In this document: piece by piece, positions 1 to 38,878 of the stretch
How the letters are laid out: each line of letters opens with the position of its first letter
How positions within the stretch are numbered: the first letter of the stretch is position 1
NCBI GenBank assembly: GCA_021785035.1
Contig: JAJYGP010000017.1
Span: 1-38,878, forward strand
Origin: Pseudomonadota bacterium
GTDB taxonomy: Bacteria; Pseudomonadota; Gammaproteobacteria; Acidiferrobacterales; Acidiferrobacteraceae
Direction of reading: 5' to 3'
Length of the DNA stretch: 38,878 bases
The notes under the pieces: generated by a model
Told to the model about the DNA's origin: nothing
The model's database searches: none
The model's input: the letters and a program-made list of their open reading frames with translations, nothing else
Program-made: the position numbers and the translations under genes

Positions 1-495
1 GGCCTGGGCATGATAGCGGGCGGCCCTTAGGCGGGCCCTGCGAGTGACAAGAGTGCGAATCGAAAGCCCCAACCCGACGCGAAACGCCTTACTGAGCCCA
101 GTACCGCTCATAGGCACGCCGATTCCATAGGAAAAACGCGGGTTCGGTAGCAGGCCGGCGTTTAAAAGCTGGGCCCCGGCCACCGCCTCGCGCGCGCGTA
201 ATGCCCGCAGCTCAGGGTCGGCCACCACGGCCACGACCGCCGCGAGATCCGGCGTAAGCGCCTCGCCTTTATGGATGATCAAAGCCGGCAGGCGCGGTAG
301 CAGGAGATGGGCGCGCGCTACCCAATACGGCGTGGCGCGACGCGGCGCAAGGGCGGCCGCTACGGCCTCACGACTCAAGGGATGGGCTGTGTAGGTCGCG
401 CAAGCGGCCAGAAGGAGGCCCGCCGCGATAGCGACCATCCCCTTCACGGCCGCGACCACTTGAGACCGCAGCCGCCGAGCCCTTCCGATCACCAC
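1..495 (-). CDS. TolC-family outer-membrane efflux lipoprotein, N-terminal part
   Basis: The reading frame is open for 165 codons from a GTG at 495 to the window edge, so the C-terminus is missing. The start follows an AAGGAGG at about 506-512, and an in-frame TAG lies upstream at 538-540. The N-terminus carries basic residues, then a hydrophobic stretch ending in a lipobox (LLLAAC), so a lipoprotein signal peptide is predicted. After about residue 90 comes ADPELRALRAREAVAGAQ and then LLNAGLLPNPRFSYGIG. This is the typical first-helix and N-P-x-(F/L)-S pattern of outer-membrane factors of RND-type efflux systems (CusC/OprM/TolC family). Such proteins form the outer-membrane channel for a periplasmic adaptor and an inner-membrane pump, which would lie outside the window. 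The substrate cannot be inferred. A second GTG at 492 is an alternative start. Confidence 0.75.
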   Translation of the reverse strand, partial: MVIGRARRLRSQVVAAVKGMVAIAAGLLLAACATYTAHPLSREAVAAALAPRRATPYWVARAHLLLPRLPALIIHKGEALTPDLAAVVAVVADPELRALRAREAVAGAQLLNAGLLPNPRFSYGIGVPMSGTGLSKAFRVGLGLSIRTLVTRRARLRAARYHAQA

Positions 496-559
496 TCCGC
501 GCGCCCCTCCTTCTCGTCGTCCAGGAACCAAGCCGATCTATAGCCCTCGCTCCGGCCCC

Positions 560-1801
560 TTAGTCCGACCCCATGGCGCCAACAATAGCCTCTCCGAAGC
601 CCGAACAGCTGAGTTCAGTGGCGCCTGGCATAAGGCGCGCCAGATCATAGGTCACTTGACCCTTCCGTAATGCCGCGCCCAAACCGTGCACGATAAGATC
701 GGCGGCCTCAGTCCACCCCATATGCCGCAACATCATCTCGGCCGACAAAATCAGAGATGATGGGTTGACTTTGTCCTGCCCGGCGTACCGGGGAGCAGTC
801 CCATGGGTGGCCTCAAACATAGCCACGCTGTCCGACAGATTGGCACCGGGCGCCATGCCGATACCGCCCACCTGAGCCGCTAGGGCATCCGAGATGTAGT
901 CCCCGTTGAGATTCAAGGTCGCGATCACGCTATAGTCCTCCGGGCGCAGCAGGATCTGCTGCAAGAAGGCATCCGCGATCACGTCCTTTACCACCACCGA
1001 GGCGCCATCAGGAGCGGGAATCACAAGCCGGCCTTCCTGCTCTGTGGCTCCGAACTCGCGGCGCGCCAAATCCATGCCCCATTGGCGGAACGCACCCTCG
1101 GTGAACTTCATAATATTGCCTTTGTGCACAAGCGTCACGGACGGGCGCTTATGCTTGATCGCGTAAAGGAAGGCCTTGCGCACGAGCCGCTCGGTCCCTT
1201 CTCGGGACACCGGTTTTATGCCCACGCCCGAGGTCATCGGAAAGCGAATGGAACGTACACCCAGGGTGTCGGTCAAAAAGCGAATGAGTTGCTGAGCCTC
1301 GGCGGATTCCGCCGGCCATTCTATACCAGCGTAAATGTCCTCGGAGTTCTCCCGAAAGATCACCATGTCGGTCTTTTCTGGCTCCTTCAGGGGGCTTGGG
1401 ACTCCCTCAAAATACCGTACCGGCCGCAAGCACACATACAAATCCAGTTCTTGGCGCAAACTCACATTCAGAGACCGCAACCCTCCACCAATCGGGGTGG
1501 TTAAGGGCCCCTTGATCGACACCACGTAATCCGCAATGTCCGCCAGGGTCTCTTTCGGTAAATAGTGGCCGCTGCGCTGATGCGCCTTCTCTCCGGCATA
1601 AATCTCGCGCCACACAATACTGCGCTTTGTCCCGTATGCCCGCGCCACGGCGGCATCGACCACTCGCTTCATGACCGGCGTGATGTCGACCCCAATGCCA
1701 TCGCCTTCAATGAAGGGAATAACGGGGTGATCGGGTACCTTCAAGACCGAATCCTGACCGACCGTAATCTTCTCACCCATCCCCTTACTCGTCTTTGTCA
1801 T
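560..1801 (-). CDS. icd: Isocitrate dehydrogenase, NADP-dependent type
   Basis: Decarboxylating isocitrate dehydrogenase of the TCA cycle, about 413 residues against 416 in E. coli. The phosphorylatable active-site serine region reads [13 protein letters not shown]. The segment [17 protein letters not shown] and the C-terminal VTYDLARLM carry the cofactor-pocket positions. Compared with E. coli (Lys344, Tyr345, Tyr391, Arg395), the Lys is Arg and the other three are kept, so NADP preference is expected; this is an inference. ATG at 1801 is preferred because GAGGA lies 4 nt upstream and the length matches the family. A TTG at 1822 would add seven residues. The gene is transcribed away from rluE, as in E. 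coli, and the 85-bp divergent gap contains an AT-rich stretch that could serve both genes. Confidence 0.95.
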
Positions 1802-1837
1802 GCGTTCCTCGTTTAGGTCCAACCCAGCCTACGCATA

Positions 1838-1843
1838 TATAAT
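1838..1843 (+). promoter_or_regulatory. Probable -10 box of the rluE-nudJ-mnmA operon
   Basis: A perfect TATAAT lies 43 bp before the rluE start, within the icd/rluE divergent gap. The surrounding ATATATAAT tract is the only AT-rich block there, so the icd promoter may overlap it on the other strand. No convincing -35 box was found at the usual spacing. Confidence 0.45.
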
Positions 1844-1886
1844 GCCCTTAAGTATCCGATTGTAGCGGACAGGAAGCGGGCAGGAC

Positions 1887-2426
1887 ATGGCGCGGTTGAT
1901 TCTTTTTAACAAACCTTACGGAGTACTTACGCAATTCACGGACCGCCACGGACGGCCGACCCTTAAGGACTTCATCGACATTCCTCACGTCTATCCCGCC
2001 GGACGGCTCGACCTGGATTCCGAAGGTCTGCTCCTGCTCACCGACTCTGGTCGGCTCGCCGCCGATATCACCCGGCCCGGACGCGGTTGGCCCAAGGTCT
2101 ACTGGGCGCAAGTCGAAGGCGTTCCCGATGCCCAGGCTCTGACAACGCTCGCGCGCGGCGTCATCTTGGATGGCGTCCGCACCCGACCGGCTGAGGTCGA
2201 GCCCGTGGCCGAACCGCCCTTATGGCCACGTACCCCTCCGATCCGGGTCCGGCTTACCTTAAAAACGAGTTGGATCGCGATCACCCTACGCGAGGGACGC
2301 AATCGCCAAGTGCGGCGCATGACGGCCGCGGTGGGCCATCCCACCTTGCGCCTCGTCCGCTATCGCGTGGGCGCCCATACAATCGATGCGCTTCCCAGCG
2401 GGGAATGGCGCGAAACGGAGGCCTAA
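1887..2426 (+). CDS. rluE: 23S rRNA pseudouridine synthase, RluE-like
   Basis: RsuA-family pseudouridine synthase of 179 residues. It opens directly with the catalytic domain ([17 protein letters not shown]) and lacks the N-terminal S4 domain, which is typical of RluE. The catalytic aspartate is in [15 protein letters not shown], and the late motif is [20 protein letters not shown]. In E. coli RluE modifies U2457 of 23S rRNA; the same target is inferred here. The first gene of rluE-nudJ-mnmA, it ends 2 bp before nudJ. Divergence from icd and the following order match E. coli, which supports the specific assignment over other RsuA paralogues. Confidence 0.92.
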
Positions 2427-2428
2427 GA

Positions 2429-2872
2429 ATGGCTCTTGATATTCATGTGACGGTGGCCGCAGTCGTAGAGCAGGAAGGGCGATTTTTGTGTGTCGAAGAA
2501 GAGGTGTGCGGGCAAATTGTCTTGAACCAGCCGGCCGGTCACCTGGAGGCCAATGAGTCGCTGCTCGAAGCGGTGGTCCGCGAGACTTACGAGGAGACGG
2601 CCTTTGTCTTCGTTCCCCGCGCCCTGCTCGGCGTCTATCACTACACGAGCGCCTCGGGAGTGGCCTATCTGCGCTTTGCCTTCCGGGGCGAGGTCACAGA
2701 ACACCACCCGAACCAACCGCTAGATACCGGCATAAGACGCGCTTTGTGGCTCTCCTGGTCGGAACTTTGGGGACGCCGCCATGAGCATCGCGGTCCGCAG
2801 GTGATGCGGGCCCTAGAGGACTATCGTGACGGGCACTCCTACCCCCTGGAGCTTGTAACTTATCCTCTATGA
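2429..2872 (+). CDS. nudJ: Nudix hydrolase NudJ (phosphatase NudJ family)
   Basis: A 147-residue Nudix protein. The Nudix box is GHLEANESLLEAVVRETYEETAF, fitting GX5EX7REUXEEXGU except that the final glycine is alanine. The preceding NQPAGH is typical of NudJ. In E. coli, NudJ hydrolyses nucleoside di- and triphosphates and the thiamine precursor HMP-PP. The start at ATG 2429 gives MALDIHVTVAAVVEQ, the normal family N-terminus. The longer open frame from 2222 overlaps rluE and is not needed. The stop overlaps the mnmA start (ATGA at 2869), indicating translational coupling. Its place between rluE and mnmA matches E. coli. Confidence 0.9.
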   Translation: MALDIHVTVAAVVEQEGRFLCVEEEVCGQIVLNQPAGHLEANESLLEAVVRETYEETAFVFVPRALLGVYHYTSASGVAYLRFAFRGEVTEHHPNQPLDTGIRRALWLSWSELWGRRHEHRGPQVMRALEDYRDGHSYPLELVTYPL

Positions 2873-3945
2873 AAACTCATGTCGTAGTCGCGCTCTCGGG
2901 CGGGGTTGATTCAGCGGTTGCCGCGGCCCTTCTCCAAGGCCAAGGTTACCGGGTCTCGGGCCTCTTCATGAAGAATTGGGAGGACTTCGACACACCCACC
3001 TTTTGCCCATCGGCCGTAGATTATGAATCGGCACGCGCGGTGGCCGAACTCCTGGAAATTCCACTCCACACCGCCAACTTTTCTGCCGATTACCGCACGC
3101 GCGTCTTCGATCGCTTTTTGGCCGATTGCGTAGCCGGACTCACGCCCAACCCCGACGTCCTGTGCAATAGGGAGATCAAATTCGACGTCTTTTGGCATCA
3201 CGCCCGCGCCCTCGGCGCGGACCTCATGGCGACTGGTCACTACGCCCGGGTAGTGGTCACCGATGGCCAGCATCGACTGCTCACAGCCTGCGACCCCGAC
3301 AAAGACCAAAGCTATTTCCTGCACACCATAGACCCGCATATTCTCCCCTATGTACTGTTTCCGATTGGCGCGTTTCGCAAAACGGAGGTGCGCGCAAAGG
3401 CTCGGTCTTTGGGTCTTGGTAACTCCGAACGCAAAGGCAGCAGCGGCATTTGTTTTATTGGCGAACGCCATTTTAAACCCTTTCTTGAACGTTACCTGAA
3501 AGGCGAACCCGGCCCGATCTATACACCCGATGGAGTCCTCAAGGGCCACCACGAGGGGCTTATGTTCTACACCATCGGCCAACGCCAGGGGCTCGGCATA
3601 GGCGGCCCCGGCGACGCTTGGTACGTAGCCCAGAAACGCCGGACGGATAACGCCCTCATTGTGGTCCAAGGGGCCGAACACCCCTCTCTCTACCGCGAAG
3701 CGTGCGAAACCGCCGCTCCCCAGTGGCTCGGGGCGCCCCCGCCCCTTCCCTGGCAAGGGCACGTCAAGATTCGCTATCGCCAGGAAGCACAACCGGTCCG
3801 CGTGGAAGAGGACGCCAAAAACGGTTTGCGCCTCCGCTTCCCTAGTCCGCAGCGGGCGATAACGCCTGGCCAATCCGCGGTGTTCTACGAAGGTCCAGTC
3901 TGCTTAGGGGGCGCTGTGATTCGCGAAGAGGACGAAAGCTTCTAG
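2869..3945 (+). CDS. mnmA: tRNA-specific 2-thiouridylase MnmA
   Basis: Sulfurates U34 of tRNA-Lys, -Glu and -Gln in the cytosol, using persulfide sulfur from the Tus/IscS relay. At 358 residues it is close to the usual length. The PP-loop ATP pyrophosphatase motif SGGVDS is at residues 10-15. The two catalytic cysteines are Cys99 (NPDVLCNREIKF) and Cys195 (SSGICFIGER). The tRNA-binding ATGHYAR and DKDQSYFLH segments are also present. It is the last gene of rluE-nudJ-mnmA. In E. coli hflD and purB follow; here purB follows after about 790 bp and hflD is not recognisable. Confidence 0.96.
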   Translation: MKTHVVVALSGGVDSAVAAALLQGQGYRVSGLFMKNWEDFDTPTFCPSAVDYESARAVAELLEIPLHTANFSADYRTRVFDRFLADCVAGLTPNPDVLCNREIKFDVFWHHARALGADLMATGHYARVVVTDGQHRLLTACDPDKDQSYFLHTIDPHILPYVLFPIGAFRKTEVRAKARSLGLGNSERKGSSGICFIGERHFKPFLERYLKGEPGPIYTPDGVLKGHHEGLMFYTIGQRQGLGIGGPGDAWYVAQKRRTDNALIVVQGAEHPSLYREACETAAPQWLGAPPPLPWQGHVKIRYRQEAQPVRVEEDAKNGLRLRFPSPQRAITPGQSAVFYEGPVCLGGAVIREEDESF

Positions 3946-4093
3946 TCCAGCGTCACACATTCGCTGTCGATGGCGCATGAAAAGCACCGTCACACGCGCA
4001 GGGAGCCCTGCCGCGCCTCCTCGCCAAAACCCACAGCAGCCTCGTCGCCTCCCAGGGAGAGGCTATCGTGACAGGGATGACAAGACCCGCAGA
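3946..4093. other. Intergenic spacer between mnmA and the UDG-like remnant
   Basis: No supportable gene was found, and no trace of HflD in any frame. An imperfect dyad (CCGCAGATC near 4088 and GATCTGCGG near 4108) straddles the end of the pseudogene. It has no T-tract, so it is not called a terminator. Confidence 0.4.
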
Positions 4094-4660
4094 TCAGGGC
4101 GCGCCGGCGATCTGCGGCGCGCGGCCTTTGAGGCGCGGCGTCATTTCGGCCTTAAGCCAGGGATTACGCCTAAGCCAGTGATTATTCCGTCCCAAAAGGT
4201 GCGGCAAAGGCCAAAACGCGCCATAATCCGCCCACTGGCGCACCGTCTCCGTGAGCGTTTCGAGTACGCTTTCGCCTAAGTGGTCACTTTGGGCATGGTG
4301 CCCAACCCACATCAGGCACGTTCCTGGTATCGCGTGGCATAAGCGTATGAACCAAAGCGGCGCGCAGCGGTAAATCGCTGCGGTCGCCGGTGCGGGGGTA
4401 GCAGACCGTAGGAGCCAGCGCCACCTGCGGACCGTAGAAAAGACCACGGTCGGCCCCGAGTCATGGCCGCAAGCGCTCGCCACACCGGTCGTTCCAAGGG
4501 ATGCCCGTGTCGTGCCCGACGGGCCCCAGGATCCGACCTACGATGAGTAAGCGGGCGCTGGCATCGACCTGCAACGCTGAGCGCGGTCCGACAGGACAAG
4601 TCTTTGCGGGCCTGACAGGACCGGACTGCGGCTAAGAGCTTACCAAGCACTGCGACTTTG
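4094..4660 (-). pseudogene. Decayed uracil-DNA-glycosylase-like gene (COG1573 type)
   Basis: Read on the minus strand, pieces of one protein appear in order but in different frames. First is LLAAVRSCQARK (about 4640-4600). A second frame has GPRSALQVDASARLLIVG, HDTGIPWNDRCGERLR, an in-frame TGA at 4461-4463 where the family usually has Trp, then LGADRGLFYGPQVALAP and VCYPRTGDRSDLPL. After a shift near 4365 a third frame gives CAPLWF, LTETVRQWADYG, PLPHLLGRNNHWLRRNPW and LKAEMTPRLK, ending at 4094. The motif order (LLIVGQAPG, GIPWNDPSGDRLR, CYPG, LPHPSPRNN-WLKKNPWFE) is that of bacterial uracil-DNA-glycosylase-family proteins. At least two frameshifts and one nonsense codon make it non-functional, and the QAPG loop is also altered. 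It sits where hflD occurs in E. coli. Confidence 0.82.
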
Positions 4661-4731
4661 GGCTTGAGTATGGACCCGTCAGGACAATGACAGTGAATGT
4701 CCGCGCCACGGCGCGGGGAGGAGAGATCGTT

Positions 4732-6093
4732 GTGACGCAATTAAGTGCCCTATCCCCATTAGACGGTCGCTACGCCGCGCAGTTGACCGAGCTTGCCCCG
4801 ATCTTTAGCGAGCAAGGCCTCATGCGAGCGCGCCTTACGGCCGAGGTCGCTTGGCTGCTCGCCTTGAGCGACGAACCCAGGATACCGGAATTACCCCCCT
4901 TTAGCCGCGAAAGCCGCGCCCGTCTCGATGCCCTGGTCAACGATTTTGACGAAACAGGGGGCGCCGAGATCAAGGCGATAGAAGCTACAACCAACCATGA
5001 TGTCAAGGCGGTCGAATACTACCTGCGGCGCCACATGGAACGTTATCCCGACCTGAAGCCGGCGGCCGAATTCGTGCATTTTGCCTTGACGTCCGAGGAC
5101 ATCAATAACGTGGCCTACGCGCTTATGGTTCAAAGAGGCCGGGACACGGTCCTTATCCCGGCCCTCGAGACCCTTGTCGCGTCCTTAGAAGCGTTGGCGA
5201 CGCACGGCGCTAGCCAGGCGATGCTTGCCCGCACCCACGGGCAACCGGCCTCACCCACCACGGTCGGGAAAGAAATACGGGTATTCGCCGCGCGGCTCTC
5301 GCGCACCGTAGATCAGATCCGGGCGGTCGTACCTCTCGCCAAAATCAACGGCGCGGTCGGTAACTACAACGCCCATTACGTGGCTTACCCCGAGGTCGCC
5401 TGGCCGGAACTATCGGCCCGGGTCCTCGCGGGACTCAAGCTCAAGCAAAATCCCCACACGACTCAAATAGAATCCCATGACGCCCTAGCTGAACTTTGCC
5501 ATGCCCTGGTGCGCGCGAACAACATTCTGATCGATCTTACCCGCGATCTTTGGGGCTATATCTCACTTGGCTACTTTCGCCAAAAGACCCGTGCAGGGGA
5601 GGTCGGTTCTTCGACCATGCCGCACAAGGTGAATCCGATCGACTTCGAGAACGCCGAAGGCAATCTTGGGCTCGCCAACGCCCTCCTCGACCATCTGGCC
5701 ATGAAGCTTCCGATCAGCCGCTTTCAACGCGACCTCAGCGATTCGACGGTCTTGCGCAACATCGGGAGCGCCTTTGCTTATGCTCTTTTAGCCTATCGCT
5801 CCTGCGCACGCGGATTAACCAAGATCGAAATAGACAAGGCCTGTCTTGAGGCCGACCTAAGCGGCCATATCGAGGTGCTTACCGAGGCCGTGCAAACCGT
5901 GATGCGCCGCTACGGGCTAGCCGGCGGCTACGAGGACTTGAAGGCCCTAAGTCGCGGGCGGGCCCTCGGGGCGCAGGATCTCGCCAACTTCATCGAGCGC
6001 TTGACGCTCCCCGAACCGGTCAAGACTGAGCTCCGCGAACTCACGCCCCTGAGCTACTTGGGGAATGCCGTAGCGCAAGGGAAAAAGGCCTAG
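4732..6093 (+). CDS. purB: Adenylosuccinate lyase
   Basis: Catalyses two fumarate-releasing steps of purine synthesis: SAICAR to AICAR and adenylosuccinate to AMP. It is a cytosolic homotetramer of the fumarase/aspartase superfamily. At 453 residues it compares with 456 in E. coli. The signature GSSTMPHKVNPIDFENAEG carries the catalytic serine loop, and FALTSEDINN and ARTHGQPASPTTVGKE are the other conserved blocks. The GTG start at 4732 (MTQLSALSPLDGRYA) has GGAGGAGAG 6 nt upstream and matches the family N-terminus. An in-frame ATG at 4687 would add 15 unconserved residues. It is separated from cbpA by 4 bp. Confidence 0.96.
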   Translation: MTQLSALSPLDGRYAAQLTELAPIFSEQGLMRARLTAEVAWLLALSDEPRIPELPPFSRESRARLDALVNDFDETGGAEIKAIEATTNHDVKAVEYYLRRHMERYPDLKPAAEFVHFALTSEDINNVAYALMVQRGRDTVLIPALETLVASLEALATHGASQAMLARTHGQPASPTTVGKEIRVFAARLSRTVDQIRAVVPLAKINGAVGNYNAHYVAYPEVAWPELSARVLAGLKLKQNPHTTQIESHDALAELCHALVRANNILIDLTRDLWGYISLGYFRQKTRAGEVGSSTMPHKVNPIDFENAEGNLGLANALLDHLAMKLPISRFQRDLSDSTVLRNIGSAFAYALLAYRSCARGLTKIEIDKACLEADLSGHIEVLTEAVQTVMRRYGLAGGYEDLKALSRGRALGAQDLANFIERLTLPEPVKTELRELTPLSYLGNAVAQGKKA

Positions 6094-6097
6094 GGAC

Positions 6098-7051
6098 TTG
6101 AATGCGGAGGCTTTCGCCCGCAGTTACTACACCATGCGATACAAAGACTATTACGCCACAATGGGTCTCGAGCGCTCCGCCAGCATGGAGGATATCAAGC
6201 GCGCCTACCGGCGTTTAGCTCGTAAATATCACCCCGACGTCAGTAAGGAAAAGGGTGCCGAGGAACGATTTAAAGAGCTTGGCGAGGCCTATGAAGTGCT
6301 GCGCGATCCGGAGAAACGTGCCGCCTATGATCAGCTTGGGAGCCAGTGGCAATCGGAACAGGATTTCACGCCTCCGCCCGGCTGGCAGACGGCCGGCGGC
6401 GCCCAGGGCCAGGCCTTTCATGGGGCACAATTCAGCGATTTCTTTGAGAGTCTTTTCGGGGGGCGCGGGGGGCGCGCCGCCATGCGCGGTGAGGACGAAT
6501 ACGCCCAACTTACGGTCACGCTTGAAGAGGCCCATCAAGGAGCGACCCGCGCGGTCCGTCTGACCGTACCCCAGCGCGATCGCCACGGGCAGTTAACGCA
6601 CGAGGTGCGAACTCTCAATGTCCGTATCCCCAAGGGCATTCAGGCGGGTCAACAGATCCGGTTGAGTGGGCAGGGGAACCCGGGGATAGGCCAGGCCGGA
6701 GCCGGTGACTTATACCTGGAGATCCAAATCGCGCCCCACCCCCTCTATCGCCTGGATGGCCGCGACCTGTACCTCACCGTCCCCGTTACGCCATGGGAAG
6801 CCGCCCTCGGGGCCAAACTCAAGGTCCCCACCCTCGGAGGTCCGGTTGAAGTTAGCCTACCCCCGGGGTCCCAAACGGGCCACAAGTTGCGGCTTAAGGG
6901 TAGGGGAATGGGCGGGCCAAATCCCGGCGACCAGTACGTACTGATAGAGATCATCAACCCACGCGCTGATTCCGAACGGGCGCAAGAACTTTATCGCCAG
7001 ATGGCTCGCGAGCTGGCCTTCAATCCACGCGCGCATTGGGGGACGGTGTGA
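6098..7051 (+). CDS. cbpA: DnaJ-type co-chaperone, curved DNA-binding protein CbpA
   Basis: J-domain protein of the CbpA type. The J domain (KDYYATMGLERSASMEDIKR, with the HPD triad in ARKYHPDVSK) is followed by a G/F/Q-rich linker. Two DnaJ C-terminal substrate-binding domains then follow, with no zinc finger. It stimulates DnaK ATPase and binds curved DNA in E. coli. ATG 6098 has AGGGA 5 nt upstream but adds 12 residues to the family N-terminus. ATG 6134 (MRYKDYYATMG) gives 305 residues, almost exactly the E. coli length, but has no clear ribosome-binding site, so either start is possible. The next gene is its modulator cbpM, and the stop overlaps the cbpM GTG. Confidence 0.92.
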   Translation: MNAEAFARSYYTMRYKDYYATMGLERSASMEDIKRAYRRLARKYHPDVSKEKGAEERFKELGEAYEVLRDPEKRAAYDQLGSQWQSEQDFTPPPGWQTAGGAQGQAFHGAQFSDFFESLFGGRGGRAAMRGEDEYAQLTVTLEEAHQGATRAVRLTVPQRDRHGQLTHEVRTLNVRIPKGIQAGQQIRLSGQGNPGIGQAGAGDLYLEIQIAPHPLYRLDGRDLYLTVPVTPWEAALGAKLKVPTLGGPVEVSLPPGSQTGHKLRLKGRGMGGPNPGDQYVLIEIINPRADSERAQELYRQMARELAFNPRAHWGTV

Positions 7052-7386
7052 GTACCGCTTTACGAGGTCTAGTCCTTGATGAGGCGTCTTTGGTAACCCG
7101 CGAGGAGCTGTGCGCGAGCGGCCGAGTCACGCCAGAGGAACTCGATATTCTCGTTGCCTTGGGCCTTGTACCGCGCCGCGAGGCCGACACTTACCCCGCT
7201 TCGAGCTGGAACCGCATTCATCGCGCTCTGCGGCTACGCCGGGGGCTGGAGGCCGACTGGGAGATGGTCGCCCTGATCATGGATCTCTTGCACCGGATCG
7301 AAGAACTCAAAGCCCACATTCACCATCTCGAAGCGACGCAACCGTATCGAGATTACCCCCCAAGGGGTGAAAGCGAAGGCCTTTAG
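7048..7386 (+). CDS. cbpM: Chaperone modulator CbpM
   Basis: A protein of about 112 residues in the CbpM/MerR-like modulator family, which binds the J domain of CbpA and inhibits its co-chaperone and DNA-binding activity. Recognition rests on the SLVTREELCASGRVTPEELD segment, a helix-turn-helix-like N-terminus, the C-terminal helix MVALIMDLLHRIEELKAHIHHLE, and its position directly after cbpA. The GTG start at 7048 overlaps the cbpA TGA (GTGA), with GGGGGAC upstream, so translation is probably coupled. The 3' end overlaps the convergent zinc-ribbon gene by 4 bp. Confidence 0.85.
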   Translation: MSTALRGLVLDEASLVTREELCASGRVTPEELDILVALGLVPRREADTYPASSWNRIHRALRLRRGLEADWEMVALIMDLLHRIEELKAHIHHLEATQPYRDYPPRGESEGL

Positions 7387-8153
7387 CGTTTACTGAGTCC
7401 AGGGATAGTCGACAAGGAGGCCCCCACCGTCAGCGGATATCCACAACTACACCGAGCTGCGCCCACCTCAACACTGGCCGTGCAGTGCGGACACACAGAC
7501 AAGACCATGACCTCCGTGCCAAACACGTGGCCGCAGGCGCAACGTTCAATGACATGGGGAACTGTCGCCGTACAGGCCGGGCACACCTTATCCCCTACCG
7601 CACGCTCGGGCGGATATATCTCTCGAACCCGTACCTCTGGCTCCCGAGCCCGTACCTCCGGCTCCAAAGCCCGTACCTCCGGCTCCAAAGCCCGTACCTC
7701 CGGCTCCAAAGCCCGTACCTCCGGCTCCAAAGCCCGTACCTCCGGCTCCAAAGCCCGTACCTCTGGTCGAACTTTCTCGTGGTGCACGCTGGCGATGCGC
7801 TCGAGAGGCTCAACCTCGCGCGCCCCTCCCTCTAGCCGCACCTTGTCCTGGTACGCCTTCAGATCACGTTCGAGACTTGCGATTTCGGCGTCAACCTGGG
7901 CCAGAACACGAGTCCGGCTGGGTTCGTTGGGGAACTGCGCCGCTTCGCGCCGGAGCCGCTTAGCCTCATCCTGATATTGGCGATAGCGAGCAACGAGATA
8001 CTCTCCATATAGCCGCTCCTGATCCTCTTCCTGGTCGCCACTCATCGTCTCCGCGTAACCGCAAAAGGGACAGGCACGCGAATCCCGCGCATACTGCCGC
8101 GCGCAGGACGGGCAGAGCTTACGGTACAGCGTAGCAATCGGTTCGTCGGTCAT
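7383..8153 (-). CDS. Unrecognised zinc-ribbon protein with a seven-residue repeat rod
   Basis: A 256-residue protein I do not recognise as a named family. It has an N-terminal four-cysteine zinc ribbon (Cys14, 17, 28, 31: CPSC...CPFC). A charged, probably coiled-coil region follows (about 42-115). Seven consecutive PEVRALE-type heptads occupy about 128-176. Two more ribbons end the protein: CPAC...CAC (191-207) and CPHC...CSC (221-237). The heptads contain a proline in every unit, so they suggest an extended, charge-alternating rod rather than a coiled coil. There is no signal peptide or membrane segment, so it is probably cytosolic. Zinc binding and a scaffold or nucleic-acid role are inference. 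It converges on cbpM with a 4-bp overlap and has its own promoter. ATG 8153 is preceded by TGAGG at about 10 nt. Confidence 0.75.
   Translation of the reverse strand: MTDEPIATLYRKLCPSCARQYARDSRACPFCGYAETMSGDQEEDQERLYGEYLVARYRQYQDEAKRLRREAAQFPNEPSRTRVLAQVDAEIASLERDLKAYQDKVRLEGGAREVEPLERIASVHHEKVRPEVRALEPEVRALEPEVRALEPEVRALEPEVRALEPEVRAREPEVRVREIYPPERAVGDKVCPACTATVPHVIERCACGHVFGTEVMVLSVCPHCTASVEVGAARCSCGYPLTVGASLSTIPGLSKR
7628..7769. repeat. 21-bp tandem repeat inside the zinc-ribbon gene
   Basis: The unit CCCGTACCTCCGGCTCCAAAG occurs five times without a mismatch from 7649 to 7753. A diverged unit precedes it (7628-7648) and a partial unit follows (from 7754). On the minus strand each unit encodes one heptad, so unit gain or loss keeps the frame. 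Open frames on both strands here are a by-product of the repeat. Confidence 0.97.
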
Positions 8154-8178
8154 TTACGGATACCTCAATACTGCTCTA

Positions 8179-8187
8179 ACTATAACA
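8179..8187 (-). promoter_or_regulatory. Extended -10 promoter of the zinc-ribbon gene
   Basis: On the minus strand TGTTATAGT (TGn plus TATAGT) lies about 26 bp before ATG 8153, predicting a start of transcription near 8172. No matching -35 box was seen, which is usual for extended -10 promoters. Confidence 0.45.
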
Positions 8188-8209
8188 AGCAGCCGCGGGC
8201 TTTTGAAGG

Positions 8210-8604
8210 CGCGCCTGTCTGACCAGCGACACCGTCTGCCGTAATGGCTTTCGGGGCCTTTTCCATGGACCCGTGAGACCTTCCCGCCGAGAGCAAGCGT
8301 CCCACCCCTCCATAACCCTCTGATCGTCATGAAAGACTTCAATGAATGGCTGCCTTTTAGCCGCAGCCTCCATCTCTTGCGCGAGACGCTCCATAGCGGT
8401 GGAAAAACGCCCGCGACCTATCCAGCGTTTTTCCCGGTCCTACCCCTCGACCACATCTTCGTCTCCCCTGCTAAAGCTCGTATCGAACTCACGGCTGAGA
8501 CCACCCATGTGACTCAGGTATGCTTAGATCATCTGCCGCTCCGCGCCACGATCACTTTGCCCGAGCGGGGGTCTCCGTGTCCTCCGAACGGAAACCCACC
8601 TTAA
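8210..8604 (+). pseudogene. Remnant of an endonuclease/exonuclease/phosphatase-family gene
   Basis: Two frames together resemble the C-terminal half of an EEP-superfamily protein. The first (8210-8310) reads GFRGLFHGPVRPSRREQA, comparable with the family's R-x-T-H-L-G-L-R-P-S-E-R-R-E-Q. After a frame change, PLIVMKDFNEWLPFSRSLHL (the metal-binding G-D-F-N-E-W, with Gly replaced by Lys) is followed by FFPVLPLDHIFVSP and CLDHLPLRATITLP (the C-terminal S-D-H-L-P, with Ser replaced by Leu). The N-terminal half is missing, the frame is broken and key residues have changed, so it is called a decayed gene. It overlaps the 3' end of the CDGSH gene on the other strand. Confidence 0.65.
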
Positions 8605-8764
8605 TATGGGTCCCGTCGCAAAACGGTTTATGCGCCGAGGCGCCGCACCGGCAGAGCGCCACCGGTTTCCCGGCCTCGAGCGGAAACGGCCGCCCCTCGC
8701 CATCGACGATGGTGACACCCTCTACGAGATAGGGACCATTAGTCTTTACGGTAATTTTGGCCAT
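8552..8764 (-). CDS. CDGSH iron-sulfur domain protein
   Basis: A 70-residue single-domain protein. The segment CRCGASAHKPFCDGTH fits the CDGSH consensus C-x-C-x2-(S/T)-x3-P-x-C-D-G-(S/A/T)-H exactly. It therefore supplies the three-Cys, one-His ligands of a labile [2Fe-2S] cluster, as in mitoNEET-type proteins. There is no membrane anchor. ATG 8764 has a strong AAGGAGG. It lies 9 bp downstream of ilvD on the same strand, so the two are almost certainly co-transcribed. A role in cluster transfer, repair or redox sensing for IlvD is a reasonable inference but is not shown by the sequence. Confidence 0.9.
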   Translation of the reverse strand: MAKITVKTNGPYLVEGVTIVDGEGRPFPLEAGKPVALCRCGASAHKPFCDGTHIKVGFRSEDTETPARAK

Positions 8765-8773
8765 GAAGCCTCC

Positions 8774-10450
8774 TTATTCGTCCGTCACACAGCCAAGCGA
8801 TGCGTTCTGGACATTCTTAATATACTTCCATAGGGTGCCGCGGCTTGCCTTGTAGGGCGGCATAACCCAAGCCTTGCGTCGCCGCACCCACTCGCTGTCG
8901 CTCACATCCGCCTGCAAAAGATGGCGGCCGGCGTCTATCGTCACCAGATCACCATCTTGTACCAAGGCAATTGGCCCGCCTTCCTGCGCTTCGGGCACCA
9001 CATGGCCTACGATAAAGCCGTGCGACCCACCAGAAAATCGACCATCCGTCACCAAGGCCACGTCATTGCCGAGCCCGGCCCCCATCAGCGCCGAGGTCGG
9101 AGTCAGCATTTCCGGCATACCGGGACCGCCTTTGGGGCCTTCGTAGCGAATAATGACCACGTCGCCGCGCTGGATCTTACTTTCCTTCAGCGACGCGAGC
9201 ATGGCCTCCTCGGAATCGAAGACCCGCGCCGGCCCAGTAAAGCTCAAACCTTCTTTCCCGGTGATCTTAGCCACCGATCCGCCGGGCGCAAGGTTGCCCG
9301 TCAGTATTTGGATATGGGCCGTGGGCTTGATGGGATCCGAGAAGGGGCGCATGACTTGCTGGCCCGCGCGCAAGGGCTTCAGATCGGCTAGATTCTCGGC
9401 CACGGTCTTGCCAGTCACGGTGAGACAGTCGCCGTCGATCAAGCCCTTATCGAGCAGCAATCGCATAACCGCCGGGACCCCTCCTGCTTCGTGCAAATCC
9501 TCCATGACGTACTTGCCGCTGGGCTTCAAATCGGCAAGCAGCGGCACCTTGTCGCTGACCCGCTGAAAATCCTCGAGCGTCAAGGACACACCGGCGGCGC
9601 GCGCCATCGCAATCAAATGCAAGACCGCGTTCGTCGAGCCGCCGAGCACCATCACGATGACCATAGCGTTCTCGAAGGCCGCGCGGGTCATGATGTCGCG
9701 CGGTTTGATGTCGCGCTCAAGCAACATGCGCACCACGGCCCCGGCGCGCCGACATTCCTCGCGCTTACCCTCATCCACCGCCGGGGTCGAAGCGCTATAA
9801 GGGAGACTCATACCTAAGGCCTCGATCGCGGACGCCATAGTGTTGGCGGTGTACATACCCCCGCAGGCCCCGGCCCCGGGACAGGCATTGCGGATCACGT
9901 CACTGCGCTGCTCCTCGGAGATCTTGCCTACCAAAAACTCCCCGTAAGCCTGAAAGGCCGAGATGATATCGAGGGTCTGGCCATGGGCATGACCCGGTTT
10001 GATGCTGCCGCCGTAGATCATAAGGCCCGGACGATTGACCCGGGCCATACCGATCACGCAGCCCGGCATATTCTTGTCGCAACCCGGAAGAGTGATTTGG
10101 GCGTCGTACCACTGGGCGCTCATGACGGTTTCGACCGAATCAGCGATCAGATCCCGCGATTGGAGCGAATAACTCATGCCATCGGTGCCCATGGACATGC
10201 CGTCCGAAACCCCGACGGTATTAAATCGCATACCGACAAGCCCGGCCTCCCCGACGCCCTCCTTAACCAGGCGGGCTAGGTCCAAAAGGTGCATATTGCA
10301 GGTATTGCCCTCAAACCAGACGCTGCCGATGCCTACCTGGGCCTTGTCCATATCCTCCGGCGACAGCCCGGTCCCATACAACATGGCCTGCGATGCCCCC
10401 TGAGATTTGGGGGCGGTGATGTTGGCGCTATAACGGTTAAGCTTTATCAT
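8774..10450 (-). CDS. ilvD: Dihydroxy-acid dehydratase, [2Fe-2S] (plant/mycobacterial) type
   Basis: Dehydrates 2,3-dihydroxy-isovalerate and 2,3-dihydroxy-3-methylvalerate in valine and isoleucine synthesis. It has 558 residues, shorter than the 616-residue E. coli enzyme. The three cluster cysteines are in [25 protein letters not shown] and [12 protein letters not shown]. The first motif is characteristic of the oxygen-tolerant [2Fe-2S] class known from plants and mycobacteria rather than the [4Fe-4S] E. coli class. The ATG start has GGAGG 4 nt upstream. The promoter faces the RluF-like gene. CDGSH follows in the same operon. Confidence 0.96.
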
Positions 10451-10467
10451 GTGTCCTCCGCAGCCGC

Positions 10468-10497
10468 ATTGTACAGAGTGGCTTGCTGAACCGACAA
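10468..10497 (-). promoter_or_regulatory. Promoter of ilvD
   Basis: On the minus strand TTGTCG (10492-10497) and TACAAT (10468-10473) are separated by 18 bp. This predicts transcription from about 10461, only about 11 nt before the ATG and just upstream of its GGAGG. The leader is therefore too short for an attenuator. Confidence 0.45.
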
Positions 10498-10533
10498 CCC
10501 GCTCTGAGAAAGAGCCGTCATCCTAGGGCAGCC

Positions 10534-11250
10534 ATGGGCGATCCCCTCGTTCGGATCTCGAAATTACTTGCAGCACGGGGGATCTGCTCGCGGCGCGAGG
10601 CCGACAGCTATCTCGAGCGCGGGCTGGTCCTAGTCGAGGGCCGGCCGGCCGCGCTCGGCGAACGCGCGGCCCCCGATGCCGTCATCACACTCGCCCCGGC
10701 CGCCCGCGCCCGACAGCAGCGTCGGATTACTATCCTTATGAATAAACCGGTCGGCTATGTCTCTGGCCAAGCCGAGAAAGGCTATCAGACCGCGCACGTG
10801 CTACTCACCCCCGACCGCTACGCAGGACCTGGTCCAGCGCCACGGGTACCTTCGGACTTGGCCATAGCCGGTCGCCTCGATATCGATTCGCAGGGATTAT
10901 TGGTTCTGACCGAAGATGGGCGCATAGCCCGCCTCCTCATAGGGGGGCATGGCATCGAAAAGGAATATCACGTGCGTCTCACTGAGCCCATTAGTGATCA
11001 CGATCTTCAGCTACTGGCTGGTCCGCTCCGTTTGGACGACCGCGCCTTGCGCCCGGTCCAGGTACGCCGTCTAGGGCCCGATGCCGTAAGCCTGACGCTC
11101 ACCGAAGGCCGCAAACGTCAGATTCGGCGGATGCTGGTCCTGATAGGACACGAGGTGCGCAGCCTCAAGCGAGTACGGATCGGGCGCGTCCTTTTGGGCC
11201 GCTTGGGGCCCGGGCAATGGCGGCAGCTTGCCGCTGGCGAGCGTTTCTAG
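10534..11250 (+). CDS. RsuA-family pseudouridine synthase, RluF-like
   Basis: A 238-residue protein with an N-terminal S4 RNA-binding domain (VRISKLLAARGICSRREADS) and a pseudouridine synthase domain. The catalytic aspartate is in AGRLDIDSQGLLVLTEDG. The IEKEYHVRLTEPISD and TEGRKRQIRRMLVLIGHEV blocks resemble E. coli RluF (23S rRNA U2604) more than RluB or RsuA. Because the RsuA subfamilies are close, no symbol is given. ATG 10534 is preceded by AGGG, and the open frame upstream (10483) is unconserved. It diverges from ilvD and ends 1 bp before pyrD, so the two are coupled. Confidence 0.85.
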   Translation: MGDPLVRISKLLAARGICSRREADSYLERGLVLVEGRPAALGERAAPDAVITLAPAARARQQRRITILMNKPVGYVSGQAEKGYQTAHVLLTPDRYAGPGPAPRVPSDLAIAGRLDIDSQGLLVLTEDGRIARLLIGGHGIEKEYHVRLTEPISDHDLQLLAGPLRLDDRALRPVQVRRLGPDAVSLTLTEGRKRQIRRMLVLIGHEVRSLKRVRIGRVLLGRLGPGQWRQLAAGERF

Positions 11251-11251
11251 G

Positions 11252-12355
11252 ATGTACAAGCGCTTGCGACCCTGGCTCTTGCGGCTCCCACCGGAAGCCG
11301 CCCACAAGATGGCGCTCATGACCATCCGCCTGCGCGGCGCGCTTTGGTACCCGCCGCGGCCACCCGAGTGGCGGCTACCGGTCACAGCCCTTGGTCTTGA
11401 ATTCCCGCATCCTCTGGGCTTGGCCGCGGGCTTTGATAAGGACGGCCAAGCCCTGACGGGGCTCGCCGCCCTGGGCTTTGGCTTCCTTGAGGTGGGCACG
11501 GTGACCCCGCGAGCCCAGCCCGGCAATCCCCGACCGCGTTTGTTCCGACTCCCCGCGGAAGGCGCGCTCATCAATCGAATGGGATTTAACAACCAAGGCC
11601 TCGAGACCCTCGTAAACCGGCTGCATGGCCATCGCCACACTATCCCGATCGGTGTTAATATCGGGAAAAATCGCGACACGCCCCTTGCCCGAGCGGTCGA
11701 TGACTACCGTTTGGCCTTCGCGGCGGTAGTCCCTTACGCGGACTATATTGCCGTGAACCTATCATCGCCGAATACGCCCGGATTACGTACCCTTCAGGAA
11801 CCCGAGACGGCCATGGCGCTCCTTGGCGCTCTCAAAGAGGATCAACGCACCTTGGCTCGGTCCATTGGGCGGCGCGTGCCGCTGGCCGTGAAGATCGCAC
11901 CGGACTTCAGCGACGAGGCGCTCGACGCCTTAATACAGGTCATACGCGCGACCGAGTGCGATGCGGTCATCGCCACCAACACCACCGTGACCCGTCCGGT
12001 CGCAGGACTGTCCGCCACCACTAAGGAACAGGGCGGCTTAAGCGGGGCCCCGCTCGCGCCCTTGACGAAACGGGTGATCTCTCGGCTTTTTGCGGGGTTG
12101 GGTGGCATTCCCATCATCGGAGTGGGCGGCATTAGAGATGCGCAAAGCGCTTGGGACCATCTGGTGGCCGGGGCCTCCTTGCTGCAAATCTACACCGGAC
12201 TCATTTACGAAGGACCAGGGCTTCTCGAGACGATCATTAAAGGCTTATACGTACACATCCAGGAGACTGGATGTGATGATCTCGCTTGCGCACTTCAAGC
12301 GGCAAGACGGAACCTTTCGTCTGGAATCGAGCCTAATACCATTAAATTTCAGTAA
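11252..12355 (+). CDS. pyrD: Dihydroorotate dehydrogenase (quinone), class 2
   Basis: FMN enzyme at the inner-membrane face that oxidises dihydroorotate to orotate with quinone in pyrimidine synthesis. The class 2 hallmarks are the amphipathic N-terminus (YKRLRPWLLRLPPEAAHKM), the FMN loop GLAAGFDKDGQ, the segment ALINRMGFNN, and the serine-base loop VNLSSPNTPGLR. The C-terminal phosphate-binding IGVGGI and LLQIYTGLIYEGP are present. At 367 residues it is about 30 longer than E. coli PyrD; the extra is a C-terminal tail after YVHIQETG. ATG 11252 lies 1 bp after the preceding stop. The longer frame from TTG 11228 is not favoured. Confidence 0.96.
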   Translation: MYKRLRPWLLRLPPEAAHKMALMTIRLRGALWYPPRPPEWRLPVTALGLEFPHPLGLAAGFDKDGQALTGLAALGFGFLEVGTVTPRAQPGNPRPRLFRLPAEGALINRMGFNNQGLETLVNRLHGHRHTIPIGVNIGKNRDTPLARAVDDYRLAFAAVVPYADYIAVNLSSPNTPGLRTLQEPETAMALLGALKEDQRTLARSIGRRVPLAVKIAPDFSDEALDALIQVIRATECDAVIATNTTVTRPVAGLSATTKEQGGLSGAPLAPLTKRVISRLFAGLGGIPIIGVGGIRDAQSAWDHLVAGASLLQIYTGLIYEGPGLLETIIKGLYVHIQETGCDDLACALQAARRNLSSGIEPNTIKFQ

Positions 12356-12424
12356 AAAAAGCTATCCTTCCTTGTGAAGACAGCAGTTTTGGATTAGTAA
12401 GATAGGAAGAGGTGAGGCGATAAC

Positions 12425-12745
12425 ATGGCAGAAACACATCACATGATAGTCATAGAAGGGGTAACAGAAGACGGACGGACCTTTAGACCCAGTGATTGGA
12501 TAGAACGCATCAGCGGGAGTCTTTCCACCTTTGGCACAGATCGACGCATCCGTTATTCACACTATTTACAGCCCCAGATCATCGAGGGGCGCAAATGTCT
12601 CGTACTCGACCCCGAACTCAAGGGCGTCAACCCGAGCGCCTTTAGTTTCCTGGTCGACTTCGCGAAGGGCAATAAGCTAAAGATTCACGGGCTCGACTCT
12701 AGCGGCCCGCAAAAAGAGATGCCGCAAAGGCTTTGCCCGGCTTAA
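12425..12745 (+). CDS. DUF3579 family protein
   Basis: A 106-residue protein resembling the DUF3579 family. The key segments are VIEGVTEDGRTFRPSDWIER, GSLSTFGTDRRIRYSHYLQP and FSFLVDFAKGNKLKIHGLD. The family is small, cytosolic and of unknown function. A GAGG before ATG 12425 could serve as ribosome-binding site. The 69-bp gap after pyrD is relatively AT-rich and could hold a promoter, though no box pair is convincing. The 3' end overlaps the convergent DUF1015 gene by 4 bp. Confidence 0.75.
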   Translation: MAETHHMIVIEGVTEDGRTFRPSDWIERISGSLSTFGTDRRIRYSHYLQPQIIEGRKCLVLDPELKGVNPSAFSFLVDFAKGNKLKIHGLDSSGPQKEMPQRLCPA

Positions 12746-13953
12746 TCGTCGAGGCTATAAGAAATCAGGCCATCTGCCAGCTTGGGCTCGAACCACGTCG
12801 ACTTGGGCGGCATGACTTGATCTTGGTCGGCGACCGTCATCAAATCGCTCAGGCGGGTAGGGTAAAGACAGAAAGCGACCCCCCCATCCGCATCAACCCG
12901 CTTGGATAAAGCCCCGAGGCCCCGTATCCCCCCCACAAAATCAATGCGTTGATCCCGTCTGGGGTCCGCTATACCGAGTAACGGCTGCAACACACGATCC
13001 TGAAGCAAACTCACATCGAGGCGGGCGACTGGGTCCTTGGGAAGGACACCGAGATAGCTTAAGCGGTACCACCGTTGTTCAAGGTAAAGACCAAATTCGG
13101 CAGCCTCGCGCGGCCTCACCGGAGCAGACTCAGGCACCACGCGAAAGATCTTTGCGAGTTCGGCGAGGAAACCCGAGGCGGTATGACCGTTGAGGTCTGC
13201 GACCACCCGATCGTAATTGAGTATCTGCATCTCCTGGTCCGGGAACAGCACCGCCAGAAACCAATGATGAGACCCATCCTTCCCGCCGCGGGTGTTTGCC
13301 ACCACCCGGGCGGCGGCCGTACGATGATGACCGTCGGCGATATAAACGCGGGGTAGGCTATTGAAGGCGTCGGTCAGCTCTGCGACCAGCGCGGGATCGG
13401 ACAGGGCCCAGAGACGATGACGGACGCCGCCCTGCTCTACGTCGATATCAGCCGGTCGTTCCGACGACTGGCGCAATAAAGCCCCGATGCGTGGGTCAGC
13501 CCGGTAGGTCAAAAAGGCGGGGCCGGTCTGGGCGTTGAGCGCCTCGATGTGCCGAGCCCGATCCCGCTCTTTGTCGGGCCGGGTGAGTTCGTGGCGACGT
13601 ATATGCCCCGCCTCATAGGCGGCGACCGAAGCAGTCGCCACCAAACCTGTTTGGGTATGCTCACCCCTGGTCAGTTCATAGCAGTAATAAGAGGGGTGCG
13701 AGTCGCGCTGCAAGACGCCGTCCAATAGCCGCTGCCAGTTGGCACGCGCTTGCCGAAATACCGCCTCGTCCGTGGGTGCCGTCCCCACCGGAAGATCAAT
13801 CTCAGCCTTGGAGACATGCAAAAAGCTAAGCGGCCTATCCTTCACCGCCTCACGCGCCTCATCACTACTTAAGACGTCATAGGGGGGCGCTATCACGGCA
13901 GCGGCGTGAAGGGCATCGGGGCGCAAACCGCGAAAAGGACGTATAAGCTTCAT
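12742..13953 (-). CDS. DUF1015 family protein
   Basis: A 403-residue protein of the DUF1015 family (uncharacterised, sometimes annotated as a putative HTH-containing protein). Family blocks include the N-terminus LIRPFRGLRPD, APPYDVLSSDEAR, the invariant IADGHHRTAAARVV, LAVLFPDQEMQILNYDRVV and a C-terminal MPPKSTWFEPKLADGL. The reaction is unknown, and the conserved D-G-H-H-R suggests an enzyme or ligand site. ATG 13953 gives the family N-terminus. A GTG at 14025 would add 24 unconserved residues. Upstream, a 25-codon frame from an ATG at 14027 ends in an ATGA overlap with this start, but its AAGGAG lies immediately against the ATG, so its use is doubtful. Confidence 0.85.
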   Translation of the reverse strand: MKLIRPFRGLRPDALHAAAVIAPPYDVLSSDEAREAVKDRPLSFLHVSKAEIDLPVGTAPTDEAVFRQARANWQRLLDGVLQRDSHPSYYCYELTRGEHTQTGLVATASVAAYEAGHIRRHELTRPDKERDRARHIEALNAQTGPAFLTYRADPRIGALLRQSSERPADIDVEQGGVRHRLWALSDPALVAELTDAFNSLPRVYIADGHHRTAAARVVANTRGGKDGSHHWFLAVLFPDQEMQILNYDRVVADLNGHTASGFLAELAKIFRVVPESAPVRPREAAEFGLYLEQRWYRLSYLGVLPKDPVARLDVSLLQDRVLQPLLGIADPRRDQRIDFVGGIRGLGALSKRVDADGGVAFCLYPTRLSDLMTVADQDQVMPPKSTWFEPKLADGLISYSLDD

Positions 13954-14025
13954 ATCGTGGCGTGGGAAGCCCCACCGTGTGGCAGGGCGGGATAGCTTGG
14001 CAGAGGGATCCTGCCCCAATCCCAC

Positions 14026-14377
14026 ATCTCCTTTTTTCAGTGGCTATCAGTCTTTAGGATAAAACGGGATCACTTATGAAGCCTTATCAAAACACGGTCG
14101 AGGCAACCCCGGAATCGGCCAAAACCGTTCGCGGTCTGGGCTTTATCGTCCTGCGCGCGGCCCCACCGATACAAGGATGATCAGGAAGTCCCTAGGGCAC
14201 CCCCAATCCCCCCACAATACGGCCGCCATTCAAAACTATTTCCGAGGGCAAGTAAACCGGCAAGGCCCGGACGTCCTGCCGATCCTGTCGCCTATCGGCT
14301 ATCGACGGCCCCTCCAATTGGAGCTACAAAGAGGCCTAAGCCCCGGCGCGTAAAGCCCCGAGGCCCCATTAAACGTT
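14026..14377. other. Gap between DUF1015 and the CsrA-like gene, with two tiny overlapping ORFs
   Basis: No recognised gene. On the plus strand a 34-codon ORF runs 14076-14180 (ATG preceded by GGGA at 6 nt). It overlaps by ATGA a 58-codon ORF at 14176-14352 (ATG preceded by ACAAGG), which ends 25 bp before the CsrA-like gene. Neither protein resembles anything I know. The stop/start coupling and plausible ribosome-binding sites are the only support, so they are not called as genes. Confidence 0.3.
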
Positions 14378-14599
14378 ATGAGGCCGAATGAGACTGTGTT
14401 CATGGTCACAAGAAAACCGGGGGAACGCCTGCTCATTACCCTGGATCCCGCCGCAGACCCCGATCTCAGTGCCCGCGACCTCTTTGCGCAAGGCCCCATC
14501 GAGGTCATTGTGGCCGAGACGAGCCCAGGCCATGCGCGGCTCGCCATAGCAGTCCCGGACTCCCTGGTGGTCAGCCGCCTGCCGCGGCCAAAACCCTAG
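14378..14599 (+). CDS. Divergent CsrA-like RNA-binding regulator
   Basis: A 73-residue protein that aligns with CsrA at both ends. MVTRKPGERLLI corresponds to the CsrA N-terminus (L-T-R-x-x-G-E-x-x-x-I). GPIEVIVAE, ARLAIAVPDSLVVSRL corresponds to V-x-V-L-x-(V/I), V-R-x-G-I-x-A-P-x-x-V-x-V-H-R. The arginine of VVSRL matches the RNA-contacting Arg44 of CsrA. Between them is an acidic insert of about 15 residues (DPAADPDLSARDLFAQ) that ordinary CsrA lacks. CsrA proteins are homodimers that bind GGA motifs in mRNA leaders. GTG at 14396 would give the CsrA-like start (M-F-M-V-T-R); ATG 14378 is the first start codon in frame. RNA binding is inference. Confidence 0.62.
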   Translation: MRPNETVFMVTRKPGERLLITLDPAADPDLSARDLFAQGPIEVIVAETSPGHARLAIAVPDSLVVSRLPRPKP

Positions 14600-14796
14600 C
14601 CCCAATCTGCGTATACACCGACCCTCCCCGGAAACCGGAACTGACCCAAGCCGCTGCCGCGCGAGCGGGACAACTCCGGCAGAGTTGCGGGAGCAATCCG
14701 GCCTCGGACCGTCCACCGAAAGCTTCTCGACTCAGCACGAACGCCGGCGCCTAGCCCTCGAAACCGCTATCTCTTCTCGTCTCATCCAGCCGCCGG

Positions 14797-14802
14797 TATA
14801 AT
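14797..14802 (+). promoter_or_regulatory. Perfect -10 box immediately before the esterase start
   Basis: TATAAT ends 6 bp before ATG 14809, so the normal initiation distance would place the first transcribed base at or next to the A of the start codon. No Shine-Dalgarno sequence precedes the ATG. The 209-bp region back to the CsrA-like gene otherwise shows only a small perfect dyad (CAACTC/GAGTTG, 14671-14687). Confidence 0.5.
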
Positions 14803-14808
14803 CAGGCC

Positions 14809-15513
14809 ATGAGCTTCTTTCAGAGGGCCCCTCTCCAATATGCGACGAGCACCCATCCCGAACATACCCTGATCTGGCTCCACGGTCTCGGCGCCGATGG
14901 CTATGATTTCGCGGGCTTTGTCGAGGCCTTGGCGGATATCAGCAAAACTGGGCTCCGGTTTGTGTTTCCGCACGCACCTATCCAGTCAGTGACCTTAAAT
15001 AACGGTGCAACGATGCCGAGCTGGTTTGATCTCTATGGGACCCGCCCGGAAGACCCGCAAGATGAGCTTGGTATTCGCCGCGCCCGCGACGCCATCTCCG
15101 GCCTGATTCACGAAGAACAACAACGTGGGATTCCGAGCGAACGTGTGGTGCTGGGCGGATTCTCACAAGGCGGAGCCCTGGCCTTGTATACCGCGCTGAG
15201 CGGTCCCCAGCGCCTAGCGGCCGCGGTCGGCTTGTCGACCTACTTACCGCTCGCTCCCCGCTTTGGAAGCGAACTCCGCGCCCGCAACGTCACCACCCCC
15301 GTATTTCTTGGCCACGGCACTGAAGATCCCACCCTGCCTTATGATTTTGCCGTGCTCACTCACGCCATCCTGACGCGGGCGGGGGTAGCGGCCGAACTGC
15401 ACAGCTACCCCTTAGAGCACAGCGTCAGCCCTGACGAAATTCAAGACCTGCGTCGATTCTTGACCCATGCCCTGGCTGCCTCTGATCTTGGCGCTGACGG
15501 CACAAGCGTCTAA
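14809..15513 (+). CDS. Phospholipase/carboxylesterase family alpha/beta hydrolase
   Basis: A 234-residue cytosolic alpha/beta hydrolase of the carboxylesterase II/acyl-protein thioesterase family. The oxyanion segment is LIWLHGLGADGYDF, and the substrate loop MPSWFDLYG is typical. The nucleophile is in LGGFSQGGALALY, the acid in LGHGTEDPTLPY and the histidine in YPLEHSVSPDE. All three members of the triad are therefore present. The physiological ester is unknown. It lies 30 bp upstream of aguA in the same direction and may share its transcript. Confidence 0.92.
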   Translation: MSFFQRAPLQYATSTHPEHTLIWLHGLGADGYDFAGFVEALADISKTGLRFVFPHAPIQSVTLNNGATMPSWFDLYGTRPEDPQDELGIRRARDAISGLIHEEQQRGIPSERVVLGGFSQGGALALYTALSGPQRLAAAVGLSTYLPLAPRFGSELRARNVTTPVFLGHGTEDPTLPYDFAVLTHAILTRAGVAAELHSYPLEHSVSPDEIQDLRRFLTHALAASDLGADGTSV

Positions 15514-15543
15514 GATCGCAGCCCCGACCTTAGGATTTCCGCC

Positions 15544-16617
15544 ATGGCCATCATCCCCATTCGACGTGACGACATCCCCACGCGAGCGGCGCGACTGCCC
15601 GCGGAATGGGAGCCGCAATCCGGGGTCATGTTGACCTGGCCCCACGCCTTCGGCGATTGGGCACCCCGCTTGGCTGAGGCCGATCAGACCTTCGCCCTCA
15701 TAGGAGCGGCGATCAGTCGCCATGAGCGCCTCCTTATCGCCGCTCACGACCCCGAGCACAAAGCCCGCATCGTGGAACTGCTTCGATGCGCCGAGGCTGA
15801 CCTGACCCGGGTGCGCATTGAGACGGTCTTGTCGGACGACGTATTTGTCCGGGACCATGGACCAATAACGGTTGAAACTTCGGCAGGACCGGTCCTACTC
15901 GATTTCCGCTTCAATGGCTGGGGCGGAAAATACCTGCACAGCCAGGACAACGCCCTAAGCGCCGGCTGGCGCGACCTCGGCGCCTTTGGCACCACAGCCT
16001 TCGAAACTATCGATCTTGTCTTAGAGGGAGGCAGTATCGAAACCGATGGCCAAGGCACATTGCTTTTGACGACGAGCTGCCTGCTATCGCCCTCCCGCAA
16101 CCCGAAACTGACGCGCCCAGACCTCGAGCAGACCTTAAAACGGACTTTGGGCTGCGATCGCCTTCTCTGGCTCCAACACGGATATCTTGCAGGGGACGAT
16201 ACCGACGGACACATCGATACCTTGGCGCGCTTTTGCGATCCGGACACCATCGCCTACTGCGCCTGCCCGTCTCCCGAGGACGAACACTATCAGGAGCTCA
16301 AAGCCATGGAGACCGAGCTTCAAAACCTTGTGACTGCCAATGGACGCCCCTATCGGCTTGTCCCCCTGCCCTGGCCATCCGCGAAGCTCGACGCCGGGGG
16401 CGAACGGATGCCGGCGACCTATGCCAACTTCCTCATTCTCAACGACGCCGTCCTTGTACCCACCTATGATGACCGTCGTGATGATGAGGCACTAGCGACA
16501 TTGGCGCGCTGCTTCCCCCACCGTGAAATAGTCGGCATACCGTGTCTGTCTCTCATTGCCCAGCATGGGAGCCTTCATTGCGCGACCATGCAATTACCGC
16601 ACGGAGTGCTTCTATGA
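15544..16617 (+). CDS. aguA: Agmatine deiminase
   Basis: Hydrolyses agmatine to N-carbamoylputrescine and ammonia, the first step of the plant-like route to putrescine. It has 357 residues and belongs to the peptidyl-arginine-deiminase fold. Family blocks are RLPAEWEPQSGVMLTWPH, VFVRDHGPITV, FRFNGWGGKY, the catalytic-histidine region DDTDGHIDTLARF, and the nucleophile Cys346 in HGSLHCATMQLP near the C-terminus. AGGA lies 8 nt before the ATG. The stop overlaps the aguB start as ATGA, so the two are translated together. Confidence 0.93.
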   Translation: MAIIPIRRDDIPTRAARLPAEWEPQSGVMLTWPHAFGDWAPRLAEADQTFALIGAAISRHERLLIAAHDPEHKARIVELLRCAEADLTRVRIETVLSDDVFVRDHGPITVETSAGPVLLDFRFNGWGGKYLHSQDNALSAGWRDLGAFGTTAFETIDLVLEGGSIETDGQGTLLLTTSCLLSPSRNPKLTRPDLEQTLKRTLGCDRLLWLQHGYLAGDDTDGHIDTLARFCDPDTIAYCACPSPEDEHYQELKAMETELQNLVTANGRPYRLVPLPWPSAKLDAGGERMPATYANFLILNDAVLVPTYDDRRDDEALATLARCFPHREIVGIPCLSLIAQHGSLHCATMQLPHGVLL

Positions 16618-17492
16618 CACTCACCGTAGCCTTGATTCAGCATGCCGGTTTAGGGCCATCTTCGGAGGTCTTCGCGCGCATCGAGGCCGGCTTACGACGC
16701 GCACGGGCCGGAGGCGCCAAACTCGCCCTCCTACAAGAACTGCATAACGGGCCGTACTTCTGCCAGACCGAAGACCAAGCGGCCTTTGCCAACGCCGAAC
16801 CCATCCCTGGCCCGACTACCGAGCGACTCTCTGGATTGGCCGCAGAGCTTTCGCTTGTGATCGTAGCTTCGCTGTTCGAACGTCGCGCTCCCGGCCTTTA
16901 TCATAATACCGCGGTTGTGTTTGAAAAAGACGGTGGGCTCGTCGGAAGTTACCGAAAAATGCATATCCCAGACGACCCAGGCTTTTATGAAAAATATTAC
17001 TTCACTCCGGGAGATAACGGTTTTTCACCCATTAAAACCAGTGTCGGACGCTTGGGCGTGATGGTCTGCTGGGACCAATGGTATCCCGAGGCCGCCCGGC
17101 TCATGACGCTTGCCGGCGCCGATATACTGCTCTACCCCACTGCCATTGGCTTCGATCCACGTGATGACGTCTCCGAACAACAACGGCAAAAAGAGGCCTG
17201 GGAACTCGTGCAACGTGGGCATGCCGTTGCAAACGGCATCCCCATCCTCGCCAGTAACCGCTGCGGTTTGGAACCCGACCCGAGCGGCGTTACGGCGGGC
17301 ATTGCCTTCTGGGGCGGGAGCTTTGTCTGCGGCCCGCAAGGCGAATGGCTTGCGCGTGCCGGTAGCGACCCGGAAGTCCTTTTAACCGAGATCGACTTCA
17401 CGCGCACCGAGACCGTGCGCCAAATCTGGCCGTTTCTTCGCGACCGACGCATCGACGCCTACTCAGACCTTCTTAAGCGTTATCGCGATTGA
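16614..17492 (+). CDS. aguB: N-carbamoylputrescine amidase
   Basis: Nitrilase-superfamily amidase converting N-carbamoylputrescine to putrescine, CO2 and ammonia, completing the pathway begun by AguA. It has 292 residues. The catalytic triad is Glu42 (LLQELHNGPYF), Lys115 (YRKMHIPDDPGF) and Cys152 (VMVCWDQWYPEAAR). The NGPYF and DDPGFYEKYYFTPGD segments are typical of the putrescine enzyme. The start overlaps the aguA stop (ATGA at 16614). The stop TGA shares a base with the next ATG (TGATG at 17490), so three proteins are translationally linked. Confidence 0.94.
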   Translation: MTLTVALIQHAGLGPSSEVFARIEAGLRRARAGGAKLALLQELHNGPYFCQTEDQAAFANAEPIPGPTTERLSGLAAELSLVIVASLFERRAPGLYHNTAVVFEKDGGLVGSYRKMHIPDDPGFYEKYYFTPGDNGFSPIKTSVGRLGVMVCWDQWYPEAARLMTLAGADILLYPTAIGFDPRDDVSEQQRQKEAWELVQRGHAVANGIPILASNRCGLEPDPSGVTAGIAFWGGSFVCGPQGEWLARAGSDPEVLLTEIDFTRTETVRQIWPFLRDRRIDAYSDLLKRYRD

Positions 17493-18769
17493 TGACCCCG
17501 AGCCTAAACGCCGCAAGCGGCGCCCTTCTCGAGCGCATCCTCCGAGAATCGGCCGCGGCCGATACCGTCATGGATCGCTTCTTTCGCAGCGAGCCCAGGC
17601 TCGGATCCAAAGACCGGGGCATCATCGCCGAAACCGTATATGGGTGTTTGCGGCACTATCGTCTACTTTCCGCACTCGCCCAGAGCACCGACCCATCCCT
17701 GATCGTTGCGGCGTTTTTGGCGCGTTACAGCGGCTATCATGCCCGGCAATTGAAGGAACTTGGCGTCGTGCATGCCGAGGCCCTGGTAGCGGCCACGTAT
17801 GCATCCCATCCCTCCTGGTCTTTTGGGATCACAGCAAGCCTTCCCGATTGGCTTGCCAATCGATTCCAACATGAGCTCCCAGAGCCCGAAGCGCAGGCCC
17901 TTGGTGCCTCGCTCCTCCACTCCGCGCCGCTTGATGTCCGCGTCAACACGCGCAAAATCGACCGCGAGAACTTACGCGCGGCCCTGCTCGCGGGCGGTCA
18001 CGAACTGACCCCAACACCCTTCTCCCCTTGGGGCCTGCGCCGCGCCTGGCGCGCACCGCTCTTCCAGACCCCCGAGTTCAAGGCCGGTCACTTCGAGGTC
18101 CAAGACGAAGGCAGCCAATTGATAGCCCCGCTTCTTGAGCCCCGACGCGGCGAACGGATCGTAGATTACTGCGCAGGGGCCGGCGGTAAGACCTTGCACC
18201 TGGGTGCCCTTATGAGCAACGGCGGCACCCTCTATGCCTGCGATACCTCACAGAAGCGTCTTGATCGCTTAAAGGAGCGCGTGGTCCGCGCCGGTCTCGA
18301 CAACGTTCGTATTTTTACCATCAGCGGCGGCACAGACACGAAGATAAAGCGGCTGCACGGGAAGATCGACCGGGTGCTGGTCGACGCCCCTTGCAGCGGA
18401 ACCGGTACCTTGCGGCGCAGTCCCGACGCGAAGTGGCGGCTTACTGAAGATCGAGTCCATCAATTGGCGCAAGAGGCCCTGCAAATCTTGATTCACGCAA
18501 GCCGTTTAGTGCGACCCGGTGGCCGCCTCGTGTATGCCACCTGCAGCTTGCTTAAAGAAGAGAACGAGGACGTCATTCGAGAATTCTTAGCGCAGACACC
18601 GTCTTTTAAGGCGCTTGCCACTGGGGACATCTTAAGGCGCCGAGGTATAGACCTTGGCCCATCGACACCCGATCAGGCCCTGCGGCTTTGGCCTCATATC
18701 CATGGCACCGACGGATTCTTTGCGCAGGCCCTCGAAAGACGGCTTGAGCCAGAAGGGGTCACAGCTTAG
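17492..18769 (+). CDS. RsmB/NOP-family RNA cytosine-5 methyltransferase
   Basis: A 425-residue SAM-dependent m5C RNA methyltransferase. The N-terminus (about 1-150) has the NusB-like layout of RsmB (DRFFRSEPRLGSKDRGIIAE). The SAM domain shows VDYCAGAGGKTLHLG (motif I) and DAPCSGTGTLRRSPDAKW at about 298. The catalytic cysteine is Cys351 in YATCSLLKEEN. E. coli RsmB methylates C967 of 16S rRNA; the same substrate is possible here, but the family has several members, so no symbol is assigned. There is no Shine-Dalgarno, and translation probably depends on coupling to aguB through TGATG. The link to polyamine genes may be only transcriptional. Confidence 0.88.
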   Translation: MTPSLNAASGALLERILRESAAADTVMDRFFRSEPRLGSKDRGIIAETVYGCLRHYRLLSALAQSTDPSLIVAAFLARYSGYHARQLKELGVVHAEALVAATYASHPSWSFGITASLPDWLANRFQHELPEPEAQALGASLLHSAPLDVRVNTRKIDRENLRAALLAGGHELTPTPFSPWGLRRAWRAPLFQTPEFKAGHFEVQDEGSQLIAPLLEPRRGERIVDYCAGAGGKTLHLGALMSNGGTLYACDTSQKRLDRLKERVVRAGLDNVRIFTISGGTDTKIKRLHGKIDRVLVDAPCSGTGTLRRSPDAKWRLTEDRVHQLAQEALQILIHASRLVRPGGRLVYATCSLLKEENEDVIREFLAQTPSFKALATGDILRRRGIDLGPSTPDQALRLWPHIHGTDGFFAQALERRLEPEGVTA

Positions 18770-18794
18770 GCAAAAATCAGCTGACCGAGTCCCA

Positions 18795-19277
18795 TCAATC
18801 GCCGAGGAGGGCAATCTCGGCCTCACGCCGCGCCACAAGGCCCGGCAACACCCGGCCGCCCGCATAGACCCAACGCCGCAATTCGTAGGCCACGACCTCC
18901 CAGTGTTCGGAATTGACTCGCTGCCTTAAGGTACTTTGGGCGAGCCGCGCGGCGCCCATATTGAATGTGAAATCCACAAGCGCCGCGAGCCGCCCGGGAG
19001 GCCCGTCGGCCACGGCCGGACACAAGGTCAAGACGGCCGTGAGGGCCTGTTCCAGATCGGCCTGAAGATAAGCCCGGGCCTCAGCCTGTGTAATGGGGGG
19101 ATGGTCTGGGTCACAGCGGTGTCCATAGCCTATAGTCCAATAGCCTCCTGGGCAGCGATAAGGATGAGCACGCGTTCCGCCGTCAGCCCCATGCACAGCC
19201 TGGAATCCCTCGAACCGACGGGCAAGTTCCACGGCAGCCTCCGGGACTTTAAGACCGCGCATCATAGCCCTTGCCAT
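18795..19277 (-). CDS. GH24 (phage-type) lysozyme
   Basis: About 160 residues of the T4/P22-type lysozyme family (glycoside hydrolase 24), which cuts the MurNAc-GlcNAc bond. The catalytic glutamate is in ARRFEGFQ. The substrate segment HPYRCPGGYWTIGYGH contains the conserved threonine; Cys stands where T4 has Asp20, as in a number of endolysins. LVDFTFNMGAARLAQSTL and RRWVYAGGRVLPGLVARR are the C-terminal family blocks. There is no signal peptide, and no holin or other phage gene nearby. ATG 19277 (GAAG 5 nt upstream) is the working start. ATGs at 19265/19262 and a GTG at 19343 are alternatives. Confidence 0.88.
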   Translation of the reverse strand: MARAMMRGLKVPEAAVELARRFEGFQAVHGADGGTRAHPYRCPGGYWTIGYGHRCDPDHPPITQAEARAYLQADLEQALTAVLTLCPAVADGPPGRLAALVDFTFNMGAARLAQSTLRQRVNSEHWEVVAYELRRWVYAGGRVLPGLVARREAEIALLGD

Positions 19278-19343
19278 TGGACTTCGAAGACCTGGGTATC
19301 GGCAATAGACCACGCCAAATGCCGGTTGCGCAGCCCGCTGCAC

Positions 19344-19667
19344 GCCTCCAATGCCCCGGTGTTTATGGTGCCGGCCTTCATAGACGCCTTTCCTGTTCTA
19401 TATGACCTTCGGCGCCAACCCCGACGGAGCGCCATCCCGCCCCCTTACCTTAGGTTTTCGCATCCCGAGAGGCCGGGCGCAAAGAGAATCGTACGTCGAC
19501 ACCCCCGCCCAAACAACCTCAAGCGCCCCCGTCAACATCCCGAACCATCGGTCGAGAGCCGGGGCAATATCTGGCGCTCGCCCCAATTTCCAATCCTGGG
19601 TAGGCTGCAATTGCGGGACTTGTTAGAATGGCGGCGCTTCGGCCTTTGGCGCCTTTAAGGACCCGTC
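19344..19667. other. Intergenic region between the lysozyme and DAHP-synthase-like genes
   Basis: No recognised gene. On the minus strand a 39-codon ORF (19262-19381, AAAGG 5 nt before its ATG) runs into the lysozyme start region. Its stop TGA overlaps the ATGATG at 19265-19260, so it could be a coupled leader; its peptide is not recognised. The plus-strand promoter for the next gene lies at the right end. Confidence 0.35.
19621..19629 (+). promoter_or_regulatory. Extended -10 promoter of the DAHP-synthase-like gene
   Basis: TGTTAGAAT (TGn plus TAGAAT) lies 38 bp before ATG 19668. The gene's own ribosome-binding site AAGGA is at 19657-19661, 6 nt before the ATG. No -35 box is evident. Confidence 0.5.
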
Positions 19668-20795
19668 ATGATTGTCGTACTCAAGCCCCATATCACAAGA
19701 GACAGCGCCGTATTCCAAGAGCTGATGGCCTTTCTCTCCCAAAAGCCCGGCATCACCCTCCGCGTCCATGAAGAAGTGGGCGCCATAATGACGCTCACGG
19801 AGGTGTATCTCATTGGTGACACGAGCGCCCTAGACAAGCACGAGATAGAGACCTTGCCTGGAGTTGAGCGCGTAGTCCGGATAGAGGAAGAGTACCGAAT
19901 ATTGGGTCGCCACCACGACGATAAGCGTCCCACGGGCTTTGCCTACAATGGGGTCCAGTTTGCGCAAGACACCCTGCACGTCTTCGCCGGGCTCTGTGCC
20001 GTGGATACCCCCCAGCATGTCGAAGAAATGATGAAGGCTCTCGCCGCCCACGGCCAGGTCTGTACGCGCATGGGGGCCTACAAGCCGCGCACCAACCCCT
20101 ACTCCTTCCAAGGTCACGGCGCCTCATGCCTACCCTGGGTGTTTGATTTGGCCGGCAAATATGGCATTCGCGTAATCGCGATGGAGATCACTCACGACTC
20201 GCACTTAGACGAGATCCGCGAAGCGCTGGAAAAGACCGGCTCGCCTACCGGGGTCATGCTGCAGATCGGCACGCGCAATACCCAGAACTTCGAGCTTCTA
20301 AAAATCGTCGGTCGGCAACATCAGTTTCCGGTCCTCTTGAAACGCGGTTTTGGAATTACGCTTGAGGAATCGCTCAACGCCGCCGAATACATCGCAAGCG
20401 AGGGCAACCGCAATGTCATTTTCGGTTTACGGGGCATGAAGACCAACATGGGCGACCCACATCGCAACTTCGTCGATTTCGCCCATGTGCCCGTCGTGAA
20501 GCGCTTGACTCGCATGCCGGTCTGTATCGATCCGTCCCATTCGGTCGGGTCACGCGACCGTGGTCCAGACGGGATACTGGACATTCAGCAGGTGACGGCC
20601 CAAGCGGTTGTCGCCGGAGCCAATATGGTTCTTGTCGACTTCCATCCGCACCCGCAAAAAGCCTTGGTCGACGGTCCCCAGGCTTTACTGCTAAGCGAGC
20701 TCCGGTATTTCTTGGACGATATAGCGATCGCGCGCGACGCCTACATACGCCGAGCCGCCGTCGCCGCCGACTTCCTGAAGCATCACGCGTCCTAA
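19668..20795 (+). CDS. DAHP synthase type I-beta-like protein
   Basis: A 375-residue protein with the two-part layout of Thermotoga-type 3-deoxy-7-phosphoheptulonate synthase: an N-terminal ferredoxin-like domain (MIVVLKPHITRD, about 1-85) and a TIM-barrel aldolase domain. The shared barrel motifs are MGAYKPRTNPYSFQG, MLQIGTRNTQNFELL, LLKRGFGITLEE and CIDPSHSVGSRDRG, ending in VDFHPHPQKALVDG. Two normally invariant pieces differ: AGPCSVE is AGLCAVD (the metal Cys is kept), and CERGIRT is FGLRGMKT, losing the Glu. It is either a variant DAHP synthase or a paralogue with another phosphosugar/PEP-type reaction. It is monocistronic, with a clear promoter and AAGGA. Confidence 0.78.
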   Translation: MIVVLKPHITRDSAVFQELMAFLSQKPGITLRVHEEVGAIMTLTEVYLIGDTSALDKHEIETLPGVERVVRIEEEYRILGRHHDDKRPTGFAYNGVQFAQDTLHVFAGLCAVDTPQHVEEMMKALAAHGQVCTRMGAYKPRTNPYSFQGHGASCLPWVFDLAGKYGIRVIAMEITHDSHLDEIREALEKTGSPTGVMLQIGTRNTQNFELLKIVGRQHQFPVLLKRGFGITLEESLNAAEYIASEGNRNVIFGLRGMKTNMGDPHRNFVDFAHVPVVKRLTRMPVCIDPSHSVGSRDRGPDGILDIQQVTAQAVVAGANMVLVDFHPHPQKALVDGPQALLLSELRYFLDDIAIARDAYIRRAAVAADFLKHHAS

Positions 20796-20895
20796 GGTCG
20801 TCTGCAAAACACTGGGGCCAAGAACGATGCACCGATCGAAGCGTGGCGCTTCGACGGGCTTCCCAGCGCCCGTCATTGGGGGCTACGCCGAGACA

Positions 20896-22236
20896 TCAAA
20901 AGATATCGCTCCCCGCGCCGTAAAGTTTGCGATGCCCAGTCGTGAGGGCGTACCCGTAGTCGAGACGTAGCGTCACGTGCACGAAAGCATTCAAGGTATA
21001 GCGGAGACCGAATCCGACATCGACCCCGAGGTCACCTAGGTCGATGGCGCTGTCGCTTGCATAAGCGTTGCCGATGTCGCTAAAAATCGCCCACCGCCAA
21101 GGCTTTGAACCGAACAACGGCGCCAAATACTGGATGTTCGCTAGCGCCATGGCCTTGCCCGCTAGGCTATCGTAGGCGTAGCCGCGCATGGTATCGGCCC
21201 CACCTAAAAAGTAGACATTATTGTGATAACCGTTCGATAAACCAAGCTCGAGCCGCACGTCCAACTCGTGACGCGGCGCCCCCATGGGTATATAGGCCTC
21301 GTAAAACAATTGGCTTGCCGACTGATCATGCTGAGAGCCAAGCGCCCGTAGACCAAGCGCCCAATTGTAGCCAAAAGCCTGTCCTGAGCGGCTGTAAATA
21401 TGATTATGGACGCGGGAATAGCCAATGAATCCCGTGACATCGATCCGCCTAAGGTTGGAGTAATACGGAGGAGTTCCCGACAGAAGACCGTAGTCCGTCT
21501 GCTCCGAACTCATACCCAGCCCCACTTGCCAGCCAGTACTGGGCTGATTGCGCCGCAGGAATCGCGATACAGTGAAGGCGGCGGCCGTGCTTTGGTAGTT
21601 ATAGTAGGCCTGCCCCGGACCATTGATAAGAAAATTATCGGGGCTTACGTCACGACTAAAACTTGCACTAAAGCTATAGGGCGTTCCGGCGATACGCGGG
21701 TAATTGTAATCCAGGGAACCGCTGCGGACCGTGCTACCATTGAACGTGTGAGTTGTTTGGTAGACGATGTCGAGATACTCGTTTAGGCCCGCAATATTGT
21801 CCCAGCGCAGCTCCCCCCCGTAGCTTATGTCCCCGTTGGCGTCCCGACTGAGACGCGGGATCGGCAAAATATAGTAACGTTCCCGCACAATAATCGTCAG
21901 GATGTCACCGCCGGGCACAGGTTTGAGTTGCGTGCGAACGCTTTGGAACAGATCGAGGTTCAGTATCGCCTGGCGGGATCTTGCAATCAGCCGAGCGTTT
22001 ACCGGATCACCCACATGTATCCACATCTGCTGGCGCAATATGGACGCGCGCGTGACTTTGTTTCCCATGAACCGAATCGCCACGATGCGAGCGTGCGCAA
22101 CACGCCCCTTAGCTGCGGCTCGAGACGCGTGTGCCTTCGCAGCGGCCCAAGCCGCCTGGGCGGCAAGACCGGCGCACAAGACCATAAGAAACCGGGCCGC
22201 CACCACCCAGAGTCCTCGATTTGTCGTCCATGACAC
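20896..22236 (-). CDS. Omp85/BamA-TamA family outer-membrane barrel with one POTRA domain
   Basis: A 446-residue outer-membrane protein. It starts at GTG 22236 (GGGATA upstream) with a signal peptide (WVVAARFLMVLCAGLAAQA). One POTRA domain (about 45-115: ARIVAIRFMGNKVTRASILR, then LNLDLFQSVRTQL, VRERYYILPIP) precedes a 16-stranded-type barrel. The strand-6 loop signature of Omp85 proteins is LGGADTMRGYAYDS, and the C-terminal residue is Phe, as required for Bam recognition. BamA has five POTRA domains and TamA three, so this is a minimal member whose cargo (protein insertion or secretion) is unknown. It is the last gene of a minus-strand run after gltA, separated by 30 bp. Confidence 0.85.
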   Translation of the reverse strand: MSWTTNRGLWVVAARFLMVLCAGLAAQAAWAAAKAHASRAAAKGRVAHARIVAIRFMGNKVTRASILRQQMWIHVGDPVNARLIARSRQAILNLDLFQSVRTQLKPVPGGDILTIIVRERYYILPIPRLSRDANGDISYGGELRWDNIAGLNEYLDIVYQTTHTFNGSTVRSGSLDYNYPRIAGTPYSFSASFSRDVSPDNFLINGPGQAYYNYQSTAAAFTVSRFLRRNQPSTGWQVGLGMSSEQTDYGLLSGTPPYYSNLRRIDVTGFIGYSRVHNHIYSRSGQAFGYNWALGLRALGSQHDQSASQLFYEAYIPMGAPRHELDVRLELGLSNGYHNNVYFLGGADTMRGYAYDSLAGKAMALANIQYLAPLFGSKPWRWAIFSDIGNAYASDSAIDLGDLGVDVGFGLRYTLNAFVHVTLRLDYGYALTTGHRKLYGAGSDIF

Positions 22237-22266
22237 TCAAGATATCCCGTGTGCGCAGGGCCCTTA

Positions 22267-23550
22267 TTAGCGGCGCGGATAGTCTCGCAAGGGTTCGCCC
22301 ACATATAACTGCCGAGGACGGTCTATGCCGTGGCCAGGATCATTGTGCAGTTCTAACCATTGGCTGACCCACCCGGCCGTCCGTGCTACGGCGAACACGG
22401 CGGTAAACATCTTCGTCGGTATCCCCATCGCGCGCAAGAGTATCCCGGAGTAGAAATCGACATTGGGGTACAACTTTCGCTCAATGAAGTACTCGTCCTT
22501 CAGTGCGATCTGCTCTAGCTCCAAGGCAACCGCCATCAGCGGGTCGTTCTCGAGCCCAAGATGAGCCAGGACCTCACGTGCCGTCTCCTGGATCACCCGC
22601 GCCCGGGGGTCGAAATTTTTGTAAAGTCGGTGCCCAAAGCCCATCAAGCGAAACGGATCACTTTTATCCTTGGCGCGCGCGATGGTTTTCGGAATATTTT
22701 CTGGGCTGCCGATTTCAATCAGCATTTTCACGACTTCCTCGTTAGCGCCCCCGTGCGCCGGTCCCCAGAGACTCGCGATGCCCGAAGCAATGCAAGCAAA
22801 GGGATTGGCACCCGATGACGCCGCCATGCGCACCGTCGAGGTAGAGGCGTTCTGTTCGTGATCGGCGTGCAAAATCAGGATTCGGTCCATAGCTCGGGCC
22901 AGAAGCGGGTCCAGCAGGAAATCCTGATTCGGCATCCCAAAAAGCATTTGGAGAAAATTGCCCGCATAATCGTATTCGTTGCGCGGGTAGCGCAAGGGGC
23001 GCCCAATACTATAGGTGTAGCTTGCGGCCGCGATGGTCGGCATCTTGGCGACCAAGCGGACAGCGGCGTTCACGCGCTGTTGCGGATCCCTTATATCCAT
23101 ATCGTCGTGATAGAACGCGGAAAGAGCCCCGACAACTCCCACCATCACCGCCATCGGATGGGCGTCGCGGCGGAAGCCGCGATAAAAACTGATGACCTGC
23201 TCATGGAGCAGATTATGTTGACATACCGAGTCCCTAAAGGTCGCCTCCTCGGCGGCCGAAGGAAGCTCACCGAACATCAGGAGATACGCGACCTCCAAAA
23301 AATGGCTTTTCTCGGCCAATTGCTCTATCGGATAGCCGCGATAGGCCAAAACCCCAGCGTCGCCATCAACGAAGGTGATGCCACTTTTGCACGAGGCGGT
23401 AGACCTATAGCCCGGGTCGTACGCCAACAGTCCGTGACGCGCATACAGGCTTTGAATGTCTACGGCCTGCGGCCCTAAGCGTCCTTCGAGCACTGGCAAA
23501 CTTCCGTCCACCGGCTCGTCCCCTATAACCGCATTAACGTATTTTGTCAC
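22267..23550 (-). CDS. gltA: Citrate synthase
   Basis: Condenses acetyl-CoA and oxaloacetate, the entry step of the TCA cycle, and pairs metabolically with the icd gene elsewhere in the window. It has 427 residues of the type II hexameric kind. Catalytic-region motifs are [47 protein letters not shown] and [15 protein letters not shown] 23550 gives [13 protein letters not shown] and has AAGGAGAGG at normal spacing, so it is preferred over the frame extension to 23595. The gene begins 10 bp after dacB, and the two are probably co-transcribed. Confidence 0.96.
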
Positions 23551-23560
23551 GATCCTCTCC

Positions 23561-24982
23561 TTACTTACGGGCGTACAGCCATTTAACGACTCCATCCTCG
23601 GCCCGGAACCCCGGCTCCGTATCCGCCGCCGGGTAATTCTCCAAAACCACCACGATGTAGCGATGCCGTCCCCGCTGTAGGTAACCTGCCACAGTGTTCA
23701 CACCATTGATGGTCCCGGTTTTCCCATGAAGATGGCCTACGACCGGCGAACCAAGGAATCGGTAACGGAGGGTGCCGTCGATACCGGCAATGGGCAAGGA
23801 CGACACGTACTCCGGCATATAAGGACTATTATAGGCGTAGGCCAGGACCCGTCCTACTTCGGCAGCCGTGATACGCTCGGACCGCGAGAGCCCGACTCCA
23901 TTGCGCAGCACAAGATGCGGTAAGCTCAGGTGGTGCCGGTAAAGCCAGTCACGAATGACATGTAGACCCTTGGCGTTGGTCCCGGGCGGACCTTCTTTCG
24001 CGGCACCCAAGGTCATCACGAGCAAGCGCCCCATAACATTATTGCTATACTTATCAATACTCCGGAGCACGTCGGCCAGCGGGCGCGAATGAACCGCGTA
24101 GAGCAAGCGCGCCCCTTTCGGTCTGCGACCCATCTGAAAGCGCCCGCGAAACACCCCTCCTTGTTGGCGCCAGAGCTCCTGAAAAACCCCGAACAGATAG
24201 CGGCGATTGTCGTCGGTCACCCGATACATGTGTTGCACGCCACAAGACTGCGGGTAGGATCCGTTAAAAATCGCGAGGTTGTCGTGCGCCTCATGCTCTA
24301 TGGTGAGGCGGACACGACTCCGCCAGTAACCACAGGCGCCTGACACGAGCTGCAAATGGTTACGCACCACAAGAGTCGTGGGGTCCGGGTCCGGAATCAC
24401 CCGTAGTCGACCAGCACTCGGAACGAACCGGAAGTCCACAGCCTGAAAATTAACGAGCAAGGCTTGCGGCCGAACGTTGTAGGTGCGATCGCGCAAGCCG
24501 TCGAACGCCCCTCGCGCCTGTTTCGGGGGCGTGATGTAGTGCTCGTCTAATACCAAATTGCCAGTGATACGGCGAATACCCAAACGGCGCAAACCATGCA
24601 ACAGATTCCAAAACGATTTGGTGATGAGGTACGGGTCACCAGTACCGCGCAGGTAAAGATTTCCGTATAAAACTCCGTCTCTGATCGGGCCCGAGGCATA
24701 GGCGCCGGTCGTCCACCGATAAGCGGGACCAAGGGTATTGAGCCCAACCAGAGCCGTGACAAGCTTCATAACTGATGCCGGATCGCGCGGCGTGTGCGCA
24801 GCATATTCCAGGATCGGCCGAGGATCATGAATTTCCCGAGCATAGATGCTAATACCCCTCAAGGGGACATGCTCGCGGACAAATAAACGGACAAGGGAAG
24901 CCGGAAGATTTCCCGCCAACGCCGATCCGAAAGGAAAAACGGCGCAGACAATGCACCTTGCGATAAAGCCAAGCGTCTTCAT
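23561..24982 (-). CDS. dacB: D-alanyl-D-alanine carboxypeptidase/endopeptidase (PBP4 type)
   Basis: Periplasmic low-molecular-mass class C penicillin-binding protein, 473 residues, that trims D-Ala and cuts peptide cross-links in peptidoglycan. An N-terminal signal peptide ([23 protein letters not shown]) is visible. The three active-site motifs are SxxK at Ser70-Lys73 (DPASVMKLV), SxN in [10 protein letters not shown], and KTG in [13 protein letters not shown]. The long insertion between the first two motifs ([26 protein letters not shown]) is typical of PBP4. It is upstream of gltA on the same transcript. Confidence 0.94.
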
Positions 24983-25060
24983 AGCGACAGTATGGCGTCT
25001 TGCCCCGCCTCCTGCAAATTGCCGAAAGTTCGCCGGCTGGTGGCGGCTGCCGTTATAGCT

Positions 25061-25069
25061 TGGTATAAT
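25061..25069 (+). promoter_or_regulatory. Extended -10 promoter of the otsB transcript
   Basis: TGGTATAAT (TGn plus perfect TATAAT) lies in the dacB/otsB divergent gap and would start transcription near 25076. That gives a leader of about 255 nt before the otsB ATG, largely filled by a short ORF. Confidence 0.6.
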
Positions 25070-25149
25070 AGAACCGAGGAGACGCCAACAAAGACCCGCG
25101 ATGACGACCTACAATCGGCCTCGCGACGGCTCTCATGCAGGAGACCGCG

Positions 25150-25335
25150 ATGGCGCACACTGCTCACTGCGTAGAGACGATCATCGCCCGACAGACCCTG
25201 CGCAAGACCGCATCATATCGGTCGAGCTTGGCATTCCAGACCTGGCCGTGCCGCCTTGCGACTCCATTGCGCGTGCTTTTCGTCTGGAAACGAATCTGCC
25301 GCTTACCGCGGGATTCGCATCGCGACCTGTTATGA
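25150..25335 (+). CDS. Possible small protein coupled to otsB
   Basis: A 61-codon ORF with a strong AGGAGA 5 nt before its ATG. Its TGA stop overlaps the otsB start (ATGA at 25332). The peptide is arginine-rich with a hydrophobic middle and resembles nothing I know. The case for it is positional: a good ribosome-binding site on the predicted transcript, and exact coupling to a gene that has no ribosome-binding site of its own. The alternative is that otsB itself begins further upstream in another open frame (from 25101) and this ORF is incidental. Confidence 0.4.
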   Translation: MAHTAHCVETIIARQTLRKTASYRSSLAFQTWPCRLATPLRVLFVWKRICRLPRDSHRDLL

Positions 25336-26126
25336 AAGAACTTGCGCCAGCCAAAACTTTAGACGGCTTTTTTTTCGATCTCGCTCGCGCGAGAACACGA
25401 CTACTCGTTCTGGACTACGATGGGACCCTCGCGCCGTTTGCGATGCGCCGCGAGGACGCGCAACTCTATCCCGGCGTAGCCTCGCTTCTCGAAACCGCGA
25501 TGAGCCGAGGGACCGAAATCGTGTTCATCACGGGCCGCCCAGCGCGTGAGCTGGCAGACCGCTTGCCGTTTTCCGGGATTGAGATTTTTGGGGCCCACGG
25601 CTACGAGCATCTCGCCGCGAACGGGACCCTGACCCAGAAATCGCTTCCCGCGCCCGTAGAGGCGGCTTTGTCCAAAATGGACCAGATGGTCGTCACATCA
25701 GGATATGCCTATGCGCGGGAGCGCAAACATGGGACGCTCGCCATTCATTGGCGCCATGAGGAGGCCCCCACGAGGCGCGCCCTGAAAGAACTGGGGGCAC
25801 AACTGCAAGGCCAGCTCACGGCAGGCATGCAGGCCCTACCATTTGACGGCGGACTCGAGTTTCGGGCCATAGACCACCATAAGGGGACCGCTTTAGCCAA
25901 CCTCCTCGACCGCCACCCGAACGCCCACGTCGCCTACCTCGGAGACGACACCACCGACGAGGACGCTTTTGCCGCACTTCCTCCTGAGGGACTCGGTGTG
26001 CTCGTAAGACCAGAGTTACGTGAGACCCAAGCCGACATCTGGCTAAAGCCCCCCGAAGAACTCCGCGGATTTCTGTCGCGATGGGCCACTCTTGCCCCAC
26101 TGCCGCAGCCCCGTAGGGCTTACTAA
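25332..26126 (+). CDS. otsB: Trehalose-6-phosphate phosphatase
   Basis: HAD-superfamily phosphatase removing phosphate from trehalose-6-phosphate to give trehalose, the second step of the OtsA/OtsB pathway. It has 264 residues from ATG 25332. Motif I with the nucleophilic and acid aspartates is LVLDYDGTLAPF (Asp28, Asp30), motif II region FITGRPARE, and the Mg-binding motif YLGDDTTDEDAF. FDGGLEFRAIDHHKGTA is the family's substrate-lid segment. No Shine-Dalgarno precedes the ATG; it overlaps the stop of a short upstream ORF. It precedes otsA by about 450 bp. Confidence 0.93.
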   Translation: MKELAPAKTLDGFFFDLARARTRLLVLDYDGTLAPFAMRREDAQLYPGVASLLETAMSRGTEIVFITGRPARELADRLPFSGIEIFGAHGYEHLAANGTLTQKSLPAPVEAALSKMDQMVVTSGYAYARERKHGTLAIHWRHEEAPTRRALKELGAQLQGQLTAGMQALPFDGGLEFRAIDHHKGTALANLLDRHPNAHVAYLGDDTTDEDAFAALPPEGLGVLVRPELRETQADIWLKPPEELRGFLSRWATLAPLPQPRRAY

Positions 26127-26572
26127 GCCAGAGCGGTTGACACGCGTCGCGCTGTGATAAACAGGCTCTCAGAGTACGGCGCGCCGGTGAGAACCAGCCG
26201 CGACCAGATCGTCTTCTCATCTTGAGGAACGAGGTGCCCATGACAAACGGATGCGTGAGCGAGCGATCGCGTTTACACTCCCCTATACTAAAAAGTTGCG
26301 AAGGCTTAAAAAACACTCGGCCACGCTCATAGCCCCGACCGTAACGATAAGTGAGGGCGGTGCGCGATCCTATTTTCGGTGCCGCCGAGCACTGACCAGA
26401 GTAGGCACTAAAACTCGTAGGCGCGGCCCGCTCCGGAACGGAGGAGAAACCGACAAGGACGTTTTCAAACGGCAGTTTCGGTGCTTTTTTGCGCCCGTCG
26501 AAATCAAGGAACATGGTATCAAGACCGGCTACGCAAGCGCGTTGTGAGCCAGAAGCCCGCCAAGGAGGCAAC
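26127..26572. other. 446-bp gap between otsB and otsA
   Basis: No supportable gene. There is an isolated TTGACA at 26137-26142, without a good -10 box at 16-18 bp (TAAACA is 15 bp away). There is also a TATACT at 26284-26289 with no -35 partner. Open frames here (for example 26251-26547) have no ribosome-binding site and no recognisable product. A GGAGGAG near 26440 has no start codon after it. The region may carry a separate otsA promoter or be a decayed sequence. Confidence 0.35.
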
Positions 26573-28069
26573 ATGAACGACATGACAACCGGCAGCAAGC
26601 GGCTCGTTGTGGTCTCAAACCGGCTACCTATTGTCGTAAAGCAACTCGACGACCAATGGACCTTCACCCCTGGCTCGGGCGGACTTGTGAGCGCCTTGGC
26701 GCCTGTCCTGCGCAATCGCGGCGGTATCTGGATCGGTTGGCCCGGGACGGTCGATGCAGAACCGGAGTCCCTGACCGAGCTGCTACACGAGGCCACACGC
26801 CATTCCGGCTACACCCTAAAGCCAGTCACACTCGACAATAGAGACAAGGAAGACTTCTACTACGGCTTTGCCAATGAGGTCATATGGCCACTCTTCCACG
26901 ACCTCCAATCGCATTGCAATTTTGCGCCGCGTTACTGGGATGCCTATACCCGGGTGAATCGGAAATTTGCAGAGGTCATCACCGAAAACGTTGAATCCGG
27001 TGATTTTATTTGGGTACACGATTACCACTTGATGACTGTGGGCCAGGAGCTTCGGGCGCTCGGGCTCAGAGCGCGGACCGGGTTTTTTCTCCACATTCCG
27101 TTTCCCCCACTCGATATCTACATGAAACTCCCCTGGAGATTTCCGCTGCTACGCGCGCTGCTCGAATACGACCTGATCGGCTTTCAAACCTTGCGCGACC
27201 GGCGAAACTTTCTCCAGTGTGTGCGCCTCATAGCGCCCGACCTCGCGGTCACGGGCAAGGGCCAAGTGATCACTTTGCGAGTGGGGGGTCGGGAATTGCG
27301 GGTCGGAACTTTTCCGATCGGAATTGATTTTAAGGAGTTTGCGCGCGACGGGAAGTCCGATGAGGTCATACGCAAGGCCAAACACCTCCATGAAGATCTG
27401 CCCGGACGCCAAGTCCTACTCGGTGTGGATCGGCTCGATTACACCAAGGGCATCTGCCATAGATTCGAGGCATTCCGCAACGCCTTACAACGATTCCCGG
27501 AGCTCCATCACCGCACGACCCTGATCCAGGTCGTCGTCCCAAGCCGCGAGGACATCCCCAAATATCACGCTCTCAAGATGGAAATGGAGCGGCTGGTGGG
27601 CGAGATCAACGGCCAGTTCACCCAGTCAGGATGGGTGCCGATCCATTACATCTTTCGCAGCCTAAACCGAACCGAGCTCCTTGCCTATTACAGGGCCTGC
27701 GAAATCGCGCTGATCACCCCCTTGAAGGATGGAATGAACCTGGTGGCTAAAGAGTTCTGCGCGGTAAGCCCGGAAGGTGAAAGCGTGTTGATTCTGTCCG
27801 AATTTGCAGGCGCTGCAGCCCAGCTCCAAAAGGGCGCCCTGCTCGTGAACCCCTATAGCGTAGAAGAGGTCGCCGAAGCGATCCATCGGGCAATACACAT
27901 GGGCCCGGGGGAGAGGCGAGCGCGGATGCATAAGTTAAAGCGTTTCGTCCGCGAGTATGACATCTTCTGGTGGGTCGATGCCTTCCTGAAGGCTGCCATC
28001 GCTAAGGACCTCAGCAATTTCCCGGCGCCCGAAGAATACGTTCCTCACATGGAGACCATATCACTCTAA
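26573..28069 (+). CDS. otsA: Trehalose-6-phosphate synthase
   Basis: GT20 glycosyltransferase that joins UDP-glucose (or another NDP-glucose) and glucose-6-phosphate to trehalose-6-phosphate, producing an osmo- and stress-protectant. It has 498 residues. Substrate-binding blocks are VVSNRLPIVVK, GSGGLVSALAPVL, WVHDYHLMTVGQELR, GVDRLDYTKGI and the NDP-sugar site LKDGMNLVAKEF. ATG 26573 has a perfect AAGGAGG at 26562-26568. It works with OtsB immediately upstream. The intervening gap suggests separate initiation as well as a common transcript. Confidence 0.96.
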   Translation: MNDMTTGSKRLVVVSNRLPIVVKQLDDQWTFTPGSGGLVSALAPVLRNRGGIWIGWPGTVDAEPESLTELLHEATRHSGYTLKPVTLDNRDKEDFYYGFANEVIWPLFHDLQSHCNFAPRYWDAYTRVNRKFAEVITENVESGDFIWVHDYHLMTVGQELRALGLRARTGFFLHIPFPPLDIYMKLPWRFPLLRALLEYDLIGFQTLRDRRNFLQCVRLIAPDLAVTGKGQVITLRVGGRELRVGTFPIGIDFKEFARDGKSDEVIRKAKHLHEDLPGRQVLLGVDRLDYTKGICHRFEAFRNALQRFPELHHRTTLIQVVVPSREDIPKYHALKMEMERLVGEINGQFTQSGWVPIHYIFRSLNRTELLAYYRACEIALITPLKDGMNLVAKEFCAVSPEGESVLILSEFAGAAAQLQKGALLVNPYSVEEVAEAIHRAIHMGPGERRARMHKLKRFVREYDIFWWVDAFLKAAIAKDLSNFPAPEEYVPHMETISL

Positions 28070-28221
28070 CTCTTAGCCCGCAAAAAGGCCGCGGAGCATA
28101 CGCGTAGACCAGCCCCGTGCGCTAGTTGCAAACCCACCCTAACATCCACGCCCGTCGCTACCCCGGTCTCAGGGCTCCTGTCAAGATTGCTGATCATGGG
28201 CTTGCGGATTACACTTACGCG

Positions 28222-30207
28222 ATGAATGTCCTAAGCGGTCTCAATGATCAACAACGTGAGGCCGTACAGCTTATCGATGCCCCGCTTTTGGTGCTAGCGG
28301 GCGCCGGCAGCGGCAAGACCACCGTGATCGCCCGCAAAATCGCCCACCTCATCACCCACGGAGGCTATGATCCGGCCCATATCGCCGCAGTGACCTTCAC
28401 AAATAAAGCGGCGCGCGAAATGCGCGAACGTGCGGCGGCTCTCCTACCCGTTTCGTCGCGTCGCGGCCTCACTGTGCTCACCTTTCACGCCCTTGGCTTG
28501 AAGATCATCCGCGAAGAGCTCGGGGCGATGGGTTTGCGCCCTGGATTTACTCTCCTTGATCCCCATGATGCTGAAGCCATAGCCAAAGATCTGTGCCGTG
28601 ATCGATTCGGCACAGACACCCCGGCTGAACGAGTCGCCCAGCAGATTCGGGGATGGAAAGACGCCCTCGTGACGCCGCGAACCGCGGTGCTCGAGGCCCC
28701 GGACGAAGGGGCCGTTTACGCCGACTATACGGAACGTCTGCGGGCCTACAATGCCATTGACCTAGACGATCTCATTTTGCTGCCCGCGAAGCTTCTTACC
28801 GACGACCCGTCCGCCCGTGCCCGTTGGCATGAGCGGCTGCGTTATCTTCTAGTCGACGAATACCAAGATACCAATGATGGGCAGTACCGCCTCGCGCGGG
28901 CCTTGGCAACGGATGCCTTCACCGCGGTCGGAGACGACGATCAATCCGTCTATTCCTGGCGGGGCGCGCGGCCCGAGAATCTAAATCGCTTGGTCGAGGA
29001 TTACCCACGGCTTTCGGTCATAAAACTCGAACAAAACTATCGATCCACCGGTCGCATCCTGAAGGCAGCCAACGCTGTCATCGCGAATAATCCGCATCTT
29101 TTTCCAAAGAAACTTTGGAGCGGCCATGGATTCGGGGATCCGATTAAAGTGCTGGTCGCTCGCGACGAGGAGCATGAGGCGGCGCGTGTGGTAGCTCAGC
29201 TTATGCACGACAAGTTTGTACGCAAGGGCGACTTCGGCGACTACACGATTCTGTACCGAGGTAACCACCAAGCCCGCCCGTTTGAACAGGTGCTCCGCGA
29301 ACACCGCATCCCCTATTTTCTGAGTGGCGGCACCTCGTTCTTCGACCGCGTCGAGGTACGCGATGCGGTCGCTTATCTGCGTCTTCTCCACAACCCGGCT
29401 GACGATGCCGCGTTCTTACGCGTCTGCAACGTCCCCAAACGAGAGATCGGGCCCGTTGCCGTCGAGCGCCTGCGCGACTATGCCGAGCGCCGCGGGCAAC
29501 CCTTATTGCGGTGTTGCCACGAGCTGGGGCTTGCGAATCACGTGAGCACGCCGCAAGCCGCGGCCCTTCATCGCTTTGCAGTCTTCATAGAGACTATGAC
29601 AGACAAGGCCCAGGACCTCGCTCCGGGTCCGCTTTTGCGGTCCGTGTTGCATGAAGTCGGCTACGAGGGATTCGTCCTCGAGGGCACGCCCGATGCCAGG
29701 GCAGGGCGCCGGCGTATAGAGTTCTTACAAGAGTTTTTAGACTGGGTCGACTACCTTGGGCGTGACGAGGCCGGGCGGGCCTTCGAGGACGTGGTATCGC
29801 AGATTATCTTGGCGGGCATGACGGACAAGGACCGGGAGCCGGATGGGAAAAGCGTTCGGCTTATGACGCTCCATGCCGCGAAAGGCCTTGAATTCCCCCA
29901 CGTGTTTCTGGTTGGCATGGAGGAGGAAATCCTGCCTCATAGGGCGAGTCTTGCGACTGACGGTCTTGAGGAGGAACGCCGTCTCGCCTACGTTGGCATG
30001 ACCCGCGCGCGCCAGACCCTTACCATCAGTTATGCCCAGCACCGGCGCCGCCAAGGGGCGATTCAGGAAACCAGTCCCAGTCGCTTTCTTAGCGAAATGC
30101 CTGCAGAAGATCTGGTGTGGGATGGGCGCGAAGACAAGGATCCTGCCGAGCGCCTTCTGCACGGCGCCTCCCATCTCCAAGGCCTACGAGGTTTACTTGG
30201 CCCTTAG
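28222..30207 (+). CDS. rep: ATP-dependent DNA helicase Rep
   Basis: Superfamily 1A 3'-5' helicase that removes proteins from DNA ahead of the replication fork. It has 661 residues against 673 in E. coli. Motif I is LVLAGAGSGKTTVI, motif Ia AAVTFTNKAAREM, motif II LLVDEYQDTNDGQY, motif III VGDDDQSVYSWRGA, motif IV VIKLEQNYRST, motif V LMTLHAAKGLEFPHVFLVG and motif VI RRLAYVGMTRARQTL. The sequence is closer to Rep than to UvrD or PcrA, for example in GGTSFFDRVEVRDAVAYLRL and NVPKREIGP. ATG 28222 gives the family N-terminus (LNDQQREAV); the frame is open 32 codons further upstream but unconserved. Confidence 0.94.
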   Translation: MNVLSGLNDQQREAVQLIDAPLLVLAGAGSGKTTVIARKIAHLITHGGYDPAHIAAVTFTNKAAREMRERAAALLPVSSRRGLTVLTFHALGLKIIREELGAMGLRPGFTLLDPHDAEAIAKDLCRDRFGTDTPAERVAQQIRGWKDALVTPRTAVLEAPDEGAVYADYTERLRAYNAIDLDDLILLPAKLLTDDPSARARWHERLRYLLVDEYQDTNDGQYRLARALATDAFTAVGDDDQSVYSWRGARPENLNRLVEDYPRLSVIKLEQNYRSTGRILKAANAVIANNPHLFPKKLWSGHGFGDPIKVLVARDEEHEAARVVAQLMHDKFVRKGDFGDYTILYRGNHQARPFEQVLREHRIPYFLSGGTSFFDRVEVRDAVAYLRLLHNPADDAAFLRVCNVPKREIGPVAVERLRDYAERRGQPLLRCCHELGLANHVSTPQAAALHRFAVFIETMTDKAQDLAPGPLLRSVLHEVGYEGFVLEGTPDARAGRRRIEFLQEFLDWVDYLGRDEAGRAFEDVVSQIILAGMTDKDREPDGKSVRLMTLHAAKGLEFPHVFLVGMEEEILPHRASLATDGLEEERRLAYVGMTRARQTLTISYAQHRRRQGAIQETSPSRFLSEMPAEDLVWDGREDKDPAERLLHGASHLQGLRGLLGP

Positions 30208-30449
30208 TGTGCCGACCCTCGCCTCTCCTCTTTGCGCGAAGGATTAGATGTGATGGCCCCGGGACAGCCGCACCAGCGACTCACCTAAAGAGAGCCGGGC
30301 TCCCCGAGCCTAGCGGCCCTGATATCTTCTGTCCGGCTGTATGACGAAGCCATTGACACCCCTCCCCCACAAAGTAGCGCCACCCCCGGCTTTTCGGTAC
30401 CCTAATGGGGCCCATCGTCCGTTTCATCATTGGGGCAGGGGGACTTTGA

Positions 30450-31745
30450 ATGAGCAGGACCCGTCTTAGTAAGGCGCTCGGACTCGCCCACTCTCGCAGC
30501 GAAAAAAGCGGCAAACCGTACGCCGTCATCCTTTTTAGTATCGACCGTTTTCGCCTCCTGAATCACCGTTTCGGCTACGCGGTCGCCAACCGGGTTCTCA
30601 ATCGGGTAGCGGAAACCGCCCGCCTCACGCTCGGTCGCGGACGGACCGTGGGCCGTTGGGGGAGCGATGAATTTTTGTGTTTACTGCCGGATTGTGAGCC
30701 CCGCGAGGTAATAGGGCGGGCACGGGCCCTGGCCGATGCTATCAGTGGTCTTGTCATTCCCGCAGGCAGCGAAGTCATCAATGTGACCGCAAGCTTTGGG
30801 ACCGCGTCATCGCCCGACAACGGCGCCACCGTCCAAGAACTTATGAACGCGGCGGACGAAGCTTTGCTTCAAGCGAAAAGCCATGGCCGTAACCGCGTTT
30901 TTTCGGCCGCCGATCTTCCTAACCGGATATTTAAAATGGGCGCCGTACTCGAAGCGGCCCTGCGTGAAGACCGTGTCGTCCCCGCCTACCAACCCATAGT
31001 AGACCTGGTGACAAACCGAGTCGTCGCCGAAGAAGCCTTGGCCCGCATCGTCACGGTGGACGGCCTCGTCTTAGCGGCCGACGAGTTCATAGAGGCAGCG
31101 AGCCAATTCCGTTTAACCTACAAGATCGACTGGACCGTCTTATTGAGCGCCCTTGCGCGTCATCAGCATAGACCGGCCGGGATAACCCACTTCGTTAATA
31201 TCTCAAGCGATCTCCTCAGGCACCCGCGGCTGCTTATTGAGCTTCTCGCGTCAGCGAAATTACATTTCGTTCCCGACTTGCCCGGCATCAAACCGTTTGT
31301 TATCGAAGTAACGGAGCGCGAACTGCTGGACAACACCAAGCTGACGCGCGAGCGCCTGGCCCCGTTCTTGGAATTCGGCATGCAACTTGCGCTCGATGAC
31401 TTCGGGAGCGGCTATTCGTCCTTTCAGTACTTGGCCGACCTACCCGTCTCCTTCCTCAAAATCGATGGCCGACTGATCAGCCGCATACATGAACCGAAGG
31501 TGCGCTCGATCATACGCGGCATACAAGCGGTGGCGAGCGAACTCAATATCACAACCCTCGCCGAATACGTCGAAACAGAACAACAAGTCGATATCCTACG
31601 TCAAGTAGGTGTGCGCTGGGCCCAGGGTCACTTTTTTGGAACTGCTGTCGTTGATGAGTCCGTCGCCGAGCAAAGACGGGCCATGAGCGTCAATTGGGCC
31701 CAAGGCTACTACTACCTGAAGCCCGTTGTGGTCCCTGCGCCCTAG
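30450..31745 (+). CDS. GGDEF-EAL protein, probable c-di-GMP phosphodiesterase
   Basis: A 431-residue cytosolic two-domain protein with no sensor or membrane segment. The GGDEF domain (about 20-150) has GSDEF at 71-75 and no RxxD inhibitory site at the expected place. The EAL domain (about 170-410) keeps the catalytic set: EAL at 195-197, the Asn in HFVNISSDL, the Glu in VIEVTERELL, DDFGSGYSSF, LKIDGRLI, AEYVETEQQ and WAQGHFFG. It therefore looks like a phosphodiesterase with a possibly regulatory cyclase domain. A second copy of the WAQGxxx motif occurs near the C-terminus (NWAQGYYYL). The 3' end overlaps the convergent patatin gene by 56 bp. ATG 30450 follows GGGGGAC. Confidence 0.9.
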   Translation: MSRTRLSKALGLAHSRSEKSGKPYAVILFSIDRFRLLNHRFGYAVANRVLNRVAETARLTLGRGRTVGRWGSDEFLCLLPDCEPREVIGRARALADAISGLVIPAGSEVINVTASFGTASSPDNGATVQELMNAADEALLQAKSHGRNRVFSAADLPNRIFKMGAVLEAALREDRVVPAYQPIVDLVTNRVVAEEALARIVTVDGLVLAADEFIEAASQFRLTYKIDWTVLLSALARHQHRPAGITHFVNISSDLLRHPRLLIELLASAKLHFVPDLPGIKPFVIEVTERELLDNTKLTRERLAPFLEFGMQLALDDFGSGYSSFQYLADLPVSFLKIDGRLISRIHEPKVRSIIRGIQAVASELNITTLAEYVETEQQVDILRQVGVRWAQGHFFGTAVVDESVAEQRRAMSVNWAQGYYYLKPVVVPAP

Positions 31746-32670
31746 CCAGCGCATGTAGATCAGCCAAGCGCTCGCGAGCGGCGGCACGCCCGGCGGCAAT
31801 CGCGGCCCGCGCCTTGTAAAACTCGAAGGGCCCAATGGCTTCGACATCGGGCGTTAAATAGAGAGCCGGTTGGTGCGCCAAAAGCCGCAGCCGAACAACC
31901 TGAGCCTGCGCAATATTGATAGCCTGGGTCAATACCGAACGGGTCCGCCAATGGGCCCCAGGGGCGATCGTCGGCTCGGTCAACTGCCCCTCCAACCACG
32001 CCCGAACAGGCTTCGTGCGCCGCATCCACCTCTGGTCCAAAAGCTGTCGTAATTGACCCCGCCACGCCCTCGAATACGGAGTCATCTCGGTTGGAGACAA
32101 AGACCTTGCCCCTTGGTGGACAGCGACCGCCACCACCGGTTCCCCAAAACTTTCCGCGGCAATATCAAATGGCACCGGATTCACGACCCCGCCATCAATG
32201 AGCATCCGACCCTCCCAAGGGTGAGGCGCCAAAAGACCCGGCAAAGACAAACTGGCTCGCACCGCGTTCACGGCCGAACCGCGGCGCAAAACAACCTCCT
32301 CACCGCTTTGCAAATCGGTGGCAATCGCAAGAAACGCAATCGCGAGATCCTCGATATTTGCGGATCCTAGGTGTTCCTCCAAAAAAGTAGTGATATTTCG
32401 CCCAGAGCAAACACCGCCATTGGCGGAATCCGGAAAAAATAGCTGTACGGTCCGTTTCCAGTCGACCCCGAGCGCTACCTCGCTCAGCAGCCGGACGTCC
32501 CCGTGGCGCGCGTATAAGGCACCGATTTGGGCGCCAATGCTTGAGCCCGCTATGGCCCGGACCGTCAATCCATGCTCAGCAAGCACTTCTAAGACCCCGA
32601 TATGGGCGAGACCGCGCGCACCTCCAGCTCCCAGAGCCAGCACTAAACCGCACCCCTCAGCATTGACCAT
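31690..32670 (-). CDS. Patatin-like phospholipase (RssA-like)
   Basis: A 326-residue Ser-Asp dyad lipid hydrolase of the bacterial patatin/RssA type. The oxyanion hole is GAGGARG at 14-20, the nucleophile Ser44 is in GSSIG (42-46), and Asp159 is in DGG. RASLSLPGLLAPH is the characteristic fourth block. There is no signal peptide, so it is likely cytosolic or membrane-associated; the lipid substrate is unknown. ATG 32670 is chosen because GGAGGAG lies directly upstream; the longer frame to 32751 is not needed. The C-terminal 18 codons are antisense to the end of the GGDEF-EAL gene. Confidence 0.9.
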   Translation of the reverse strand: MVNAEGCGLVLALGAGGARGLAHIGVLEVLAEHGLTVRAIAGSSIGAQIGALYARHGDVRLLSEVALGVDWKRTVQLFFPDSANGGVCSGRNITTFLEEHLGSANIEDLAIAFLAIATDLQSGEEVVLRRGSAVNAVRASLSLPGLLAPHPWEGRMLIDGGVVNPVPFDIAAESFGEPVVAVAVHQGARSLSPTEMTPYSRAWRGQLRQLLDQRWMRRTKPVRAWLEGQLTEPTIAPGAHWRTRSVLTQAINIAQAQVVRLRLLAHQPALYLTPDVEAIGPFEFYKARAAIAAGRAAARERLADLHALARAQGPQRASGSSSLGPN

Positions 32671-32752
32671 AAACTCCTCCTGAGAACAGTCTAGCTCATC
32701 AGGAAAAAACATGGCGGAAACAGAAGCCGGGGCGCACAAGAACGCCGACATC

Positions 32753-32761
32753 TGCTAGAAT
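32753..32761 (+). promoter_or_regulatory. Extended -10 promoter of the unknown membrane-protein gene
   Basis: TGCTAGAAT (TGn plus TAGAAT) would start transcription near 32768. That leaves a 5' leader of about 48 nt before ATG 32816, or about 6 nt before ATG 32774. Confidence 0.5.
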
Positions 32762-32815
32762 GCGCGAACGGCTATGTCGCGTGTCCATCCGACCAAAGAC
32801 CGGAACAGGGAAGCT

Positions 32816-33535
32816 ATGTACTCAAAGCCCGCTCTATCCGACTATCTCGCAAAACTCTCCGTCGCTCCCGAGCTCTTTCCGTTTTTTTATCGTCGCCTGA
32901 TCAGCCTGCGTTTCCCGATTGATGTCGGCGAGATTCTCGAGCTTCGCTACTTAAGCCACCATGTGATCGATCACGCCGAAAACGACGGACTCGGGCGTGA
33001 ATTCGGAGAATTCGCAACCGATCGCCAACGCGATATGGATGACCTTAATATTAGCAAGGCGAATCATCGCGAACGCCTCACACAACTTTTGCTTTTGATT
33101 CGGGATTACCAAAAGGCCCATGCCATCCGCTCGGATGCCGACGAAGCAAAGCTGCGCGCCGAGATAGACCGCAACCATTTTGCGCAACGGCAATCCCGGC
33201 GCTACGGCAAAACGGCGGGCATTGCCGCCTTGATCACGGCCGCAAGTTCGTTTCTTTTGAGCCCGCCGGCCATCCTGATGCAGGGCCTTACGGTCTTTCT
33301 CACCTATCTATCGCTTGACTATTTTTATTCGCAATCCGCGCTAAGGCGCGAGGAGCACATTCTGTCGCGCGAACTGGGAGATGTCCTGAGGCACCGCGTA
33401 CGGGCCGTCAACTGGAAGGCGGTCGTCCGTCAAACAGGCGCGATACTGGGCTACACGCGGCCGCGCGGAGGGGAAGCCTTCCGCATCGAGCACGAAGTGG
33501 AGCCGCATCAAGTCGTCGAATTACGCGATTTTTGA
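32816..33535 (+). CDS. Unrecognised protein with a membrane hairpin
   Basis: A 239-residue protein I cannot assign. The first ~140 residues are charged and probably helical (EFGEFATDRQRDMDDLNISK, then LTQLLLLIRDYQKAHAIRSD). Two adjacent hydrophobic segments follow (about 145-185, AGIAALITAASSFLLSPPAI and LMQGLTVFLTYLSLDYFY), and the C-terminus is basic then acidic. This suggests a large N-terminal cytosolic domain anchored by a two-helix hairpin. ATG 32816 (MYSKPALSDYLAKL) has AGGGA 4 nt upstream. ATG 32774 would add 14 residues and be nearly leaderless. It is monocistronic between two minus-strand genes. Confidence 0.7.
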   Translation: MYSKPALSDYLAKLSVAPELFPFFYRRLISLRFPIDVGEILELRYLSHHVIDHAENDGLGREFGEFATDRQRDMDDLNISKANHRERLTQLLLLIRDYQKAHAIRSDADEAKLRAEIDRNHFAQRQSRRYGKTAGIAALITAASSFLLSPPAILMQGLTVFLTYLSLDYFYSQSALRREEHILSRELGDVLRHRVRAVNWKAVVRQTGAILGYTRPRGGEAFRIEHEVEPHQVVELRDF

Positions 33536-33578
33536 AAAGCGAGCGATCGGGAACGTCCTTGGGACCCAAGGCCTTTGG

Positions 33579-34472
33579 CTATCCGCGAGGATGGTGCAGT
33601 GCGTGCAAGGATTTGAGGCGCTCACGCGCCACATGGGTATAGATCTGAGTCGTTGAGAGATCCGCGTGGCCCAATAGGAGCTGAACGACACGGAGGTCGG
33701 CGCCGTGATTGATGAGGTGGGTAGCGAAAGCATGCCGTAGGGTGTGTGGCGACAAAGGGGTCCGCACACTGGCCTTCAGGGCGTAGCGTTTTATGTTGTG
33801 CCAAAAGGCCTGCCTCGTCATCGCCCCGCCACGCCGGGTCACAAACACAGTAGGCGACGGGCCCTCCCGGAGAAGCGTAGGCCGGGCTTCGATGATATAG
33901 CGCTTCAACCAAAAAAGGGCCTCCTCACCCAACGGCACAAGGCGTTCGCGACCTCCTTTTCCGACCACCCTCACCACCCCCGACTGCTGGTCGATCTGAG
34001 CGATCCGAAGACCCACAAGCTCGGATACCCGAAGTCCGGTGGCATACAAAACCTCAAGCATCGCTCGGTCGCGTAAACCCTCTTCACGCTGTTGGTCTGG
34101 AGCCTGGAGAAGATCCTCCACCTCCTGCTCACTGAGGGTTTTCGGGATATTGAGGCCGATATGAGGACCCTCGATCCCTTCAGTTGGGTCCTTTCCTGCC
34201 CCTTGGTGGCTAACGAGATAACGATAAAAGCGTCTAAGGCTTGAAAGGCGACGTGCCGCCGTCCGGGGTCGTCGGCCGGCGATCACCTCGGACGCCAAGT
34301 ACTCGGTCACATCCCGACGGCAGACCGAATCTAAACGCCGTCCCTGAATATGCCCGGCGAACGCCTCGATATCTCGCCGGTAGGCATCAAGGGTATTTGC
34401 GCCCAATCCGGACTCGGTCAAAAGGTTATCCAAAAACCCCTCGATCAGCCCCGTATCCACCGATTCGGACAT
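33579..34472 (-). CDS. xerD: Tyrosine recombinase XerD
   Basis: Site-specific recombinase that, with XerC and FtsK, resolves chromosome dimers at dif. It has 297 residues. The complete catalytic set is visible: Arg148 (ATGLRVSEL), Lys172 (VGKGGRER), His243 and Arg246 (SPHTLRHAFATHL), His269 (LLGHADLSTTQ) and the nucleophile Tyr278 (IYTHV). The N-terminal SAM-like core-binding domain (GLGANTLDAYRRDIEAF) is intact. The sequence is XerD-like in TRQAFWHNIKRYA; XerC is the alternative but less likely. It lies downstream of rplS on the same strand, with no integrase-associated elements, so it is the housekeeping gene. Confidence 0.92.
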   Translation of the reverse strand: MSESVDTGLIEGFLDNLLTESGLGANTLDAYRRDIEAFAGHIQGRRLDSVCRRDVTEYLASEVIAGRRPRTAARRLSSLRRFYRYLVSHQGAGKDPTEGIEGPHIGLNIPKTLSEQEVEDLLQAPDQQREEGLRDRAMLEVLYATGLRVSELVGLRIAQIDQQSGVVRVVGKGGRERLVPLGEEALFWLKRYIIEARPTLLREGPSPTVFVTRRGGAMTRQAFWHNIKRYALKASVRTPLSPHTLRHAFATHLINHGADLRVVQLLLGHADLSTTQIYTHVARERLKSLHALHHPRG

Positions 34473-34523
34473 GGCCGACCTCGCGCTCGCTTATGCAGTC
34501 GCAGCGCGAGCCAGTGGTCTTTG

Positions 34524-34868
34524 TTAGACTCGCTCGCGGATGCGCGCCGCCTTACCGGTCAGTTCACGCAGGAAATAGAGCTTGGCGCGACGCACGACAC
34601 CGCGGCGCTTGACTTCGATCCGAGCCACGTTGGGGCTGTGAAGCGGAAATACCCGCTCCACACCTTCGCCGTACGACACTTTACGCACCGTAAACGACGA
34701 GTTGATTCCACGATTCCGGCGCGCAATGACAACGCCCTCAAAGGCTTGGAGGCGCTCGCGCTCACCCTCGACGACCTTGACATGGACAACTACGGTATCT
34801 CCAGGCCCAAACGCTGGCACGTCCTGCTTAAGAAATTCGCTTTCTAATTCTTGAATCAAATTACCCAT
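34524..34868 (-). CDS. rplS: 50S ribosomal protein L19
   Basis: A 114-residue component of the large subunit at the 30S-50S interface. Typical segments are [39 protein letters not shown] and the C-terminal [20 protein letters not shown]. It is the last gene of the conserved rpsP-rimM-trmD-rplS operon. Its start overlaps the trmD stop by 8 bp, implying coupled translation. An 8-bp dyad (CTCGCGCT at 34480-34487, AGCGCGAG at 34503-34510) follows it on the minus strand without a T-tract. Confidence 0.97.
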
Positions 34869-35610
34869 ATTCGTGTCCTCGATATTCCTGTTTAAACTCT
34901 TCTAAAAGCACTCTTTCTTCAGCACCGAGTTCCCGCAAAACCAAAAGATCCGGGCGTCGTAGCCACGTTCTCCCGAGTGACTCCTTTAGTCGCCAGCGCC
35001 TGATCCGTTCATGGTCGCCCGACAAAAGGGTGTCCGGGACCTTTTGCCCTCGCCACTCTTCCGGCCGCGTGTAATGAGGGCAATCCAGTAAGCCCTCAAC
35101 AAACGAATCCTCACGCGCGGAGTCCTCATGCCCTAAAACACCTGGCAGCTGGCGGACGACCGCATCGATCATAACGGCCGCTGCCGCCTCCCCGCCAGAG
35201 AGCACATAATCCCCGACCGACCATTCCTCATCCACGGTCGCCTGCACAAGACGCTCGTCGACTCCTTCGTAGCGACCAGCTACCAAAATAAGCCCGGGGC
35301 GCGCCGCAAGTTCCATGACCGCGTCATGGTTAAGTACCCGTCCTGCCGGCGACAGATACGCGACACGACTGTCCGCATTGCCGCGTTTCGCGGCCTCAAT
35401 GGCCGCTTGCAAGGGCTCCGCCATCAGGACCATCCCGGGACCGCCACCGTAGGGCCTATCATCTACAGTGTGGCGCCTATCTAACGTAAAATCGCGGAGA
35501 TCCCAAAACCGCATGGCCAGCGCACCTTGTGCCTGCGCCCGCCCGACCATCCCCACTTCGCAAAACCCGCGCACCGCCTGCGGAAAGAGGCCGATGACGT
35601 CGATCTCCAT
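34861..35610 (-). CDS. trmD: tRNA (guanine-N1)-methyltransferase TrmD
   Basis: SPOUT-class enzyme making m1G37 in tRNAs, which prevents +1 frameshifting. It is a 249-residue homodimer. Motifs are the N-terminal [25 protein letters not shown], the trefoil-knot SAM site [12 protein letters not shown] followed by [14 protein letters not shown], and [13 protein letters not shown] 35610 matches the family start and lies 1 bp after rimM; the frame extension to 35709 lies inside rimM. It overlaps rplS at its 3' end. Confidence 0.97.
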
Positions 35611-35611
35611 A

Positions 35612-36127
35612 TCAAAACTCGGGATCCCAGTCCACGACGAGACGCCTATGATCCAGCTCGACGCGGCGAACAACGTCGGCAATATAAGGGACCAAACGTT
35701 CGCGCTCACCCTGGATCACCAAAACATCGTTGGCCCCGGTTTCCATGAGCCGCGCCACGACACCCAGAGGCACTCCCTCGACGGTTTCCACCGTAAGGCC
35801 CACCAGCTGCCCCCAATAATATTCACCGACACCCAAGGCCGGTAGCGCCTCGGGCGGCACCTCAATGGCAGACCCGGCCCAGGCCTCGGCGCAATCGCGG
35901 TCATCACATCCAGCCAAATGGACCACAAACCCCTTGCCATGCCCCCGCGCTTCGAGCAGGGCCGGGGTTTCGACCACGCCATTCGCGCGTCGAAAACGCC
36001 ACGGACGGTAACTCAGTACAGCCTCGGGCGCAGCCGTGTACGACGCGACTCGCAGCCAGCCCTTTACTCCGTAGGCCCCGATAACACGACCGACCTCGAT
36101 CCACATAGGTGGTTCGCTGTCGGTCAT
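35612..36127 (-). CDS. rimM: 16S rRNA processing protein RimM
   Basis: A 171-residue ribosome maturation factor that binds S19 and helps assemble the 30S head. The N-terminal barrel starts with [20 protein letters not shown], and the C-terminal PRC-barrel contains [20 protein letters not shown] and the typical [19 protein letters not shown]. It is second in the rpsP operon, 4 bp after rpsP and 1 bp before trmD. Confidence 0.95.
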
Positions 36128-36131
36128 GCCT

Positions 36132-36371
36132 TCAAGACGCGGTCTTCAGAAGACCGGCGACGCGCTCGGATGCCTGGGCTCCGCGATCCAACCAATACTG
36201 GACGCGCTCGCGATCAACCCGCAACCGCTCCTCAGCCCCGCTCGCAATCGGGTTGAAAAAACCGACCCTCTCTATAAAAGCTCCCCCTACGGCGCGCCGC
36301 TTGTCAGCGACTACGATCGAGTAGAAAGGACGCTTGTTCGCGCCCCGGCGAGCTAACCGAATTGTTACCAT
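36132..36371 (-). CDS. rpsP: 30S ribosomal protein S16
   Basis: A 79-residue small-subunit protein needed for 30S assembly. The N-terminal [20 protein letters not shown], the VGFFNPIA segment and [16 protein letters not shown] are diagnostic. It is the first gene of the rpsP-rimM-trmD-rplS operon; its own promoter lies in the 72-bp gap after mlaA. Confidence 0.97.
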
Positions 36372-36411
36372 GAAACCCCCAATGCGAGCCCTAAGGCCCG
36401 GAAAGCGTGAG

Positions 36412-36417
36412 ATTTTA
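36412..36417 (-). promoter_or_regulatory. Probable -10 box of the rpsP operon
   Basis: On the minus strand TAAAAT lies about 40 bp before the rpsP ATG, preceded by a long T-tract and TAGCATAACA. The -35 region is weak, so the AT-rich upstream tract may act as an UP-like element. Confidence 0.4.
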
Positions 36418-36443
36418 CCCTGTTATGCTAAAAAAAAGAAATC

Positions 36444-37145
36444 CTAATGCTCGCCCCGGCGCTTTCTCACCAAAGCCCGCCGTTTTTGCCAAAAAGCATC
36501 CCGCACAAAGCTGTATTCGTGGCCGGCCGCCGCGAGCTTCATAAGAAAGCCCTCGTGTAGATAATGCGAGCGCGTATCGACGAGCTGAACGCCATAGGCG
36601 CTCCACTGACTCGAGGGATCGGAAAGGTAGGTTGGGGGGTTTAGGTAGGTATCAACCCCCAAACCAACCCCATCCCGAAGGTCACTTGGCCCAAAAAGCG
36701 GCAACACAAGGTAGGGTCCGCTTCGAACTCCCCATACAGCCAGTGTCTCCCCGAAGTCCGCGCTGTGCGCCCGTAGACCCATGGGCGTCGCGACATCGAT
36801 AAGGCCCAGCATCCCTAAGGTCGAATTCACCATAAAACGTGCAGTTTCAAGCAGGGCCGGGCGGACGCGGCCCTGGAGGGACTCATTGACGATCACCTCG
36901 ACATCTTCCAGGTTGGCAAAAAAATCGCTGACGCCGCGCCGCAACGGTAGCGGCGTTAATCCCACATAGGCCTGCGCCGTGGGCTTTAGCAATACGCGAT
37001 CAAGATGTTGGTTAAAAACAAAGATCTTCTTGTTTATCGGCTTAAAGGGATCGTCTGGCCCGTGCGCTGGGCGCACGCCGGTCGTAGCGCACCCACTCAG
37101 CAGGAAAGCCATTAGCGCTGTCAGTATTGCCCGACTGTACACCAT
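36444..37145 (-). CDS. mlaA: MlaA (VacJ) outer-membrane lipoprotein
   Basis: A 233-residue outer-membrane lipoprotein of the Mla system, which removes misplaced phospholipids from the outer leaflet. The signal peptide ends in a lipobox (FLLSGC, Cys19). Family segments are DPFKPINKKIFVFN, VSDFFANLEDVEVIVNE, RFMVNSTLGMLGLIDVAT, DFGETLAVWGV and YLVLPLFGPSDLRDGVG, and it ends in a basic tail. No other mla genes are adjacent. ATG 37145 has AAGGGGG upstream. It is followed by the rpsP operon on the same strand. Confidence 0.95.
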   Translation of the reverse strand: MVYSRAILTALMAFLLSGCATTGVRPAHGPDDPFKPINKKIFVFNQHLDRVLLKPTAQAYVGLTPLPLRRGVSDFFANLEDVEVIVNESLQGRVRPALLETARFMVNSTLGMLGLIDVATPMGLRAHSADFGETLAVWGVRSGPYLVLPLFGPSDLRDGVGLGVDTYLNPPTYLSDPSSQWSAYGVQLVDTRSHYLHEGFLMKLAAAGHEYSFVRDAFWQKRRALVRKRRGEH

Positions 37146-37192
37146 ACACCCCCTTCCCTAAACGCCCATTATCTAGCCACCGGCTCCGGCTG

Positions 37193-37900
37193 TCACCGGC
37201 CGCGCCTTGGTTTAGAACCTACCTTTTTGGTCTGCCCGGCCTCCGGCGCGTCAATGCTGCCCATCTGGCACAAATCCTTCAGCACGCAGTGGAGGCAGAG
37301 AGGCCGAGGGCGACAGGTAGTTTTCGCATGCTCAACAATCAGCGCATGGTATTCATTGTAGAGCGTCGAGTCATTCGGTAAGGCCTGTTCGAACAGGGCG
37401 CGCAGGTCCTCGTACGACCGCTCTCCTTTGGCTAGGCCAAGCCGATCAAATATACGCCGCGTATAGCTATCGATAACAAAAACCGGTCTACCAAACGCAT
37501 AGAGCAGAATATCGTCCGCCGTTTCGGGCCCAATGCCATGGACCGCCAAGAGATCCTTACGCAGCGAAAGGGTGTCACGCTCGCCCACGCGCTCCTCTCC
37601 CCCTTGCGCTAACAACCACCGACAAAACGCCTGGAGTCGCTTGGCCTTGACGTTAAAATAGCCAACGGGTCGAAGCGCCTCCCCCAATCGGTCCAAAGAC
37701 AACTCGGCTATGGCCTGGGGCTCAAGACGAGTAAGCTTCCGCAAGCCAACCAAGGCGCGCTCGACGTTGGTCCAGGAGGTGTTCTGGGTCAGGATCGCGC
37801 CGATCATCACCTCGAATGCCGTCTCGGCGGGCCACCAGAAGCGAGGCCCATAGTGGCGATAAAGGCGGTCATAAATAGGTAGAAAGGCGTTACCACTCAC
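37193..37900 (-). CDS. Endonuclease III-like DNA glycosylase without the AP-lyase lysine
   Basis: A 235-residue HhH-GPD base-excision glycosylase. The N-terminal AFEVMIGAILTQNTSWTNVE matches the branch of endonuclease III-related glycosylases (MagIII/Mig-like). The helix-hairpin-helix is LLAVHGIGPETADDIL (118-132). The catalytic aspartate is Asp144 in VIDSYTRRIF. The lysine used by true endonuclease III for AP-lyase activity is Glu126 here, so a monofunctional glycosylase is inferred. Four cysteines (196, 202, 205, 211) form a C-x5-C-x2-C-x5-C set, one residue shorter than the usual first spacing, probably binding [4Fe-4S]. The GTG start overlaps the rluB TGA (GTGA). Confidence 0.87.
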   Translation of the reverse strand: MSGNAFLPIYDRLYRHYGPRFWWPAETAFEVMIGAILTQNTSWTNVERALVGLRKLTRLEPQAIAELSLDRLGEALRPVGYFNVKAKRLQAFCRWLLAQGGEERVGERDTLSLRKDLLAVHGIGPETADDILLYAFGRPVFVIDSYTRRIFDRLGLAKGERSYEDLRALFEQALPNDSTLYNEYHALIVEHAKTTCRPRPLCLHCVLKDLCQMGSIDAPEAGQTKKVGSKPRRGR

Positions 37901-38646
37901 CGGGACTTACGCGGAGTTGGCAAGCCCGCGGCGGCGTAGAGCGCCGCGATATCGGCAGACAACAGCGGGCGGCTGTGACCAGGACGGAGATTACGCGGAA
38001 GGTCAATGGGACCGTAACTGATCCGAATGAGGCGGCTCACGACCAAGCCGAACGCCTCGAACATACGCCGCACCTCCCGTTTACGGCCCTCCATGATGCC
38101 CACATGATACCAGTGATTGGCGCCATCGCCTCCGGCATCCTGGACCTCGGTGAAATGCGCCGGACCGTCCTCCAATGTGACTCCGGTCTTGAGTTTTGCT
38201 ATAACACCGGCATCCGCTCGCCCGAGCACGCGCACGGCGTAACTCCGTACGATTTCTTGAGTGGGATGCATCAAACGCGCTGCCAATTCGCCGTCGGTGG
38301 TAAAGAGCATGAGGCCCGAAGAATTCATATCGAGCCTGCCGACCGCCACCCATCGTCCTTGTCGGATCGGAGGCAGATGATCGAACACGAGCGGCCGACC
38401 TTGGGGATCGCTGCGCGTGCACATCTCGCCAGCCATCTTATGATACATAAGGACCCGGGCCTGGGCCTTGGGCTTATGCCCCAGCCTCCATCCATCAACG
38501 ACAATCTCGGCCCCCGGCTCTACACGCTCGCCGAGCTCCGCGATGCGCCCCGCGACCCTGACCCGTCCGGCCGCGATAACACGCTCCATCTCCCGCCGCG
38601 AGCCAAGCCCTCTTTGCGCTAAGACCTTTTGTAGCTTCTCACTCAT
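37897..38646 (-). CDS. rluB: 23S rRNA pseudouridine 2605 synthase RluB
   Basis: A 249-residue RsuA-family enzyme. The S4 domain MSEKLQKVLAQRGLGSRREM is nearly identical to that of E. coli RluB. RSDPQGRPLVFDHLP, the catalytic VGRLDMNSSGLMLFTTDGEL, LMHPTQEIVRSYAVRV and MEGRKREVRRMFEAFG follow. It modifies U2605 in helix 93 of 23S rRNA in E. coli. Its ATG overlaps the stop of the upstream gene (ATGA at 38646) and its stop overlaps the glycosylase GTG, so three genes are translationally coupled. Confidence 0.94.
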   Translation of the reverse strand: MSEKLQKVLAQRGLGSRREMERVIAAGRVRVAGRIAELGERVEPGAEIVVDGWRLGHKPKAQARVLMYHKMAGEMCTRSDPQGRPLVFDHLPPIRQGRWVAVGRLDMNSSGLMLFTTDGELAARLMHPTQEIVRSYAVRVLGRADAGVIAKLKTGVTLEDGPAHFTEVQDAGGDGANHWYHVGIMEGRKREVRRMFEAFGLVVSRLIRISYGPIDLPRNLRPGHSRPLLSADIAALYAAAGLPTPRKSR

Positions 38647-38878
38647 AGCGGATCAATCGGTGTCCCCTGAGGATCTACAGACGCCCCTCCATCGCTATCT
38701 GCCTCGCTATCTGCCTCGCTATCTGCCTCGCTATCTGCCTCGCTATCTGCCTCGCTATCTGCCTCGCTATCTGCCTCGCTATCTGCCTCGCTATCTGCCT
38801 CGCTATCTGCCTCGCTATCTGCCTCGCTATCTGCCTCGCTATCTGCCTCGCTATCTGCCTCGCTATCTGCCTCGCTAT
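38643..38878 (-). CDS. C-terminal end of a gene with an SEAD-repeat tail, possibly scpB
   Basis: On the minus strand one frame is open from the window edge to a TGA at 38645-38643 that overlaps the rluB ATG. It encodes repeated S-E-A-D and ends in SDGGASVDPQGTPIDPL. Only this C-terminal tail is in the window, so the fold cannot be seen. scpB commonly lies directly upstream of rluB, and ScpB proteins often have acidic, variable C-termini; the scpB call rests on that alone. Of the other two minus frames, one has a stop in every repeat. The coupling to rluB is the main reason to believe this frame. Confidence 0.5.
   Translation of the reverse strand, partial: SEADSEADSEADSEADSEADSEADSEADSEADSEADSEADSEADSEADSEADSEADSEADSDGGASVDPQGTPIDPL
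38692..38878. repeat. Perfect 12-bp tandem repeat running off the window
   Basis: The unit GCCTCGCTATCT is repeated without a single mismatch: a 9-bp partial copy at 38692-38700, fourteen full copies from 38701 to 38868, then 10 bp to the edge. The true copy number is unknown because the window ends inside the array. Twelve bases equal four codons, so changes in copy number keep the reading frame. Confidence 0.98.

Follow-up and report, generated by a model that had tools for sequence, protein, structure and literature searches.

Which gene carries a perfect tandem array of Ser-Glu-Ala-Asp codons that abuts rluB and runs off the end of its contig, and what could keep such an array in place? 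The question arises from a stretch of 38,878 bp (hereafter, the window), which is the entire contig C20 of assembly G000 (107 contigs, 94.5% complete; C20 and C80 are our own contig labels) and terminates inside the array. The repeat, its missing upstream partner and the corresponding locus in related genomes are described below, followed by the readings that could explain them.

A perfect 12-bp array at the contig end

The final 187 bases of the window consist of a tandem array of period 12, for which Tandem Repeats Finder (TRF) reports 15.6 copies with 100% matches (Table 1). At a lag of 12, 175 consecutive bases match, which would have a chance probability of about 1e-98 given the length and composition of the window. 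Read on the minus strand, the open frame encodes (SEAD)15 followed by SDGGASVDPQGTPIDPL and a stop codon. Within the source assembly, the 24-mer made of two units is confined to the ends of C20 (14 places) and of a second contig, C80 (5 places), and the same two-unit pattern does not occur in viral contigs. The array of SEAD units is confirmed as real. An earlier note on this DNA had proposed both a perfect 12-bp array in a pure Ser-Glu-Ala-Asp frame and an assembly break at the window end; the first is borne out by the TRF matches and the minus-strand translation, and the second by the presence of the array at the ends of two contigs of the same assembly. The 15.6 copies represent the C20 part alone, the true copy number not being readable from the source assembly.

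Table 1. Features at the right-hand end of the window (positions are those of the window).
Feature	Position	Strand	Evidence
rluB, 23S rRNA pseudouridine synthase	37897..38646	-	NCBIfam NF007976 RluB, 295.6 bits (cut-off 290)
ATGA overlap of scpB stop and rluB start	38643..38646	-	sequence; genus junctions
scpB 3' part: array tail, 17-residue end, stop	38643..38876	-	open frame; core on C80 matching PF04079; unbroken in G001
12-bp array, coding unit GAGGCAGATAGC (EADS), running off the contig end	38692..38878	-	TRF; same array at the end of C80

Several other readings of this end were discarded. The plus-strand frame at 38468-38878, with an RYLP repeat, was rejected as a gene, given that any 12-bp period free of stops stays open throughout, and a further minus-strand frame with an IARQ repeat is likewise open merely because its 12-bp period contains no stop codon. 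Identity with Ser-Asp adhesins was also rejected: the tail shares a Ser/Asp-rich composition with the NCBIfam models ClfA, ClfB, SdrC and SdrD, but the resulting matches of 20-21 bits fall well short of the cut-offs, which are 999-2500 bits. The notion that C80 breaks off precisely one k-mer of the assembler into the array was likewise dropped, since its end lies 77 bases after the last DADS-type unit as against 86 after the variant base.

The array belongs to scpB, probably split between two contigs

The core of the gene lies outside the window. A DNA search found the sole other match of the array in the source assembly at the end of C80 (17,880 bp), where the order is scpA, scpB, a stretch reading DKRDT(DADS)4(EADS)6 and the contig end; i.e., four DADS units precede the EADS units. 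The part of scpB on C80 scores 169.5 bits against PF04079 (cut-off 27.4) and 127.4 bits against TIGR00281 (cut-off 89.2), and scpA, directly upstream, scores 112 bits against PF02616 (cut-off 24.6). Because C80 ends in the same array and carries scpA-scpB, the gene is assigned to scpB, whose product is the kite subunit of the chromosome-folding complex Smc-ScpAB. In the sister genome G001, whose RluB is 97% identical to that of the source assembly, the ScpB core, its tail and rluB lie on one unbroken contig, with (TEAD)4 between flanks that are near-identical on both sides. Since the scpB-rluB region of G001 is unbroken and so similarly flanked, C80 and C20 are most simply read, from the sequence, as two halves of one scpB that is split by its own array.

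In 12 of the 12 genus junctions listed, the stop codon of scpB and the start codon of rluB share 4 nt (ATGA or GTGA), and three genomes of the neighboring genus g2 have an overlap of 8 nt. The repeat units found at this place, of 12, 15 and 9 bp, all preserve the reading frame. Two further suggestions of the earlier note, namely that the gene might be scpB and that its stop lies over the rluB ATG, are thus in agreement with the ScpB scores and adjoining scpA on C80 and with the 4-nt overlap seen here and in the listed junctions.

Tails across the genus and its neighbors

Relatives of the source genome within the genus are presumably acidophiles of mine waters. The ScpB tail could be read at least partly in 13 of the 14 genus genomes, the exception being G007, in which no scpB core was found, and arrays of at least four units are present in 10. 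Four-residue units occur in G000 (EADS type, the first four being DADS; at least four units) and G001 (EADT, 4 units). Five-residue units make up the tails of G002 (EATES, 8 units), G003 (three EAHDT and three EAHDA), G005 (7 units, a mixture of EATES and EATEP), G006 (EASET, 8 units), G009 (EATEP, 23.6 copies by TRF), G011 (EATDT, 4 units) and G013 (EASES and ETSES), as well as that of G010, for which the right-hand tail end stands alone on a contig with 4 ETTDS units visible. The EATES tail of G004 is cut by two contig ends and is excluded from the 10, G012 has a degenerate tail of about 3.4 imperfect units, and no array was found in the readable tail of G008. Copy number thus spans 4 to about 24 across species, and the coding-strand units begin with GAG in all genus units seen. 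In g2, EQA units are repeated 4.7 times in G016 and 10.3 times in G017, and no array was found in the ScpB tails of G014 (g2) and G015 (genus g3). Given that G008, G014 and G015 do without one, the array is dispensable.

In a tree built from the scpB core and rluB, the four-residue pair G000/G001 stands apart from the five-residue species, and the array-free G008 clusters with g2 (support 0.991). On account of this topology, arrays at the 3' end of scpB may have had more than one origin.

Units are homogenized within species and differ between them

Units are near-uniform within a species and different between species. The source genome and G001 provide one example. Over the scpB core and rluB, 50 of 232 four-fold sites differ between them; within the array, all G000 copies of the unit encode Ala by GCA and all four G001 copies by GCT, and the unit closes with Ser (AGC) in G000 but with Thr (ACC) in G001, apart from the G001 copy adjoining the right flank, which has AGC. 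In G000, Asp replaces Glu in the first four units, and the remaining units are identical. Homogenization of the copies, which the earlier note had named beside recent expansion, is therefore matched by this uniformity within and divergence between species.

Another example is the group formed by G002, G004, G005 and G009, in which units of equal peptide differ silently only (four pairs, with 2, 1, 1 and 3 codons). Four other unit pairs show silent and replacement differences of 0/2, 2/2, 1/1 and 1/1, respectively, and a Ser-to-Pro change of unit takes place within the array of G005. All 13 five-residue consensus units have an acidic residue at positions 1 and 4; the EATAS unit of G012, which is not among these 13, lacks the second acid. 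The pattern of units is, as read from sequence comparison, one of concerted evolution, and it fits a turnover of DNA copies in which selection favors an acidic peptide; because the units share ancestry, we attach no rate to it.

Variation within a single sample was found in the metagenome-assembled genome (MAG) G013. Its contig C29 (L039) bears, between unique flanks, an array that is complete at 8 units (one ETSES, two EASES and five ETSES), and its contig C32 (L038) bears at least nine EASES units before a right flank shared with C29, in an assembly where scpB has a single match and rluB a single full-length one. Unless the contigs are misassembled or the bin mixes strains, the G013 sample holds two array alleles.

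Outside the family, the charge is common and the repeat is rare

ScpB tails were also read in two samples. In a collection sample of 80 loci (12 from the family and 68 from outside it), at least four copies of a unit of three or more residues were present at one of the 68 outside loci (L127). In a sample of the class, 40 loci were read from the 167 genomes with a match (the 20 longest listed open frames and 20 chosen by hand), and two carry an array: L200, with SEA repeated 17.7 times, and L192, with a hexapeptide repeated 5.3 times; L194 has a run of two-residue units. By the same definition, arrays are rare outside the family, at 3 of the 108 loci read, a count that includes four loci cut by a contig end and combines two samples that are non-random and possibly overlapping. 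Complete tails of at least 20 residues, by comparison, are net-negative in 93 of 94 cases outside the family (55/56, 18/18 and 20/20, after exclusion of the 4 cut and 10 shorter tails) and in 13 of 13 within it. Since relatives have ScpB tails that are acidic and free of repeats, this distribution suggests that what would be conserved is the charge, and not the repeat or how long it is.

The ScpB described here therefore shares with others (PF04079/TIGR00281) the core domain, the scpA-scpB order and an acidic tail like that of nearly all sampled, but differs in that its tail is a uniform tandem array, comparable to that of 3 of the 108 outside-family loci. The (SEA)17.7 tail of L200 belongs to a distant member of the class (G176) and is probably an independent origin of a like design.

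A probable in-frame minisatellite encoding an acidic tail

At a probability of roughly 0.6, we read the array as an in-frame minisatellite that forms an acidic C-terminal tail of ScpB, with a slippage-type turnover and with selection acting less on length than on charge and frame. Copies of the unit would be gained, lost and homogenized via slippage or unequal recombination, and, the unit being a multiple of three bases, whole-unit changes would leave scpB in frame up to the stop located in the rluB start. Selection would retain a negative tail while the sequence and the number of units drift, and such drift under selection for charge would give each species its own near-uniform unit. In the source species the tail is likely disordered, and it could serve as an electrostatic or entropic brush limiting unproductive DNA contacts of the ScpAB-Smc head region. 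In the AlphaFold2 model of the G001 orthologue (mean pLDDT 73.3), the blocks of the core reach 59-96 and the tail 44-50. Disorder would not be general in the family, given that the (EQA)10 tail of the g2 orthologue L060 is predicted as one long helix with block pLDDT values of 83-92. An extension of this reading, by which copy number would set the competition of the acidic tail with DNA at the Smc heads, a brush of variable length thereby letting a population span several compaction settings, is put forward as a long shot.

Under the minisatellite reading, a housekeeping chromosome-segregation gene would bear a homogenizing minisatellite across a genus, and the repeat would account for the tendency of assemblies of these bacteria to break between scpB and rluB. 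Tails that range from 4 to about 24 units and are built from various unit types, together with repeat-free relatives, form a natural series that could be used to probe the role of the ScpB tail.

A close precedent is the coding minisatellite (in-frame VNTR), a known kind of element in bacteria. Short in-frame units, near-perfect copies and a copy number varying by species are common to both; the present case differs in concerning a housekeeping gene of an SMC complex, in being genus-wide with one unit per species, and in that possible strain-level variation is represented by one MAG. Among open-access papers, none was found on repeats in the ScpB tail of the SMC complex or on the function of that tail; one literature match concerned the ScpB of group B Streptococcus, which we take to be an unrelated peptidase. 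MukF of the MukBEF complex has an acidic linker, part of which is bound by MukE according to a figure legend (PMC5812716). That linker is likewise an acidic stretch in an accessory subunit of an SMC complex, but it belongs to another subunit of another complex, is MukE-bound and, in that legend, has no link to repeats; as an analogy, it goes no further than showing that a related complex can contain acidic linkers.

Alternative readings

The array could also be a neutral minisatellite, arising and persisting without a role at a permissive ScpB C-terminus where it harms neither ScpB nor rluB. Drift affects the sequence and length of the unit as well as its copy number, G008, G014 and G015 live without an array, and another protein of the window contains a different in-frame array that is missing from the sister genome, all of which would be expected of neutral change. 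Neutrality sits poorly, however, with the acidic charge retained in nearly all tails, repeated or not, with the silent-only differences between equal-peptide units in one group, and with the recurrence of arrays at the scpB 3' end across the genus, and we regard it as unlikely. It is considerably less probable still that fast changes of copy number within populations grade the activity of Smc-ScpAB; the range of copy numbers among species and the two arrays of G013 would suit such length tuning, whereas the survival of array-free relatives speaks against it.

The perfect DNA identity of the copies and the GAG that starts all genus units could instead point to an array acting as DNA or RNA, i.e., as a hairpin or an array of binding sites, with the peptide incidental. 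Yet the fold of the array strand is poorer than that of its shuffled versions (z +3.02; all 200 shuffles did equally well or better), and unit length and DNA vary by species while the acidic character of the peptide stays constant, so that a nucleic-acid role appears highly improbable. Hardest of all to credit is an assembly artefact. The window does terminate in the array, and some genomes of the set carry artefacts, as illustrated by the duplications in the G005 samples described below; against this, in seven genomes (G001, G002, G003, G005, G006, G009 and G011) the 3' end of scpB holds a contig-internal array with other units, and the contigs of G000, G004, G010 and G013 stop at or just past the array, as a true repeat would cause. 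The in-frame minisatellite encoding an acidic tail is thus the reading we prefer.

Other repeats in these genomes

The second in-frame array of the window lies at 7628-7763 in a minus-strand ORF (7383-8153), where a 21-bp unit repeated 6.5 times encodes the heptapeptide EPEVRAL and connects two portions of a zinc-ribbon-like protein that matches UPF0547. This heptad array is missing in the sister genome G001, and none was seen in the inspected stretches of other genus relatives. Among arrays with a period of at most 30 bp and at least 4 copies, 400 kb of G005 contained two others with a score of at least 60 (24 bp repeated 7.1 times and 18 bp repeated 4.2 times); 400 kb of G009 contained one other, imperfect array (21 bp repeated 9.5 times, 67%). 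Additionally, in samples of the single-contig genome G005 (L138-L153), 118-bp stretches are duplicated exactly, head to tail, at twenty unrelated sites. These duplications look like unmerged joins of overlapping contigs, and this "complete" genome may therefore be faulty.
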